Positions 1 to 64,000 of a stretch of DNA of 64,000 bases are shown in pieces. The notes under the pieces were generated by a model. It made no database searches and had not been told where the DNA came from. It saw nothing but the letters and a program-made list of their open reading frames with translations. The position numbers were made by a program, and so were the translations under genes. Position 1 is the first letter of the stretch; the number at the start of each line of letters is the position of its first letter. Source of the DNA: Piscinibacter sp. XHJ-5 (GTDB lineage Bacteria > Pseudomonadota > Gammaproteobacteria > Burkholderiales > Burkholderiaceae_C); the NCBI RefSeq assembly GCF_029855045.1, contig NZ_CP123228.1:5952001-6016000 (forward strand), read 5' to 3'.

Positions 1-592
1 CCTGCACGGCCTTCGAGATGGGCACGTGGTCGAAGCCCGGCTGGCCGAACGGGGCCGAGTCTCCGCTGTCGAGATCGGTCGCGACGAGCACCAGCTTGCG
101 CTTGAGCTGCCGGAAATCGTTGGTGCGCCCGGGCGCGGAGAACTGGCGGCGCAGCTGCACGTCGATCATCGCGTTGGAGAACAGTCCCGCCGGGAGCGCG
201 CGTCCCAGCCGCTCGAAGGCACTGGACAGCGAGCGCCGCTTGAACACGTAGCGGTACGACGCCTGCGCCGCCAGCACGGGCAGCGACGCCATCCGCTTGG
301 CGATCTCGCCCCACGCCAGGCGCACGAGCACCGATGGCTCGAAGATGTCGTGTTCCGGGCCGGCGTTTTCGATGAACGACGCGCACAGCTCGCGCGGCGT
401 CATGCCGTTGGCCAGACCCGCGGCGATGAAGCCGCCGGCCGACACGCCGACGTAGGCATCGATGTCGGCGAAGCTCACGCCGTCGAGCGCTTCTTCCAGT
501 GCGCACAGCGCGCCGATCTCGTAGATGGCGCCCAGCGGTCCGCCGCCGGCCAGCGCCAGGGCGATGCGCGGCTTTCGGGGAGTCCGGCTCAT
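1..592 (-). CDS. Patatin-like phospholipase, C-terminus beyond window edge
   Basis: Reads right to left from ATG at 592 and is still open at base 1, so about 197 codons are visible. The N-terminus has the patatin oxyanion motif LAGGGPLGAIYEIGAL (near residues 12-27) and the nucleophile elbow GVSAGGF (G-x-S-x-G) near residues 49-55, both diagnostic of Ser-Asp lipid acyl hydrolases. The catalytic Asp (DG[GA]) would lie outside the window. Members deacylate phospholipids or neutral lipids; the substrate cannot be read from sequence. It lies downstream of, and on the same strand as, the phasin gene, but a terminator separates them. Start choice: the ATG at 600 runs into a stop after three codons, so 592 is used. 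Confidence 0.85.
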   Translation of the reverse strand, partial: MSRTPRKPRIALALAGGGPLGAIYEIGALCALEEALDGVSFADIDAYVGVSAGGFIAAGLANGMTPRELCASFIENAGPEHDIFEPSVLVRLAWGEIAKRMASLPVLAAQASYRYVFKRRSLSSAFERLGRALPAGLFSNAMIDVQLRRQFSAPGRTNDFRQLKRKLVLVATDLDSGDSAPFGQPGFDHVPISKAVQ

Positions 593-625
593 GCTTTCAT
601 GCGCCCTGGAATCTTCCCGGCCGCG

Positions 626-649
626 AAAAAGGGCGCCGCAGCGCCCTTT
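626..649 (-). terminator. Intrinsic terminator of the phasin gene
   Basis: A perfect 9-bp stem AAAGGGCGC/GCGCCCTTT with a 4-base loop lies about 20 bases after the phasin stop on the minus strand. It is followed on that strand by a short T tract (the A run at 626-630). It separates the phasin from the patatin-like gene. Confidence 0.75.
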
Positions 650-668
650 GCTTCGATCGACCCACGGC

Positions 669-1190
669 TCACGCCGACTTGCGCGCCGCGGCACGCTTGG
701 TGGCCGGCTTGCGCACGCCGTCGGCGGCGCTGGCCTTGGCCGCGGTGCGAGCGGGAGCGCTCTTCGACAGCTTGGCCACTTGGGCGGACAGCTCGTCGAT
801 GCGCTTGATCAGCGCCTCGACGTCCTTGGCCGACGGCACGCCGAGCTTGCTCAGGGCCTTGGAGGTGCGCTCCTCGAAGATCGCCTCGAGCTTGTCCCAC
901 TGCTGGCCCGCCTTGGCCGTCACGTCGCCCGCCATATTGCTCATCCGGCTGGTCACTTCGCCGATCTTCTCTTCGGCGACCGCCTGCGTCTTGCGCTGCA
1001 GCGCGGTGCCTTCCTTGACCAGCGCTTCGAACACCTTGCCGCCCTCTTCCTGCGCCTTCGAGAAGGCGCCGAGGCCGGCCAGCCAGATCTGCTGCGCCGA
1101 TTCCTTCACCGTGCCGGCGAGTGCGCTGTCCAGCAGGCCGGCGGGGGACGCGGCTTTCTTTTCAGCCATTTGCTTGAGCTTCTTCACCAT
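669..1190 (-). CDS. Phasin-family polyhydroxyalkanoate granule protein
   Basis: 173 aa from ATG at 1190, which has GAGGA 8 bases upstream; the longer frame to 1271 has no ribosome site. The first ~125 residues are amphipathic helix of the PhaI/PhaF granule-associated type (LAGLGAFSKAQEEGGKVFEALVKEG region). A further predicted coiled-coil stretch follows (KDVEALIKRIDELSAQVAKL). The tail of about 25 residues is rich in Lys, Arg and Ala, like the DNA-binding tails of PhaF-type phasins that attach granules to the nucleoid. Expected role: coating storage granules in the cytoplasm and helping them partition. A possible -10 hexamer TATAGT lies at 1243-1248 on the minus strand. Divergent from the fatty acyl-CoA reductase. 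Confidence 0.85.
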   Translation of the reverse strand: MVKKLKQMAEKKAASPAGLLDSALAGTVKESAQQIWLAGLGAFSKAQEEGGKVFEALVKEGTALQRKTQAVAEEKIGEVTSRMSNMAGDVTAKAGQQWDKLEAIFEERTSKALSKLGVPSAKDVEALIKRIDELSAQVAKLSKSAPARTAAKASAADGVRKPATKRAAARKSA

Positions 1191-1303
1191 GATGTGTGTC
1201 CTCGGGGTACGCGCGAACTGCCGAGCGGCAGCGGCTCGGGAAACTATAGGTTCGTGCGCAGGGCCGGACACCCGAATTCTTTAGTGAGTCGGCTCTATGG
1301 GCG

Positions 1304-1373
1304 CGCCTCGTGCGATCACTGCAATGACGTCACCGTCCGCTCCGGGTAAACGACGAAGTCGTGGCACGAGGCG
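1304..1373. repeat. Widely spaced 10-bp inverted repeat before the acyl-CoA reductase
   Basis: CGCCTCGTGC at 1304-1313 recurs as its exact reverse complement GCACGAGGCG at 1364-1373, with 50 bases between. Centre-to-centre distance is 60 bp. It lies in the 237-bp divergent region between phasin and reductase, 54 bp before the reductase start. It could be two sites for one dimeric regulator or a long stem in the leader. Nearer the phasin start is a smaller inverted repeat, CTGCCG-AG-CGGCAG, at 1218-1231. Confidence 0.45.
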
Positions 1374-1427
1374 TTTGGAAAGAATGTGCAGCTCAACAAA
1401 CGACCCGCGTCACGCAAGGAGGACCGC

Positions 1428-3425
1428 ATGCAGTATTTCGTCACCGGAGCCACCGGCTTCATCGGCAAACGCCTCGTCAAGACCTTGCTGGAGCGCCGCG
1501 GCTCGACGGTGTACTTTCTGCTGCGACCCGAGAGCGAGGGCAAGGTGCCCGATCTGCTTGCGTACTGGGGCGTGAGCAAGACGCGGGCGATTCCGGTGTA
1601 CGGCGACCTGACGACCAAGAAGCTCGGCGTGTCGGCGGAGGACGTCAAGGGGCTCAAGGGACAGATCGATCACCTGTACCACCTGGCCGCGGTGTACGAC
1701 CTGTCGGCCGACGAGGAGTCGCAGGTCCAGGTCAACATCGAAGGCACGCGCAACGCGGTGGAATTCGCCAAGGCGATCGACGCCGGCCACCTGCATCACG
1801 TGAGCTCGATCGCCGCCGCGGGCCTGTACGAGGGCGTCTTCCGCGAAGACATGTTCGAGGAAGCCGAAGGCCTGGACCATCCGTACTTCCTGACCAAGCA
1901 CGAGAGCGAGAAGATCGTGCGCAAGGAGTCCAAGGTGCCGTGGACGGTGTATCGCCCGGCCATGGTGGTGGGCGACTCCACCAACGGCGAGATGGACAAG
2001 ATCGACGGGCCCTACTACTTCTTCAAGGTCATCCAGCGCATGCGGCAGATCCTGCCGCCGTGGATGCCGAGCGTCGGCCTCGAAGGCGGACGGGTCAACA
2101 TCGTGCCGGTGGACTTCGTGGTCGCGGCGCTCGACCACATCAGCCACCTGAAGACCGAGCTCAACAAGAAGTGCTTCCACCTCGTGGATCCCCAGGGCTA
2201 CCGGGTTGGCGACGTGCTCGACATCTTCAGCAAGGCCGCCCATGCGCCGAAGATGAACCTCTTCGTCAACGCCGCGCTGCTGGGCTTCATCCCGAAGAGC
2301 GTGAAGAAGGGGCTGATGGCACTGGCGCCGGTGCGCCGCGTGCGCGCGGCGGTGATGAAGGACCTGGGACTGCCGGAGGACATCCTCACCTTCGTCAACT
2401 ACCCGACGCGCTTCGACTCGCGCGAGACGCAGGCGGCCCTGAAGGGCTCGGGCATCGAGTGCCCCGATCTCAAGGACTACGCGTGGCGGTTGTGGGACTA
2501 CTGGGAGCGCCATCTCGACCCGGCGCTGTTCATCGACCACAGCCTGCGCGGCGCGGTGGGCGGCAAGGTGGTGCTGGTCACCGGCGGCTCGTCGGGCATC
2601 GGCCTGGCGGCGGCGATCAAGTTCGCGGAGGCCGGCGCCGTCACCATCATCTGCGCGCGCGACGAGGCCAAGCTGGCCGAGGCGAAGAAGGAGATCCTCG
2701 AGAAAGCCGGCAAGGATGCGACCGTCGTCACCTACTCGGCGGACATCGCCGAGGAGGACAGCTGCGCCGCGCTGATCGAGTGGATCACCGAGAACCACGG
2801 CGGCGTCGACTTCCTGATCAACAACGCCGGCCGCTCGATCCGCCGCGCGATCGAGTCGAGCTACGACCGCTTTCACGACTTCGAGCGCACGATGCAGCTC
2901 AACTACTTCGGCTGCCTGCGCGTGACGATGGGGTTGTTGCCGGGCATGGTGGCCAAGCACAAGGGGCACGTCGTCAACATCAGCTCGATCGGCGTGCTGA
3001 CCAATGCGCCGCGCTTCTCGGCCTACGTCGCCTCCAAGGCCGCGCTCGATGCCTGGACGCGCTGCGCGTCGAGCGAATACGCCGACCAGGGCATCACCTT
3101 CACCACGATCAACATGCCGCTGGTGCGCACGCCGATGATCGCGCCCACCAAGATCTACAACAACGTGCCGACGCTGGCGCCCGAGGAGGCCGCCGACATG
3201 ATCGCGCAGGCCTGCGTCGACAAGCCGGTGCGCATCGCCACGCGCCTGGGCGTGGCCGGGGAACTGCTGCATGCGCTGATGCCGCGCGTGGCGCAGATCG
3301 TGATGAACACGAGCTTCCGCATGTTCCCCGACAGCGCCGCCGCCAAGGGCGACAAGGGCGCCAAGCCGATGCTGTCGCCGGAAGCGATCGCCATGCAGCA
3401 GATGATGCGCGGGATTCATTTCTAG
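1428..3425 (+). CDS. Two-domain SDR fatty acyl-CoA reductase
   Basis: 665 aa; ATG at 1428 follows AAGGAGG at 1416-1422. Two short-chain dehydrogenase domains are fused. The N-terminal extended-SDR domain has TGATGFIG at residues 6-13 and YFLTK with Tyr153/Lys157. The C-terminal classical SDR has TGGSSGIG around 385-392, NNAG at 465-468, Ser519/520 and YVASK with Tyr533/Lys537. Size and order match the Marinobacter-type fatty acyl-CoA reductase of about 660 aa, which reduces acyl-CoA to aldehyde and on to alcohol with NADPH. Both active-site sets look intact. Next to a phasin and a patatin-like lipase, a role in lipid storage or wax precursors is plausible. Alternative: an uncharacterised SDR fusion acting on another thioester. 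Confidence 0.78.
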   Translation: MQYFVTGATGFIGKRLVKTLLERRGSTVYFLLRPESEGKVPDLLAYWGVSKTRAIPVYGDLTTKKLGVSAEDVKGLKGQIDHLYHLAAVYDLSADEESQVQVNIEGTRNAVEFAKAIDAGHLHHVSSIAAAGLYEGVFREDMFEEAEGLDHPYFLTKHESEKIVRKESKVPWTVYRPAMVVGDSTNGEMDKIDGPYYFFKVIQRMRQILPPWMPSVGLEGGRVNIVPVDFVVAALDHISHLKTELNKKCFHLVDPQGYRVGDVLDIFSKAAHAPKMNLFVNAALLGFIPKSVKKGLMALAPVRRVRAAVMKDLGLPEDILTFVNYPTRFDSRETQAALKGSGIECPDLKDYAWRLWDYWERHLDPALFIDHSLRGAVGGKVVLVTGGSSGIGLAAAIKFAEAGAVTIICARDEAKLAEAKKEILEKAGKDATVVTYSADIAEEDSCAALIEWITENHGGVDFLINNAGRSIRRAIESSYDRFHDFERTMQLNYFGCLRVTMGLLPGMVAKHKGHVVNISSIGVLTNAPRFSAYVASKAALDAWTRCASSEYADQGITFTTINMPLVRTPMIAPTKIYNNVPTLAPEEAADMIAQACVDKPVRIATRLGVAGELLHALMPRVAQIVMNTSFRMFPDSAAAKGDKGAKPMLSPEAIAMQQMMRGIHF

Positions 3426-3474
3426 ACGTCACCGGGGCGCGGCGCCCGAATCCGCTTCGGCGACAATTCGGGCG

Positions 3475-5526
3475 ATGTATGCATTGTTCGAAGACGCGGG
3501 GAAGTTCCTCGCCGGGCGCGTCATGTCCGAGGCCGACAGCTCGATGCAGGTCGAGCTCGACTCGGGCAAGCGTGTCAAGGTGAAGGCAGCGAACGTGCTG
3601 CTCAAGTTCGAGAAGCCGGCGCCGGCCGACCTGATCTCGTCGGCGCAGGCGCTCGCCCGCGACATCGACCTCGACCTCGCCTGGGAATTCGCGCCGGAGC
3701 AGGAGTTCGGCTTCGCCGACCTGGCGCGGGACTACTTCGACGTCAACGCCGACGCCACCAAGCAGGCGGCGGCTCTCTTCCGCCTGTTCGAGGCACCGCA
3801 CTACTTCCGCCGGCTGGGCAAGGGCAATTTCAGGAAGGCGCCGGAAGACATCGTCAAGGCCGCCCTGCTGGGAATCGAGCGCAAGAAGCAGATCGCCGCG
3901 CAGATCGATGCGTGGGCCACGCAGATCGCGGGCGGTGAGTGTCCCGCGCCGGTGCGCGAGCAGCTCTACAAGATCCTGTTCAAGCCGGACCGCAACGCGC
4001 CCGAGTACAAGGCGGTGGTCGAAGCCGCCAGGCGCTCGCAGCGGGCGCCGCTCGACCTTCTCACGGCGGCCGGCGCGATCGATTCGCCGTACCAGTTCCA
4101 CTGGAAGCGCTTCCTGTTCGAGAACTTCCCGCGCGGCACCGCCTTCCCGACGCTGACCGCGCCCGCCATCAAGGAGGCACTGCCGTCGGCCACCACGCCG
4201 GCCTTCTCGATCGACGACTCCGCCACCACCGAGATCGACGACGCGCTGTCGGTGCGGGGCCTGGGCACCGGCACCGTGGTGTTCGGCATCCACATCGCTG
4301 CACCCGGACTGGCCATCGCGCCCGACGGAGCCATCGACAAGGTCGCGCGCGATCGCCTGTCGACCGTCTACATGCCGGGCTACAAGCTGACGATGCTGCC
4401 CGACGACGTGGTTCAGGCCTACACGCTGACCGAGGGCCGCGACTGCCCTGCGGTTTCGCTGTACCTCAGTCTCGACGAGGCCTCGCTCGCGATCCAGTCG
4501 ACCGAGACGAAGCTGGAGCGCGTGCCTGTCGTCGCCAACCTGCGCCACGACCAGCTCGACAGCGTCATCACCGAAGCTTCGCTGACCGGCGATGCGCCGG
4601 CGCCCTATCCTTTCGCCCCCGAGCTCGGCTTTGCCTTCCGTCTTGCCAAGCACCTCAAGGCGCAGCGAGAGGTCGTTCGCGGCAAGCCGGAGAACTTCAA
4701 TCGACCGGACTACACCTTTCGCCTCGAGGGCAACGGGGATCGCGAGCCCCGGGGTGACGAGGCCGTGCGCATCGGGCTGCGCCAGCGCGGCGCGCCGCTC
4801 GACCTGATCGTCGCCGAGGCGATGATCCTGGCCAACAGCACCTGGGGCGCATGGCTCAACGAATGCGGCGTGCCGGGCATCTATCGCAGCCAGGCGAGCC
4901 TGGCGCCAGGGGTGAAGGTGCGCATGGGGATCAAGCCCGCACCGCACGCCGGCATGGGCGTCGCACAGTACACCTGGGCCACGTCGCCGCTGCGCCGCTA
5001 CGTGGACCTGGTGAACCAGTGGCAGATCATCGCCTGCGCCCGTCATGGCCGCACGGCGGCGCTGGCCGCGCCGTTCAAGCCCAAGGATGCAGCGCTGTTC
5101 TCCATCATCTCGGGCTTCGACGCCGCATACGCCTCCTACAACGGCTTCCAGTCGGCCATCGAGCGCTACTGGACGCTGAAGTACCTGGCGCAGAACGACG
5201 TGCGGGAGATCGAGGCGGTGGTGATGAAGGACGGCCTCGTGCGGGCCGACGCGCTGCCGCTGGTCTTTCGCGCGGTGGGCGCCGAAAGCCTGCCGCGCGG
5301 CGCCCGCGCGCGCGTGCGCATCGCCGCAACCGACCTGCTCACGCTCGATGTCCATGCCAGCGTGATCGCCCGCCTGGACGACGCCACGACCGTTGCCGAC
5401 GACGCGATCATCGAGGAGCCCGAAGCCGAGGAAGGGACCGACAGCGCGGGTCCGCTCACGCTCGCGATCGACGTGAAGGACGACGACGGCGAGCCGGCCG
5501 CGGCGCCGGCGACCGACGCCGCCTGA
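3475..5526 (+). CDS. RNB-domain (RNase II family) exoribonuclease
   Basis: 683 aa from ATG at 3475. The catalytic RNB signature DDSATTEIDDALSV lies around residues 244-257, holding the acidic residues that bind two Mg2+ ions in RNase II/R. A second conserved block, TSPLRRYVDLVNQWQI, lies near residues 503-518. Family members degrade RNA processively from the 3' end in the cytoplasm. It lacks the full set of cold-shock domains of RNase R and fits the shorter Burkholderiales group. The C-terminal ~80 residues are acidic and Ala/Pro-rich. It leads a tight same-strand series: the tonB-like gene starts 7 bp after its stop. Confidence 0.87.
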   Translation: MYALFEDAGKFLAGRVMSEADSSMQVELDSGKRVKVKAANVLLKFEKPAPADLISSAQALARDIDLDLAWEFAPEQEFGFADLARDYFDVNADATKQAAALFRLFEAPHYFRRLGKGNFRKAPEDIVKAALLGIERKKQIAAQIDAWATQIAGGECPAPVREQLYKILFKPDRNAPEYKAVVEAARRSQRAPLDLLTAAGAIDSPYQFHWKRFLFENFPRGTAFPTLTAPAIKEALPSATTPAFSIDDSATTEIDDALSVRGLGTGTVVFGIHIAAPGLAIAPDGAIDKVARDRLSTVYMPGYKLTMLPDDVVQAYTLTEGRDCPAVSLYLSLDEASLAIQSTETKLERVPVVANLRHDQLDSVITEASLTGDAPAPYPFAPELGFAFRLAKHLKAQREVVRGKPENFNRPDYTFRLEGNGDREPRGDEAVRIGLRQRGAPLDLIVAEAMILANSTWGAWLNECGVPGIYRSQASLAPGVKVRMGIKPAPHAGMGVAQYTWATSPLRRYVDLVNQWQIIACARHGRTAALAAPFKPKDAALFSIISGFDAAYASYNGFQSAIERYWTLKYLAQNDVREIEAVVMKDGLVRADALPLVFRAVGAESLPRGARARVRIAATDLLTLDVHASVIARLDDATTVADDAIIEEPEAEEGTDSAGPLTLAIDVKDDDGEPAAAPATDAA

Positions 5527-5533
5527 CGCATCC

Positions 5534-6391
5534 ATGTCCAAGCCGATTCCCACCCTGCACATCGCGCTCGGCGTCTCGCTCGCCGTGCACGCGGCGCTGC
5601 TGTTCGTGCGCATCGTCGATCCCGAGGGCTTCAACCGCGTGTTCCAGGACACGCCGCTGGAGGTCATCCTCGTCAATGCGCGCTCCAAGGAGATGCCGAC
5701 CAAGGCGCAGGCGATCGCGCAGGCCCGGCTGGCCGGCGGGGGTGAGGCCGAGAAGGGCCGCGCCACCTCGCCGCTGCCGCCATCGGCTTTGGTCGAGCTG
5801 GGCGAGGCGGTGGACGAGTCGCACCGACAGATCGAGCAGCTGCAGGAAACGCAGCAGCAACTGCTGGCCCGCGTGAAGCGCGAGCTGGCGCAGATGCCGG
5901 CGCCCGATCCGCGCAAGGAAGCCACCACCAAGGAAGAGAAGGCGCTGCGCGAGGAGCGGCGCCAGCGCCTGGCGCTGCTGGCCGAGATCGAGAAGCGCAT
6001 CCAGGAAGAGAACGCCCGGCCGAAGAAGCGCTACATCAGCCCCGCCACGCGCGAAGAGGCCTATGCCATCTACTACGACGCACTGCGCCGCAAGATCGAA
6101 GAGCGCGGCACGCGCAACTTCCCCGAGCACAAGGGCAAGCGTCTCTACGGCGAGCTGATGATGGTGCTGACCGTCGATGCCGCCGGCCGCGTCGTCGACA
6201 CCGAGGTGGTGCAGGCGTCGCCGTCGAAGATCCTGGACAAGCGCGCCGTCGCCATCGTCAAGGCGGCGGCCCCCTTCGGCTCCTTCTCGCAGGCGATGAA
6301 GCGGGAGGCCGACCAGCTCGTCATCACGTCGCGCTTCAAGTTCCACGGCGAGCGCCTCGAGACCACGCTGAGCGCCAACCCCGGACGCTAG
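5534..6391 (+). CDS. TonB-like energy transducer protein
   Basis: 285 aa. An N-terminal membrane anchor (residues ~8-25, [18 protein letters not shown]) is followed by a long charged Gln/Glu/Arg-rich, helix-forming stretch (about 85-165). A C-terminal TonB-type domain (about 200-280) contains [20 protein letters not shown]. This matches inner-membrane proteins that carry proton-motive energy to outer-membrane receptors. No exbB/exbD lies nearby. It sits between the exoribonuclease and aroE with 13 bp to aroE, so co-transcription is likely. The exact partner receptor is unknown; the linker is coiled-coil-like rather than the usual Pro-rich one. Confidence 0.8.
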
Positions 6392-6404
6392 ATCGATACC
6401 CCCG

Positions 6405-7244
6405 ATGGACCGTTACGTCGTTGCCGGCAACCCGGTTGAGCACAGCCAGTCGCCGTTCATCCACGCGCTTTTTGCGCGCGCCACTGGCGAGCATGTCTCC
6501 TACGGCCGCCTGCTGTGTCCGATGGACGCGTTCGGCGACACGGTGAGGCACTTCGCCGCCGAAGGCGGGCGCGGCTGCAATGTCACCGTGCCGTTCAAGT
6601 TCGAGGCTTTCCGGCTCGCCGCCCGGCACAGCGAGCGGGCGCGGCTCGCCGAGGCCGTGAACACGCTGCGCTTCGATGCCGACGGCTGGTGGGGCGACAA
6701 CACCGACGGCGCGGGCCTCGTGCGCGACATCGAGCACAACGCCCAGCGCCCGCTCGCCGGACGCCGGGTGCTTCTGATAGGCGCCGGCGGCGCAGCAGCG
6801 GGTGCCTTGGGGCCGTTGATCCAGGCGCGGCCAGCCGTGCTGGCCGTCGCCAACCGCACGATCGAGCGGGCGCAGGTGCTGCTGGAGCGCCATCGGCCGC
6901 TGGCCGCTTCGCAAGGCGTGCACCTGCTGGCCTTGGAACTCGACGACGCCGGGGCGGCCTACGACGTCGTCGTCAATGCCAGCGCCAGCAGCATGCACGG
7001 TGGCGACGTGCCGGTCGATGCGCGCGTGCTGCGCCCCGGCGCCCTCGCGCTGGACATGATGTACGGACCGGCGGCCCAGCGCTTTGTGCAGTGGGCCGAG
7101 CAGCACGGCGCGATCGGCCGCGATGGACTCGGCATGCTGGTCGAGCAGGCGGCAGAGGCGTTCAGCCAGTGGCGCGGCATGCGGCCCGACACCGCGCCGG
7201 TCCTCTCCGCGGTGCAGCTGAAGCTCCACGAGGCCGCCTCGTGA
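6405..7244 (+). CDS. aroE: Shikimate dehydrogenase
   Basis: 279 aa, typical for AroE. It reduces 3-dehydroshikimate to shikimate with NADPH in aromatic amino acid synthesis. Visible motifs are the substrate-binding start [16 protein letters not shown], the catalytic Lys in NVTVPFK (~residue 65), [11 protein letters not shown] with the partner Asp, and the dinucleotide-binding [13 protein letters not shown]. Its TGA overlaps the mtgA GTG by 4 bases, so the two are probably translationally coupled. Confidence 0.95.
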
Positions 7245-8062
7245 CCGCTTCCTCGCCGTCTCGCGTGTGGAGCCATGCCTGGCGGGTGCTGGCGCTCATC
7301 GTCGTCTGCCTGCTCGGTCTGCAGCTGTACTTCGTCGCCCGCATCGCGCTCATGCGCTTCGTCGATCCCGAATCGACCAGCTTCCAGCGATCCGAAGCGT
7401 GGCGGCTGATCGCCGAGAAGAATCACCTCGCCTGGAGCCAGGAGTGGGTCGAGTACGCGCGGATCTCGCCGAATCTGAAGCGCGCCGTCATCGCTTCGGA
7501 GGATGCCGGCTTCGCCGACCACGGCGGCGTCGACTGGGACGCTCTCGAGCGTGCCTGGGAGCGCAACCTGAAGGCCGAGGAGCGCGTGGCCAGGATCAAC
7601 GCCGACATGGAACGCCGCGCGGCGTTGCGCGGACAACGCAGGGTCGAAGCGCCGGTCGGCGCTGCCGCCAAGCCGCCGGCACGCGCGCAACCGAGAATCG
7701 TGGGCGGGTCCACCATCACGCAGCAGCTCGCGAAGAACCTGTTCCTCGGCAGCGAGCGCAGCTGGGCGCGCAAGGCCCAGGAATTCGCCATCACCTTCAT
7801 GCTCGAAAGCCTGCTGTCGAAGCAGCGCATCCTCGAGATCTACCTCAACAGCGTCGAATGGGGCGAAGGGGTGTTCGGCGCCGAGGCGGCGTCGCGCCAC
7901 TACTTCCATGTCGGGGCGTCCCAGCTCTCGCCGTACGCCGCGGCGCGGCTGGCCGTCATGCTGCCCGCGCCCAAGCGCTTCGAGAAGCGTCCTGGCTCGC
8001 CTTACGTCACCGGCCGGGCGAGCACGGTCATGGCCCGCATGGGGGCGGTGGATCTGCCCTAG
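7241..8062 (+). CDS. mtgA: Monofunctional peptidoglycan transglycosylase
   Basis: 273 aa from GTG at 7241, overlapping aroE by GTGA. A single N-terminal membrane segment (about residues 12-32) is followed by a GT51 domain. It shows the conserved blocks [15 protein letters not shown] (catalytic Glu in the first) and [16 protein letters not shown], then the third GT51 block [20 protein letters not shown]. It polymerises lipid II into glycan strands in the periplasm and lacks the transpeptidase domain of bifunctional PBPs. About 40 residues of Ala/Arg-rich insert lie between the first two motifs, as in other betaproteobacterial MtgA. Confidence 0.93.
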
Positions 8063-8093
8063 CGCCAGCCGGTGCGAACCTAGAATGGTTCGC

Positions 8094-8690
8094 ATGCCCC
8101 CGTCCGCCCTCACCGCTGAAATTGCCGCGGTCGCGGCGCGCCTGGTCGTCGAGGAAGGCATGGAATACGGCCCGGCCAAGCGCCGCGCGGCGCGCACGGT
8201 CGCCAAGCACAGCGTGCGGCCAGCCGAATTGCCCGGCAACGACGAGGTCGAGGACGAGGTACGGACGTACCTCTCGCTGTTCCACGCCGACACGCAGCCC
8301 GCCGAACTGGAAGCGCTGCGCCGGGTGGCGCTGCGCTGGATGGCGCGGCTCGAACCGTTCCGGCCCCATCTCACCGGCGCCGTCTGGCGCGGCACCGCCA
8401 CACGGCTCAACAGCGTCCATCTGGAGCTCTACTGCGACGACTCCAAGTCGGCCGAGCTCGCGCTGATCGACCTCGGTGTCGACTACGAGGTCGGCAGCCT
8501 GAACGGCCCGCGCGGCGAGCCGGTCGAAGTGCTGAGCGTGACCAGCCGCAGCGCCGAGCTGGAGGAGTTCGTCACGGTCTACATGACGGTGCTCGACCAC
8601 GACGACCTGCGCGGTGCGCTGAAGCCTGACGCGCGCGGCCGCTCGCAGCGCGGCGATCTGGCCGCACTGCAGGCGCTGCTCGACCCATGA
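8094..8690 (+). CDS. Conserved hypothetical protein, possibly nucleotidyltransferase-like
   Basis: 198 aa; ATG at 8094, with an in-frame ATG at 8085 as alternative. No signal peptide or membrane segment. The N-terminal ~90 residues are helical and charged (IAAVAARLVVEEGMEYGPAK). The C-terminal half has VWRGTATRLNSVHLELYCDD, a layout reminiscent of minimal nucleotidyltransferases, where a loop is followed by D-x-D-like acidic residues. I recognise it only as a protein that recurs in Burkholderiales genomes near the next gene. Its stop overlaps the TlpA-like start by 4 bases (ATGA), so the two are probably co-translated. No function is assigned. Confidence 0.72.
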   Translation: MPPSALTAEIAAVAARLVVEEGMEYGPAKRRAARTVAKHSVRPAELPGNDEVEDEVRTYLSLFHADTQPAELEALRRVALRWMARLEPFRPHLTGAVWRGTATRLNSVHLELYCDDSKSAELALIDLGVDYEVGSLNGPRGEPVEVLSVTSRSAELEEFVTVYMTVLDHDDLRGALKPDARGRSQRGDLAALQALLDP

Positions 8691-9223
8691 AGCGCCGCAG
8701 CTGGGTCGCCGGCGGCGTTGTCGCGGTGCTCGCCGCCGGCGGCGGGATCGCCTGGTCGCTGCGCCATGGCGCCCGGGACGAGCCGGACCCAACGGAGGCG
8801 GCATTCTGGAATCTGAGCTTCCAGCAGCCCGGCGGCGGCGGGACGCTTGCGATGGCGGGCTTTCGCGGCCGGCCGCTGCTAGTGAACTTCTGGGCGACCT
8901 GGTGCGCGCCGTGCGTCAAGGAAATGCCGCTGCTCGACCGCTTTCACAGAGAGAGGCGGGCCGCCGGCTGGCAGGTGGTGGGGATAGCCGTCGACAGCGA
9001 CGGGCCCGTGCGCGAATACCTCGCACGACTGCCGATGAGCTTTCCCATCGCGCTGGCCGGCATCGAGGGCGTGACGATCGCCCGCAGCCTCGGCAACACC
9101 AACGGTCTGTTGCCGTTCACCGTGGTGTTCAGCCGCGACGGACGCATCGCGGACCGCCGCCTGGGTGCCGTCGAGCCGCAGCAGCTCGAGCGCTGGGAGC
9201 GTCGGCTGGCCAGCCCGGGCTGA
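8687..9223 (+). CDS. TlpA-like periplasmic thioredoxin
   Basis: 178 aa. An N-terminal hydrophobic anchor or signal (about residues 6-24) is followed by a thioredoxin fold. The redox site WCAPC lies in NFWATWCAPCVKEMPLLDRF near residues 70-75, and the cis-Pro region is GLLPFTVVFS. Such proteins reduce disulfides in the periplasm, often for cytochrome c maturation, and act tethered to the inner membrane. In many Burkholderiales a tlpA-like gene precedes aroQ-accB-accC; here accB follows directly after a 273-bp gap and aroQ is absent. Confidence 0.88.
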   Translation: MKRRSWVAGGVVAVLAAGGGIAWSLRHGARDEPDPTEAAFWNLSFQQPGGGGTLAMAGFRGRPLLVNFWATWCAPCVKEMPLLDRFHRERRAAGWQVVGIAVDSDGPVREYLARLPMSFPIALAGIEGVTIARSLGNTNGLLPFTVVFSRDGRIADRRLGAVEPQQLERWERRLASPG

Positions 9224-9261
9224 GCCGGACGCAGCCGTTTCGGCTTGTCAAGCGGTTTAAT

Positions 9262-9280
9262 TTGCTGCAATTGGCAGCAA
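9262..9280. repeat. 19-bp inverted repeat upstream of accBC
   Basis: TTGCTGC, a 5-base spacer AATTG, then GCAGCAA form a perfect 7-bp inverted repeat, 217 bp before accB in a 273-bp gene-free gap. The surrounding 40 bp is AT-richer than its neighbours, as expected of a promoter region. It may be an operator for accBC, but no regulator is identified. Confidence 0.4.
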
Positions 9281-9496
9281 CAGCCTACAAACCGCGTAAA
9301 GTTCGCCCCGCTCTGTCTTCCGGGTTCCGCCGTCGGAGCCACCCCGTTGGGACAGCGATATGGGTGGAGATCGACGCTGAACTGCCCGGTATCGCGACAA
9401 AAGCAGGGCGCCGCCCGATGGCGCGCGCCGAACGGACGGCCGGCGACCCTCGCTGCCCCGTCCGATGACTACAAATGATTTGGTTGGAGCAGCTCA

Positions 9497-9976
9497 ATGG
9501 ACCTTCGCAAGCTCAAGACACTGATCGACCTCGTGTCGGAGTCGAACATCTCGGAACTCGAGATCACCGAGGCCGACGGCAAGGTGCGCATCGTCAAGGC
9601 CGAGCCCGCCGCGGCGGTGCACCCGATGGTCACGCATGCCGCGCCGGCGGCAGCCGCCGCGGCCGTTCCGGTACAGCCGCCTTCGGCGGCCGCCACGGTC
9701 GCCGCACTCCCGACAGCAGCGGCCGAGGAGCCGGCGCCCACCGGCCACGCCGTCAAGTCCCCGATGGTCGGCACCTTCTATCGCTCGGCGAACCCGGGGG
9801 CCGAACCGTTCGTCGAAGTCGGCGACCAGATCAAGGAAGGTGAGCCGATCTGCATCATCGAGGCGATGAAGATCATGAACGAGATCGAGGCCGACAAGAG
9901 CGGCAAGGTCTCGAAGATCCTGGTTGAAAACGGCCAGGCGGTCGAGTTCGGCCAGCCGCTGTTCATCATCGAGTAA
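9497..9976 (+). CDS. accB: Biotin carboxyl carrier protein of acetyl-CoA carboxylase
   Basis: 159 aa. An N-terminal folded segment, an Ala/Pro-rich linker (about residues 36-82) and a C-terminal biotinyl domain. The biotin attachment site is [13 protein letters not shown] with Lys125. It carries carboxybiotin between biotin carboxylase and carboxyltransferase in the first step of fatty acid synthesis. accC follows after 10 bp; accA and accD are not in the window. The ATG at 9497 is preceded by GGAGCAGCTCA. Confidence 0.97.
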
Positions 9977-9986
9977 GAGCCACTCG

Positions 9987-11336
9987 ATGTTCAAGAAGAT
10001 ATTGATAGCCAACCGCGGGGAGATCGCCCTGCGCATCCAGCGGGCGTGCCGCGAGCTCGGCGTGAAATCGGTCGTCGTCTATTCCGAAGCCGACCGCGAC
10101 GCCAAGTACGTGAAGCTCGCCGACGAGGCGGTCTGCATCGGCCCGCCGCCGTCGGCGCAGAGCTACCTCAACATGCCGGCGATCATCTCGACCGCCGAGG
10201 TGACCGACGCGGAAGCGATTCATCCGGGCTACGGCTTCCTGTCGGAGAACGCCGATTTCGCTGAGCGCGTGGAGCGAAGCGGCTTCACCTTCATCGGCCC
10301 CACACCCGATGCGATCCGCATCATGGGCGACAAGGTCCAGGCCAAGCAGGCCATGATCAAGGCGGGCGTGCCGTGCGTGCCGGGGTCCGAAGGCGAGCTG
10401 CCGGAGGATCCGAAGGAGATCATCCGCATCGCGCGCAGCATCGGCTATCCGGTGATCGTCAAGGCGGCCGGCGGCGGCGGCGGCCGGGGCATGCGGGTGG
10501 TGCACACCGAGGCGGCGCTGATCCATGCGGTACAGACCACACGGGCAGAAGCCGGTGCCGCCTTCGGCAATCCGGCCGTCTACATGGAGAAGTTTCTCGA
10601 GAACCCGCGCCACATCGAGATCCAGGTGCTGGCCGACCAGCACAAGAACGCGGTGTGGCTGGGCGAGCGTGACTGCTCCATGCAGCGGCGCCACCAGAAG
10701 ATCATCGAGGAGGCGCCCGCGCCGGGCATCTCCCGACGCGTGATCGAGCGCATCGGCGAGCGCTGTGCGCAGGCCTGCAAGCGCATCGGCTACCGCGGCG
10801 CAGGCACCTTCGAGTTCCTGTTCGAGGACGGCGAGTTCTATTTCATCGAGATGAACACCCGCGTGCAGGTCGAGCATCCGGTGACGGAACTGGTGACCGG
10901 CATCGACATCGTGCAGATGCAGATCCGCGTGGCCGCCGGCGAGAAGCTGCCGTTCGCGCAGCGCCAGATCCAGATGCGCGGCCATGCCATCGAGTGCCGC
11001 GTCAACGCCGAGGACCCGTACAAGTTCACGCCGTCGCCGGGCCGCATCACGATGTGGCATCCGCCGGGCGGTCCCGGCGTGCGGGTCGACTCGCACGCCT
11101 ACACCAACTACTTCGTGCCGCCCAACTACGACTCGATGATCGGCAAGATCATCGTGCACGGCGACACCCGTGAGCAGGCGCTGGCTCGCATGCGCATTGC
11201 GCTTTCCGAGACGGTGGTCGAGGGCATCCTCACCAACATCCCGCTGCACCGCGAGCTCATGGTCGACCCGAAGTTCGCCGAAGGGGGCACCAGCATCCAC
11301 TATCTGGAAGGCTGGATGGGCAAGCACAAGCGATAA
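9987..11336 (+). CDS. accC: Biotin carboxylase subunit of acetyl-CoA carboxylase
   Basis: 449 aa, the same length as E. coli AccC. It begins [20 protein letters not shown]. The ATP-grasp glycine-rich loop is [14 protein letters not shown] and the active-site region [14 protein letters not shown]. It carboxylates the biotin of AccB using ATP and bicarbonate. Start ATG at 9987; an upstream in-frame extension overlaps accB and is discarded. prmA follows after 11 bp. Confidence 0.98.
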
Positions 11337-11347
11337 AGAATCGGCGA

Positions 11348-12253
11348 ATGGTCGAGCTGATGCTGCTGGCGCCCGAGGACCGTGTGGAGACGGTGTCGGA
11401 CGCGCTCGGGTTCGAGCTGGGCGCGCTGTCCGTGTCGGTCGAGGACGCCGACGCCGGCAGCGGCGTGGAGCACCCGCTGTTCGGCGAGCCGGGCATGCCG
11501 GCGCCGCGCGGCGGCTGGCAGCGCTCGGTGTTGCGCGCCCTGTTCGCCAGCGAGCAGGAAGCAACCGAGGCGGCGACGCTCCTGCTGGCCCAGGACTGGG
11601 CGCAGGGCATCCACGTGCAGTCGCTGTCACAGGTGGCCGACGAGGACTGGGTGCGCCTGACGCAGTCGCAGTTCGCGCCGGTCGAGATCACGCCGACGTT
11701 CTGGATCGTGCCGAGCTGGCACGAGGCGCCGGCTGCCGCGCAAAAGGTGATCGGCCTCGATCCCGGCCTCGCATTCGGCACCGGCACGCATCCGACGACG
11801 CGCATGTGCCTGCGCTGGATCGCCCGGCGCGCCCCGGCGGCGGCACCCGGATGGACGCGCGTGCTCGACTACGGCTGCGGCTCCGGCATCCTCGCCATCG
11901 GAGCCGCGTTGCACGGCGCTCGCGACATCGACGCCGTCGACATCGATCCCGCCGCGGTCGAATCGACCCGGCTCAACGCCGCGGCCAACGGCGTCGTGCT
12001 GAACGCCGGCCTGCCGGAAGCGGCGAACGGCCGCTATCCGCTGGTGCTGGCCAACATCCTTGCCACGCCGCTGAAGCTGCTCGCGCCGCTGCTCTGCGGC
12101 CACGTCGCGCCGGGCGGCGACCTGGTGCTGGCCGGGATCCTCGAGCGCCAGGCCGACGAGCTGAAGGACGCCTACGCACCCTGGTGCGCTTTGACGGTGG
12201 CCGACAACGAAGACGGCTGGATCTTGATGACGGGCAGGATGGCGCAGCCATGA
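11348..12253 (+). CDS. prmA: Ribosomal protein L11 methyltransferase
   Basis: 301 aa. The N-terminal substrate-recognition domain (about residues 1-60) is joined to a SAM-dependent methyltransferase domain with the glycine-rich motif DYGCGSGILAIGAALHGA (about 176-193). Motif IV is LANILATPLKLL. It trimethylates L11 at several sites. The accB-accC-prmA order is a standard beta/gammaproteobacterial arrangement. The stop overlaps the next start (ATGA). Confidence 0.95.
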   Translation: MVELMLLAPEDRVETVSDALGFELGALSVSVEDADAGSGVEHPLFGEPGMPAPRGGWQRSVLRALFASEQEATEAATLLLAQDWAQGIHVQSLSQVADEDWVRLTQSQFAPVEITPTFWIVPSWHEAPAAAQKVIGLDPGLAFGTGTHPTTRMCLRWIARRAPAAAPGWTRVLDYGCGSGILAIGAALHGARDIDAVDIDPAAVESTRLNAAANGVVLNAGLPEAANGRYPLVLANILATPLKLLAPLLCGHVAPGGDLVLAGILERQADELKDAYAPWCALTVADNEDGWILMTGRMAQP

Positions 12254-13167
12254 GCATGGCGACCCGCTGCGTCGCCTGCGGCACGATATTCCGTGTCGTG
12301 CAGGACCAGCTCAAGGTTTCCGAGGGCTGGGTGCGCTGCGGCCGCTGCGACGAAGTCTTCAACGCCCTCGAAGGGCTGTTCGATCTGGAGCGGGAATCGC
12401 CGCCCCCCTGGCAGCCGGGACAGGCCAAGGCGGCGCGGCCGGACGACGGCTTCGAGAAGACGGCCGCCGATCTCGACGAGGAAGACCGGATCGCGTCGCG
12501 CTTCTTTCGGCCGGAGCAGGACGACGTGGACCGCACGCCGGCCGAGGCCGTCGACGAGCGCGACCGCACCGACTTCGCCGACGCCCGCTTCGAGGACGAC
12601 GAGGACCCCGCCGAGACGCGCCGCCGCAAGCCGGCCATCGATCCGGATGCGCCCACGTTCGTGCGCGAGGCGCAGCAGCAGGAGGCGCGTCGCCGCTCGC
12701 CGCGCGCGCGCCTGGGTCTGCTGCTCGCATGCCTGCTGCTCGGCTCGGTGCTCGCCGTGCAGGGCGTGCATCACTTCCACGACCACATCGCGGCGCAGTT
12801 CCCCGCCATGCAGCCGCTGCTGGCGCGCTGGTGCGCGCATGCGGGCTGCGCCGTCGAAGCACCGCGCCGCATCGAGGACGTCAGCGTGGAAAGCACCGCG
12901 CTGACCCACGCGGCGACGGGCACCGACAGCTATCGGCTTTCCGTGACCCTGCGCAACCGCGGCGCGCTGCCGGTGAGCATGCCGTCAGTCGACCTGACCC
13001 TCACCGACTCGGCCGGTCAGCTCGTCGCGCGGCGTGCGCTGAATCCGGCCGATTTCCGCGTCGCGAGCCCCGTGCTCCCGCCGGGTGCCGAAGCGGCGTT
13101 GCAGGTGCTGCTGGCGGCCGGCAATCCTCGCGTGTCGGGCTACACCGTCGAAGTGTTCTATCCCTGA
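12250..13167 (+). CDS. Zinc-ribbon, DUF3426 membrane protein
   Basis: 305 aa from ATG at 12250, overlapping prmA by 4 bases; ATG at 12256 is also possible. The N-terminal zinc ribbon has two CxxC pairs (ATRCVACGTIFRV and VRCGRCDEVFNALEG; the MJ0042/zinc_ribbon type). A long acidic low-complexity stretch follows (about residues 50-155), then one membrane helix (LGLLLACLLLGSVLAVQGV) and a C-terminal DUF3426 domain outside the membrane. Function is unknown. It follows prmA in many betaproteobacteria. Confidence 0.88.
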   Translation: MSMATRCVACGTIFRVVQDQLKVSEGWVRCGRCDEVFNALEGLFDLERESPPPWQPGQAKAARPDDGFEKTAADLDEEDRIASRFFRPEQDDVDRTPAEAVDERDRTDFADARFEDDEDPAETRRRKPAIDPDAPTFVREAQQQEARRRSPRARLGLLLACLLLGSVLAVQGVHHFHDHIAAQFPAMQPLLARWCAHAGCAVEAPRRIEDVSVESTALTHAATGTDSYRLSVTLRNRGALPVSMPSVDLTLTDSAGQLVARRALNPADFRVASPVLPPGAEAALQVLLAAGNPRVSGYTVEVFYP

Positions 13168-13207
13168 CGTCCGTGACTGTTCTCATTCTTCTTCATCTGG
13201 AGCGCCC

Positions 13208-14113
13208 ATGTCGGCACTGATCTGCGGGTCCCTCGCGTTCGACACCATCACCACCTTCCCCGGCCGCTTCGCACAGCAGATCCTTCCGGAGCAGGTGCAC
13301 ATCCTGAATGTGTCCTTTCTCGTGCCGACACTGCGGCGCGAGTTCGGCGGCTGCGCGGGCAACATCGCCTACACCTTGGCTCAGCTGGGGGGCCAGCCGG
13401 TGGTCCTGGCCGCCGTCGGGTCGGACGGCCACGAGTACGTCGAGCGGCTGCGGTCGTGGCGTGCCAGCGTCGAGCACGTCCGCGTCGTCGACGACAGCTA
13501 TACCGCGCAGGCCATCATCATCACCGACACCGACAACAACCAGATCACCGCCTTCCATCCGGGGGCGATGCAGTCGGCGCACCTGACGCCGGTGCCGGCG
13601 CGCAGCGACATAGCCGTCGCCATCATCGCCCCGGACGGCCGCGACGCAATGCTGCAGCACGCCGCGCAGCTCGCCGCTGCGGGCATCCCGTTCGTGTTCG
13701 ATCCGGGCCAGGGACTGCCGATGTTCGACGGCGCGGAGCTGAGGCAATTCGTCGCCCAGGCCACCTGGGTGGCGCTCAACGACTACGAAGCGAAGATGCT
13801 GTGCGACCGAACCGGGCAGACGCTCGAGTCGCTGTCGCGGTCGCATCTGAAGGGCGTCGTCGTCACGCTGGGGGCCGAGGGCTGCGACCTGTGGGAGCAA
13901 GGCGTGCGCACCCACGTGCCGGGCGTTGCGGCCACCGAGGTGGTCGACCCCACCGGCTGCGGCGACGCCTTCCGTGGGGCGCTGCTGTACGGACTGGAGC
14001 GCGGATGGCCGCTGGCGCGCTGCGTGGCGCTGGGCAATCGCGTCGGCGCACTGAAGATCGCCTGCCGCGGTGGGCAAAATCACCGCATCGATCCGGCCCT
14101 GGTGACGGGCTGA
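13208..14113 (+). CDS. PfkB-family carbohydrate or nucleoside kinase
   Basis: 301 aa; ATG at 13208 with GGAG 7-8 bases upstream. It is a ribokinase fold. The N-terminal Gly motif is FGGCAGNIAYTLAQLGG (about residues 45-61). The C-terminal PfkB signature is DPTGCGDAFRGALLYGL with catalytic Asp256. The N-terminal SLAFDTITTF resembles adenosine-kinase-like members, so a nucleoside or sugar substrate is possible, but this cannot be settled from sequence. It starts 40 bp after the DUF3426 gene and may share its transcript. Confidence 0.88.
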   Translation: MSALICGSLAFDTITTFPGRFAQQILPEQVHILNVSFLVPTLRREFGGCAGNIAYTLAQLGGQPVVLAAVGSDGHEYVERLRSWRASVEHVRVVDDSYTAQAIIITDTDNNQITAFHPGAMQSAHLTPVPARSDIAVAIIAPDGRDAMLQHAAQLAAAGIPFVFDPGQGLPMFDGAELRQFVAQATWVALNDYEAKMLCDRTGQTLESLSRSHLKGVVVTLGAEGCDLWEQGVRTHVPGVAATEVVDPTGCGDAFRGALLYGLERGWPLARCVALGNRVGALKIACRGGQNHRIDPALVTG

Positions 14114-14150
14114 CGCCGGCACGGCTTCAGTTCGTCGGCGGCCGGCCGAA

Positions 14151-14480
14151 ATGCCGGTCATCATGGAGTTTTTCTGGGCCGTTCCTGTCGCTGCGATCGC
14201 CGCCGGCCTGCTGGTGGGGGCGGTCATGCGCACCCGCTGTCGGCGACGGGTGGAACGCTGGGCGCACCGGCTCGTGAAGTCGGACGCCAAGCTCGACGCC
14301 AGCACGAAGCAGCTCGCGCAGGCACGCAAGCAGATCGAAAAGCTTCAGCGCGAGCTGTCCGAGGCAAGGCGAGCCGCAGCGGTGGCGTCTTCACAACTCG
14401 GCAGCCAACGATCGCCACCTGCCTCGCAGGCGCCGAAGTCCGCATCGAGCAACGGCTTCGCCGACACGATGCCGATGTGA
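14151..14480 (+). CDS. Small membrane protein with coiled coil
   Basis: 109 aa, or 105 aa from ATG at 14163; neither start has a good ribosome site. One N-terminal membrane helix (FFWAVPVAAIAAGLLVGAVM) is followed by a basic stretch and a heptad-like helix (KQLAQARKQIEKLQRELSEA). The tail is Ser/Pro-rich. No recognised family. Membrane anchor plus coiled coil suggests a scaffold, but that is only a topology reading. It converges on the DUF167 gene, 9 bp away. Confidence 0.55.
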   Translation: MPVIMEFFWAVPVAAIAAGLLVGAVMRTRCRRRVERWAHRLVKSDAKLDASTKQLAQARKQIEKLQRELSEARRAAAVASSQLGSQRSPPASQAPKSASSNGFADTMPM

Positions 14481-14489
14481 GCCGGCGCT

Positions 14490-14828
14490 TCAGCCGGCGC
14501 TCGTCGTCCCCTGCAGCCACCGTGTCACCGACTCCAGCGGAACGCTGATCGCGAGCTGCTTGCGCCGTGACGCCGCGCCGCGCAACAGGCACACGCCGCG
14601 ACGGGCGCACCTCAGTTCGGTGGCAAGCCAGGCCACCAGCGCTTCGTTGGCCTTGCCGTCGACAGGCGGTGCGGCCAATCGAAGGCGCAACGCCCCGTCA
14701 TGCAGGCCGACCACTTCCGTTCGCTTGGAGCCCGGCACCACGCTGACGTCGAGCACGACGCCCTCGGCGGTGCGGCGCACGCAAGGCCAGCGAGATGACA
14801 AGTCATCGCTCGGCTGGTGAGACATCAC
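14490..14828 (-). CDS. DUF167 (YggU-type) protein
   Basis: 112 aa. It contains the DUF167 core: VPGSKRTEVVGLHDGALRLR, then APPVDGKANEALVAWLA, ending with a Lys/Arg-rich block (ASRRKQLAI). Small cytosolic proteins of this family are widespread and have no firm function. It may start at the second ATG (14825). A YggT-type membrane protein gene, a frequent neighbour, is not seen here. Confidence 0.85.
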   Translation of the reverse strand: MMSHQPSDDLSSRWPCVRRTAEGVVLDVSVVPGSKRTEVVGLHDGALRLRLAAPPVDGKANEALVAWLATELRCARRGVCLLRGAASRRKQLAISVPLESVTRWLQGTTSAG

Positions 14829-14872
14829 GCGATACTGAACGAACGGGGGAAGAGCGCAGCGGTGACTTCACT

Positions 14873-14903
14873 AGAAAAAAAACCCGGCCGAAGCCGGGTT
14901 TCC
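14873..14903 (-). terminator. Intrinsic terminator of the histone H1-like gene
   Basis: An 8-bp perfect stem AACCCGGC/GCCGGGTT (14881-14900) with CGAA loop. On the minus strand it is followed by a run of eight T (A run 14875-14882). It sits about 20 bp after the end of the histone-like gene: a textbook rho-independent terminator. Confidence 0.9.
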
Positions 14904-14923
14904 AGTGTTGCCAATGCTTCCGA

Positions 14924-15364
14924 TCAGGGCTTGTTGCCTGTCGGGAAGGGCCACGCAGCCTGAGGGCTGAGCGCGGTCTTCGCGGCGGGTGGTGGTGCTG
15001 CTGCCGGTTTCGCAGGGGCAGGGGCCGCGGGAGCGGCCGGGGCCTTCTTCGCAGCAGCCTTTTTCTTCGCAGCGGGCTTCTTGGCGGCGGTCTTCTTGCC
15101 AGCGGCCTTTTTCGCAGGCGACTTCTTCGCTGCGGCCTTCTTGGCAGGAGCCTTCTTCGCCGCGGCCTTCTTCGCAGGCGACTTCTTCGCTGCGGCCTTC
15201 TTCGCCGGAGCCTTCTTGGCCGCGGCCTTCTTCGCCGGGGCCTTCTTCGCTGCGGCCTTCTTGGCCGGGGCCTTCTTCGCTGCGGCCTTCTTGGCCGGAG
15301 CCTTCTTCGCAGCGGACTTCTTCGCGGCGGGTTTCTTCGCCGCAGACTTCTTCGCAGTTGCCAT
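14924..15364 (-). CDS. Histone H1-like AlaLys-rich DNA-binding protein
   Basis: 146 aa from ATG at 15364, which has AAGGAG 8 bases upstream; a longer frame starting at 15382 would consume that site. Almost the entire protein is built of short repeats of the [12 protein letters not shown] type (about residues 5-105), then an Ala/Pro tail ending WPFPTGNKP. It resembles eukaryotic H1 tails and the BpH1/HctB-like proteins of Burkholderiales and Bordetella, which compact DNA or tune expression. It is low complexity, so homology is by composition. The repeats are expected to vary in number between strains. It has its own terminator, and a 33-bp inverted repeat lies in its leader. Confidence 0.88.
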
Positions 15365-15394
15365 TACATTCTCCTTGATCAAGTTGCAAAAGCA

Positions 15395-15427
15395 CCGATT
15401 GGCACCGGCAGATCCGCTGCCAATCGG
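15395..15427. repeat. Perfect 10-bp inverted repeat upstream of the H1-like gene
   Basis: CCGATTGGCA (15395-15404) and TGCCAATCGG (15418-15427) are exact reverse complements with 13 bases between, starting 31 bp before the gene's ATG. An alternative inner pairing GGCAG/CTGCC overlaps the right arm. It may be an operator or a leader hairpin controlling translation. Confidence 0.55.
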
Positions 15428-15589
15428 CTATTCACCGTCCGATGGTCTGGCCGCTGCCGAAATGACAGCGGTCGCCCCGATACGATGAATCAGGTTGCGT
15501 TTCGCGCATGCCGCTTCTGGCGTCGGCACGTCACGATCCGCGAATCTTGATCTCTCACTGTCGGCCCACTGCGTTTCCGCGTCGGGCCG

Positions 15590-16810
15590 TCAATCCCAAG
15601 ACAGCGCGCCACCGGACTGGTACTCGATGACGCGGGTCTCGAAGAAATTGCGCTCCTTTTTCAGGTCGATCATCTCGCTCATCCACGGGAACGGGTTTTC
15701 CTCGTTCGGGAAGAGCTCTTCCAAACCGATCTGCGTGGCACGCCGATTGGCGATGTAGCGCAGATAGCCCTTGAACATCGATGCGTTCAGGCCGAGCACG
15801 CCGCGAGGCATGGTGTCCTCGGCATAGCGGTACTCGAGCTCGACGGCTTTCATGAACAGCGCGCGGATCTCGGCCTTGAAGTCGGCCGTCCACAGGTGCG
15901 GGTTCTCGAGCTTGATCTGGTTGATGAGGTCGATGCCGAAATTGCAGTGCATCGACTCGTCGCGAAGAATGTATTGGTACTGCTCGGCCGCGCCGGTCAT
16001 CTTGTTCTGGCGTCCCAGCGCGAGGATCTGCGTGAAGCCGACGTAGAAGAACAGGCCTTCCATGAGGCAGGCGAAGACGATCAGGCTCTTCAGCAGCGTG
16101 CGATCGTTCTCCGGCGTGCCGGTGCGGAAGTTGGGATCCATGATCGCGTCGATGAACGGGACCAGGAACTCGTCCTTGTCGCGGATCGAGGCGACCTCGT
16201 GATAGGCGTTGAAGATCTCGCTCTCGTCGAGGCCCAGCGACTCCACGATGTACTGGTACGCGTGGGTGTGGATCGCCTCTTCGAAGGCCTGACGCAGCAG
16301 GAACTGGCGGCACTCGGGCGCCGTGATGTGGCGATACGTGCCCAGCACGATGTTGTTGGCGGCCAGCGAATCGGCAGTGACGAAGAAGCCGAGATTGCGC
16401 TTGATGATGCGGCGCTCGTCCTCCGACAGGCCATTGGAATCCTTCCACGTCGCGATGTCGCGCGACATGTTGATCTCCTGAGGCATCCAGTGGTTGGAGC
16501 AGGTGGCGAGGTACTTCTCCCACGCCCACTTGTACTTGAACGGGACCAGCTGATTGACGTCGGTCTGGCCGTTGATGATGCGCTTGTCGGCGGCATTGAC
16601 GCGCCGTGTGCTGCTGGACGCGACGTGCACCGCCTGCGTGGGCGGCAGCTGGGTGGACAGTGGAAACTCGATCTCGACCAGCGAGACCGGCACAGCGGCA
16701 GTCAGCGTCGCGGAGGACGGATAGGCCGCACGCGCGGAAGACAGCGGACTCTGCGCGGGGCTGGATGCGTTCGATGTCGAGGGACTGACTTCTTCTTCCC
16801 AAACCAACAT
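15590..16810 (-). CDS. nrdB: Class Ia ribonucleotide reductase beta subunit
   Basis: 406 aa from ATG at 16810 (AGGAAA upstream); the 19-residue extension beyond it is discarded. The diiron-tyrosyl radical subunit makes deoxyribonucleotides with NrdA. Ligand and radical spacing match E. coli NrdB: Asp147, Glu178, His181 and radical Tyr185 in [13 protein letters not shown] (E. coli D84, E115, H118, Y122). It is therefore a tyrosyl-radical, not a Phe-substituted class Ic, protein. About 75 N-terminal residues are Ser/Ala/Pro-rich and extend beyond the E. coli length. It lies 174 bp downstream of nrdA on the same strand. Confidence 0.95.
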
Positions 16811-16984
16811 GGTGGATGTTTCCTGTGCGAGCGAATTATCGGAGTGTTGCGTCGAAACACCAAGCACTTCTTGACATTGGACGCGCTTCGCTGTTGTTCG
16901 TTGTTGCTCTATTGCATCGATGCATCGCGCGAGCGGAAGCGCGACTGCGCGAGAACAAACTCGTGCGACGCATCGAATTCGTGA

Positions 16985-19885
16985 TCACTGGCACGCTTCG
17001 CAAGTGGGATCGTCGATGAGGCACTGCTTCATGCCGCTCGAGGGTGCCTCGCTTGCTGCCTCGATCTGCGCACGCGCCGCGGCGGCCGCCGCATCGAGCG
17101 CGCTCATGGCGCCGCCGCTGCTGCTGGACACCGAGTTGAGATGGCCGGTTTTCACCGTCGACTTCTCGGCGTGCGTGGCGCCGATGGTGCGCAAGTAGTA
17201 GGTGGTCTTCAGGCCGCGAGTCCACGCCAGCTTGTAGGTTTCGTCGAGCTTCTTGCCCGACGCGCCGGCCATGTAGATGTTGAGCGACTGCGCCTGGTCG
17301 ATCCACTTCTGGCGCCGTGCCGCGGCCTCGACCAGCCACTCGGTCTCGACTTCGAACGCGGTGGCATAGAGCTGCTTCAGCTCCTCGGGAACGCGGTCGA
17401 TGCGGCGCAGCGAGCCGTCGAAGTGCTTGAGGTCCATCACCATCACGTCGTCCCAGAGCCCGAGCTTCTTCAGGTCGCGCACCAGGTACTCGTTGATGAC
17501 GGTGAACTCGCCCGACAGGTTGGACTTGACCGACAGGTTGCCGAACGACGGCTCGATTGACGCGCTGACGCCGATGATGTTGGAGATCGTCGCGGTGGGC
17601 GCGATCGCCACGCAGTTGGAGTTGCGCATGCCGTGCTGCTGGATGCGCTGGCGCAGCGAGTCCCAGTCCATCGTCGCGCTGCGGTCGACGTCGACGTAGC
17701 CGCCGCGCGCCTGGGCCAGCAGGTCGAGCGTGTCCATCGGGAGGATGCCGCGGTCCCACAGCGAGCCGCGGTAGCTGGAGTAGCGGCCGCGCTCGGCAGC
17801 CAGCTCGGTGGACGCCCAGTAGGCGTGGTAGCACACCGCCTCCATCGAGCGGTCGGCGAACTCCACCGCCTCTGCGGACGCATAGGGAATGCGCAGCTCG
17901 TGCAACGCATCCTGGAAGCCCATGATGCCCAGGCCGACCGGCCGATGCCGCAGGTTGGAGTCGCGTGCCTTCTTGACCGCGTAGTAATTGATGTCGATGA
18001 CGTTGTCGAGCATGCGCATCGCCGTGGCCACCGTCTTCTTCAGCTTGGCGTGGTCGATCTGGCCGTCCTTGACGTGATGGACCAGGTTGACCGAACCCAG
18101 GTTGCAGACCGCGATCTCGGTATCGCTCGTGTTCAGCGTGATCTCGGTGCACAGGTTGCTGGAGTGCACGACGCCGACGTGCTGCTGCGGCGAGCGCACG
18201 TTGCAGGCATCCTTGAACGTGATCCACGGATGGCCGGTCTCGAACAGCATCGACAGCATCTTGCGCCACAGGTCGCGCGCGGCCATCTTCTTGTAGAGCT
18301 TGATCTCGCCGCGCGCCACCTTGTCCTCGTAGGCCAGGTAGGCTTCCTCGAAGGCCTTGCCGAACTTGTCGTGCAGGTCGGGGCAGGTGGAAGGCGAGAA
18401 CAGCGTCCACTCGCCGCCCTCCATCACGCGCTTCATGAACAGGTCGGGAATCCAGTTCGCCGTGTTCATGTCGTGGGTGCGGCGGCGGTCGTCACCGGTG
18501 TTCTTGCGCAGCTCCAGGAACTCCTCGATGTCGAGGTGCCAGGTTTCCAGATAGGCACAGACGGCGCCCTTGCGCTTGCCGCCCTGGTTGACCGCGACCG
18601 CCGTGTCGTTGACGACCTTGAGGAACGGCACCACACCCTGGCTCTTGCCGTTGGTGCCCTTGATGTGCGAGCCGAGGGCGCGCACATTGGTCCAGTCGTT
18701 GCCCAGGCCGCCGGCGAACTTGGACAGCAGCGCGTTTTCCTTCAGCGCCTCGTAGATGCCGTCGAGGTCGTCGGCCACGGTTGTCAGGTAGCAGCTCGAC
18801 AGCTGCGAGCGGTGCGTGCCGGAATTGAACAGCGTCGGCGTGCTCGACATGAAATCGAAGGTCGACAGCACCTCGTAGAACTCGATCGCGCGCGCCTCGC
18901 GGTCGATCTCGTTCAGCGCGAGGCCCATGGCCACGCGCATGTAGAACGCCTGCGGCATCTCGATGCGCGCGTCGTTCACGTGCAGGAAGTAGCGGTCGTA
19001 CAGGGTCTGCAGGCCGAGGTAGTCGAACTGCAGGTCACGGTCGGCCTTCAGCGCGGCGCCCAGCTTGGCCATGTCGTACTGCAGCAGCTTTTCGTCGAGC
19101 AGCTCGGCCTGCACGCCCTTCTTGATGAACAACGGGAAGTACTCCGCGTAGCGCGCATGCATTTCGCCTTGCAGGACTTCCTCGCCCAGGATCTCCTTGC
19201 GGATGGTGTGCAGCAGCAAGCGAGCGGTGGCGCGCGTGTAGCCGGGATCCTTCTCGATCAGCGTGCGCGCCGCCAGGATGGCCGCCTTGTGCACTTCGTC
19301 GATCGGCACGCCGTCGTACAGGTTGCGCTTGGTCTCGGCCAGGATGGGGTCGGGCCGCACGTCGGCGCCCAGGCCTTCGCAGGCGGATTCGACCAGGACA
19401 TGCAGGCGCTTCAGGTCGAGCGGGACGCGCTGCCCGCGATCGACGACGTGCAGCACCGGCTCCGCCGCCACCGGCGTCGCGCCCTGCTTGGCCCGTTCCT
19501 GCGAACGCCGCTCACGGTACAGCACGTAGGCGCGCGCCACTTCGTGATGGCCGCCGCGCATCAGGCCGAGCTCGACCTGGTCCTGCACGTCCTCGATATG
19601 GAAGGTGCCGCCCCCGGGACGTGAGCGCAGCAGCCCGCGGACGACGGTTTCCGTGAGCCCGTCGACCGTCTCGCGCACGCTGGCCGACGCCGCGCCCTGC
19701 GTGCCGTGCACCGCGAGGAACGCTTTCATGAGCGCCACCGCGATCTTGTTCGGCTCGAACGCGACGACCGCGCCGTTGCGACGAATGATCTGGTAGCCCT
19801 GGTAGGCCGACACGGGGGAAGGAACGGGCGTGTCGGCGGCGGCGATCGATGCGGCGGGCAAGGGACGGTTGACGGCTGTTTGCAT
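16985..19885 (-). CDS. nrdA: Class Ia ribonucleotide reductase alpha subunit with two ATP cones
   Basis: 966 aa from ATG at 19885 with AAGAAGGA upstream. It reduces ribonucleoside diphosphates. The first ATP cone begins QIIRRNGAVVAFEPNKIAVA (about residues 30-120). A second cone-like segment follows (RGQRVPLDLKRLHVLVESA, about 145-235), as in Pseudomonas aeruginosa NrdA, which is nearly the same length. Catalytic residues are visible: the first Cys in SQLSSCYLTTV, the N-x-C-x-E triad in SSNLCTEITLN and the partner Cys in EIAVCNLGSVNL. The C-terminal redox pair is CEACQ at the very end. Regulation: tandem NrdR boxes upstream at 20090-20137. Confidence 0.97.
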   Translation of the reverse strand: MQTAVNRPLPAASIAAADTPVPSPVSAYQGYQIIRRNGAVVAFEPNKIAVALMKAFLAVHGTQGAASASVRETVDGLTETVVRGLLRSRPGGGTFHIEDVQDQVELGLMRGGHHEVARAYVLYRERRSQERAKQGATPVAAEPVLHVVDRGQRVPLDLKRLHVLVESACEGLGADVRPDPILAETKRNLYDGVPIDEVHKAAILAARTLIEKDPGYTRATARLLLHTIRKEILGEEVLQGEMHARYAEYFPLFIKKGVQAELLDEKLLQYDMAKLGAALKADRDLQFDYLGLQTLYDRYFLHVNDARIEMPQAFYMRVAMGLALNEIDREARAIEFYEVLSTFDFMSSTPTLFNSGTHRSQLSSCYLTTVADDLDGIYEALKENALLSKFAGGLGNDWTNVRALGSHIKGTNGKSQGVVPFLKVVNDTAVAVNQGGKRKGAVCAYLETWHLDIEEFLELRKNTGDDRRRTHDMNTANWIPDLFMKRVMEGGEWTLFSPSTCPDLHDKFGKAFEEAYLAYEDKVARGEIKLYKKMAARDLWRKMLSMLFETGHPWITFKDACNVRSPQQHVGVVHSSNLCTEITLNTSDTEIAVCNLGSVNLVHHVKDGQIDHAKLKKTVATAMRMLDNVIDINYYAVKKARDSNLRHRPVGLGIMGFQDALHELRIPYASAEAVEFADRSMEAVCYHAYWASTELAAERGRYSSYRGSLWDRGILPMDTLDLLAQARGGYVDVDRSATMDWDSLRQRIQQHGMRNSNCVAIAPTATISNIIGVSASIEPSFGNLSVKSNLSGEFTVINEYLVRDLKKLGLWDDVMVMDLKHFDGSLRRIDRVPEELKQLYATAFEVETEWLVEAAARRQKWIDQAQSLNIYMAGASGKKLDETYKLAWTRGLKTTYYLRTIGATHAEKSTVKTGHLNSVSSSSGGAMSALDAAAAAARAQIEAASEAPSSGMKQCLIDDPTCEACQ

Positions 19886-20031
19886 GGAGGTCCTTCTTGA
19901 AATGCGTTCAGGCGTTCGGGCGCCTGGCGAGGCACGCGAATGCAGCAAAGGGTCGGTACTCGTTCTGACGATGGTCGACGCGGCGTTGCGTTTGCCGCGG
20001 CCGGCCCGGCGCGGCCTTCGCGACCGGCCGA

Positions 20032-20052
20032 TGTGGACAAAGCTGTGGAAAT
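20032..20052 (-). promoter_or_regulatory. Two DnaA-box-like sites in the nrdA leader region
   Basis: TGTGGACAA (20032-20040) and TGTGGAAAT (20044-20052) are, on the minus strand, TTGTCCACA (one mismatch to TTATCCACA) and ATTTCCACA (two mismatches), spaced 12 bp apart. DnaA is known to control nrdAB in E. coli. These sites are weak individually and could be chance. Confidence 0.3.
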
Positions 20053-20089
20053 TCGGTGGAGTGCACGTGGATGGCTCGATGAACTCAAG

Positions 20090-20137
20090 ACACTACATCT
20101 GGGGCACCGGGCGAGACTCTAACACTACCTATAGCGT
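20090..20137 (-). promoter_or_regulatory. Tandem NrdR boxes upstream of nrdA
   Basis: Box A ACACTACCTATAGCGT (20122-20137) closely matches the NrdR consensus ACACWATATATWGTGT. Box B ACACTACATCTGGGGC (20090-20105) matches in its left half. The starts are exactly 32 bp apart, about three helical turns, the spacing typical of NrdR box pairs. The 321-bp gap 19886-20206 holds these and no gene. NrdR would repress nrdAB when dATP is high. The nrdR gene itself is not in the window. Confidence 0.75.
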
Positions 20138-20206
20138 GCCTGCTACGGAGAAGCACTCATGGCGATGATGGCGTCGCTTGACGCCAAAGTCTCGCGCGGG
20201 TGCGTG

Positions 20207-20774
20207 CTAGGTAGGAAACACCGCGTCGGGCCACTGCAGCTCGCGCTGCAGCGCGGCCCAGTCGAACCCGGGACCGGGGTCGATCTTGCGACCCGGCGCG
20301 ACGTGCTCGTGGCCCGCGATCGCGGTCAGCGGATAGCGCGAAGCGATGGCTCGCAGCAGCGTGACCAGGCCCGCGTATTGCACCGCCTCGAACGTGTCGC
20401 CTTCGAGGCCTTCGAGCTCGATGCCGATGGAGAAGTCGTTGCAATTCTCGCGGCCGCGCCACGACGACGGTCCCGCATGCCAGGCACGCTCGTCGCACGA
20501 CACGAACTGCACCGTCCGGCCGTCGCGACGGATGAAGAAGTGCGACGAGACCTGCAGCCCGCGGATGCGCTGGTAGTAGGGATGCTCATCCCAGTCGAGG
20601 CGGTTGGTGAACAGCCGCTCGACACCGTCGCCGCCGTACTGTCCGGGCGGCAGGCTGATGGAGTGGATGAGGGCAAGCGACACCCCCGCTTCTTCGGGCC
20701 GCGGCCCGTGGTTCGGCGATTCGCAGCGGCGCGCGCCGCGCCACCACCCGCCGTCCCAGTCCGGCGCGACGCGA

Positions 20775-20797
<23 letters not shown>
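20207..20797 (-). CDS. ampD: 1,6-anhydro-N-acetylmuramyl-L-alanine amidase
   Basis: 196 aa from ATG at 20797; the longer frame to 20917 runs into pilR and is not used. It is a zinc amidase of peptidoglycan recycling that cleaves the peptide from anhydromuropeptides in the cytoplasm. AmpD hallmarks: SPNHGPRPEE, IHSISLPPGQYGG (first zinc His), SSHFFIRRDGRTVQFV, and HEHVAPGRKIDPGPGFDW holding the remaining zinc ligands His and Asp. No signal peptide, so AmpD rather than a periplasmic AmiD. The start overlaps the end of the pilR-like gene by 23 bp. Confidence 0.94.
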
Positions 20798-22346
<1,549 letters not shown>

Positions 22347-22360
22347 CGTGTCGTGTGAGC

Positions 22361-24256
22361 TCAGGTGAGGAGTGGCGCGTCGGCGTCGACCAGGGCCTGC
22401 CGACGCATCACGACATTGAACTCGTTGCGCGTCGGGTCGCCGGGGGTTCGCAGCCGGTAGTCGATGCTGGCGCCGTAGCGCTCGCACAGCTCACGGCAAA
22501 TATACAGGCCCAGCCCCGTGCCCCGACTGCGCGTGGAGAAGAACGGCTCGAACAGATAGCGCTCGACGTCCGGCGGGATGGGCGCGCCGTCGCTCGCCAC
22601 CGACAAGCGCACGCTGTCGCCGTCGGGCGCCGACAGTCGCACCTGCACCGAGCCGGGCTGCTTGCTCGAATGCCGGTAGCCGTTGTCGAGCAGGTTGATC
22701 ATCACGCGGCGCAGATGATCCGGATCGAAGACGGCGCCCAGCCGCTCCGTGGGCAGCTCCACCCGCACCGCGCTGCGATCGTCGAGCGTGACGCCGGCCC
22801 CCTGCGCCCAGCCGCCGCAAGCCGCGGCAACCTGCTCCCCGGCATCGATGACGCCGGCATCGACGCCCCTCCCCGGCGCGACCTCCATCACGTCGTCGAC
22901 GATGCGCTTGAGCCGCTCGACGTTGTCGGTGACCATCTGCGTGAGCTGACGCTGCGCCGGCGTGGTCGCGTCCTCGGACAGGAGCGCGTTGGCCTGGGCG
23001 ATGGCCGCGAGCGGATTGCGGATCTCGTGCGCAATGCCGGCCGACACGCGCCCCATCGCGGCCAGCTTTTCCTGCCGCGTGCGTGCCTGCATGTTGCGCA
23101 CATCCTCCAGCAGCAGCACGCAGAACTCCTCGCTCACCTGCGACTCGTGCCGCCGCGTGAAGCGGATGCGCACGCGCAGCGTGCGCGTCTCCCCGGAATC
23201 GAACTGGAGCACCACGTCGCGGCCGGACTCGGGCCACACCGCATCGACGAAGGCGCGCTCGACCGTCTTCACCAGCTCGTTCCACGCCTCCACCCCGCGC
23301 AGCTGGAACGGCGCCGGGCGGCACATGCCACTGGGTGCGAGCAGGCGGCGCGCCGCCGGATTCGCGGCACGCACGCGGCCACGCCGATCGACGACCAGCA
23401 CGCCGTCCTGCATTTCCTCGATGACCAGGCGATTGAGCTGCGCCTGCTGGCGCGCCAGCTCGAGGCTGCCCTTGGCGGTGAGCTCCTCGCGGGCCAGCCG
23501 GCCGGCGAGCTCGCCCGCCAGCACCGTGATGACGAACAAGCCGCTGCCGGCGAGGCCGGCCTGCGTCATGAGGGTGCTCGCCTCGCCGCCTCGCAGCACG
23601 GCCAGCCAGGCGACGCCGAGCAGCGCCAGGGCAACACCCGCCGACGTGGCCAGCGCCTGGATGCGCGGCGTCAGCACCCCGGCCATGAGCACGGGCAGCA
23701 CCAGCAGCGCGACGTAGTTGAAGCTCGAGGCCGGCGACAACAGGTGCAGCGCGGTGAAGCACACGATGTCGGCGCCTATCGTCAGCAGCCACTGCCTGCC
23801 GCCGAGACGGGCCAGCTCCTGCGGCTGCACCGGCTGCCTGAACTGAGGCAGCAGCCACATGCTGAGCGCCAAGGCCGCATAGGCCACGCTCACGATGGCC
23901 ACCGCATAGCTTGCCCGCGCGCCGAACATGCCGGCCACGACGACGGTCACGATCAGCGCGACGCCGAGCGCCGCGCGCGCGCCCAGGAAGACGCGGTGAA
24001 TGCGGTCAAAGGCGGTCTGGCCGGTGCTGACGATGCGCCGCGCCTGGCGCGAGAGGAACTTCGAATCGGGCGCGGTGCGGCCGGCACCGGCGAGGCCACC
24101 GTCGTAGCGCGACTCGACGTCATCGAAACCATCGGCCGCCTGCGTGTCCTCGACGCCCAGCGCGCCGAACCAGGATTCCGCAGGCGGCTCCGGACGGCGC
24201 TTGGCACGCCTCTCGCCGCGCCGCCTTTCACCGGTCCCGCCGGGGTACGCGCTCAT
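22361..24256 (-). CDS. pilS: PilS-type sensor histidine kinase
   Basis: 631 aa. About 90 charged N-terminal residues precede six or so membrane helices (about 90-300). A PAS-like segment (LVIEEMQDGVLVVDRRGRV) and a kinase core follow. The H-box is GIAHEIRNPLAAIAQ and the ATP-binding G-box GTGLGLYICRELCERYG. Membrane sensor plus adjacent NtrC-type regulator matches PilS-PilR. The long cytoplasmic lead before the first helix is unusual and may mean a later start; no in-frame ATG with a better ribosome site was obvious. It overlaps the upstream small gene by 4 bases. Confidence 0.87.
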   Translation of the reverse strand: MSAYPGGTGERRRGERRAKRRPEPPAESWFGALGVEDTQAADGFDDVESRYDGGLAGAGRTAPDSKFLSRQARRIVSTGQTAFDRIHRVFLGARAALGVALIVTVVVAGMFGARASYAVAIVSVAYAALALSMWLLPQFRQPVQPQELARLGGRQWLLTIGADIVCFTALHLLSPASSFNYVALLVLPVLMAGVLTPRIQALATSAGVALALLGVAWLAVLRGGEASTLMTQAGLAGSGLFVITVLAGELAGRLAREELTAKGSLELARQQAQLNRLVIEEMQDGVLVVDRRGRVRAANPAARRLLAPSGMCRPAPFQLRGVEAWNELVKTVERAFVDAVWPESGRDVVLQFDSGETRTLRVRIRFTRRHESQVSEEFCVLLLEDVRNMQARTRQEKLAAMGRVSAGIAHEIRNPLAAIAQANALLSEDATTPAQRQLTQMVTDNVERLKRIVDDVMEVAPGRGVDAGVIDAGEQVAAACGGWAQGAGVTLDDRSAVRVELPTERLGAVFDPDHLRRVMINLLDNGYRHSSKQPGSVQVRLSAPDGDSVRLSVASDGAPIPPDVERYLFEPFFSTRSRGTGLGLYICRELCERYGASIDYRLRTPGDPTRNEFNVVMRRQALVDADAPLLT

Positions 24257-24495
24257 GGTGCGGGATGCGCCTTCTCGTACTCTGCGCGATGCGCTTCGCC
24301 GCAGAACACGCCGCCCCTTCCGGGCAAGGCTTCATCGCGCGGCAGATGCAGGCCGCAGTGCGCGCACGCGAGCATCGGCTGCTGCTGCCGGGCCGACGAC
24401 GGCGGCTGCGAAGCTTCACGCCGCACGGTGCGGCGGCTGCTGCGCGCAAGCCACAACACCAGCAGCACGACCAGGATGACGATCAGGTATTTCAT
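24253..24495 (-). CDS. PP0621-family small membrane zinc-finger-like protein
   Basis: 80 aa from ATG at 24495. An N-terminal membrane helix (MKYLIVILVVLLVLWLARSS) is followed by a basic linker and a C-terminal CAHCGLHLPRDEA...VFCGEAHR segment with one CxxC, a Cys and His residues. This is typical of the PP0621 family, which commonly sits beside pilS. The role is unknown; metal binding is suggested by the Cys/His spacing. It overlaps pilS by ATGA, so the two are co-translated. Confidence 0.8.
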   Translation of the reverse strand: MKYLIVILVVLLVLWLARSSRRTVRREASQPPSSARQQQPMLACAHCGLHLPRDEALPGRGGVFCGEAHRAEYEKAHPAP

Positions 24496-24499
24496 CGGA

Positions 24500-25303
24500 T
24501 CAGAGGGTCGGCGAGCGGTGCAGCACGACCTCGAAGACGAAGCGCGATCCGACGTAGGCGAGCAGCAGCAGGCCGGCGCCCGCGTAGAGCCACCGGGTCG
24601 CCAGCGGGCCACGCCAGCCGAAGATGCGCCTGCCCGCAAGCAGCGCCGCGAACACACCCCAGCCGAGCATCGACAGCACGGTCTTGTGGTCCCAGTGCCA
24701 CGGGCGGGCGAACCACCATCCAAGCACCAGCGCGGCGGTCAGCACCGCGAATCCCGCGGCGACGAAGCGGAACGTGAGCCGCTCGAGCCGCAGCAGCGGC
24801 AAGCCCGTCGCGCCGCCTGCCGCGGACCGCTGAGGCAGCTGGCGCATCTGCCGATCCGCGCGGCTGAGCATGGCGGCGTGCAGCACTGCCGCGCCGAACA
24901 GGCCATACGACGCGATGCCCATCACCCAATGCAGCGGCGCCCATCTCGACAGCGCCTGCGGCCGCAATTCGCCGGGAAACAGCAGCGCGAGAACGACCGC
25001 GACGGCGCCCAGCACGGCGAGGCTGCGGCGCACGCCGAGCAGCGGCAGGGAACGGCTCTCGATCAGATAGACCGCGATCACCAGCCACAGCGTCACCGAG
25101 AGTGCCGGTGCGAAGCCGAAGCGCGCACCACTTTCGGCCGACCCGGCGCCCGACGTGTCGATGGCGATGGCGGCGGCATGCGCGAGCCAGGCGACGATGA
25201 GCGAGGCGCGAGCCGGTGTCGCGGCGCTTGGCGGCAGCAGCGCCGCGACGGCGTAGGCCATGAGGGCCAACGCGCCGGGCAGCAGCCAGAACGATAAAAT
25301 CAT
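24500..25303 (-). CDS. CcsA-like cytochrome c assembly membrane protein
   Basis: 267 aa from ATG at 25303; the upstream extension lacks a ribosome site. About eight membrane helices. It has conserved WAPLHWVMGIASYGLFGAAV and the WHWDHKTVLSMLGWGVFAAL block, the tryptophan-rich region of CcsA/HemX-type haem-handling proteins. YpjD-type members lie opposite ffh in many proteobacteria, as here, 70 bp apart and divergent. A role in haem export or cytochrome c assembly is inferred from family only. Confidence 0.84.
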   Translation of the reverse strand: MILSFWLLPGALALMAYAVAALLPPSAATPARASLIVAWLAHAAAIAIDTSGAGSAESGARFGFAPALSVTLWLVIAVYLIESRSLPLLGVRRSLAVLGAVAVVLALLFPGELRPQALSRWAPLHWVMGIASYGLFGAAVLHAAMLSRADRQMRQLPQRSAAGGATGLPLLRLERLTFRFVAAGFAVLTAALVLGWWFARPWHWDHKTVLSMLGWGVFAALLAGRRIFGWRGPLATRWLYAGAGLLLLAYVGSRFVFEVVLHRSPTL

Positions 25304-25373
25304 TCGCAAAGTGTACTTTCGCGTTCCGCCCGCAGCGCCCGCTGCCACAAGTCCTCGCGGAGCTCACAAGCAA

Positions 25374-26735
25374 ATGGCATCCACCCTCACCGACCGGCTG
25401 AGCCGCCTCGTCAAGACGATGCGCGGCCAGGCGCGCATCACCGAAAGCAACGTGCAGGACATGCTGCGCGAGGTGCGCATGGCGCTGCTCGAAGCCGACG
25501 TCGCGCTGCCGGTGGTGCGCGACTTCATCGCTCGCGTCAAGGACAAGGCGCTGGGCGCCGAGGTCGTCGGCTCGCTGTCGCCGGGGCAGGCGCTGGTGGG
25601 CATCGTCAACCGCGAGCTGGCGGCGACGATGGGCGAAGGCGTGTCCGACATCAACCTGGTGGCGCAGCCGCCGGCGGTCATCCTGATGGCCGGGCTGCAA
25701 GGCGCCGGCAAGACGACCACCACGGCCAAGCTCGCCAAGCACCTGGTCGACAAGCGCAAGAAGAAGGTGCTCACGGTGTCGGCCGACGTGTATCGCCCGG
25801 CGGCGATCGAGCAGCTCAAGACCGTGACCAAACAGGCTGGTGCCGAATGGTTTCCGTCGCATGCCGACGACAAGCCGGTCGCCATCGCGGCCGCCGCGCT
25901 CGACCATGCGAAGCGGCACTACTTCGACGTGCTGCTCGTCGACACCGCCGGCCGGCTGGCGATCGACGAAGCGCTGATGAAGGAGATCGCCGACCTGCAT
26001 GCCGCGCTCAAGCCGGTCGAGACGTTGTTCGTCGTCGACGCCATGCAGGGGCAGGACGCGATCAACACCGCCAAGGCCTTCAACGAAGCGCTGCCGCTCA
26101 CCGGCATCGTTCTCACCAAGACGGACGGCGACTCGCGCGGCGGCGCTGCGCTGTCGGTGCGGCAGATCACCGGCGCGCCGATCAAGTTCGCGGGCATCAG
26201 CGAGAAGATCGACGGGCTCGAGGTGTTCGACGCCGAACGCCATGCCGGACGAATCCTCGGCATGGGCGACATCGTCGCGTTGGTCGAGGAGGTGACCAAG
26301 GGCGTCGACATGGCAGCGGCGCAAAAGCTGGCCGAGAAGGTCAAGTCCGGCAACGCCTTCGACCTCAACGACTTTCTGTCACAGATCTCACAAATGAAGA
26401 AGATGGGCGGTCTCTCGGGATTGATGGACAAGCTGCCCGCCCAGATGACCGCGAAGGCCGGCGCCGTCGATGTCGACAAGGCCGAGCGGGATGTGCGCCG
26501 CATGGAGGGCATCATCTGCTCCATGACGCCGCTGGAGCGCCGCAAGCCCGAACTCATCAAGGCGACGCGCAAGCGTCGCATCGCTGCCGGCGCTGGCGTG
26601 CAGGTCCAGGAGGTGAACCGGCTGCTCAATCAGTTCGAGCAGATGCGCGACATGATGAAGAAGATGAAGGGCGGCGGGATGATGAAGATGATGAAGCGCA
26701 TGGGCGCAATGAAGGGCTTTCCCGGACCCCGTTGA
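25374..26735 (+). CDS. ffh: Signal recognition particle protein
   Basis: 453 aa, the E. coli Ffh length. N and G domains: GLQGAGKTTTTAKLAKH (P-loop), DVYRPAAIEQLK and DTAGRLAIDEALM, then TKTDGDSRGGAAL. The C-terminal M domain ends with a methionine-rich run (MRDMMKKMKGGGMMKMMKRM) that binds signal sequences and 4.5S RNA. It targets nascent membrane proteins to FtsY, which is encoded 0.8 kb downstream on the other strand. The start at 25374 gives MASTLTDRLSRL; the frame extending upstream has no start signal. Confidence 0.98.
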   Translation: MASTLTDRLSRLVKTMRGQARITESNVQDMLREVRMALLEADVALPVVRDFIARVKDKALGAEVVGSLSPGQALVGIVNRELAATMGEGVSDINLVAQPPAVILMAGLQGAGKTTTTAKLAKHLVDKRKKKVLTVSADVYRPAAIEQLKTVTKQAGAEWFPSHADDKPVAIAAAALDHAKRHYFDVLLVDTAGRLAIDEALMKEIADLHAALKPVETLFVVDAMQGQDAINTAKAFNEALPLTGIVLTKTDGDSRGGAALSVRQITGAPIKFAGISEKIDGLEVFDAERHAGRILGMGDIVALVEEVTKGVDMAAAQKLAEKVKSGNAFDLNDFLSQISQMKKMGGLSGLMDKLPAQMTAKAGAVDVDKAERDVRRMEGIICSMTPLERRKPELIKATRKRRIAAGAGVQVQEVNRLLNQFEQMRDMMKKMKGGGMMKMMKRMGAMKGFPGPR

Positions 26736-26796
26736 GTGCGTAGCGCGCGCCAGCGCGAACTTCGCACATTGACCGCACTCGACAGCGCGGATATGT

Positions 26797-27555
26797 TTGT
26801 GCGTTGTCCACTTGCTGTCTGCCCCCTTGAGCACATTCCTCATCGCCCTTGCCGTTCTGCTTGCCGTGGTGGTCGTCTGGTGGGGCATACGCTCCCGCGG
26901 CAAGCCGGCGGCACCCAGCCACTCGGGGGACAACGTCGACACGCTGGCCGGCTGGCCGCCGCAGGCCACACGCGTTCTCACCACCGCTGAACGCCAGGCC
27001 TACGACGTGCTGCGACATGCGCTTCCGGCGCACATGATCCTTGCGCAGGTCCCCCTGCAGCGTTTCATCAAGGTGCCGACCCGCAATTCGTACACCGAGT
27101 GGCTGCGTCGCGTCGGCCAGATCAACGCCGACCTCGTGGTGTGCGACCGGCACTCGCAGGTCATTGCCGTGGTCGAGATCCAGGCAGAGGAGGACGAGGC
27201 AGGCGGTCGCGCGCATCGTCGACGCGAGCGCATGATGCGCGTGCTCGGCGCAGCGCAGATTCCGGTGCATCTGTGGCGCGGGTCGGCACTGCCGACGGTC
27301 GAAGCCGCGCGCCGAGCCATCCTTCCGATGCAACCGGAGGAAGCTGCTCAGGACGAGGCGGCCGTCGCCGCTGCGCATTCACTGCCGGGTCGCATGGCCT
27401 CCACTGCCGCCAACCCGCCTCTCGAAGAGGTCATGCCGATGCGCGAGCCGCCGCCATCGACCTGGTTTGACGATCTCGACTCGGCGCCCGCACCGTTGGC
27501 GGGCGAGCCGCCCAAAGCGAGTACCGATCCCAAGCCGCGCCCGCCGGGCCGCTGA
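26797..27555 (+). CDS. DUF2726 domain membrane-anchored protein
   Basis: Up to 252 aa. There is no ATG in the right place; starts are TTG at 26797 or 26827, so the N-terminus is uncertain. One membrane helix (FLIALAVLLAVVVVWWGI) is followed by a DUF2726 domain (about residues 60-170), a nuclease-like fold with ADLVVCDRHSQVIAVVEIQ. The conserved D...E-x-Q pattern recalls the PD-(D/E)xK arrangement. The C-terminal ~80 residues are Pro/Glu-rich and unstructured. It ends 6 bp from the ftsY stop, convergent. Function unknown. Confidence 0.78.
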   Translation: MCVVHLLSAPLSTFLIALAVLLAVVVVWWGIRSRGKPAAPSHSGDNVDTLAGWPPQATRVLTTAERQAYDVLRHALPAHMILAQVPLQRFIKVPTRNSYTEWLRRVGQINADLVVCDRHSQVIAVVEIQAEEDEAGGRAHRRRERMMRVLGAAQIPVHLWRGSALPTVEAARRAILPMQPEEAAQDEAAVAAAHSLPGRMASTAANPPLEEVMPMREPPPSTWFDDLDSAPAPLAGEPPKASTDPKPRPPGR

Positions 27556-27561
27556 GCTTCA

Positions 27562-28668
27562 TCAGGCCAGCAATGCGTTGGCAAACTCGCGGGCGTCGAA
27601 GGTCTCCAGGTCCTCGAGCTTTTCGCCAACGCCGATGAAGTAGACCGGCACGGGCCGCTCGCGGGCAATCGCGGCAAGCATGCCTCCTTTGGCCGTGCCG
27701 TCGAGCTTGGTCACGATGAGTCCGGTGAGCTGCAGCGCATCGTCGAAAGCCTTCACCTGTGTCAACGCGTTCTGGCCCGTGTTGCCATCGACGACGAGCA
27801 GGATTTCATGCGGCGCGCCCTCCTGCGCCTTGGCGATGGTGCGCTTGATCTTCCTCAGCTCTTCCATCAGGTGAAGCTGCGTCGGCAGGCGGCCGGCGGT
27901 GTCGGCGATGACGACATCGCAGCGGCGCGCCTTGCCGGCGAGCACGGCATCGAATGTGACGGCCGACGGATCGCCGCCTTCCTGGCTCACGATTTCGACG
28001 TTGGTGCGGCCGGCCCACACCGCCAGCTGTTCGCGCGCCGCGGCACGAAAGGTGTCGGCGGCGGCCAGCAGGACCTTCTCGCCGCCGTCGGCGAGATGGC
28101 GGGTGAGCTTGCCGATGCTCGTCGTCTTGCCCGCGCCGTTGACGCCGGCCACCATCATCACGGTCGGCAGGGCCTCCCCGATGGTGAGCTGCTTCTCGAG
28201 CGGGCGCAGCAGGTCGGTGACGGCGTCGGCCAGCAGGGACTTGACGGCGGACGGATCGATGGCGCGTGCGTCCTTCACGCGCTGCTTGAGATCGGCGAGC
28301 AGGAACTCGGTGGCCTTCACGCCCGTGTCGGCCATCAGCAGGGCGGCCTCGAGCTCCTCGTACAGCGCATCGTCGATCTGCGTGCCGGTGAACACCTGCG
28401 CGATGCTGGTGCCTGTCTTGCGCAAGCCGAGGCGCAGCTTGTCGAGCCAGGTCTTGCGCTCCTCGGGCGACGGGGGCTCGGGCTGCGGCGTCGGTGGCGG
28501 CGCCTCGATCGCCGGCTCGGTCGACGGGGCCGGCGGCGCACCGAAGCCGAGTCGCTCGCGCCAGGTGCGCTCGGCGGGCGCCGCGGACGGAACCGGCGGC
28601 GCGACCGGTGCGTCCGGGGGCGGAGCAACGGCGTCGGCCGGGGTCTTTTTCTTGAAGAAGCTGAACAT
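27562..28668 (-). CDS. ftsY: Signal recognition particle receptor
   Basis: 368 aa from ATG at 28668. The N-terminal MFSFFKKKTP amphipathic patch and an acidic/Pro-rich A domain (about residues 10-75) are followed by NG domains with GVNGAGKTTSIGKLTRHLA, DTFRAAAREQLAVW, DTAGRLPTQLHLMEEL and TKLDGTAKGGM. It docks the SRP-ribosome complex at the inner membrane. The GTPase motifs are complete. It lies between the DUF2726 gene (convergent) and tRNA-Met (divergent). Confidence 0.98.
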   Translation of the reverse strand: MFSFFKKKTPADAVAPPPDAPVAPPVPSAAPAERTWRERLGFGAPPAPSTEPAIEAPPPTPQPEPPSPEERKTWLDKLRLGLRKTGTSIAQVFTGTQIDDALYEELEAALLMADTGVKATEFLLADLKQRVKDARAIDPSAVKSLLADAVTDLLRPLEKQLTIGEALPTVMMVAGVNGAGKTTSIGKLTRHLADGGEKVLLAAADTFRAAAREQLAVWAGRTNVEIVSQEGGDPSAVTFDAVLAGKARRCDVVIADTAGRLPTQLHLMEELRKIKRTIAKAQEGAPHEILLVVDGNTGQNALTQVKAFDDALQLTGLIVTKLDGTAKGGMLAAIARERPVPVYFIGVGEKLEDLETFDAREFANALLA

Positions 28669-28725
28669 GCGGGCGCGCTGTGTCGAGTGATGGGGCTGGT
28701 GAACGGGGCAGCCGACGTGCCACGC

Positions 28726-28731
28726 TATAAT
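28726..28731 (+). promoter_or_regulatory. -10 hexamer of the tRNA-Met gene
   Basis: A perfect TATAAT lies 10 bp before the mature tRNA 5' end. No strong -35 hexamer is visible at 16-18 bp upstream. Confidence 0.55.
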
Positions 28732-28741
28732 CACGGGCTCA

Positions 28742-28818
<77 letters not shown>

Positions 28819-28823
28819 AACAA

Positions 28824-28877
28824 GATCGACAGCTTAGTGGGCCTTCCCCACGTCATGGCGTTTCAAGCTGTCTGATC
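28824..28877. repeat. Nested inverted repeat between tRNA-Met and the gntR gene
   Basis: The outer arms GATC-GACAGCTT (28824-28835) and AAGCTGTC-T-GATC (28865-28877) enclose an inner hairpin GTGGG-CCTTC-CCCAC (28837-28851). It sits where tRNA-Met and the twelve-gene minus-strand cluster converge, so it may act as a shared terminator or processing structure. There is no T tract on either strand. Confidence 0.45.
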
Positions 28878-28889
28878 GCTCCCGCAAGC

Positions 28890-29618
28890 CTACCCCTGCC
28901 GCAAGCGATACAGCGTATCGAGCGTGATGTGCCTGACTTCGAGCTTGCTCTGCTCGATGTGCGCCCGCAGCAGCCGCTGCGCCTCGTCGCCGCGGCGGCG
29001 GGTGATGGCGCGCAGGATGCGGGCGTGCTCGTCATAGGTCGCCTCCACCCGCGCGCCCTTGGTGAAATCGAGTCGGCGAATGATCCGGATGCGCTCGGTG
29101 ATCTCCCGGTGCACGCGCTCCATCTCGCGGTTGCCGCTGCCTTGCACCAGCAAGGCATGGAAGGCTTCGTCCAGCGCGCCCACCGCCGCGCCGTCGGCCA
29201 GCCGCTCCGCGGGGGGCACCAGCCACAGCTCGGCCAGCGCCTCGAGCTGCGGACGGTCCTCGATCGCGGCCAGGTGCTGCACGGCATGGCATTCGATCAG
29301 CACGCGCAAGTCGTACAGCGCGTCGAAGGTGTCGAAGTCGAGCGGCGCCACCTGCCAGCCGAGCTTCGGAAAGACGAGCAGAAAGCCTTCCCGCTCGAGC
29401 CGCTGCAGTGCCTGCCGCAGCGGGGTGCGGCTGACCTGCACGCGCTGCGCGAGCTCCGACTCGGAGAAGCGGTCGCCGGGCAGCAGCGCGAAGTCAAAGA
29501 TCATCGCCTTGACCTGGGCATAAGCCTGGTCGGCCAGGCTGGCGGGTTCCGTCGCGGCGGGCAGCGGCACGATGGCAGGGCCGGCGGCGATCGCGATGCG
29601 GGGGCGAACGGGCTTCAT
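28890..29618 (-). CDS. GntR/FCD-family regulator of the urea-condensate cluster
   Basis: 242 aa from ATG at 29618. The N-terminal winged helix-turn-helix (about residues 27-95) contains LLPGDRFSESELAQRVQVS and RTPLRQALQRLEREGFL. The C-terminal FCD ligand-binding helical domain has DLRVLIECHAV and later DEAFHALLV and HARILRAI. It is the last gene of the twelve-gene minus-strand run and overlaps the AtzH-like gene by 4 bases. Most such regulators repress their own cluster and release on binding the substrate or a metabolite. A GTATAC-centred site 52 bp before the first gene is a candidate operator. Confidence 0.9.
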   Translation of the reverse strand: MKPVRPRIAIAAGPAIVPLPAATEPASLADQAYAQVKAMIFDFALLPGDRFSESELAQRVQVSRTPLRQALQRLEREGFLLVFPKLGWQVAPLDFDTFDALYDLRVLIECHAVQHLAAIEDRPQLEALAELWLVPPAERLADGAAVGALDEAFHALLVQGSGNREMERVHREITERIRIIRRLDFTKGARVEATYDEHARILRAITRRRGDEAQRLLRAHIEQSKLEVRHITLDTLYRLRQG

Positions 29619-30013
29619 CGGGTTTCGTCGAAAGCGATCATGCTGACATGGGCGGCGACGATCTTCCACCCTTCGGCGAACCGGACCCAGGTCTGCGTCT
29701 GGAAACCGCGCAGCGGTGTGTCGCTGCGAACGAACTCCACCTGCGCCACCGCGAACCCGTCGCCATAGGCCGTGATTCGCGGGTTCAGCAGCGTGCGGGT
29801 GAAGGTGGGCGCCGGCGTTGCGGCGCGAAACGCGGCGAGCTCGGCGATGCCCCACTGCCGGTCCGCGATGCCGTAGCGCGTCGTGCGCTCATCCGCCCAG
29901 AAGAAGGCGTTGAGTGCCTCCACGTCGTTGGCCATCAGCGCGCGCTCGTAGTCCGCGAACACGCGCCGCACCTCGGCCAGCACCTGCGGACGATCGACGT
30001 CGTGAAGCGTCAT
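29615..30013 (-). CDS. hpxZ: AtzH-like (HpxZ/DUF3225) carboxybiuret decarboxylase candidate
   Basis: 132 aa from ATG at 30013. It is a single NTF2/SnoaL-like domain of the AtzH/HpxZ (DUF3225) family: DYERALMANDVEALNAFFW then ADERTTRYGIADRQWG. Tyr22 and Arg46 are present, the residues I recall as catalytic in AtzH, which decarboxylates 1-carboxybiuret to biuret. HpxZ proteins were first named in oxalurate catabolism; no hpx oxalurate genes are here, while biuret and allophanate hydrolases are, so the AtzH role fits better. It overlaps both neighbours by 4 bases. Confidence 0.8.
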   Translation of the reverse strand: MTLHDVDRPQVLAEVRRVFADYERALMANDVEALNAFFWADERTTRYGIADRQWGIAELAAFRAATPAPTFTRTLLNPRITAYGDGFAVAQVEFVRSDTPLRGFQTQTWVRFAEGWKIVAAHVSMIAFDETR

Positions 30014-31821
30014 CGCGCCGTGCTCTCGACATAGGCACGCCATCCGCCGAACCGGCTGACGTCGGGCGCGCCGGCCAGCGCATGCGGCTCGCAGATGAAG
30101 CCCTTGACCCAGCGGCCCCACGGCCCGCAATCCTCGGCGAGCTCCACCGAGCCGAGGCCGAGCGGCGGCGGGATGAGCGTCAGGAAGGAGCCGACCTGCT
30201 CCAGCGGCATCTCATACACCTCGACCGCAATGGCACTGCCGCCCTCCGGCACCCGCGCGAGACCCGGCTTGGGCGGCGACGTGCCGGCCAGCGCATGCAG
30301 ACGGTAGTGGGGCGCGGTGCGCGTGGCCGCGAGCAGCCGGCAGCCGCGCTCGACGATCTGCCCGTGCAAGGGCATCCCCGACAGATGCGCTCCCACGACG
30401 GCGATGGGCACGGTGGCCCCCGCCGCGGGGCCTGCCCGCAGGGCGCGGTCCTCGGCCGCGGCGTCGCGCAGCCGCGCGCCGAGCGGCAATGCGCTGGCCG
30501 CTTCCCACCGCAGCGCGAGCTGCACCAGCGCCGCATCGCAGCCGCCCGGCGCGATGAAGGTGATGCCGAACGGCAACCCGCGCGCCGTGATGCCGGCCGG
30601 CAGGGCCAGCGCCGACAGGTCCAGCAGGTTGACGAAGTTCGTGTAGCGTCCCAGCTCGCTGTTGCGCGCCACCGGCGATTCGGCGACAGCTGCGCGCGTG
30701 GGGCAGGTGGTGGCCGTCGGCACCATCAGCACATCGAAGTCCTGCCATGCAGGCGCGATGCGCGCGCGGGCCTCTTCGAGCCGGTATCGCGCGCGGAAGG
30801 CAGCGGTGGCGTCGTGGCCTTGCGCACGGGCGATCACCTCGCGCACGGTCGGATCGAGCGCTTCGGGTCTCGATTCGATGAGCGCCTGCACGACGGCGTG
30901 GCGTTCGGCCACCCAAGGACCGTCGTAGAGCAGCTCGGCGACGTCGAACCATGCATTCATGTCGACTGCGACGACTTCGGCTCCCAGCGTGGCCAGCCGC
31001 TCCACCGCGTCTTGCCATGCGCGTTCGTACCCCAGGGCGGCATCGCATTCGCTGCGAAGGGGCACGCCCACCCGCAAGGCGGCGCCGGTGCGACCGAACC
31101 ACGGGCGCTGCAGGCGCACCGGATGGAAGCACGCCTCGTCGGGCAACGGACCGCCCATCAGGGCGGTCACCCGCGCCGCATCGGCGACGGTGAGCGCGAA
31201 GACCGACACGACGTCGAGCGTGCGGCACGCCGGCAGAACACCGCCCATCGGAACCAGACCCGGCGTCGGCTTGAGTCCGACCAGGTTGTTGAAGCCCGCG
31301 GGCACGCGCCCCGAGCCGGCGGTGTCGGTGCCCAGCGCGAAGGGCACCAGCCCGCGCGCCACCACCGATGCCGAGCCGGAGCTCGATCCGCCGCTCACGT
31401 AGGCCGGATCGAAGCTGTTCGGCACCTCGCCGTAAGGCGAGCGCGTGCCGACCAGGCCGGTGGCGAACTGATCGAGATTGGTCTTGCCGACCATCACCGC
31501 GCCGGCGTCGAGCAGCCGCTGCACGACCGTCGCATGCCGCTCGGGCACATACGCGAAGGCAGGGCAAGCCGCGGTCGTCGGCACACCGGCGACATCGATG
31601 TTGTCCTTCACCGCAAAGGGCACGCCCCACAGCGGCAGCGTGCGTGGCAGCACCTGCAGGCGTGCGAGCTGGTCCTCGACGACTCGCCGGTCGCAACGGT
31701 GGATCCACGCGGGATCGTCGGACGAGAGTCGCGCCAGCGCCGCGCCGACCAGCACCGAGGGATCGGCCCCATGGCGATACTCGCGCTGCCAGTCGGCGAG
31801 GGTGATGGGCATGGCTGTCAT
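30010..31821 (-). CDS. atzF: Allophanate hydrolase
   Basis: 603 aa from ATG at 31821; ATG at 31812 is a possible alternative. The amidase-signature domain (about residues 1-440) carries the Ser-cisSer-Lys triad: Lys72 in [13 protein letters not shown], Ser146 in [10 protein letters not shown] and Ser170 in GTDTAGSGR. The spacing is the same as the AtzF triad I recall (K91, S165, S189). The C-terminal ~160 residues form the extra domain specific to allophanate hydrolases ([18 protein letters not shown]). Length matches AtzF (~605). It converts allophanate to ammonia and CO2, the last step of biuret and cyanurate degradation. No urea carboxylase gene adjoins it. Overlaps both neighbours by ATGA. 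Confidence 0.92.
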
Positions 31822-32486
31822 CGCGAAAGGCTTTCGATGAGGGCGGCAGCCGGCGCGGTCCAGCCGACGATCGCGCCCTGCGCCGTCACCATCGCCAGCG
31901 TCGCCGCCTTGAACTCGGGGAAGTAGCTCTCGGTGGCGTCCTCCACCAGCAGGCACTCGTAGCCCCGGTCGTTGGCCTCGCGCATCGAGGTCTGCACGCA
32001 CACCTCGGTCGTCACGCCCATGAACACCAGGTGGGTGATGCCCCGCTGCTGGAGCTGCGCGTGGAGGTCGGTCGCGTGGAAGGCGCCCTTGCCCGGCTTG
32101 TCGATCAGCAGCTCGTCGCCGCGCGGCTCGAGGCCCGGCACGATGTCGTTGCCGGGCTCGCCGGCGACGAGGATGCGGCCCATCGGGCCCGCATCTCCGA
32201 TGCGCAGGCGGGGGTTGCCGCGGGTGCGCTTGGCGGGCGGGCAGTCGGAAAGGTCCGGGGCATGCGCTTCGCGCGTGTGCACCACCAGGCCGCCGGCCGC
32301 CCGCCACACCTCGAGGACGCGGCGCACCGTGGGCACGATGCGTTGCAGCCGCGTCACGTCGTTGCCGAGCGACTCGCCGAAGCCGCCCGGCTCGATGAAG
32401 TCGCGCTGCATGTCGATGATGACCAGCGCGGTGCGCGGCGGGTCGAAGCGGTAGTCGAAAGGCGTGGCCGCCAGGGAGATGGTCAT
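31818..32486 (-). CDS. Isochorismatase-like cysteine hydrolase, candidate triuret hydrolase
   Basis: 222 aa. Catalytic triad positions: Asp25 in [10 protein letters not shown], Lys130 in [10 protein letters not shown] and Cys163 in [18 protein letters not shown]. Gln203 follows, 40 residues after the Cys. The same spacing occurs in the BiuH-like paralogue at 36702-37385, yet other segments differ ([18 protein letters not shown], no Trp-Pro-Tyr start). Family members hydrolyse amides in biuret, triuret, ureidoacrylate or nicotinamide. With biuret hydrolase already encoded nearby and an AtzH-like gene two genes downstream, a hydrolase making carboxybiuret from triuret (TrtA type) is my preferred reading. 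Ureidoacrylate or another ureido amide is the alternative. Confidence 0.72.
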
Positions 32487-34024
32487 GCCGCCCTCCGTTC
32501 GATGAAGGCATGCGCACGCCCCGCCATGCAGGCGCCCAGCGCATGGCGGTCGGCCTCCGCGGCGGCGACCTCGTGCACGATGCGGCCGTCGCTCATCACG
32601 ACGATGCGATCGGCCAGCAGCAGCAGCTCGTCGAGGTCTTCGCTGACCAGCAGCACGGCCGCGCCCCGGTTGCGGGCAGCCATCAGTCGCGCATGGATCT
32701 CGGCCACCGCGGCGAAGTCGAGCCCGAACACGGGGTTGGACACGAGCAGCAGCTCGGCCTCATCGGACAGCTCGCGCGCCAGCACCGCGCGCTGCACGTT
32801 GCCGCCCGACAGCGAACGCATCGGCGCGCGCTCGCTCTGCGCCTTGATGCCGTACTCCGCGATCCACGACCGCGCACGCCGGCGCAGCGAGCCCCAGAGG
32901 ATCCAGCCCGCGCGCGCATGCGGCGGCTCGTCGAAGCAGCGCAGCGCCATGTTGTGCGCCACGCCGAGGTCGCCGACGCAGGCGTTGGCCAGCGGCTCTT
33001 CGGGCAGGCTGCGCACCTTCAGCGCGCGGTTCTGGCGGCGGGTGGCGCCGAACGCCTGGCCGGCCACGCTCACTCGGCCGGCTTCGCGCGCACGCTGGCC
33101 GGTCAGCGCCTGCATCAGCTCGCGCTGGCCGTTGCCCGAGACGCCGGCGATGCCGACGATCTCACCGACGCGCACGGACAGCGTCAAGTCGCGCACCGCC
33201 GGCTGGCCGCGATCGCCCATCACCTGCAGGTCCTCGATGGCGAGCCTCACCGCCCCGGGCGGCCGCTGTGTGCGCTGCAAGGGCGCGGCCATGGCGGCAC
33301 GCGATTCGCCCATCATTGCCGCGGCCAGTTGTTGAGGCGTCGTCTCGGCCACCGGCAGGCTCTCGACGAGCCGGCCCCGACGCAGCACGCTGACATCGTC
33401 GGCATGCGCCGTCACTTCGCGGAACTTGTGGGTGATCAGGATCACCGAGCAGTCGCCCGCGTGCGCGCGCTCGCGCAAGGCGCTCAGCACCTCGTCGGCC
33501 TCCTGCGGCGTCAGCACCGAGGTCGGCTCGTCGAGGATCAGCAGGCGCGGCCGCAGAAAGAGCTGCTTGAGGATCTCCAGCTTCTGCCTTTCGCCGGCCG
33601 ACAGGTCGCGCGGCATCGCGTCGAGGTCGAGGCTGAACGGCGCGCTGCGCATGAAGGCAGCCAGCTCGGCACGCGCCGCGCGCCAGTCGACGACCAGCGG
33701 CACCCGCCCGCGCGCGAGCAGCAGGTTCTCGGCCACGCTCATGCCCGGCACCACGGTGAAGTGCTGGTAGACCATGCCGATGCCCAAGGCGCGCGCCGCG
33801 GCGGGCGCATGGATGTCCTGCTCGCGCCCGTCGACGAGGACGGCGCCGTCGTCCGCCCGGTGGTAGCCGACGATGCACTTCACCAGCGTGCTCTTGCCCG
33901 CGCCGTTCTCGCCGAGCAGCGCATGCACGGTGCCCGGGCGAACGGCAAGCGACACGCTGTCGAGCGCCGTGAACGCACCGAAGCGCTTGGTCAGCTTGAA
34001 TGTCTCGAGCGCGACGGCATGCAT
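32483..34024 (-). CDS. Double-NBD ABC transporter ATPase of the BMP type
   Basis: 513 aa with two nucleotide-binding halves, like RbsA/YufO nucleoside-sugar ATPases. First half: [18 protein letters not shown]-loop YQHFTVV, signature [11 protein letters not shown] and Walker [12 protein letters not shown]. Second half: a degenerate Walker A ([12 protein letters not shown]), signature [15 protein letters not shown] and no normal Walker B Asp-Glu ([12 protein letters not shown]). An asymmetric pair like this is normal for the family. It should energise the two BMP-type permeases at 37421-39447, from which it is separated by the NitT/TauT genes. The stop overlaps the downstream hydrolase start. 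Confidence 0.9.
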
Positions 34025-34025
34025 A

Positions 34026-34916
34026 TCACGCGGCCATTTCCCGCCGGAACACGTCGAGCGTGTGCGACTTCACGCGCACGAACTCCATGTCGGACACCGC
34101 TTCCGGCATGCGCGGCCGCGGCATCTCGAAGGGCACGATTTCGGCGATGCGGGTCGGCCGGCGCGTGAGCAGGAGGATGCGATCGGCAAGGAACACCGCA
34201 TCCTCGAGGTCGTGCGAGACGATCACCATCGTCGTGCCGGTGGCGATCTGCGCCTCCTGCAGCTTGGCGCGGATGAACAGCGTCATCTCGAAATCCAGTG
34301 CGGAGAATGGCTCGTCGAGAAACAGCACCTCGGGCCGCGTGGCGAGCGAGCGCATGATGCAGACGGTCTGCATCTGCCCGCCCGACAGCTCGTACGGATA
34401 GCGCTTGAGGTCGAAGCGGATCTCGAACAGCGCCGCCAGCTCGTCCACCCGAGCGCGCACGTCGGCTGGCTTCATGCCGCGCCGCTTCAGCGGGTAGGCG
34501 ATGTTGTGCCAGGCGCTGAGCCAGGGGAACAGCGCGTCACGGTAGTTCTGGAACACGTAGCCGATCTGTGTGTCCTTCAGTGACTTGCCGTCGAACAGGA
34601 TCTCGCCGGCGTCGGGCTTCACCAACCCGGCGATCATGTTCATCAGCGTCGACTTGCCGCAGCCGTTGGGACCGAAGATCGACACGATGCGCCCGCGCGG
34701 GAGGTCGAGGTTGAAGTTGCTGTACAGCGGCACGCCCGCGAAGGACTTGCTCAGGCCGCGCACCGTCACGTGCGTGGACGGTGCGGGGCGCAGCGTGAGC
34801 ACGGTGTCCGTCTCAAGGAGCGACCCCTCGAGCGGCTGCCGCGGATCCGGCTTCGCCGGGCCGCCCGACACACCTTCTCGAGGGAGGACATCGAACGCGC
34901 TCCGCGGGTGGTTCAT
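34026..34916 (-). CDS. NitT/TauT-type ABC transporter ATPase
   Basis: 296 aa from ATG at 34916. About 50 residues of leader precede the ATPase: Walker A GPNGCGKSTLMNMIAG, Q-loop YVFQNYRDALFPW, signature ELSGGQMQTVCIMRSLA and Walker B VLFLDEPFSALD, then the H-loop SHDLEDAVFLADR. This subfamily powers import of nitrate, sulfonates, pyrimidine precursors or similar small compounds. The start overlaps the permease stop by 4 bases. One base separates its stop from the next gene's start. Confidence 0.92.
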   Translation of the reverse strand: MNHPRSAFDVLPREGVSGGPAKPDPRQPLEGSLLETDTVLTLRPAPSTHVTVRGLSKSFAGVPLYSNFNLDLPRGRIVSIFGPNGCGKSTLMNMIAGLVKPDAGEILFDGKSLKDTQIGYVFQNYRDALFPWLSAWHNIAYPLKRRGMKPADVRARVDELAALFEIRFDLKRYPYELSGGQMQTVCIMRSLATRPEVLFLDEPFSALDFEMTLFIRAKLQEAQIATGTTMVIVSHDLEDAVFLADRILLLTRRPTRIAEIVPFEMPRPRMPEAVSDMEFVRVKSHTLDVFRREMAA

Positions 34917-35674
34917 TTCGCGCTCCAGTGAATGAGCCTCTTCTCGATCAACAGGAAACCCAGGTTCAGCAGGTACCCCAGCGCGCCGGTGACGAGGATG
35001 GAGGTGTACATGTCCTTCACGTTGAACACCTGCTGCGCATCGATGATGCGGTGGCCCAGCCCGGTCTCCGAGCCGATGAACATCTCGGCGACGATGACGA
35101 TGACCAGCGCCATCGACACCGCACTGCGCAACCCGACGAACGTCTGCGCCAGGCTTTCCATCAGCATCACGTCGGCGAACACGTGCAGCCGCGACACGCC
35201 CATGATCTGCGCGGCCATCACACGCGTCTTCTTGGCATGCATGACGCCGTAGGCGCTGTTGAACAGCACGATGAGCATCGCGCCGAAGCTGGCAATCGCG
35301 ATCTTGTTGATGTCGGTGATGCCGAAGATCAGCAGGAACAGCGGGATCAGCGCAGAGCTGGGCGTGGAGCGGAAGAAGTCGATGACGAACTCGACGCTGC
35401 GGTACGCGCTCTCGGAGGCGCCGAGGATCACGCCGAGCGGCACGCCGATCAGCACCGCGATGCCGAACGACGCGAGCGTGCGGTACACCGTGGCCCACAG
35501 GTCGGGAAGAATGGCACCGCTTGCGAACACCTCGGCGAGATGCGCGAGCGTCTGGCCCGGCGGCGGCAGCAGCACGGGCTTGATCCACTGCGCCGAGATC
35601 ATGAGCTGCCACAGCGCGAGCATGAGCAGCGGGCCCAGCAGCGGCAGCCAGCGGCGGTGGAGGAGGCGCTGCAT
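34913..35674 (-). CDS. NitT/TauT-type ABC transporter permease
   Basis: 253 aa, six predicted membrane helices. A BPD_transp_1 core with the EAA-like loop AAQIMGVSRLHVFADVMLM, which contacts the ATPase. It starts 4 bp after the binding-protein stop and overlaps the ATPase start. With its neighbours it forms a complete three-part importer. Confidence 0.92.
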   Translation of the reverse strand: MQRLLHRRWLPLLGPLLMLALWQLMISAQWIKPVLLPPPGQTLAHLAEVFASGAILPDLWATVYRTLASFGIAVLIGVPLGVILGASESAYRSVEFVIDFFRSTPSSALIPLFLLIFGITDINKIAIASFGAMLIVLFNSAYGVMHAKKTRVMAAQIMGVSRLHVFADVMLMESLAQTFVGLRSAVSMALVIVIVAEMFIGSETGLGHRIIDAQQVFNVKDMYTSILVTGALGYLLNLGFLLIEKRLIHWSAK

Positions 35675-35678
35675 GGCG

Positions 35679-36671
35679 TCAGCCCGTGTAGAGCAGCGAC
35701 TTGACGTCCAGCTTGCGGCTGAAGATCTTGCGCTCGGTGAAGACGTCGAAGAACTTCTGGAAGTACTCGATATCGCTCGGCTTGAACTCGTTGTACAGCG
35801 TGAAGCCGGACAGCGGCACCTCCTTCACCAGCGAAGCGTCGATCGACGTGAAGCCGTCCAGGTGGGTGCGCGACTCCTCCGGATTCCTGCGCACCCACTC
35901 CACCGCCTTCGAATAGGCAGCGACGTAGCGCCGTGCGAGCTCCGGCTTCTCGCGCATGAACGCGCTCGTCACGCTCGCCGAGCCGCCGAACCACGGTGCA
36001 TCGGGGTTGCCCAGCACGTACGTCGAGATCACGCCGGGCTCGAGCACCCGCGTGAGTCCCTTGAGCCGGCCTGCCGTGCCGGTGGGCTCCAGCGTGTACA
36101 CCGCATCGAGCTGGCCGGCTGCGAGCGCCGGCACGTGCTGTCCGATCGGGAGCTCGGTGACCTGCGGATTGGGGATGCCGTTCTTCTCGAGGATCACCTT
36201 GGCCAGCGTGACATTCTGGATGCCGGGCCCCGATGCAATCCTCTTGCCCGCCAGCTCGGCAATGCTCTTGACCGGCGAGTCCTTCGGCACGACGAACTGG
36301 TCGAGCACCAGGTGGCGGTTGCTCGGGTTGCTGCAGATGATCTTGAAGAGCCCCGGGCTGGTGATCTCGGCCAGGCCCAGCGCGGCCGACGCGGTGCCGT
36401 TGGCCGATCCGTGCACCCGCCCCGCGATCATCGCCTCGGCCACCTGCTGCGCGCTCGCGAACTTGGCCCCCTCCACCTGCAGGCCGGCTTCCTTGAAGAT
36501 GCCGCGCTCCAGGCCGACATACAGGGGCAGGCCCGACGCGATCGGCCAGAAGCCGATCACGATCCGGTCGTCGGCCGCAACCGACTTGCGTGACAAGCCG
36601 ACCAGTGCGGCGCAGGCCGCACCGGCCTGGAGCAGGCGGCGTCGCGACAAGGTGCGGATCAGAGCGCTCAT
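35679..36671 (-). CDS. NMT1/SsuA-type ABC substrate-binding protein
   Basis: 330 aa. The N-terminus SRRRLLQAGAACAALVG reads as a twin-arginine or Sec signal, with likely cleavage near SVAA (about residue 33). The NMT1/SsuA fold starts RIVIGFWPIASGLPLYVG, followed by KEAGLQVEGAKF and AGRVHGSANGTASAALG. Such proteins bind small nitrogen- or sulfur-containing ligands in the periplasm. Next to biuH the ligand is probably a ureido compound such as biuret, but this is inference. A TPP riboswitch is ruled out by the 30-bp upstream gap. Confidence 0.9.
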   Translation of the reverse strand: MSALIRTLSRRRLLQAGAACAALVGLSRKSVAADDRIVIGFWPIASGLPLYVGLERGIFKEAGLQVEGAKFASAQQVAEAMIAGRVHGSANGTASAALGLAEITSPGLFKIICSNPSNRHLVLDQFVVPKDSPVKSIAELAGKRIASGPGIQNVTLAKVILEKNGIPNPQVTELPIGQHVPALAAGQLDAVYTLEPTGTAGRLKGLTRVLEPGVISTYVLGNPDAPWFGGSASVTSAFMREKPELARRYVAAYSKAVEWVRRNPEESRTHLDGFTSIDASLVKEVPLSGFTLYNEFKPSDIEYFQKFFDVFTERKIFSRKLDVKSLLYTG

Positions 36672-36701
36672 GGGGTTCCCCTTCCTTGGATGTTCGTGGT
36701 G

Positions 36702-37385
36702 TCAGAGCGCGCGCAGCGCCTCGATGACGGCCGTCGATTGCGCGACGGCGCCGAAAACACCGCCTTGCATCTGGATCATCTTCAGCGCGGCCTCATGGTT
36801 GCCGCGGTCCGTCGCGCCCGTGCAGTCGGCCAGCATCACGCACTCGAACCCGCGGTCGTTGGCTTCGCGCATCGTGGTGTGCACGCAGACGTCGGTCGTG
36901 ATGCCGGTCAGGATCAGGTTGCGGATGCCCCGCGTGTGCAGGATCAGCTCGAGATCGGTGGCGCAGAACGAACCCTTGCCCGGCTTGTCGATGACGGGCT
37001 CGCCGTCCACCGGTGCGAGCTCCGGGATGATCTCCCAGCCGGGCTCGCCGCGCACCAGGATGCGCCCACACGGACCTGCGTCGCCGATGCCGGCGCCGAT
37101 GCGCTGCGAGCGCCACCGCTTGTTGTCGGGCAGGTCGGCCAGGTCGGGGCGATGCCCTTCGCGGGTGTGGATCACGTGCAGTCCCACCTCGCGGGCCACC
37201 GTGAGCAAGGCCTTGATCGGCTCGATCGGCGCGCGCGTCAGCGACAGGTCGTAGCCCATCTTGTCGACGTAGCCGCCGATACCGCAGAAATCGGTCTGCA
37301 TGTCGATGATCACCAGCGCGGTGTTGCGCGGCGTGAGCTGACCGTCGTAGGGCCAGGCGTAGGGTTCGGCGCGGAGCGTGGGCAT
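36702..37385 (-). CDS. biuH: Biuret amidohydrolase
   Basis: 227 aa. Catalytic residues are Asp28 ([12 protein letters not shown]), Lys134 ([10 protein letters not shown]) and Cys167 ([18 protein letters not shown]), with Gln207. These are offset by exactly 8 from the Rhizobium BiuH residues I recall (D36, K142, C175, Q215). The N-terminal [19 protein letters not shown], the [10 protein letters not shown] block and [19 protein letters not shown] also read like BiuH. It hydrolyses biuret to allophanate and ammonia in the cytoplasm; AtzF encoded in the same run takes allophanate further. It sits 30-35 bp from both neighbours, between the two transporter gene sets. Confidence 0.9.
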
Positions 37386-37420
37386 CGAAAGCCTCCTTCA
37401 ATGGTCCAGACCGTCGGCGG

Positions 37421-38344
37421 TCATCGCGACAGCGTCAGCTCGACGGGCGCGCCCTTCAGCGAGCGCCGCGGCGAGCAGGTCGCCACGAGGATCGCCAGCG
37501 TGAGCGCATAGGGCACGGCATTGATCAGGTGGTGATAGCCGCCGCTGAGGCCCACCGATTGCAGCGCCGGGCCGATCGCGCCCGCGCCGCCGAACAGCAA
37601 TGCAGCCGCCAGGCAGGCGAGCGGTCGCCAGCGCGCGAAGATGACCAGCGCGACCGCGATGAGCCCCTGCCCGCTCGACAGCCCTTCGTTCCAGCTCCCC
37701 GGGTAGTACAGCGACAGGGAGGCGCCGCCCAGGCCGGCGATGAAGCCGCCCGTGGTGGTGGCGGCGATGCGTACGCGATTGACCGAATAGCCCAGCGCGC
37801 GCGCCGCGTCGGTCGAGTCGCCGGCCATGCGGACGACGAGACCGAAGCGTGTGTTGGCGAAGCCCCAGGCCATCAGAGCGGCCAGGGCCAGCCCGATCGG
37901 GAACAGCGCGTTGACGGCGAGTGCTGCCTGCACTGCAGGCGAGTCGCTCCACGCACCGAGCGCGATCGCCGGGATCTGCGGCGCCTGCGGCTGGATCAGC
38001 GGCTTGCCGAGATAGAACGCGAGCCCAGTGCCGAGCAGCATCAGCGCGATGCCGGTCGCGATGTCGGAGACCCGCGGCAGCGAGCACAGCAGGCCGTGCA
38101 GCAGCGCGAGCAGCGCGCCGCTCGCGCCGGCGGCCAGCACGCCGATCCACGGCGAGCCGCTCGTCCAGGCGCCGGCGAATCCCGCCATCGCCGAGAAGAC
38201 GAGGACGCCTTCCAGACCGAGGTTCACGCGGCCCGACTTCTCGGTGAGGCACTCGCCCAGGCTCACGAACAGAAACGGCGTGCCGACGCGGATCGCGCCG
38301 CCCAGCATCGCGAGCAGCAAGGTGCCCCAGGGCTCGACGTTCAT
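37421..38344 (-). CDS. BMP-type ABC transporter permease (second)
   Basis: 307 aa from ATG at 38344; a much longer frame upstream is an overlap artefact. Eight to nine membrane helices of the BPD_transp_2 (LIV/RbsC) family. Features include TEKSGRVNLGLEGVLVFSAM, a hallmark of BMP-family nucleoside permeases, and the loop ARALGYSVNRVRIAATTTGG. Overlaps the other permease by 4 bases. Confidence 0.9.
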   Translation of the reverse strand: MNVEPWGTLLLAMLGGAIRVGTPFLFVSLGECLTEKSGRVNLGLEGVLVFSAMAGFAGAWTSGSPWIGVLAAGASGALLALLHGLLCSLPRVSDIATGIALMLLGTGLAFYLGKPLIQPQAPQIPAIALGAWSDSPAVQAALAVNALFPIGLALAALMAWGFANTRFGLVVRMAGDSTDAARALGYSVNRVRIAATTTGGFIAGLGGASLSLYYPGSWNEGLSSGQGLIAVALVIFARWRPLACLAAALLFGGAGAIGPALQSVGLSGGYHHLINAVPYALTLAILVATCSPRRSLKGAPVELTLSR

Positions 38345-39447
38345 GCCGTGACCCTCCCGCTCGCCAGTCGCGGCCGCATCGGCATGGCGAGCCGCCAGGC
38401 GAACAGCCGCCCGCGCATGGCCTCGGCGCCGAGGATCGTCACGAAGGCGAAGCCCTGCAGCACCAGCACCGACGCATCGGGCAGGCCCATGCGCCGCTGC
38501 AGCAGGCTGCCGGCCGCGGCGAAGCCGCCGAACAGGATGGCCACCGGCGGGATGGCCCACGGGTTGTGGCGCGCCACGAAGGACACCAGGATGCCCGTGT
38601 AGCCGAAGCCGGCGAGCACCGACGCGTTGGCCGAGGTGTGCACCGCCGCGACTTCGATCGCGCCGGCCAGGCCTGCGCATGCCCCGCCCGCCGCGCAGGC
38701 CAGCACGATCAGCCGGTTCGCCGCAAGCCCGACGCCGCGGGCGGCGCGCACGTTGCCGCCGACCACGCGCACCGCAAAACCCGGCACGCTGAAGCTGAGC
38801 CACACGCCGGCCGCCACGCAGGCGACGAGGCCGAAGGCCAGTCCCCAATGCACATCGCCGAGCATGCCGTCCGGAACGATGGCGCCGATGCGAAGGCTCT
38901 CTTCGAGCGGCGGCGTCGACGGCTTGTTGAGACTCGCCGGATCGCGCATCGGGCCCTCCACGAAATGGCGGAAAAGCGCCAGCGCGATGTAGCCGAGCAG
39001 CAGGCTCGAGATGGTCTCGTTGACACCCCGCCATTGGCGAAGCAGGCCCGCCAGGGCGACCCAGGCCGCGCCGCACGCCGCCCCGCTCGCCAGCACCACT
39101 GCACTGCCCGCAGCGCCGTGCGGCAGCGGCAGCAGCAGGGGCAGCGCGGCACAACCCAGCGCGCCGAGCGCGAAGGCGCCTTCGCCGCCGATGACCACCA
39201 GCCCGGCACGCGCCGGCAACGCGACGGCCAGGCCGGTGAGCATCAGCGGCGCCGCACGCAACAGCGTGTTCTGCCATGAGAAGCTGTCGCCGAAGGCGCC
39301 GCGAAACAGCAGCGCCCAGGCGTCGACAGGACTGTGGCCGCCGAACCAGACGAACACGCCGAAGCAGAGCAGCGCGGCCGCAAGAGCAACGACGGGCAGC
39401 AGAACCGCCTCCGCCGGACCCTGCCAGGAACGCGCCGCGTCGTTCAT
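38341..39447 (-). CDS. BMP-type ABC transporter permease (first)
   Basis: 368 aa, eight or more membrane helices, BPD_transp_2 family. VVIGGEGAFALGALGCA matches the conserved GxEG block and VNETISSLLLGYIALAL the N-E-T-I-S-S block typical of YufP-like permeases. The ATPase contact region is VVGGNVRAARGVGLAANRLI. Pairs with the permease at 37421-38344 and the ATPase at 32483-34024. Begins 3 bp after the binding-protein stop. Confidence 0.9.
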   Translation of the reverse strand: MNDAARSWQGPAEAVLLPVVALAAALLCFGVFVWFGGHSPVDAWALLFRGAFGDSFSWQNTLLRAAPLMLTGLAVALPARAGLVVIGGEGAFALGALGCAALPLLLPLPHGAAGSAVVLASGAACGAAWVALAGLLRQWRGVNETISSLLLGYIALALFRHFVEGPMRDPASLNKPSTPPLEESLRIGAIVPDGMLGDVHWGLAFGLVACVAAGVWLSFSVPGFAVRVVGGNVRAARGVGLAANRLIVLACAAGGACAGLAGAIEVAAVHTSANASVLAGFGYTGILVSFVARHNPWAIPPVAILFGGFAAAGSLLQRRMGLPDASVLVLQGFAFVTILGAEAMRGRLFAWRLAMPMRPRLASGRVTA

Positions 39448-39450
39448 CGC

Positions 39451-40569
39451 CTAGACCGTGCCGACAACGCCTTCGACCAGGTAGTTCATCGATTCGAGCT
39501 CGAGGTCGGTCTGCTTCAACACCTTGCCGGCCGGGATGACGACCTTGCCGGTGTTGTCCTTCAGCGCGCCCTTGAAGATGTCGAACTGGCCCGCGACCAT
39601 CTGCGCGCGCACCGCATCGGCCTGCTTGCGCGCGGCCTCGCTCACCATGGCGCCGTAGGGCGAGTTCTTGACGAAGCCGTCCTTCAGGCCGCCGCGGACG
39701 AAATTCGGATGCGGCTTGCCGCTGCGCGCCGCCTCGACGATCTGCTTGTAGGCCGTCGCCCAGTTCCACTCGGCGCCGGTGAGATAGGCGTTGGGGGCGA
39801 GCTTGGCCTGGCTCGCGTGGTAGCCGCAGACCAGCTTGCCGCGCTTGGCGGCCGTCTCGACGATGACCTTGGGGCCGTCCACGTGCATCGTCAACACGTC
39901 GATCCCGTGGTCGGCGAGGCTGTTCGTCGCCTCCGCCTCCTTGACCGCCATCGACCAGTCGCCGGTGAAGATCACCGTCGTCGTGACGTCGGGACGGACG
40001 GAGCGCGCCCCCAGGGTGAAGGCGTTGATGTTGCGCAGCACCTGCGGAATGGGCTTGGCCGCGATGAAGCCCAGCTTCCTGGACTTCGTCATGTGGCCGG
40101 CGACGACGCCGTTGAGGTACTGGGCCTCGTCGATGTAGCCGAAGAAGCTGCCGGCGTTCCTCGGATGCTTGGCTTCGTTCCAGAGTCCGCCGCAGTGCGC
40201 GAATCGGATGCTCGGATTCTTCGCCGCCACCGCCAGCACGTGGGGATCGAAGTAGCCGAAGGAGGTGGGGAACAGCAGCGTTGCGCCGTCCTGCACGATC
40301 ATGCCCTGCATGGCCTTCTGCACGGCCACCGTCTCGGGCACGTTCTCTTCCTCGACGATCTTGATGCCCGGCAGCGCCTTCACCGCCGCGGCGCCCTCGG
40401 CATGCGCCTGGTTGTAGCCGTAGTCGTCGCGCGGGCCGACGTAGATGAAGCCCACGGTGACCGGCTTGCCCTGTGCCAAGGCCGCGCCCCACCCCATCGT
40501 CGCCGTCCCCGCTGCGAGGGCCGTCGCGCCCTTCAGCCACTCCCGTCGATCCCATTGCCGGTCTGTCAT
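39451..40569 (-). CDS. BMP-family ABC substrate-binding protein
   Basis: 372 aa from ATG at 40569 with AGAGGAGC upstream. The N-terminus DRREWLKGATALAAG has a twin-arginine-like motif, cleaved probably after AALAQ (about residue 33). The mature part has the BMP/PnrA-like start VTVGFIYVGPRDDYGYNQAH and later EWNWATAYKQIVEAARSG. BMP proteins usually bind nucleosides or purines; homologues beside amidases may bind ureides. It is the first gene of the twelve-gene run, so the 342-bp upstream region is where the run's promoter should be. Confidence 0.91.
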   Translation of the reverse strand: MTDRQWDRREWLKGATALAAGTATMGWGAALAQGKPVTVGFIYVGPRDDYGYNQAHAEGAAAVKALPGIKIVEEENVPETVAVQKAMQGMIVQDGATLLFPTSFGYFDPHVLAVAAKNPSIRFAHCGGLWNEAKHPRNAGSFFGYIDEAQYLNGVVAGHMTKSRKLGFIAAKPIPQVLRNINAFTLGARSVRPDVTTTVIFTGDWSMAVKEAEATNSLADHGIDVLTMHVDGPKVIVETAAKRGKLVCGYHASQAKLAPNAYLTGAEWNWATAYKQIVEAARSGKPHPNFVRGGLKDGFVKNSPYGAMVSEAARKQADAVRAQMVAGQFDIFKGALKDNTGKVVIPAGKVLKQTDLELESMNYLVEGVVGTV

Positions 40570-40620
40570 CGATCGCTCCTCTGCTGGTGTCGGTGCGTAT
40601 GCACGCATCTGGTGTGCCGG

Positions 40621-40632
40621 TTGGTATACAAG
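40621..40632 (-). promoter_or_regulatory. Candidate GntR-family operator before the urea-condensate operon
   Basis: TTGGTATACAAG is a near-palindrome around GTATAC and contains T-N-G-T-N-N-A-C-N-A, similar to sites of FadR/FCD-type GntR regulators. It lies 52 bp before the first gene's ATG, where it would overlap or adjoin a promoter. The cluster's own GntR gene makes it a logical ligand-responsive site. I saw no second copy nearby. Confidence 0.45.
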
Positions 40633-40772
40633 CAACGATCGGGCCAACGGACGACCGGATCGGCGCAGCAGGCGCCCATCGCTGGAGTTCGCCTCGGTGG
40701 ACGAGCGACAGCTCGGCCCGAGGGCGTGCCGTACGCGTCCCGGCATGCGGCCGCAGGACGCCCGCATTTCGG

Positions 40773-40801
40773 GATCGATGCCCCGCGCCGGGGCATCGAT
40801 C
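40773..40801. repeat. Perfect 29-bp palindrome between the operon and the next gene
   Basis: GATCGATGCCCCG and its exact reverse complement CGGGGCATCGATC (13-bp arms) surround CGC. It sits 204 bp upstream of the BMP binding-protein start and 111 bp before the gene at 40912. There is no T tract, so it is not a standard terminator; a dimeric-protein binding site or cruciform-prone element is likelier. The rest of the 342-bp gap has no gene. Confidence 0.6.
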
Positions 40802-40828
40802 GGGCACCAGCGCCCACGGCGAACCCGG

Positions 40829-40866
40829 CATAATCCGATCCATTCGGCTCCCCACGGAGCCGTTTT
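40829..40866 (+). promoter_or_regulatory. -10-like hexamer followed by a leader hairpin
   Basis: CATAAT at 40829-40834 could be a -10 box for the gene at 40912. Right after it, CGGCTCC-CCAC-GGAGCCG (40845-40862) plus TTTT forms a terminator-like hairpin at the start of the presumed leader. It may attenuate transcription, or terminate readthrough. No strong -35 is visible. Confidence 0.3.
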
Positions 40867-40911
40867 GCTCTCGGCCTTTCCCGTTTCCTCAACAGCCACT
40901 GGATCTACACC

Positions 40912-41289
40912 ATGTACCGCTGTGCCCTCGCTACCGCGGCAGCCATCTGCCTGGTCGCGCCCGCGGCCGCTCAGCAGCGAGCCTTCCCCCAGAACGCCTT
41001 GCGCGGCGCGCTCGTGCTGACATCGACATCGGACGCCACGCTGAACGGGAAGCCGGCGCGCCTCGCGCCAGGCCTGCGCATCCGAGGCCAGGACAACATG
41101 CTGGCCATGTCGGGCTCTCTGCTGGGAGCCAAGCTGCTGGTGAACTACACCGTCGACATGCAGGGCCTGGTGAAGGACGTCTGGGTCCTGACTCCGGACG
41201 AAGCGGCGAAGAAGCCGTGGCCGGTCACCGCGCAGGAAGCCCAGGCCTGGAGCTTCGACCCGGTGGCGCAAGTCTGGACCAAGCCGTGA
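40912..41289 (+). CDS. Conserved hypothetical exported protein
   Basis: 125 aa. The Sec signal peptide [20 protein letters not shown] is probably cleaved after AAAQ (about residue 21), leaving a small soluble domain rich in beta-like segments ([37 protein letters not shown]). No Cys pair or known motif. It starts 19 bp before miaB and may share its transcript, though no functional link is evident. Family known to me only as a hypothetical in Burkholderiales. Confidence 0.75.
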
Positions 41290-41308
41290 GCCGGCCGGAG
41301 GTCGCCAA

Positions 41309-42661
41309 ATGAGCAAGAAGGTGTACATCAAGACCTTCGGCTGCCAGATGAACGAGTACGACTCGGACAAGATGGCAGACGTGCTGCATGCCGCCCAAGG
41401 CTACGAGCCGACCGCCGATGTGGAGCAGGCGGACCTGATCCTGTTCAACACCTGCTCGGTGCGCGAGAAGGCGCAGGAGAAGGTGTTCAGCGACCTGGGT
41501 CGCGTGAAGCACCTCAAAGCCAAGGGCGTGATGATCGGCGTGGGCGGCTGCGTGGCGAGCCAGGAGGGCGCGGCCATCATCGAGCGCGCGCCGTATGTCG
41601 ACGTCGTCTTCGGCCCGCAGACCCTTCACCGGCTGCCCGACATGCTGTCACGCCGCGTGCAGCAGCGCCGGCCGCAGGTCGACATCAGCTTTCCGGAGAT
41701 CGAGAAGTTCGACCACCTGCCGCCGGCGCGCGTGGACGGTGCATCGGCCTTCGTCTCCATCATGGAAGGCTGCTCCAAGTACTGCAGCTACTGTGTCGTG
41801 CCGTACACCCGCGGGGAAGAGGTCTCGCGGCCGTTCGACGACGTGCTGGTCGAGGTGGCGGGGCTCGCCGACCAGGGCGTCAAGGAAGTCACCCTGCTCG
41901 GGCAGAACGTCAACGCCTACCGGGGCGCCATGGGCGACACCGCGGAGATCGCCGACTTCGCGCTGCTGATCGAATACGTGGCGGACATCCCCGGCATCGA
42001 GCGCATCCGCTACACGACGAGCCATCCGAACGAATTCACGCAGCGCCTGATCGACGTCTACGCAAAGGTCCCGCAGCTCGTGAACCACCTTCACCTGCCC
42101 GTGCAGCACGGCAGCGACCGCATCCTCATGGCCATGAAGCGCGGCTACACGGCCATGGAATACAAGAGCACGGTCCGCAAGCTGCGCGCGATTCGGCCCC
42201 ACATCCGGCTGTCGACCGACTTCATCGTCGGCTTCCCCGGCGAGACGGAGGACGACTTCGCCAAGACGATGAAGCTGATCGACGACGTCGGATTCGATGC
42301 CAGCTTCAGCTTCGTCTTCAGCGCACGGCCCGGCACGCCCGCGGCGGCCCTGCACGACGACACTGCGCAAGAGGTGAAGCTGCGGCGGCTGCAGAAGCTG
42401 CAGGCGGTGATCGAAGACAACGCCAGGCGCATCAGCGCGTCGCTGGTCGGCACGGCGCAGCGCATCCTCGTCGAGGGCCCTTCGCGCAAGGACAAGAGCG
42501 AGCTGATGGGCCGCACCGAGTGCAACCGCATCGTCAACTTCAAGGGCCAGCCACGCCTCATCGGCCGCATGATCGACGTGACGATCACCGAGGCCTATCC
42601 GCATTCGCTGCGAGCGGAAGTGCAGCTGAACGAGGACGTCTCGCTGCGCGGCTGGCGCTAG
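41309..42661 (+). CDS. miaB: tRNA-2-methylthio-N6-dimethylallyladenosine synthase
   Basis: 450 aa. A radical-SAM methylthiotransferase acting on tRNA position 37. The N-terminal UPF0004 domain binds one cluster ([34 protein letters not shown] give its three Cys). The radical-SAM core has CSKYCSYC (C-x3-C-x2-C) near residues 155-162. A C-terminal TRAM domain (about 380-445) begins ...[20 protein letters not shown]. Start ATG at 41309 with CCGGAGG upstream. Confidence 0.97.
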
Positions 42662-42939
42662 CGTCGGCCGGGCCCGAAGGCCCGCCACCACAAGGTCAGC
42701 GCGCAGGCGAGGACCATGGCGCCGTAGGTGGCCATCTTGCCGTCGCGACCCAGCACCAGCAGGCCGACGGTGCCCACCACCGCCGCACAGCCCGACGACC
42801 ACAGCCACAGGCGCGCCCACGACACGCCCTTCAGATCGCGCAGCCACAGCAGCTTGGCCATCGCCGAGGCGAACAAGCCGATGCCGGCGGCCGGCGCATA
42901 GAAGTTGAGCAAGTGCCAGAGGCCGCCGAGGAAGTCCAA
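42658..42939 (-). CDS. Small three-helix membrane protein
   Basis: 93 aa if it begins at TTG 42939, giving [16 protein letters not shown]; no ATG is available and no ribosome site is clear, so the start is tentative. Three hydrophobic helices ([55 protein letters not shown]). It overlaps the miaB end by 4 bases on the opposite strand. I recognise similar short proteins near hemA in related genomes, without a function. Confidence 0.6.
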
Positions 42940-43038
42940 AGGGGAAAAACCGGGTAAGACGTGAGATCGGACCTGATCTGGCGCAAGCCCGGCACGGGGC
43001 TTTGGGCAACGCTCAAGTCCTTGAATGGCAACGAATTT

Positions 43039-43044
43039 TATAAT
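43039..43044 (+). promoter_or_regulatory. Perfect -10 hexamer six bases before the hemA start
   Basis: TATAAT at 43039-43044 is separated from the hemA ATG (43051) by six bases only, so transcription would begin at or next to the start codon. A -35 hexamer is not convincing. A GAGG also lies between them, so an upstream promoter with a normal leader remains possible. Confidence 0.5.
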
Positions 43045-43050
43045 CGAGGC

Positions 43051-44346
43051 ATGAGTGTCCTGGCTCTCGGTCTGAACCATGCGACGGCGCCGCTGGACCT
43101 GCGCGGCCGCTTTGCGTTCTCGAACGAGCAACTCGTGCCGGCGCTCCAGGCCTTCCGCGAGCGCGTGCAGCGAGCGCCCGAGGCCGCTCTGGTCTCCACC
43201 TGCAACCGCACCGAGCTCTATGTCGCCGGCGAGCCGGGCGATGCTTCCGCATTGCTGACGCCGGCGGTCGACTGGCTGGCCGAGGTGGGCGGCGTCGGCA
43301 GCCACACGCTGCGCGATCACGCGTACGTGCTGCAGGGCGGCGCGGCTGCCCGGCACGCGTTTCGCGTCGCCAGCGGTCTCGACTCGATGGTGCTCGGCGA
43401 GCCGCAGATCCTGGGGCAGATGAAGCAGGCGGTGCGCGAAGCCGACACGGCCGGCACGCTGGGCACGACGCTGCACCAGATGTTCCAGCGGTCGTTTGCC
43501 GTCGCCAAGGAAGTGCGCACCTGCACCGAGATCGGCGCGCACTCCATCAGCATGGCCGCCGCATCGGTGCGCCTGGCTTCGCAGCTGTTCGAAGACCTGC
43601 GGGAGCTGAAGGTGCTGTTCGTCGGCGCGGGCGAGATGATCGAGCTGGTCGCCACGCACTTCGCCGCCAGGACGCCGCGCGCGCTGGCCGTGGCCAATCG
43701 CACACTCGAACGCGGCGAGAAGCTCGCCGTGCGCTTCGGCGCCGAAGCGCTGCGCCTGGCCGATCTGCCGCAGCGCCTGGCCGACTTCGACGTCGTCGTG
43801 TCGTGCACGGCGAGCTCGCTGCCGATCATCGGCCTGGGTGCCGTCGAGCGTGCGCTGAAAGCACGCAAGCACCGTCCGATGTTCATGGTCGACCTGGCGG
43901 TGCCGCGCGACATCGAGCCCGAAGTGGCGCGGCTGCGCGATGTCTATCTCTACACAGTCGACGATTTGTCGGCGCTGGTCCAGATCGCCGGCGAAAAGCG
44001 CCAGGCCGCGGTGGAACAGGCCGAGGCCATCATCGAGACCGGCGTGCAGGGCTTCGTGCATTGGCTCGACCAGCGGGGCACCGTACCGCTGATCCAGGCT
44101 CTCAACGCGCAGGCCGACGATTGGCGTGCCGGGGAGATCGCGCGCGCCCGCAAGCTGTTGGCCAAGGGCGAGGACGTCGAGGCGGTGCTGGACGCGCTGT
44201 CGCGCGGGCTCACACAGAAGATGTTGCACGGGGCGCTCGCCGAGCTGCATGCGGCCGACGGCGAGCAGCGCGCCCAGCTCGCGCAGACGGTGTCGCGCCT
44301 GTTCCTGCGCGGCGCGGCGCGCACTCCCGGCGACAACCAGCGTTAG
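43051..44346 (+). CDS. hemA: Glutamyl-tRNA reductase
   Basis: 431 aa from ATG at 43051. It makes glutamate semialdehyde from Glu-tRNA for haem synthesis. Motifs are [16 protein letters not shown], the active-site Cys in STCNRTELY (about residue 51), and [17 protein letters not shown]. The NADPH-binding [14 protein letters not shown] and a C-terminal dimerisation helix region ([18 protein letters not shown]) are also seen. A perfect -10 box sits 6 bases upstream. prfA follows after 76 bp, a common hemA-prfA-prmC order. Confidence 0.97.
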
Positions 44347-44422
44347 CGACGTCCGCCAGCCCGGGCGGTGATGTCTTGCGTGAGCTTCGCGCGGTGTTCC
44401 CAGCCCTTTCGACGAGCACCTC

Positions 44423-45508
44423 ATGAAAGATTCCCTGCGTCAACAGTTCCAGCGCCTCGCGATGCGGCTCGACGAACTCGATGCGACGCTGTCCGACCCG
44501 ACCATCGCCGGGGACATGAAGCGCTTTCGCGACCTGACGCGCGAGCATGCCGACGTGTCGGGCGTCGTCGAGCGCTTCCGCCGATTCGAGCGGCGCGAGC
44601 ACGACCTGGCCGGTGCGCGCGAGATGCTCGCCGACCCCGACATGGCCGACATGGCGCAGGAGGAGGTGGCTGCGGCGCAAGGCGACATCGAGCGCCTGCA
44701 CCTGGAACTGCAGACCGCCCTGCTGCCGCGCGATCCCGACGATGCGCGCAATGCCTTCCTGGAGATCCGCGCGGGAACCGGCGGCGACGAATCGACCCTG
44801 TTCGCTGCCGACCTCGCGCGCATGTACCTGCGTTACGCCGAACGACGCGGCTGGCGCACCGAGGTCTTGTCGGAGAGCATCAGCGACCTGGGCGGCTACA
44901 AGGAAGTGGTGTTCCGCATCGAAGGCGAAGCGGTCTACGGACGGCTCAAGTTCGAGTCGGGCGGTCACCGCGTCCAGCGCGTGCCGGCCACCGAAACGCA
45001 GGGCCGCATCCACACCAGCGCCTGCACCGTCGCCGTCCTGCCCGAACCGGACGAAGCCGAGGAGGTGCAGCTCAATCCCGCGGAGCTGCGCATCGACACC
45101 TTTCGCGCCAGCGGCGCAGGCGGACAGCACGTCAACAAGACCGACAGCGCGATCCGCATCACCCACCTGCCCACCGGCATCGTCGCGGAATGCCAGGATG
45201 ACCGCTCCCAGCATCGCAACAAGGCGAAGGCGATGGCGGTGCTTGCAGCACGCCTGCGCGAGAAGGACCGGGCGGAGCGCGCGGCCAAGGAGGCGGCGAC
45301 GCGAAAGGGATTGATCGGCAGCGGCGACCGCAGCGACCGCATCCGCACCTACAACTTCCCGCAGGGCCGTCTCACCGATCACCGCATCAACTTGACGCTG
45401 TACAAACTGCAATTCATCCTCGATGGCGACCTCGACGAAGTGATCGACGCGCTCGACGCCGCACGCGCCGCGCAGCAACTGGCGGCGCTGGAGAGCGGCG
45501 AGGCATGA
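44423..45508 (+). CDS. prfA: Peptide chain release factor 1
   Basis: 361 aa. Recognises UAA and UAG. The tripeptide PAT in [15 protein letters not shown] reads the stop codon and the GGQ motif in [16 protein letters not shown] triggers peptide release; its Gln is the target of the PrmC enzyme encoded next. The stop overlaps the prmC start by 4 bases (ATGA), consistent with coupled synthesis of enzyme and substrate. Confidence 0.98.
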
Positions 45509-46347
45509 GCGGCCTCACGGTGGCTGCAGCGTTGTCGGTGGCACGCGCCAGCGGTGTCGACCGGCTGGATGCGCAGCTGCTGCTGGCCCGTGCGCTCGGG
45601 CGTCCGCGCCCGTGGCTGATCGCCAACGACGACGCGGTGCTGCGCGAGGACCAATCCGCGGCTTACCTGAAGGCGATCGAGCGCCGTGCCGCCGGTGAGC
45701 CACTGGCCTACATCGTCGGGGAGAAGGAATTCCACGGCCTGCTGCTCACCGTGAGTCCCGCGGTGCTCGTGCCGCGCCCCGACACCGAGACGCTGGTCCG
45801 CTGGGCGCTCGATCTGCTCGAAGGGCCGCTGTCGGCGGTTCCGTCGCCGCAGGTGGTCGATCTGGGCACGGGCAGCGGCGCGGTGGCGCTGGCTGTCTGC
45901 CATGCATGCCGGCGGGCCGACGTGACGGCGACGGACAGCAGCGCGGCCGCACTGCGCGTGGCGCACGCCAATGCCCGGCGGCTCGGCCTGCCGGTGCGCT
46001 TCGTCGCGGGCGACTGGTGGCACGCCGTGCGCGGACGGCGCTTCGCCCTGGCGCTGTCCAATCCGCCCTACATCGCCGAGGCCGACCCCCATCTGCCAGC
46101 GCTGCGCCACGAGCCCCAGGCGGCCCTGCGCTCCGGCCGGGACGGTCTCGACGCGATCCGCTGCATCGCATCGGCAGCAGGCAAGCACCTCGAAGCGGGC
46201 GGCTGGCTGCTGCTCGAACATGGCCATGAGCAGGCCGACGCAGTTCGATCCATCCTTGCCGAGGCCGGTCTGGTCGATCTGCAATCGCGCGCGGACCTCG
46301 CAGGCGTGCTGCGCTGCAGCGGCGGCCGGTGTCCGGGGCCTGTTTGA
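45505..46347 (+). CDS. prmC: Release factor glutamine methyltransferase
   Basis: 280 aa. N-terminal helical domain (about residues 1-80) and SAM domain with [16 protein letters not shown] and the substrate-Gln loop [14 protein letters not shown] (NPPY). It methylates the GGQ glutamine of release factors. Completes hemA-prfA-prmC. No gene in the following 188 bp, which has a small hairpin CCTTGG-ACAT-CCAAGG around 46410-46425. Confidence 0.96.
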
Positions 46348-46535
46348 ATCCTCTCGATGTGGCGCCGATGCCGCAGCAGTGCCTGATTTCGTGCGAAATG
46401 AGCCACGTCCTTGGACATCCAAGGGAGTCGGGCCGGCGACGCTTCCCCAAAACTTCGGCGGCGGCGTAGCATCAAAGCCAAGGGCCGGTCTACCGTACCG
46501 GCTCCGCCTGCGCAGGCAACTGTTGGGAGCTCGTC

Positions 46536-47159
46536 ATGCGATCAGCACACTGGTTGGTGGCCGCGGTGGCACTCAGCGCTGTGGCCAGCGTTTCGGCAGT
46601 CGAAGGCGCCGGCCTGGTGCCGCCCAAGGAGGCGCCGTGGCCTCAGTGGCAGGGCCGCCTGTCGCTAGGAACCACCTCCCCCCTGTTCGGACAGGACCCG
46701 ATGAATCCCGCCGGCGCGGGCGTGAAGCTGAGCGGCGCCACCTTGCTGGGCGACTACTACTTCGCGCGCTCGCTGCGTCTGGGCAACACCGGCGGTTTTC
46801 GCGCCACCAGCGGCGTCTTTCTCGGCAACCGGTCGAGTTCACTGCTGTCCACCGGCGCCACGACGGCGTTCGGCGGACGCGCCTTCAGCGTCGATCGACG
46901 CAGCCTGGGGAGCTTCGGGCTCACGACGCCGTCCGACGCCACGCAGGAGCCGGGTGCGGTGCCGTACGTCGGCGTGGGCTATACCGGCCTTTACGGCAAG
47001 AGCGGCTGGGGGTTCAGCGCCGACCTGGGCCTGATGGCCCTGAGTCCGGCGTCGGCGGTGAAGTTCGGCAGGGTGCTCAGCGGTCAGAACCTCGAAGACG
47101 TGCTGCGCGACATGCGGCTGTCGCCACTGGTGCAGGTCGGGGTTTCGTACTCGTTCTAG
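46536..47159 (+). CDS. Hypothetical outer-membrane beta-barrel-like protein
   Basis: 207 aa. Signal peptide (LVAAVALSAVASVSA, cut near residue 21), then a Gly/Ser-rich mature part with alternating hydrophobic residues and a final Phe (VQVGVSYSF), the usual ending of beta-barrel proteins. The segment YVGVGYTGLYGKSGWGFSAD resembles OmpW/porin-like barrels. No firm family. It stands alone, with 188 bp upstream and 66 bp to grxD. Confidence 0.72.
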   Translation: MRSAHWLVAAVALSAVASVSAVEGAGLVPPKEAPWPQWQGRLSLGTTSPLFGQDPMNPAGAGVKLSGATLLGDYYFARSLRLGNTGGFRATSGVFLGNRSSSLLSTGATTAFGGRAFSVDRRSLGSFGLTTPSDATQEPGAVPYVGVGYTGLYGKSGWGFSADLGLMALSPASAVKFGRVLSGQNLEDVLRDMRLSPLVQVGVSYSF

Positions 47160-47225
47160 AGGCCTTCGGCTTTGCCGTATAACCTCGGCTGATCGACCCT
47201 TCCGGCCCTCCGTGGCCCCGCGACC

Positions 47226-47549
47226 ATGACCGACGTTCAACAGCGCATCGCCGACCTCGTCAAATCGAACCGAGTGGTGCTGTTCATGAAAGGCACCGCG
47301 CAATTCCCCATGTGCGGCTTCTCGGGCCGCGCCGTGCAGATCCTCAAGGCCTGTGGCGTCAACGACCTCACCACGGTCAACGTGCTCGAAGACGATGCCG
47401 TGCGGCAGGGCATCAAGGACTTCGCCAACTGGCCCACCATCCCGCAGCTGTACGTGAACGGCGAATTCGTCGGCGGCTCGGACATCATGATGGAGATGTA
47501 CCAGGCGGGCGAGTTGCAGCAGATGCTCGGCAGCGACGCGCGCGCGTGA
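47226..47549 (+). CDS. grxD: Monothiol glutaredoxin
   Basis: 107 aa. Grx4-type: the active site MCGFS in [19 protein letters not shown], the [20 protein letters not shown] glutathione/cluster site and the C-terminal helix. Binds and transfers [2Fe-2S] clusters in the cytoplasm. Typically linked to hemA/prfA/prmC in betaproteobacteria, as here. The stop overlaps the ubiX GTG. Confidence 0.97.
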
Positions 47550-48145
47550 GCCTGCAACGCCCGGCGGAGCCCGTGACCCCGGTCCCCTCCCGCGTGGTGG
47601 TCGGCGTGACGGGCGCCACCGGCGCCGTCTATGCCGTGCGATTGCTCGAACGGCTGAGGGCCGCCCGCCGCGAAACTCACCTCGTCGTCAGCGCCGCCGG
47701 GGTGCTGAACGTGCACCACGAGCTGGGACTCGACCGCAAGGCCCTGGAAGACCTCGCCGACGTCGCGTACAGCCCCTCGGACGTCGGCGCCGCCATTGCG
47801 AGCGGCTCTTTCGCCACCGACGCGATGGTCATCGCGCCGTGCTCGATGAAGACGCTCGCCGCCATCGCGCACGGCCTGTCGGACAACCTGCTGACGCGGG
47901 CCGCGGACGTCACCTTGAAGGAACGTCGCCGTCTGGTTCTGATGGTGCGAGAGACGCCGTTCAACCTCGCCCACCTGCGCAACATGATTGCGCTCACCGA
48001 AATGGGCGGCGTGATCTTCCCGCCGCTGCCGGCCTTCTACCACCGGCCGCAGAGCATCGACGAACTGGTGCGCGACACCGTCGAGCGCGTGCTCGCGCTG
48101 ATCGGCGTCGAGGCCGCGATTCCCAAACCCTGGAAGGGGCTGTAG
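47546..48145 (+). CDS. ubiX: Flavin prenyltransferase
   Basis: 199 aa from GTG at 47546, overlapping grxD by GTGA. It makes prenylated FMN for UbiD decarboxylase in ubiquinone synthesis. FMN-binding [18 protein letters not shown], the conserved [20 protein letters not shown] block and [18 protein letters not shown] are all characteristic. The first ~15 residues are variable. Confidence 0.95.
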
Positions 48146-48146
48146 C

Positions 48147-48799
48147 TCAGGCGCCGACAGCAGCCGGCTTGTACTCCCACGCCTTGCGCGCGCCGAACAC
48201 GAGATTGGGGTACTCGGGGCGGCCGCGGCTGCCGTTGTAGCGGCCGAGCGCCATGAACAGGTCGCCGCGCTCGATGTCGAGGTAGTGGCGCAGGATCACG
48301 CAGCCGAAGCGCAGGTTGGTCTGCATGTGGAACAGCCCCAGCGTGTTGCCGCCGCCAATGAGCCGTGCCCAGAAGGGCATCACCTGCATGTAGCCACGCG
48401 CCCCGGCGCTGCTGATGGCGTACTTGCGAAAGCCGCTCTCGACCTGGACCAGGCCGAGCACCAGTGCCGGCTCCAGGCCCGCTCGCTTGCTCTCGTACCA
48501 CACGGTCTCGAGAAATTCCACCCGCGTCACGTGGTCCGACTTGCGCTTCTTCAGGCGCGTGCTCATCTCGCCGAGCCAGCGCAGGTAAGCCAGGCGAGCC
48601 TCGGTGGTTTCGAAGACCGGCTTGGGCGGTGCACTGTTGGCGATCGCGGCCGCGAGCGCGGAGCGGACCGCATCGGCCAGCGGCTCCTCGACCTGCGCGC
48701 CGGCATGCGCGCCCGGCGATGCCGCGAGACCGCACGCGCCCGTGAGCGCGCTCAGCATGAGACAGCGCCTCGCTCTCCCGCGCGGGGAGAGAGCCTGCG

Positions 48800-48803
<4 letters not shown>
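48147..48803 (-). CDS. Lytic transglycosylase (SLT domain)
   Basis: 218 aa. A signal peptide ([20 protein letters not shown]) is followed by an SLT domain with catalytic Glu in [20 protein letters not shown] and the [13 protein letters not shown] block. It cleaves glycan strands of peptidoglycan in the periplasm. Overlaps the proS stop by 4 bases at its start, and ends one base from ubiX (convergent). Confidence 0.92.
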
Positions 48804-50545
<1,742 letters not shown>

Positions 50546-50601
50546 GCGAGGGGGAGGACGAGGGGGAAGCACGCGGCGAGAAGTGAGGGAAACCCAAGGG
50601 G

Positions 50602-50629
50602 TTGATTCCCGTCATGCCGGTGCAATAAT
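50602..50629 (+). promoter_or_regulatory. Candidate sigma-70 promoter of rppH
   Basis: TTGATT (50602-50607), 16-bp spacer, AATAAT (50624-50629). It lies in the 112-bp divergent gap with proS and would start transcription about 22 bases before the rppH ATG. Confidence 0.5.
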
Positions 50630-50657
50630 CGTTTCAACGAGAATTTTGGGGTTGATT

Positions 50658-51278
50658 ATGCTCGACCGTGAAGGGTTCAGACCCAACGTCGGCATCATCC
50701 TGCTCAACCAGAAAAACCAGGTGTTCTGGGGCAAACGGATCCGAACTCATTCCTGGCAGTTCCCGCAAGGGGGCATCAAGTACGGCGAGACGCCGGAGCA
50801 GGCGATGTACCGCGAGCTTCACGAAGAGGTGGGGCTGACGCCGGAGCATGTGCGAATCATTGCGCGCACGCGCGACTGGTTGCGTTATGAGGTGCCAGAT
50901 CACTTCATCCGGCGCGACGCTCGCGGGCACTACCGCGGACAGAAACAGATCTGGTTCCTGTTGCAGCTCACCGGCCGCGACACCGACATGAATCTGCGCG
51001 CCACCGATCATCCGGAGTTCGACGCCTGGCGCTGGAATGAATACTGGGTGCCGCTCGAGGTCGTCATCGAATTCAAGCGCGACGTGTACCAGATGGCCCT
51101 CACCGAGCTGGCGCGCTTTCTGCCGCGTGGCAGCCACCACAACCGCTACCTGCGCTCGGGCATGCGGCCGCATCACCGCGACGACGATCACGATTCGCGT
51201 CCGATGCGGCACGATGCGCATCCGGCCGAGCCGGCACCGCTGCCGCCGGACGAACCGGAGATTCCGCGCGCCTCGTAG
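50658..51278 (+). CDS. rppH: RNA pyrophosphohydrolase
   Basis: 206 aa from ATG at 50658. A Nudix hydrolase removing pyrophosphate from 5' ends of RNA to start decay. [19 protein letters not shown] is the RppH start and the Nudix box is [20 protein letters not shown] followed by VGL. The C-terminal ~45 residues are His/Asp/Pro-rich and specific to this lineage. It stops 2 bp before the proB stop (convergent). Confidence 0.95.
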
Positions 51279-51280
51279 GC

Positions 51281-54028
<2,748 letters not shown>

Positions 54029-54053
54029 GGTTCAGATCTCCTTGAAGGTCGGA

Positions 54054-54365
54054 TCAGGCGTTGACCGCCATGATCTCGAGCTCGGTGTAGGCCTGACGAT
54101 GGCCCTGCCGCTTTTGATAGTGCTTGCGACGACGCATCTTGAAGATGCGCACCTTGTCGTGCTTGCCATGGGCCACGACGGTGGCCTTGACGATGGCGCC
54201 TGACACCAAGGGAGTCCCGACAGTGAGGTCGGTGCCGGCGCCAATGGCCAACACCTGGTCGATCGTGATCTCTTGGCCGACGTCCGCAGCAATCTGTTCT
54301 ACCTTGATCTTTTCGCCTGCGGCAACCTTGTATTGCTTGCCGCCGGTTTTTATGACCGCGTACAT
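54054..54365 (-). CDS. rplU: 50S ribosomal protein L21
   Basis: 103 aa from ATG at 54365, [20 protein letters not shown]; the upstream extension is non-coding. RNA-binding end [20 protein letters not shown]. First gene of rplU-rpmA, with a candidate promoter at 54411-54440. Confidence 0.98.
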
Positions 54366-54410
54366 ATCAGCCCTTTCGATGAAACCCCTGCGCGCGACGC
54401 AGAGCCCACG

Positions 54411-54440
54411 ATTGTACAACGAGCGGGGTACCCGTGCCAA
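54411..54440 (-). promoter_or_regulatory. Candidate sigma-70 promoter of rplU-rpmA
   Basis: On the minus strand: TTGGCA (54440-54435), 18-bp spacer, TACAAT (54416-54411). Expected start near 54404, leaving a leader of about 38 bases before rplU. It is back to back with the ispB promoter region. Confidence 0.6.
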
Positions 54441-54501
54441 ACCCGGCCGGGGCGCACCGGATGCGCGGGCGGCGGCCGAAAAGTGCATCCGAGTGCCTTT
54501 C

Positions 54502-54507
54502 TATAAT
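54502..54507 (+). promoter_or_regulatory. Perfect -10 hexamer six bases before the ispB start
   Basis: TATAAT at 54502-54507, then six bases, then the GTG at 54514. The geometry is identical to hemA and suggests a leaderless transcript. A good -35 is not seen. Confidence 0.5.
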
Positions 54508-54513
54508 CCTGCC

Positions 54514-55530
54514 GTGTCCTCCCAGCCCAGCGTTCAATCGACGCCGCCTGCCGCCCACGCCGCTCCGACCTCCGGTGCGGCGTCGTTCATGGCCGCCGAC
54601 ATGAGGCAGGTGGATGCGGTCATCCAGCGCCGCCTCGCTTCGGACGTGGCGCTGATCAACCAGATCGCGCACTACATCATCAGCGCCGGCGGCAAGCGGA
54701 TCCGGCCGATGCTGGTGCTGCTGTTCTCGAAGGCGCTGGGGTTCTCCGGGCCCGAGCGCTTCGAGCTCGCCGCCACGGTCGAATTCATTCACACCGCGAC
54801 GCTGCTGCACGACGATGTCGTCGATGAGTCGGCCCTGCGGCGTGGTCGCGAAACGGCCAATGCGCTGTTCGGCAATGCGGCGAGCGTGCTCGTCGGCGAC
54901 TTCGTCTATTCGCGCGCCTTCCAGATGATGGTGTCGGTGAACCGCATGCGGGTGCTGGAAGTCCTCGCCGACGCGACCAATGTCATCGCCGAGGGCGAAG
55001 TCCTGCAGCTGATGAACATGCACGACCCGGACATCGCCGTCGAGGACTACCTGCGCGTGATCCGCTTCAAGACGGCCAAGCTGTTCGAAGCCAGTGCACG
55101 GCTGGGCGCCGTGCTGGCAGACGTCCCACGAGACGTGGAGGAAGCCTGCGCAGACTACGGCCGCTCGCTCGGTACAGCGTTCCAGCTTGTCGATGATCTG
55201 CTCGACTACGAGGGCTCGACCCCTCAACTTGGCAAGAATGTCGGCGACGACCTGCGCGAAGGCAAACCGACCTTGCCGCTGCTGGTCGCAATGGAGCGCG
55301 GCACCGCGCAGGAGCGCGATCTGATCCGCCATGCAATCGAGGAAGGCGAGGTCGCACGGCTGGCGCAGATTGTCGAGATCGTTCGGCGCACGGGTGCCAT
55401 CGGAGCGACGCGAGACGCCGCGCGCGCCGAGGCTGACAAGGCGCGACAGGCCCTTGGTTCGATCCCCGAGTCGGCGAGCCGGGAAGCTCTGCTAGAATTT
55501 TGCGTTCGATCAGTTGACCGGTCGTTCTAG
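54514..55530 (+). CDS. ispB: Polyprenyl (octaprenyl) diphosphate synthase
   Basis: 338 aa from GTG at 54514. It makes the ubiquinone side chain. Aspartate-rich motifs are LLHDDVVDESALRRG (first DDxxD) and FQLVDDLLDYEGS (second), with GGKRIRPMLVLL for IPP binding. The first ~25 residues are Ser/Pro/Ala-rich, not part of the fold. Chain length is set by residues before the first motif and cannot be judged reliably here. A longer frame upstream overlaps rplU and is not used. Confidence 0.94.
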   Translation: MSSQPSVQSTPPAAHAAPTSGAASFMAADMRQVDAVIQRRLASDVALINQIAHYIISAGGKRIRPMLVLLFSKALGFSGPERFELAATVEFIHTATLLHDDVVDESALRRGRETANALFGNAASVLVGDFVYSRAFQMMVSVNRMRVLEVLADATNVIAEGEVLQLMNMHDPDIAVEDYLRVIRFKTAKLFEASARLGAVLADVPRDVEEACADYGRSLGTAFQLVDDLLDYEGSTPQLGKNVGDDLREGKPTLPLLVAMERGTAQERDLIRHAIEEGEVARLAQIVEIVRRTGAIGATRDAARAEADKARQALGSIPESASREALLEFCVRSVDRSF

Positions 55531-55604
55531 GAGAGCCGAAAGGCGACCTGGGCGCCGGAAATCCGCTGAAGACAGCGCCGCAGCCCGTGCGGCGCTCGGC
55601 AAAT

Positions 55605-55681
55605 CGGGGTGTAGCTTAGCCTGGTAGAGCGCTACGTTCGGGACGTAGAGGCCGGAGGTTCGAATCCTCTCACCCCGACCA
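55605..55681 (+). tRNA. tRNA-Pro (CGG)
   Basis: 77 nt with encoded CCA. Acceptor CGGGGTG pairs with CACCCCG. Anticodon stem CTACG/CGTAG encloses TTCGGGA, with anticodon CGG. T arm GGAGGTTCGAATCCTC. The C1 start is typical of tRNA-Pro. Confidence 0.96.
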
Positions 55682-56001
55682 GCATCGCTGGCCACTTGCC
55701 GAAACGCGACACGCTCCAGAGCTTTTGCACTTTGTTTCCGAGCCGTGTGCGTCTTGCCGCTCAAAGCCGCGCCTAGCGTCGTCGTGAATTGTTGGCAGTT
55801 GGTCGTATCTCCGCGATTTACACCATCTGACGATTCGGCGATCATCGTTGGGTTGTCTTGTGGAGTGAACACTCAGTGTCTCGACATTGCGCTGCCGGCC
55901 CGCGAGGTGCCCAGCGTGTCCTATCGTCTGCCTGCTGCCCCGAACGCCTCCGCTCGACGGCGGGTCGCGGCGTTTCGCAACCACAGCGGACGCACTGAGC
56001 C
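55682..56001. other. Gene-free stretch before pilB
   Basis: 320 bases without a supported gene; open frames here are short and unlike any family I know. It should contain the pilB promoter, but I found no convincing -35/-10 pair or sigma-54 (-24/-12) site. The only structure noted is an 11-bp palindrome ACACT-C-AGTGT at 55869-55879. Confidence 0.5.
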
Positions 56002-57720
56002 ATGGAAGCACTCAGCGACGCACCGCAGTCCACGCTCTCCGGGGTCGCTCGCGTTCTCGTCCATGCCGGACGGCTGAGCCTCAAGACCGCGGAAGACCTG
56101 GTCAAGGGCGCCAAAGAGAAGAAGATCAACTTTGTCGCATCGGTGCTGTCGGCCGGCGCGATTACCCCGTCCGAGCTCGCGCACACCTTGTCCGGCTCGC
56201 TCGCGCTCCCCCTGCTCGACCTCAATGCCGTCGACTCGCAAAGGCTGCCGCGCAACATCATCGACGGCAAGCTCTCGGCGCAGTACCAGGTGGTGGTGCT
56301 GGGCAAGCGGGGCAACCGACTGTTCATCGGCGGCTCCGACCCGACCGATCAAGAGGCTGTCGAGCGCATCAAGTTCGCCACCCAGCTGACGCCGGAATGG
56401 GTGATCGTCGAGCACGACAAGCTGCTCAAGATCCTCGACGCCACGGGCGGCAGCGCAAGCGAAGCGCTCGAGTCGATCGCATCCGGCGATTTCGAATTCG
56501 ACGTCACCGACGACGTCACCTCCCAGGAGGCGGCGGATACGTCATCGTCGGAGGTCGAGGACGCCCCGGTCGTACGCTTCCTGCAGAAGATGCTGATCGA
56601 CGCCATCAACGCGCGCGCATCCGACCTGCATTTCGAGCCCTACGAGTACCACTACCGCGTGCGCTTCCGTATCGACGGCGAGCTGCGCGAGATCACACAA
56701 CCGCCGATCGCGATCAAGGACAAGCTCGCGTCGCGCATCAAGGTCATCTCCCGGCTGGACATCTCCGAAAAACGCGTGCCGCAGGACGGCCGCATGAAGC
56801 TCAAGTTCGGCAGCAAGGCCATCGACTTCCGGGTCAGCACCCTGCCGACGCTGTTCGGCGAGAAGATCGTGATCCGGATCCTCGACGCGTCGAGCGCCAA
56901 GCTTGGTATCGAGGCGCTCGGCTACGAGAAGATCGAGAAGGACCGCCTGATGGGCGCGATCCAGCGTCCTTACGGCATGATCCTCGTGACCGGCCCCACC
57001 GGTTCGGGCAAGACGGTGTCGCTGTACACCTGCCTCAACATCCTCAATCAGCCGGGCGTCAACATCTCGACGGTCGAAGACCCGGCGGAAATCAACTTGC
57101 CGGGCATCAACCAGGTCAACGTCAACGACAAGGCCGGCATGAACTTCGCCGTGGCGCTGAAGTCGTTCCTGCGGCAGGACCCGGACGTCATCATGGTCGG
57201 CGAAATCCGCGACCTCGAAACCGCCGACATCGCGATCAAGGCCGCGCAAACGGGTCACCTGGTCATGTCGACGCTGCACACCAACGACGCGCCGACGACG
57301 CTGACCCGTCTGATGAACATGGGGGTGGCGCCATTCAATATCGCTGCCAGCGTGCTGCTCATCACCGCGCAGCGGCTTGCGCGCAAGCTGTGCGAGAACT
57401 GCAAGCAGCCGGCGGAGTACCCGCGCGAGGCGATGTTGAAGGCCGGCTTCTCCGAGAAGGACCTTGACGGGACGTGGAAGCCGTACCGCGCGGTCGGCTG
57501 CTCGGCGTGCAGCAACGGCTACAAGGGCCGGGTCGGCATCTACCAGGTGATGCCCATCAGCGAGGAGATCCAACGCATCATCCTGGCCGAGGGCACCTCG
57601 ATGGACATCGCCAAGCAGGCACAGGTGGAGGGCGTGCGCGACCTGCGTCAGTCGGGTCTCGTGAAGGTGCGTGCCGGTGTCACCACACTCGAGGAAGTGA
57701 TCTCGGTCACCAACGAATGA
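56002..57720 (+). CDS. pilB: Type IV pilus assembly ATPase
   Basis: 572 aa. N-terminal GspE/MshEN domain (about residues 15-160) and hexameric ATPase core with GPTGSGKTVSLYTCLNIL (Walker A), the Asp box and DVIMVGEIRDLETADIA (Walker B), and a His box GHLVMSTLHTNDAP. A tetracysteine metal site is present (CENCKQ and CSACSNG). It drives pilin polymerisation at the inner membrane. The extension motor precedes pilC and pilD as in Pseudomonas; the retraction ATPase pilT and major pilin are not in the window. Confidence 0.97.
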   Translation: MEALSDAPQSTLSGVARVLVHAGRLSLKTAEDLVKGAKEKKINFVASVLSAGAITPSELAHTLSGSLALPLLDLNAVDSQRLPRNIIDGKLSAQYQVVVLGKRGNRLFIGGSDPTDQEAVERIKFATQLTPEWVIVEHDKLLKILDATGGSASEALESIASGDFEFDVTDDVTSQEAADTSSSEVEDAPVVRFLQKMLIDAINARASDLHFEPYEYHYRVRFRIDGELREITQPPIAIKDKLASRIKVISRLDISEKRVPQDGRMKLKFGSKAIDFRVSTLPTLFGEKIVIRILDASSAKLGIEALGYEKIEKDRLMGAIQRPYGMILVTGPTGSGKTVSLYTCLNILNQPGVNISTVEDPAEINLPGINQVNVNDKAGMNFAVALKSFLRQDPDVIMVGEIRDLETADIAIKAAQTGHLVMSTLHTNDAPTTLTRLMNMGVAPFNIAASVLLITAQRLARKLCENCKQPAEYPREAMLKAGFSEKDLDGTWKPYRAVGCSACSNGYKGRVGIYQVMPISEEIQRIILAEGTSMDIAKQAQVEGVRDLRQSGLVKVRAGVTTLEEVISVTNE

Positions 57721-57781
57721 CCGGCGCACACAGTCAAGAGGCAACAACGTTTGGGCGAGGAGCGCGATCCTCGGAGGCACT

Positions 57782-59005
57782 ATGGCGACTGCACTAGCCG
57801 CAAAGCAAAACATCAGGGACCTCGTCTTCGAATGGGAAGGCAAGGACAAGAACGGGAAGATCGTGCGCGGCGAGATGCGTGCCGGCGGCGAAGCCATGGT
57901 CAGCGCCAGCCTGCGGCGCCAGGGCATCCTGACCACCAAGGTCAAGAAGCGCCGAACCAGCGGCGGCCGTGCGATCAAGCAGAAGGACATCGCCATCTTC
58001 ACGCGCCAGCTGGCGACGATGATGCGTGCCGGCGTGCCTCTGATCCAGTCGTTCGACATCGTCGCCCGCGGCAGCGCGAATCCCAAGGTCACCCGACTGC
58101 TCACCGACATCCGCAGCGACATCGAGACCGGCACCAGCCTGTCCGCGGCGTTCCGCAAGCACCCGTTGTATTTCGATTCGCTGTACTGCAACCTGGTCGA
58201 AGCCGGCGAGGCAGGCGGCATCCTGGAGGCGCTGCTCGAGCGGCTGGCGATCTACCAGGAAAAGACGATGGCCATCAAGAACAAGATCAAGTCGGCCATG
58301 ATCTACCCGGTGGCGGTTCTGGTGGTCGCCTTCGTGGTGCTCGCGGTCATCATGATCTTCGTGATTCCGGCGTTCAAGGAAGTCTTCACCTCCTTCGGCG
58401 CCGACCTGCCGGCACCGACGCTGCTGGTCATCGCGATGTCTGAGTTCTTCGTCAAGTACTGGTGGGCCATCTTCGGCTTCCTGATCGGAGGCACGTACTT
58501 CTTTTTCCAATCGTGGCGCCGCTCCGAGAAGATGCAGAAAATGATGGACCGCTTGCTGCTGCGGCTTCCCGTGTTCGGCGACCTCGTCAACAAGTCGGCG
58601 GTGGCACGGTGGACGCGCACGCTGTCGACGATGTTCGCTGCCGGCGTTCCCCTCGTCGAAGCGCTCGACTCGGTGGGCGGCGCGGCCGGCAATGCCGTTT
58701 TCGCCGAAGCGACCGAGCAGATCCAGAAAGACGTCTCGACCGGCACCGCGCTCACCACATCGATGCATTCGACCGGCGTGTTTCCGATCATGGTCCTGCA
58801 GATGGTCGCGATCGGCGAAGAGTCGGGCTCGCTCGACCAGATGCTGGGCAAGGCGGCAGAGTTCTATGAGGACGAAGTCGACGAGGCGGTGAAAGGCCTG
58901 TCGAGCCTGATGGAGCCCTTCATCATCGTGATTCTCGGTACGTTGATCGGCGGCATCGTCGTATCGATGTACCTCCCGATCTTCAAGATCGGCTCCGTGG
59001 TGTGA
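57782..59005 (+). CDS. pilC: Type IV pilus inner-membrane platform protein
   Basis: 407 aa. Two T2SF domains (about residues 70-195 and 275-400), each with the TRQLATMMRAGVPLIQSFDI/TRTLSTMFAAGVPLVEALDS pattern, plus three membrane helices (VAVLVVAFVVLAVIMIFVIP, WWAIFGFLIGGTYFFF, FIIVILGTLIGGIVVSMYLP). Recruits PilB. The stop overlaps the pilD GTG by 4 bases. Confidence 0.97.
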   Translation: MATALAAKQNIRDLVFEWEGKDKNGKIVRGEMRAGGEAMVSASLRRQGILTTKVKKRRTSGGRAIKQKDIAIFTRQLATMMRAGVPLIQSFDIVARGSANPKVTRLLTDIRSDIETGTSLSAAFRKHPLYFDSLYCNLVEAGEAGGILEALLERLAIYQEKTMAIKNKIKSAMIYPVAVLVVAFVVLAVIMIFVIPAFKEVFTSFGADLPAPTLLVIAMSEFFVKYWWAIFGFLIGGTYFFFQSWRRSEKMQKMMDRLLLRLPVFGDLVNKSAVARWTRTLSTMFAAGVPLVEALDSVGGAAGNAVFAEATEQIQKDVSTGTALTTSMHSTGVFPIMVLQMVAIGEESGSLDQMLGKAAEFYEDEVDEAVKGLSSLMEPFIIVILGTLIGGIVVSMYLPIFKIGSVV

Positions 59006-59853
59006 CGCCCGAGTTCTCCCAGGTCCTGCTGTCGCCGTGGCTGCTGGGACTGCTCGGACTGTGCATCGGCAGCTTCCTCAACGTGGTGATCCACCGCCTG
59101 CCGCAGATGCTGGAGCGCGGCTGGAAGCTCGACAGCGCCGAGATGCTCGGCGTGAAGGTCGAGGTGCCCCCCCGGCTGACGCTGTCGAAGCCACGCTCCC
59201 GCTGTCCATCGTGCGGGCACGGGATCGCCTGGCACGAGAACATCCCCGTGCTGAGCTGGCTGCGCCTGGGCGGCAAGTGTTCCGCCTGCAAGGCGCCCAT
59301 CTCGCCGCGATATCCGTCCGTCGAGATCCTCACCGGCGCGTTGTTCGCCGCCACCGCCTGGCGTTTCGGAGCGCAGCCCACCACGGTGCTGTGGTGCGGC
59401 TTCGTCGGCACGCTCGTGGCGCTGGCCGGCATCGACTGGGACACGACGCTGCTGCCGGACAACGTCACCTTGCCGCTGCTGTGGGCGGGCCTGGTCGCCG
59501 CGGCGCTGGGATGGACCATTCCCCTGAGCTCCTCGCTCTGGGGCGCCGTGGGCGGCTACCTCTCCTTGTGGACCGTGTACTGGATCTTCAAGCACGCGAC
59601 CGGCAAGGAAGGCATGGGTTACGGCGATTTCAAGCTGCTCTCGGCGCTGGGTGCCTGGCTGGGGGTTCAGATGCTCCTGCCCGTCGTGCTGGGCGCATCG
59701 TTGCTCGGCGCTGTCGTCGGCATCGGCATGAAGCTCACCGGTGCGCTGCGTGAAGGACGCTACGTGCCGTTCGGGCCGTTCCTCGCCGGCGCAGGCGTCG
59801 TCGTGATGCTGGCCGGTCCGCAGCGGGTGCTCGGCTGGCTGGGCTGGGCCTGA
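59002..59853 (+). CDS. pilD: Prepilin peptidase/N-methyltransferase
   Basis: 283 aa from GTG at 59002. It cleaves prepilin leaders and methylates the new N-terminus in the inner membrane. The cytoplasmic four-Cys methylation domain (CPSCGHG and CSACKAP, about residues 68-100) precedes eight membrane segments with catalytic aspartates in AGIDWDTTLLPD and GMGYGDFKLLSALGAWLG. Also likely to serve type II secretion. Confidence 0.97.
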   Translation: MTPEFSQVLLSPWLLGLLGLCIGSFLNVVIHRLPQMLERGWKLDSAEMLGVKVEVPPRLTLSKPRSRCPSCGHGIAWHENIPVLSWLRLGGKCSACKAPISPRYPSVEILTGALFAATAWRFGAQPTTVLWCGFVGTLVALAGIDWDTTLLPDNVTLPLLWAGLVAAALGWTIPLSSSLWGAVGGYLSLWTVYWIFKHATGKEGMGYGDFKLLSALGAWLGVQMLLPVVLGASLLGAVVGIGMKLTGALREGRYVPFGPFLAGAGVVVMLAGPQRVLGWLGWA

Positions 59854-59869
59854 ATCGGCGGAAGCGACA

Positions 59870-60502
59870 GTGACCGCGGCGCCGGGCTTGCGACTGGGCC
59901 TCACGGGCGGCATCGGCAGCGGCAAGAGCACTGTGTCGGCTCTGCTCGCCGATCACGGCGCAGCCGTGATCGACACCGACGCCATCGCCCGTCGCCTGAC
60001 CCTGCCGGGCGGCTCGGCCATCGCGGGCATCCGGTCCGAATTCGGCGACGACTTCATCGACACCACGGGTGCGCTGGACCGCGAGCGCATGCGCGACCTC
60101 GCCTTCGCCGATCCGCGGGCGAAGCGTCGGCTCGAGGGCATCCTGCACCCGCTGATCGGCCTCGAAGCGGAACGCGAGGCCCGCGAGGCCGGCGCCGCGG
60201 TGCTGGTGTTCGACGTGCCGCTGCTGGTGGAGTCGGGACGCTGGCGGCAGCGCGTCGATCGCGTGCTCGTCGTCGATTGCAGCGAACAGACGCAGGTGGA
60301 GCGGGTCACCAAGCGTGCTGGCTGGCCGGCGCAGACGGTGCGCTCGGTCATTGCTGCCCAGGCGTCCCGCGCGGCGCGGCTGGCCTGCGCCGATGCGGTG
60401 GTCCACAACGACGGCATCACGCTCGAGCAACTCGCGATGCAGGTGGACACACTCTGGCGGCAATGGCGCGTCCCTGGCAGCGACGCGGGCGGAACCCTGT
60501 GA
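59870..60502 (+). CDS. coaE: Dephospho-CoA kinase
   Basis: 210 aa from GTG at 59870. Last step of CoA synthesis. P-loop GLTGGIGSGKSTVSALLADH, the DTDAIARRLT segment and DVPLLVESGRWRQRVDRVLV are family markers. It follows pilD by 16 bp, the usual pilBCD-coaE order. Confidence 0.96.
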   Translation: MTAAPGLRLGLTGGIGSGKSTVSALLADHGAAVIDTDAIARRLTLPGGSAIAGIRSEFGDDFIDTTGALDRERMRDLAFADPRAKRRLEGILHPLIGLEAEREAREAGAAVLVFDVPLLVESGRWRQRVDRVLVVDCSEQTQVERVTKRAGWPAQTVRSVIAAQASRAARLACADAVVHNDGITLEQLAMQVDTLWRQWRVPGSDAGGTL

Positions 60503-60578
60503 AACAATCCGGAGTCGACGCTCTTGCAGTGCGCGCCCCGCGCGTCACTGCTTCCATGCCAGACCGAGGAAGTCTCAC

Positions 60579-61334
60579 TTGGTTCTCTACGAATACCCGT
60601 TCAACGAGAGCATCCGAACGATGCTGCGGCTGGAACACCTGTTCGACCGTCTCGGCCAGCTGATCCCCCGCGACACCGCCGTCGATCATCACTACGCGCT
60701 GGCGACCATCTTCGAGATCATGGACGTCGCTTCGCGCGCCGACCTGAAGTCCGACCTCCTGATGGAGCTCGAGCGTCACAAGACGCAGCTGGCCGGCTAC
60801 CGTGGCAATCCGTCGATCTCGGAGCAGGCGCTCGAGGAGATGATCGGGAGGATCGACCATGCCTTCCATTCGCTGAACCAGCTGCCGGGCAAGGCGGGCC
60901 ACGCGCTCACCGCCAACGAGTGGCTGATGAGCATCCGCAGCCGCATCAGCATCCCCGGCGGCACCTGCGAATTCGACCTGCCCGCGTATCACGCATGGCA
61001 GAAGCTGGAGCCACTGCGGCGCCGCGCCGATCTGGTCCAGTGGATCGCCAGCCTGACGCCGCTGGCGGAAGCCTTGAACGTGCTGCTCGGGCTTCTGCGC
61101 GATTCCGGCGTGCCGCACAAGGTGGTGGCGCAAGCGGGCCAGTACCAGCAGAGCCTGCCGGCCGGCAAGACCTACCAGCTGATGCGTGTGCGGCTGAACG
61201 GTAACGAGCCGCTGGTGCCCGAAATCAGCGGCCATCGCCTCATGGCTTCGGTGCGCCTGATGCGACAGGATGCCGACGGTCGCCTGAAACCCAGCACGGC
61301 GGATACGGCGTTCGAGCTCACGTTGTGCGCCTAA
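60579..61334 (+). CDS. zapD: Cell division protein ZapD
   Basis: 251 aa from TTG at 60579, with GAGGAAG about 8 bases upstream; no ATG fits, and VLYEYPFNESIRTMLRLEHL is the family's usual start. It cross-links FtsZ filaments at the division ring. Conserved blocks: HYALATIFEIMDVASRADLK and RLNGNEPLVPEISGHRLM. Between coaE and yacG, as in most proteobacteria. Confidence 0.94.
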   Translation: MVLYEYPFNESIRTMLRLEHLFDRLGQLIPRDTAVDHHYALATIFEIMDVASRADLKSDLLMELERHKTQLAGYRGNPSISEQALEEMIGRIDHAFHSLNQLPGKAGHALTANEWLMSIRSRISIPGGTCEFDLPAYHAWQKLEPLRRRADLVQWIASLTPLAEALNVLLGLLRDSGVPHKVVAQAGQYQQSLPAGKTYQLMRVRLNGNEPLVPEISGHRLMASVRLMRQDADGRLKPSTADTAFELTLCA

Positions 61335-61345
61335 GGAAGGGCAGC

Positions 61346-61549
61346 ATGGCGAGCACGGCCAAGCGCATCGTGACCTGTCCCACTTGCGGTGGCGAAAGCG
61401 TGTACGCCCCCGAGAACCCACATCGTCCGTTCTGCAGCGAGCGCTGCAAGAACGTCGATTTCGGCGCCTGGGCCACCGAGAGCTACCGCGTCCCCGCGCC
61501 GCCAAGCTCTGCCGACGAGAACCGCGACGAGCCGTCGTCGCCGCATTGA
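61346..61549 (+). CDS. yacG: DNA gyrase inhibitor YacG
   Basis: 67 aa from ATG at 61346, after AAGGAAGG. Four-Cys zinc site: VTCPTCGGESVY and RPFCSERCKNVDFGAWATE. It binds GyrB in E. coli. The C-terminal ~20 residues are acidic and disordered. Follows zapD by 11 bp and converges on the caspase-family gene. Confidence 0.94.
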   Translation: MASTAKRIVTCPTCGGESVYAPENPHRPFCSERCKNVDFGAWATESYRVPAPPSSADENRDEPSSPH

Positions 61550-61561
61550 GCGCCCTGGCTG

Positions 61562-62482
61562 CTACACGCTGAAGGGCTGCTGCGCCATCAAGGCGCCGGC
61601 TGCGCCCAGCGCAAACAGGTTGGGCGACTGCGTCGGCGGCAGACGGGCCCGGATGCGTGCGTGGAAGCTGGCGTAGCTGCCCTTGAATCCCCCGTTGTTC
61701 CAGACCGCCAGCAACTGCTCGGTGAAGGCGCCGTTGTGGGCGCCGTCCATCGACGTCTGGTTGTCCTGGCATCCCGAGATCAGCACAGCGGCGGCCTTGA
61801 AGTTCCTCACGACCCCGGTCAGCCGGCTGCTGACGGCGACGTTCGCCAATGCCTGGTCCGGATCGATGACGCCGTCGCCTGCCGCCTTGGCCACTTCACG
61901 CTGCAGCCTGTCGTAGAAGGCCTGGTTGTCGCGATAGGTGCGCAGCCCGACGCTGCGCGGCATCAGCTTCGGCCGCTGGGACGGCTGCGCCGTCGGCACG
62001 ATGGCCACGGTGGCCGGAAGGTCGCGCGTGACGGTGCCGCTGTGGCAGCTGTCGGACAGCACGACGATGCGCACACCCGCACGGAATCGACCAAGCTCGT
62101 GGTACAGCTCGTCGTCGATCAGCTGCGCGTCGTAGAGGCACCAGGTCTCGTCCTGCTTGTCGTCCTCGTCGCCGGTGACGTCAGGCACCTGGCCGCCGTG
62201 GCCGGAGTAGCTCAGGAAGAAGAGGTCGCCCGATTTCAGCGCCTTGGCGGCGGCACGGATGGAAGACAGCACCTTGGCGCGGGTGCCCTTCTTCGTCAGC
62301 AGCACAGTGGCCTTCATGCCCTGGACCTTGGCAATCGCCGCCATGTCGTTGGCGTCGAACTCGCACGCCGACAGTTCGCCCGACCAGCCTCCGTAGTGCG
62401 CCGGATCCACCGAGTTGAGCCCGATGTGGAGCGAAACCGCCTGGTGCTTGGGCACGGATCTGCCGTGGGTGCTGCTGGCCAT
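61562..62482 (-). CDS. Caspase-family (C14) cysteine peptidase
   Basis: 306 aa from ATG at 62482. Catalytic dyad His95 in [15 protein letters not shown] and Cys146 in [16 protein letters not shown], the p20 signature of metacaspases or orthocaspases. Later blocks include [22 protein letters not shown], which resembles the p10-like part. No signal peptide, membrane helix or extra domain, so a cytosolic stand-alone protease. The substrate preference of prokaryotic members is usually Arg/Lys; the role here is unknown. It is back to back with groES (242-bp gap) and convergent with yacG. Confidence 0.88.
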
Positions 62483-62570
62483 GATGAGTCGCCCTCCATC
62501 GCTGCGGGATCGCGCGAGCCACTGTACGAGCCGGGCTTACCGCGCGATACGCCTAAGGCATGGGACGGTC

Positions 62571-62598
62571 TTGAAACCGTTCTTCGCGACCCTATAAT
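62571..62598 (+). promoter_or_regulatory. Sigma-70 promoter of groESL
   Basis: TTGAAA (62571-62576), 16-bp spacer, perfect TATAAT (62593-62598). Expected transcription start near 62605, directly at the CIRCE element. Confidence 0.85.
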
Positions 62599-62605
62599 TC
62601 GCCTG

Positions 62606-62632
62606 CTAGCACTCAGACATGCCGAGTGCTAA
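62606..62632 (+). promoter_or_regulatory. CIRCE element (HrcA operator)
   Basis: CTAGCACTC, nine bases, GAGTGCTAA: the canonical CIRCE inverted repeat with one change at the first base. It lies immediately after the -10 box, so HrcA binding would block groESL until heat stress. The hrcA gene is not in the window. Confidence 0.93.
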
Positions 62633-62724
62633 CGACGGCAGCCGATGGCGCCGTCGAAAAGTTAATGAGCGCAAACTCTCGCTCATTACCCCAGACGTCC
62701 GTGTGAGACCCCAAGGAGATGCTA

Positions 62725-64000
<1,276 letters not shown>

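Follow-up and report, generated by a model that had tools for sequence, protein, structure and literature searches.

A putative operon for uptake and degradation of triuret and biuret in Piscinibacter sp. XHJ-5

Which compounds does a compact block of twelve genes in Piscinibacter sp. XHJ-5 serve, and how might it be controlled? The window, i.e., the whole analysed stretch of 64,000 nt (GCF_029855045.1, NZ_CP123228.1, positions 5,952,001-6,016,000, forward strand), carries at 28890-40569 twelve adjoining, intact open reading frames, all on the minus strand. Six of the 11 junctions are 4-bp overlaps, the others are gaps of 1, 3, 4, 30, and 35 bp. This bears out an earlier note which had described twelve minus-strand genes with gaps of at most 35 bp and mostly 4-bp overlaps. 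The families named there (two ABC importers, two isochorismatase-like hydrolases, an allophanate hydrolase, an AtzH-like protein, and a GntR regulator) agree with the profile matches. Importer 1 comprises a Bmp protein, two BPD_transp_2 permeases and a double-ATPase, importer 2 an NMT1/SsuA-type binding protein, a BPD_transp_1 permease and an ATPase. The remaining products are two isochorismatase-fold hydrolases, an Amidase + AH_C protein, the AtzH-like protein, and GntR with an FCD domain. Genes are transcribed in the order bmpA, nupB, nupC, biuH, sbp2, perm2, atp2, nupA, trtA, atzF, trtB, gntR. Thus, importer 2 is inserted between biuH and the ATPase gene of importer 1 (Table 1).

Table 1. 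Features of the operon and its borders (positions in the window).
Feature	Positions	Strand	Evidence
bmpA, BMP/PnrA-type substrate-binding protein, importer 1	39451-40569	-	PF02608 133 bits; 6PI5 1.1e-61
nupB, permease, importer 1	38341-39447	-	PF02653
nupC, permease, importer 1	37421-38344	-	PF02653
biuH, biuret amidohydrolase (predicted)	36702-37385	-	NF050097 428.7 bits; 6AZO 1.4e-118; BiuH-type specificity residues
sbp2, NMT1/SsuA-type binding protein, importer 2	35679-36671	-	PF09084 62.5 bits; PDB matches weak only
perm2, permease, importer 2	34913-35674	-	PF00528
atp2, ATPase, importer 2	34026-34916	-	PF00005
nupA, double-ATPase, importer 1	32483-34024	-	PF00005 in two stretches
trtA, triuret hydrolase (predicted)	31818-32486	-	6XIX 1.6e-98, 332 bits; 14/14 TrtA positions
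atzF, allophanate hydrolase (predicted), amidase + C-terminal domain	30010-31821	-	TIGR02713 752 bits; PF21986
trtB, AtzH-like NTF2-fold, predicted carboxybiuret decarboxylase	29615-30013	-	PF11533 152.9 bits; tree
gntR, GntR/FCD regulator, last operon gene	28890-29618	-	PF00392, PF07729
tRNA-Met adjoining operon	28742-28818	+	tRNA without the operon in two relatives
Predicted sigma-54 promoter TGGCCC-N5-TTGCT (-24/-12)	40631-40646	-	9/10 consensus letters
GTATAC palindrome two bases past the -12 box, candidate operator for GntR	40624-40629	-	position + conservation

The operon very probably constitutes a nitrogen-scavenging unit which would import triuret and biuret and degrade both to ammonia. 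Both compounds, minor impurities of urea fertiliser, reach farmland in this way, and triuret also arises from oxidised uric acid, according to the accessible text of PMC7948467. The available parts of the literature on such clusters contain no test of triuret or biuret uptake. An operon that is complete in itself, importer and control signals included, lends itself readily to tests of bacterial ureide uptake.

When compared with characterised enzymes the two isochorismatase-fold hydrolases part company: one matches crystallised TrtA (6XIX), the other BiuH (6AZO, NF050097). The trtA product possesses all 14 of the published catalytic and specificity residues that were checked, among them the catalytic triad D24/K129/C162 and the pocket residues F29, E72, K132, T158, and Q202 (residue numbers in the window protein are those of TrtA plus one). 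At six positions which separate TrtA from BiuH it carries the TrtA-type F35, N41, A134, E160, Y187, and I205 (DFFNEKKATECYQI), whereas the window BiuH has Y, Y, S, D, T, and V (DFYYEKKSTDCTQV). The BiuH model has a cut-off of 370, surpassed by BiuH and missed by TrtA with 244.5. Further, among 80 comparison loci chosen by presence of trtA the signature is kept at 13 of 14 positions in every one. The specificity residues, TrtA-type and not BiuH-type, support the earlier reading of this protein; very probably it is a triuret hydrolase. The enzymology of the triuret pathway is published, and the accessible text describes TrtA as ultraspecific for triuret with a KM of ~20 µM (PMC7948467). A different role within the isochorismatase fold, as guanylurea hydrolase or some other amidase, is extremely improbable: guanylurea hydrolases do belong to the same family, with at most 65% identity to other members (PMC9800807, as far as accessible), yet all six separating positions are TrtA-type in a comparison that covered TrtA and BiuH. 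The predicted two-domain allophanate hydrolase exceeds the TIGR02713 cut-off of 511 and carries the sole AH_C match found in the whole genome.

The decarboxylation step calls for a correction. The earlier note had AtzH decarboxylate carboxybiuret. The substrate assigned to AtzH is, however, 1,3-dicarboxyurea (PMC6219798), and the carboxybiuret decarboxylase is named TrtB in the accessible part of PMC7948467. The likeness to characterised AtzH holds in part. The PF11533 match and eight of nine compared pocket residues (Y22, R46, R63, R66, R73, F94, R96, Q106, Q108) are retained, but Thr replaces Arg66. In a midpoint-rooted tree the protein groups with Herbaspirillum TrtB, the gene of which lies beside trtA (24 rows on one side of the branch, support 95/80). 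Judged from these sequence features, trtB is predicted to encode a TrtB-type carboxybiuret decarboxylase. The same protein surpasses the NCBI HpxZ model NF033625 (152.2 against a cut-off of 135), as would be expected if the operon served breakdown of purine/oxalurate or another ureide, with an HpxZ-like small protein, a purine BMP importer, and triuret as an incidental substrate. An AtzH-type gene from another locus (L047) likewise passes this model, which therefore does not separate the AtzH, TrtB, and HpxZ groups. An HpxZ gene sits with HpxX/HpxY (AtzG/AtzE-type) genes. Neither HpxX/HpxY nor AtzE is present among the twelve genes, and AtzE is found nowhere above cut-off in the genome. A uricase was not found in the genome either, by a search that was positive in two control genomes.

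Residue 66 follows the genomic company of the gene. Among trtA-linked genes Arg66 is present if AtzE adjoins and missing if AtzE is absent in 77 of 79 cases, which represent few independent events; a kinship-independent comparison yields just two pairs on well-supported branches, too few for significance. In AtzH relatives unlinked to trtA, Arg66 occurs without an adjacent AtzE in 23 of 75, i.e., Arg66 does not require AtzE. Of the AtzH variants made, five are reported to be impaired; Arg66Ala and Arg66Lys are not in that set (PMC6219798), and this speaks against an essential role of Arg66.

These assignments support the earlier proposal of a complete gene set from triuret to ammonia with its own uptake and regulator. 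BmpA-NupABC, a BMP-type ABC importer, would bring the ureide into the cell. TrtA would convert triuret to carboxybiuret plus one ammonia, TrtB would decarboxylate carboxybiuret to biuret, BiuH would release a second ammonia to yield allophanate, and AtzF would liberate the final two ammonias.

What could importer 1 carry? The closest solved structure to BmpA, which has a twin-arginine-like motif (DRREWLK) at its N-terminus, is AtzT (6PI5), a binder of guanine and 2-hydroxyatrazine (PMC6834077). The two share the BMP fold family, an aromatic sandwich (Tyr, Trp), and Ser/Phe; the pocket of BmpA is Y52, S103, F104, Q176, N180, W205, H229, D231. They differ where AtzT reads guanine: Glu165 is replaced by Gln176, Asn218 by His229, and Asn220 by Asp231. 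Jointly, Gln/His/Asp occur in 67 of 71 triuret- or biuret-linked BMP copies and in none of 42 others. It is Gln176 and the full combination which distinguish linked copies, not His229 or Asp231 singly (13 and 34 of the 42 unlinked copies, respectively). The purine/oxalurate alternative could draw on the purine binding by the BMP relatives AtzT and 3S99 (PMC6834077) and on a purine-type BMP gene near trtA in a few loci (L031, L039, L149). Against the missing guanine-reading Glu in BmpA, the missing HpxX/HpxY partners and uricase, and the ultraspecificity reported for TrtA, it is very unlikely.

A more serious contender, though still unlikely, has biuret as the main natural substrate, importer 1 as a biuret importer, and TrtA dealing with accompanying traces of triuret. 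Indeed, biuH sits directly between importer genes, and one biuH-linked BMP protein (L207) has the Gln/His/Asp pocket with no trtA in the fetched stretch. Conversely, the core bmpA-nupB-nupC-biuH-nupA co-occurs with trtA in 60 of the 80 loci, all chosen by trtA, and the KM reported for TrtA points to triuret as a real substrate. The probable cargo of importer 2 is a related ureide or a precursor. Its binding protein has the twin-arginine-like motif SRRRLLQ at the N-terminus; two trtA-free loci (L101, L134) permitted no inference on its cargo.

The sigma-54 consensus is TGGCAC-N5-TTGC, with GG and GC spaced 10 apart. Upstream of bmpA a score of at least 9 is reached in 22 of 45 loci (simulated mean 0.8, maximum 4), and a strong match is absent from 23. 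Positions 40500-41000 yielded no sigma-70 promoter. The predicted sigma-54 promoter suggests that transcription of the operon probably needs nitrogen limitation (NtrC). Against this, an exact NtrC-like core was not found upstream of the operon, and in Burkholderia cenocepacia loss of ntrC improved growth on biuret instead of impairing it (PMC5491218). Upstream of bmpA, GTATAC is present in 11 of 45 sequences, where simulation gave a mean of 0.28 and a maximum of 3; upstream of other BMP genes it is present in three of 44. It is a candidate operator, linked to GntR by its position only; there GntR would probably repress until a pathway compound releases it. Taken together, one may tentatively propose, with slightly more doubt than confidence, a ureide-reading BMP class, an AtzH fold in two forms set by the presence of AtzE (with Arg66 for the dicarboxyurea made by AtzE, without Arg66, as TrtB, for carboxybiuret directly), and sigma-54 control combined with a GntR block after the -12 box.

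The pathway itself is already known. The earlier note knew of no such cluster; this does not hold. TrtA/BiuH/AtzF operons were in print by 2020. In 2025 trtA-biuH-trtB-atzF clusters with a bmpA-nupABC importer were reported from ammonia oxidisers, gntR being named in the legend of a synteny figure (PMC12625717, accessible portion). That portion mentions no NMT1-type second importer and no promoter or pocket analysis. Herbaspirillum sp. BH-1 uses TrtA, BiuH, AtzF, and TrtB as predicted here (PMC7948467, accessible text). The atzDGEHF cyanuric acid operon of Pseudomonas sp. ADP shares an AtzH-fold protein and AtzF, yet there AtzEG acts on carboxybiuret, and TrtA and BiuH are absent (PMC6219798); the present genome lacks an AtzE above cut-off and has Thr for Arg66. 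All twelve kinds of genes are together in 10 of 54 loci with enough flank, again at odds with novelty. Two of these are Herbaspirillum (L077, L079), in which atzF and importer 2 precede bmpA, whereas here importer 2 lies inside the importer 1 block. The identical order is found in six of 80 loci (L010, L024, L030, L032, L067, L074). Such recurrence indicates that the arrangement is not due to chance. What is added here are the sigma-54/GTATAC block, the Gln/His/Asp pocket of BmpA, and residue 66 of the AtzH fold versus AtzE; the latter two may serve as sequence markers to recognise triuret clusters in genomes and to distinguish their two ways of processing carboxybiuret.

Cyanuric acid was considered as a source and set aside, as AtzD (PF09663) was not found in the genome, a weak argument since no control genome gave a match. 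Insertion of a genomic island at the tRNA was also considered. In two relatives the tRNA adjoins the counterpart of the gene at 40912-41289, and the operon is missing. Direct repeats shared by 28701-28889 and 40561-40930 reach 9 bp at most, no integrase is among the twelve genes, and G+C in 2-kb windows is 65-72% in the operon and 66-70% in the flanks. The last three observations speak against island insertion and confine the evidence for acquisition to the empty-site comparison. A urease is present in the genome.

The twelve genes on the minus strand (bmpA, nupB, nupC, biuH, sbp2, perm2, atp2, nupA, trtA, atzF, trtB, gntR, in this order; the labels nupA, nupB, nupC, sbp2, perm2 and atp2 are working labels of the present analysis) are all intact. 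The close packing described in the earlier note, with gaps of at most 35 bp and mostly 4-bp overlaps, is borne out: six of the eleven junctions overlap by 4 bp (nupB/nupC, perm2/atp2, nupA/trtA, trtA/atzF, atzF/trtB, trtB/gntR), and the other five have gaps of 3, 35, 30, 4 and 1 bp.

Features of the probable triuret/biuret operon and its borders
Feature	Position	Strand	Remark
tRNA-Met	28742-28818		borders operon on one side
Operon	28890-40569	-	twelve intact genes
trtA	31818-32486	-	TrtA-like hydrolase
biuH	36702-37385	-	passes BiuH model
Spacer	40570-40911		between bmpA and divergent gene
GTATAC	40629-40624	-	upstream of bmpA
Predicted sigma-54 promoter, TGGCCC-N5-TTGCT	40646-40631	-	consensus match
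Terminator-like stem-loop	40845-40862	+	intergenic, ahead of divergent gene
Small divergent gene	40912-41289		no Pfam match; kept upstream of miaB in relatives

The earlier note had proposed comparing the two hydrolases with characterised TrtA and BiuH, and this comparison assigns one to each. The trtA product matches crystallised Herbaspirillum TrtA (6XIX) with 332 bits, gapless across 214 residues; its matches to the BiuH structures 6XJM and 6AZO are far lower (219 and 204 bits), and it stays below the NCBI BiuH equivalog cut-off (244.5 vs 370) which the biuH product exceeds (428.7 vs 370). The accessible text of PMC7948467 names the TrtA triad, the pocket and six positions at which TrtA and BiuH differ. 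All 14 TrtA residues given there are present in the window TrtA, and the window BiuH has the BiuH letters at F35Y, N41Y, A134S, E160D and Y187T and a Val at the sixth position, I205. In the comparison sample, the best 80 of at least 571 confirmed matches, the TrtA residue string is identical in 65 trtA loci; the remaining 15 vary solely at A134 (Met in 11, Ser in 3, Gly in 1), the one position where, according to the same accessible text, a change to Ser left TrtA activity unharmed (PMC7948467). AtzF exceeds the TIGR02713 cut-off (752 vs 511) with both domains in place, and its AH_C domain is the sole one found in the genome.

The small NTF2-fold gene trtB passes PF11533 (AtzH-like), as the one gene of the genome to do so, and NCBI HpxZ. 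The latter model cannot separate the groups because it is likewise passed by the AtzH-type gene of comparison locus L047, an AtzE-type cluster with AtzG-like, AtzE-type and AtzH-type genes. The accessible part of PMC6219798 lists nine AtzH pocket residues, of which TrtB retains eight; Arg66 is replaced by Thr. Residue 66 was compared with the presence of an adjacent AtzE (same strand, at most 1.5 kb away) in 154 genes differing in sequence. L009-L088 supplied 54 of them and L101-L200 the other 100, out of 103 non-window matches of at least 139 bits from order and phylum searches (three left uncounted, matches below 139 bits left out). Among 79 genes counted as linked to trtA because their stretch holds a TrtA of 54% identity or more, 49 have Arg66 and AtzE, 28 neither, two Arg66 without adjacent AtzE and none AtzE without Arg66. 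In L069, one of the two exceptions, only 113 bp of upstream sequence is available; in the other, L194, AtzE lies elsewhere in the stretch. The idea arose from L009-L088, where the same four classes number 31, 22, 1 and 0; the counts for the later loci are 18, 6, 1 and 0. The 75 genes not trtA-linked by this rule divide into 47 with both, 3 with neither, 23 with Arg66 only and 2 with AtzE only. Their five Arg66-less genes lie in triuret-type clusters (L147, L156), beside a 52% TrtA relative (L161), or in no triuret-type cluster and with no TrtA relative beside them (L164, L167).

In a midpoint-rooted tree of 155 rows and 124 columns with many unresolved forks (Arg at 66 in 123 rows by multiple alignment vs 121 by pairwise mapping), the window gene groups within 24 rows including Herbaspirillum L077 and L079 (branch support 95/80), none of which has Arg66 or an adjacent AtzE. 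Arg66-less rows occur on the AtzH side as well: Variovorax L029, L038, L048 and L083, then L147, L152 with L166, L161, L164 and L167. The best tree requires seven changes at residue 66 (bootstrap 6-7), and well-supported branches force only two. Because the supported branches give only two independent pairs, the association of Arg66 with AtzE is a pattern and no significant test. A direct role of Arg66 is disfavoured, since Arg66 variants are absent from those reported impaired in the accessible text of PMC6219798. No AtzE over the cut-off was found in the source genome, whose best score is 275 against 425.75, a value that one control genome surpassed. In AtzE-type clusters carboxybiuret can go to dicarboxyurea instead, and therefore trtA clusters come in two forms; the window cluster is the TrtB form. 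AtzE-carrying triuret clusters with AtzG/AtzE/AtzH (e.g., L047, L018, L023) hold a second carboxybiuret route beside BiuH.

The closest solved relatives of the binding protein BmpA are AtzT (6PI5) and 3S99. As given in the accessible text of PMC6834077, the guanine bound by AtzT (0.11 uM) sits between Tyr45 and Trp194 and is held by Ser97, Glu165, Asn218, Asn220 and the Phe98 backbone; at Ser97/Glu165/Asn218/Asn220/Phe98/Tyr45/Trp194 the window BmpA has Ser/Gln/His/Asp/Phe/Tyr/Trp, the Tyr being matched by our own reading of the alignment. Linkage of BMP genes was judged inside the fetched stretch (linked, n=71, meaning a stretch with trtA or biuH). The linked pockets read YSFQNWHD in 59, the same with N-terminal positions unread in 6, YSYQNWHD in 2, WSFSNWHD in 1 and WSFENWND in 3, these last being distant BMPs of 33-35% identity (L031, L039, L149). 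Gln, His and Asp occur together in 67/71 linked genes and in 0/42 unlinked ones (43 rows; L134 and L222 are one gene). Unlinked genes mostly have Glu at position 176 (35/42; Gln in 5), and since His229 (13/42) and Asp231 (34/42) occur in them too, the contrast rests on Gln176 and the combination. Six unlinked matches of 46-54% identity, four of these being L203-L206, have other residue combinations; L208, scored unlinked, lies about 5 kb past a triuret-type bmpA on the same contig. The WSFENWND gene of L134 adjoins an adenosine-deaminase-family gene, as expected of a purine importer. The changed pocket would, we infer, suit ureides. A related BMP importer (L203-L206; 46-47% identity, pocket YSYQSWQD) stands beside a remote BiuH relative (34%) and may serve another ureide.

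Cluster content was scored in the 54 loci whose flanks reach at least 9 kb upstream of trtA and 3.5 kb downstream (among the best 80 of at least 571 matches). The five-gene core of importer 1 including biuH is present in 49, the AtzH/TrtB gene in 42, gntR in 41, AtzE in 28 and AtzF, counted from 43% identity upwards, in 24. Importer 2 is common yet dispensable, as its ATPase, by which it was scored, occurs in 36/54. Both window binding proteins, BmpA and Sbp2, start with twin-arginine-like motifs on direct reading; AtzT carries a Tat signal (PMC6834077, accessible text). The accessible text of PMC12625717 describes trtA, biuH, trtB and atzF together with bmpA-nupABC, and a figure legend names gntR. 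Neither a second importer or sigma-54 promoter of such clusters, nor the BmpA pocket or the link between AtzE and residue 66, was found in the accessible portion of the open-access literature; since supplements and subscription papers, above all Aukema 2020, fall outside this scope, absence is not thereby proven.

Upstream of bmpA, 45 stretches (bmpA of at least 70% identity, the window among them) were scored against the sigma-54, NtrC and GntR-FCD consensus forms. A sigma-54 score of 9 or 10 of 10 was reached in 22/45 (simulated mean 0.8, maximum 4) and in 3/44 other BMP upstreams. Close bmpA genes from later loci gave a match in 2/4, too few to weigh and one being the window again. In AtzE-type clusters such sites would be internal because bmpA is not the first gene there. 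GTATAC occurs in 11/45 bmpA upstreams, against a simulated mean of 0.28 and a maximum of 3; ten of the eleven have it two bases past the -12 box. Among other BMP upstreams it occurs in 3/44. The exact NtrC-like core GCAC-N7-GTGC is present in 9/45 (simulated 0.93) and in 7/14 upstreams that we classed as window-type (simulated 0.31); it was not found in the window's own bmpA upstream. Published data on nitrogen control are mixed: per the accessible text of PMC5491218, growth of a Burkholderia cenocepacia ntrC mutant on biuret was improved, not impaired.

A TrtA match at 1e-40 or better was found in 57/399 genomes of the order, BiuH-like copies counted in, and one of at least 60% identity in 35/399, the window's own included (our row count). 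Weaker TrtA matches led to 20 further loci: the signature is complete in the TrtA copies of 18 and lacking in two (L269, L270); BMP importer and AtzH-type genes are absent from the stretch in 14 of the 18. Full-signature homologues outside triuret clusters are those of L255-L259, L261, L263-L268, L271 and L272. L253 and L254 (genomes G023, G153) each carry a cluster in which BiuH is joined by two TrtA copies, of 61-62 and 67-68% identity, that both show the full residue set.

The source genome is one contig of 6.65 Mb, of which the window covers 5952001-6016000. The operon lies between tRNA-Met and the small divergent gene, beyond which follow a gene we take to be miaB and then hemA (glutamyl-tRNA reductase). 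No integrase was seen among the twelve genes, and no direct repeat longer than 9 bp at these borders. Of eleven family relatives fetched, two (L242, L243) have hemA, miaB, the counterpart of the divergent gene, tRNA and ftsY contiguous without the operon; in two more (L250, L251) the tRNA adjoins that counterpart, and in the other seven the tRNA does not appear within the short stretch examined. The site beside tRNA-Met is thus filled by the operon in the window and empty in two family relatives.
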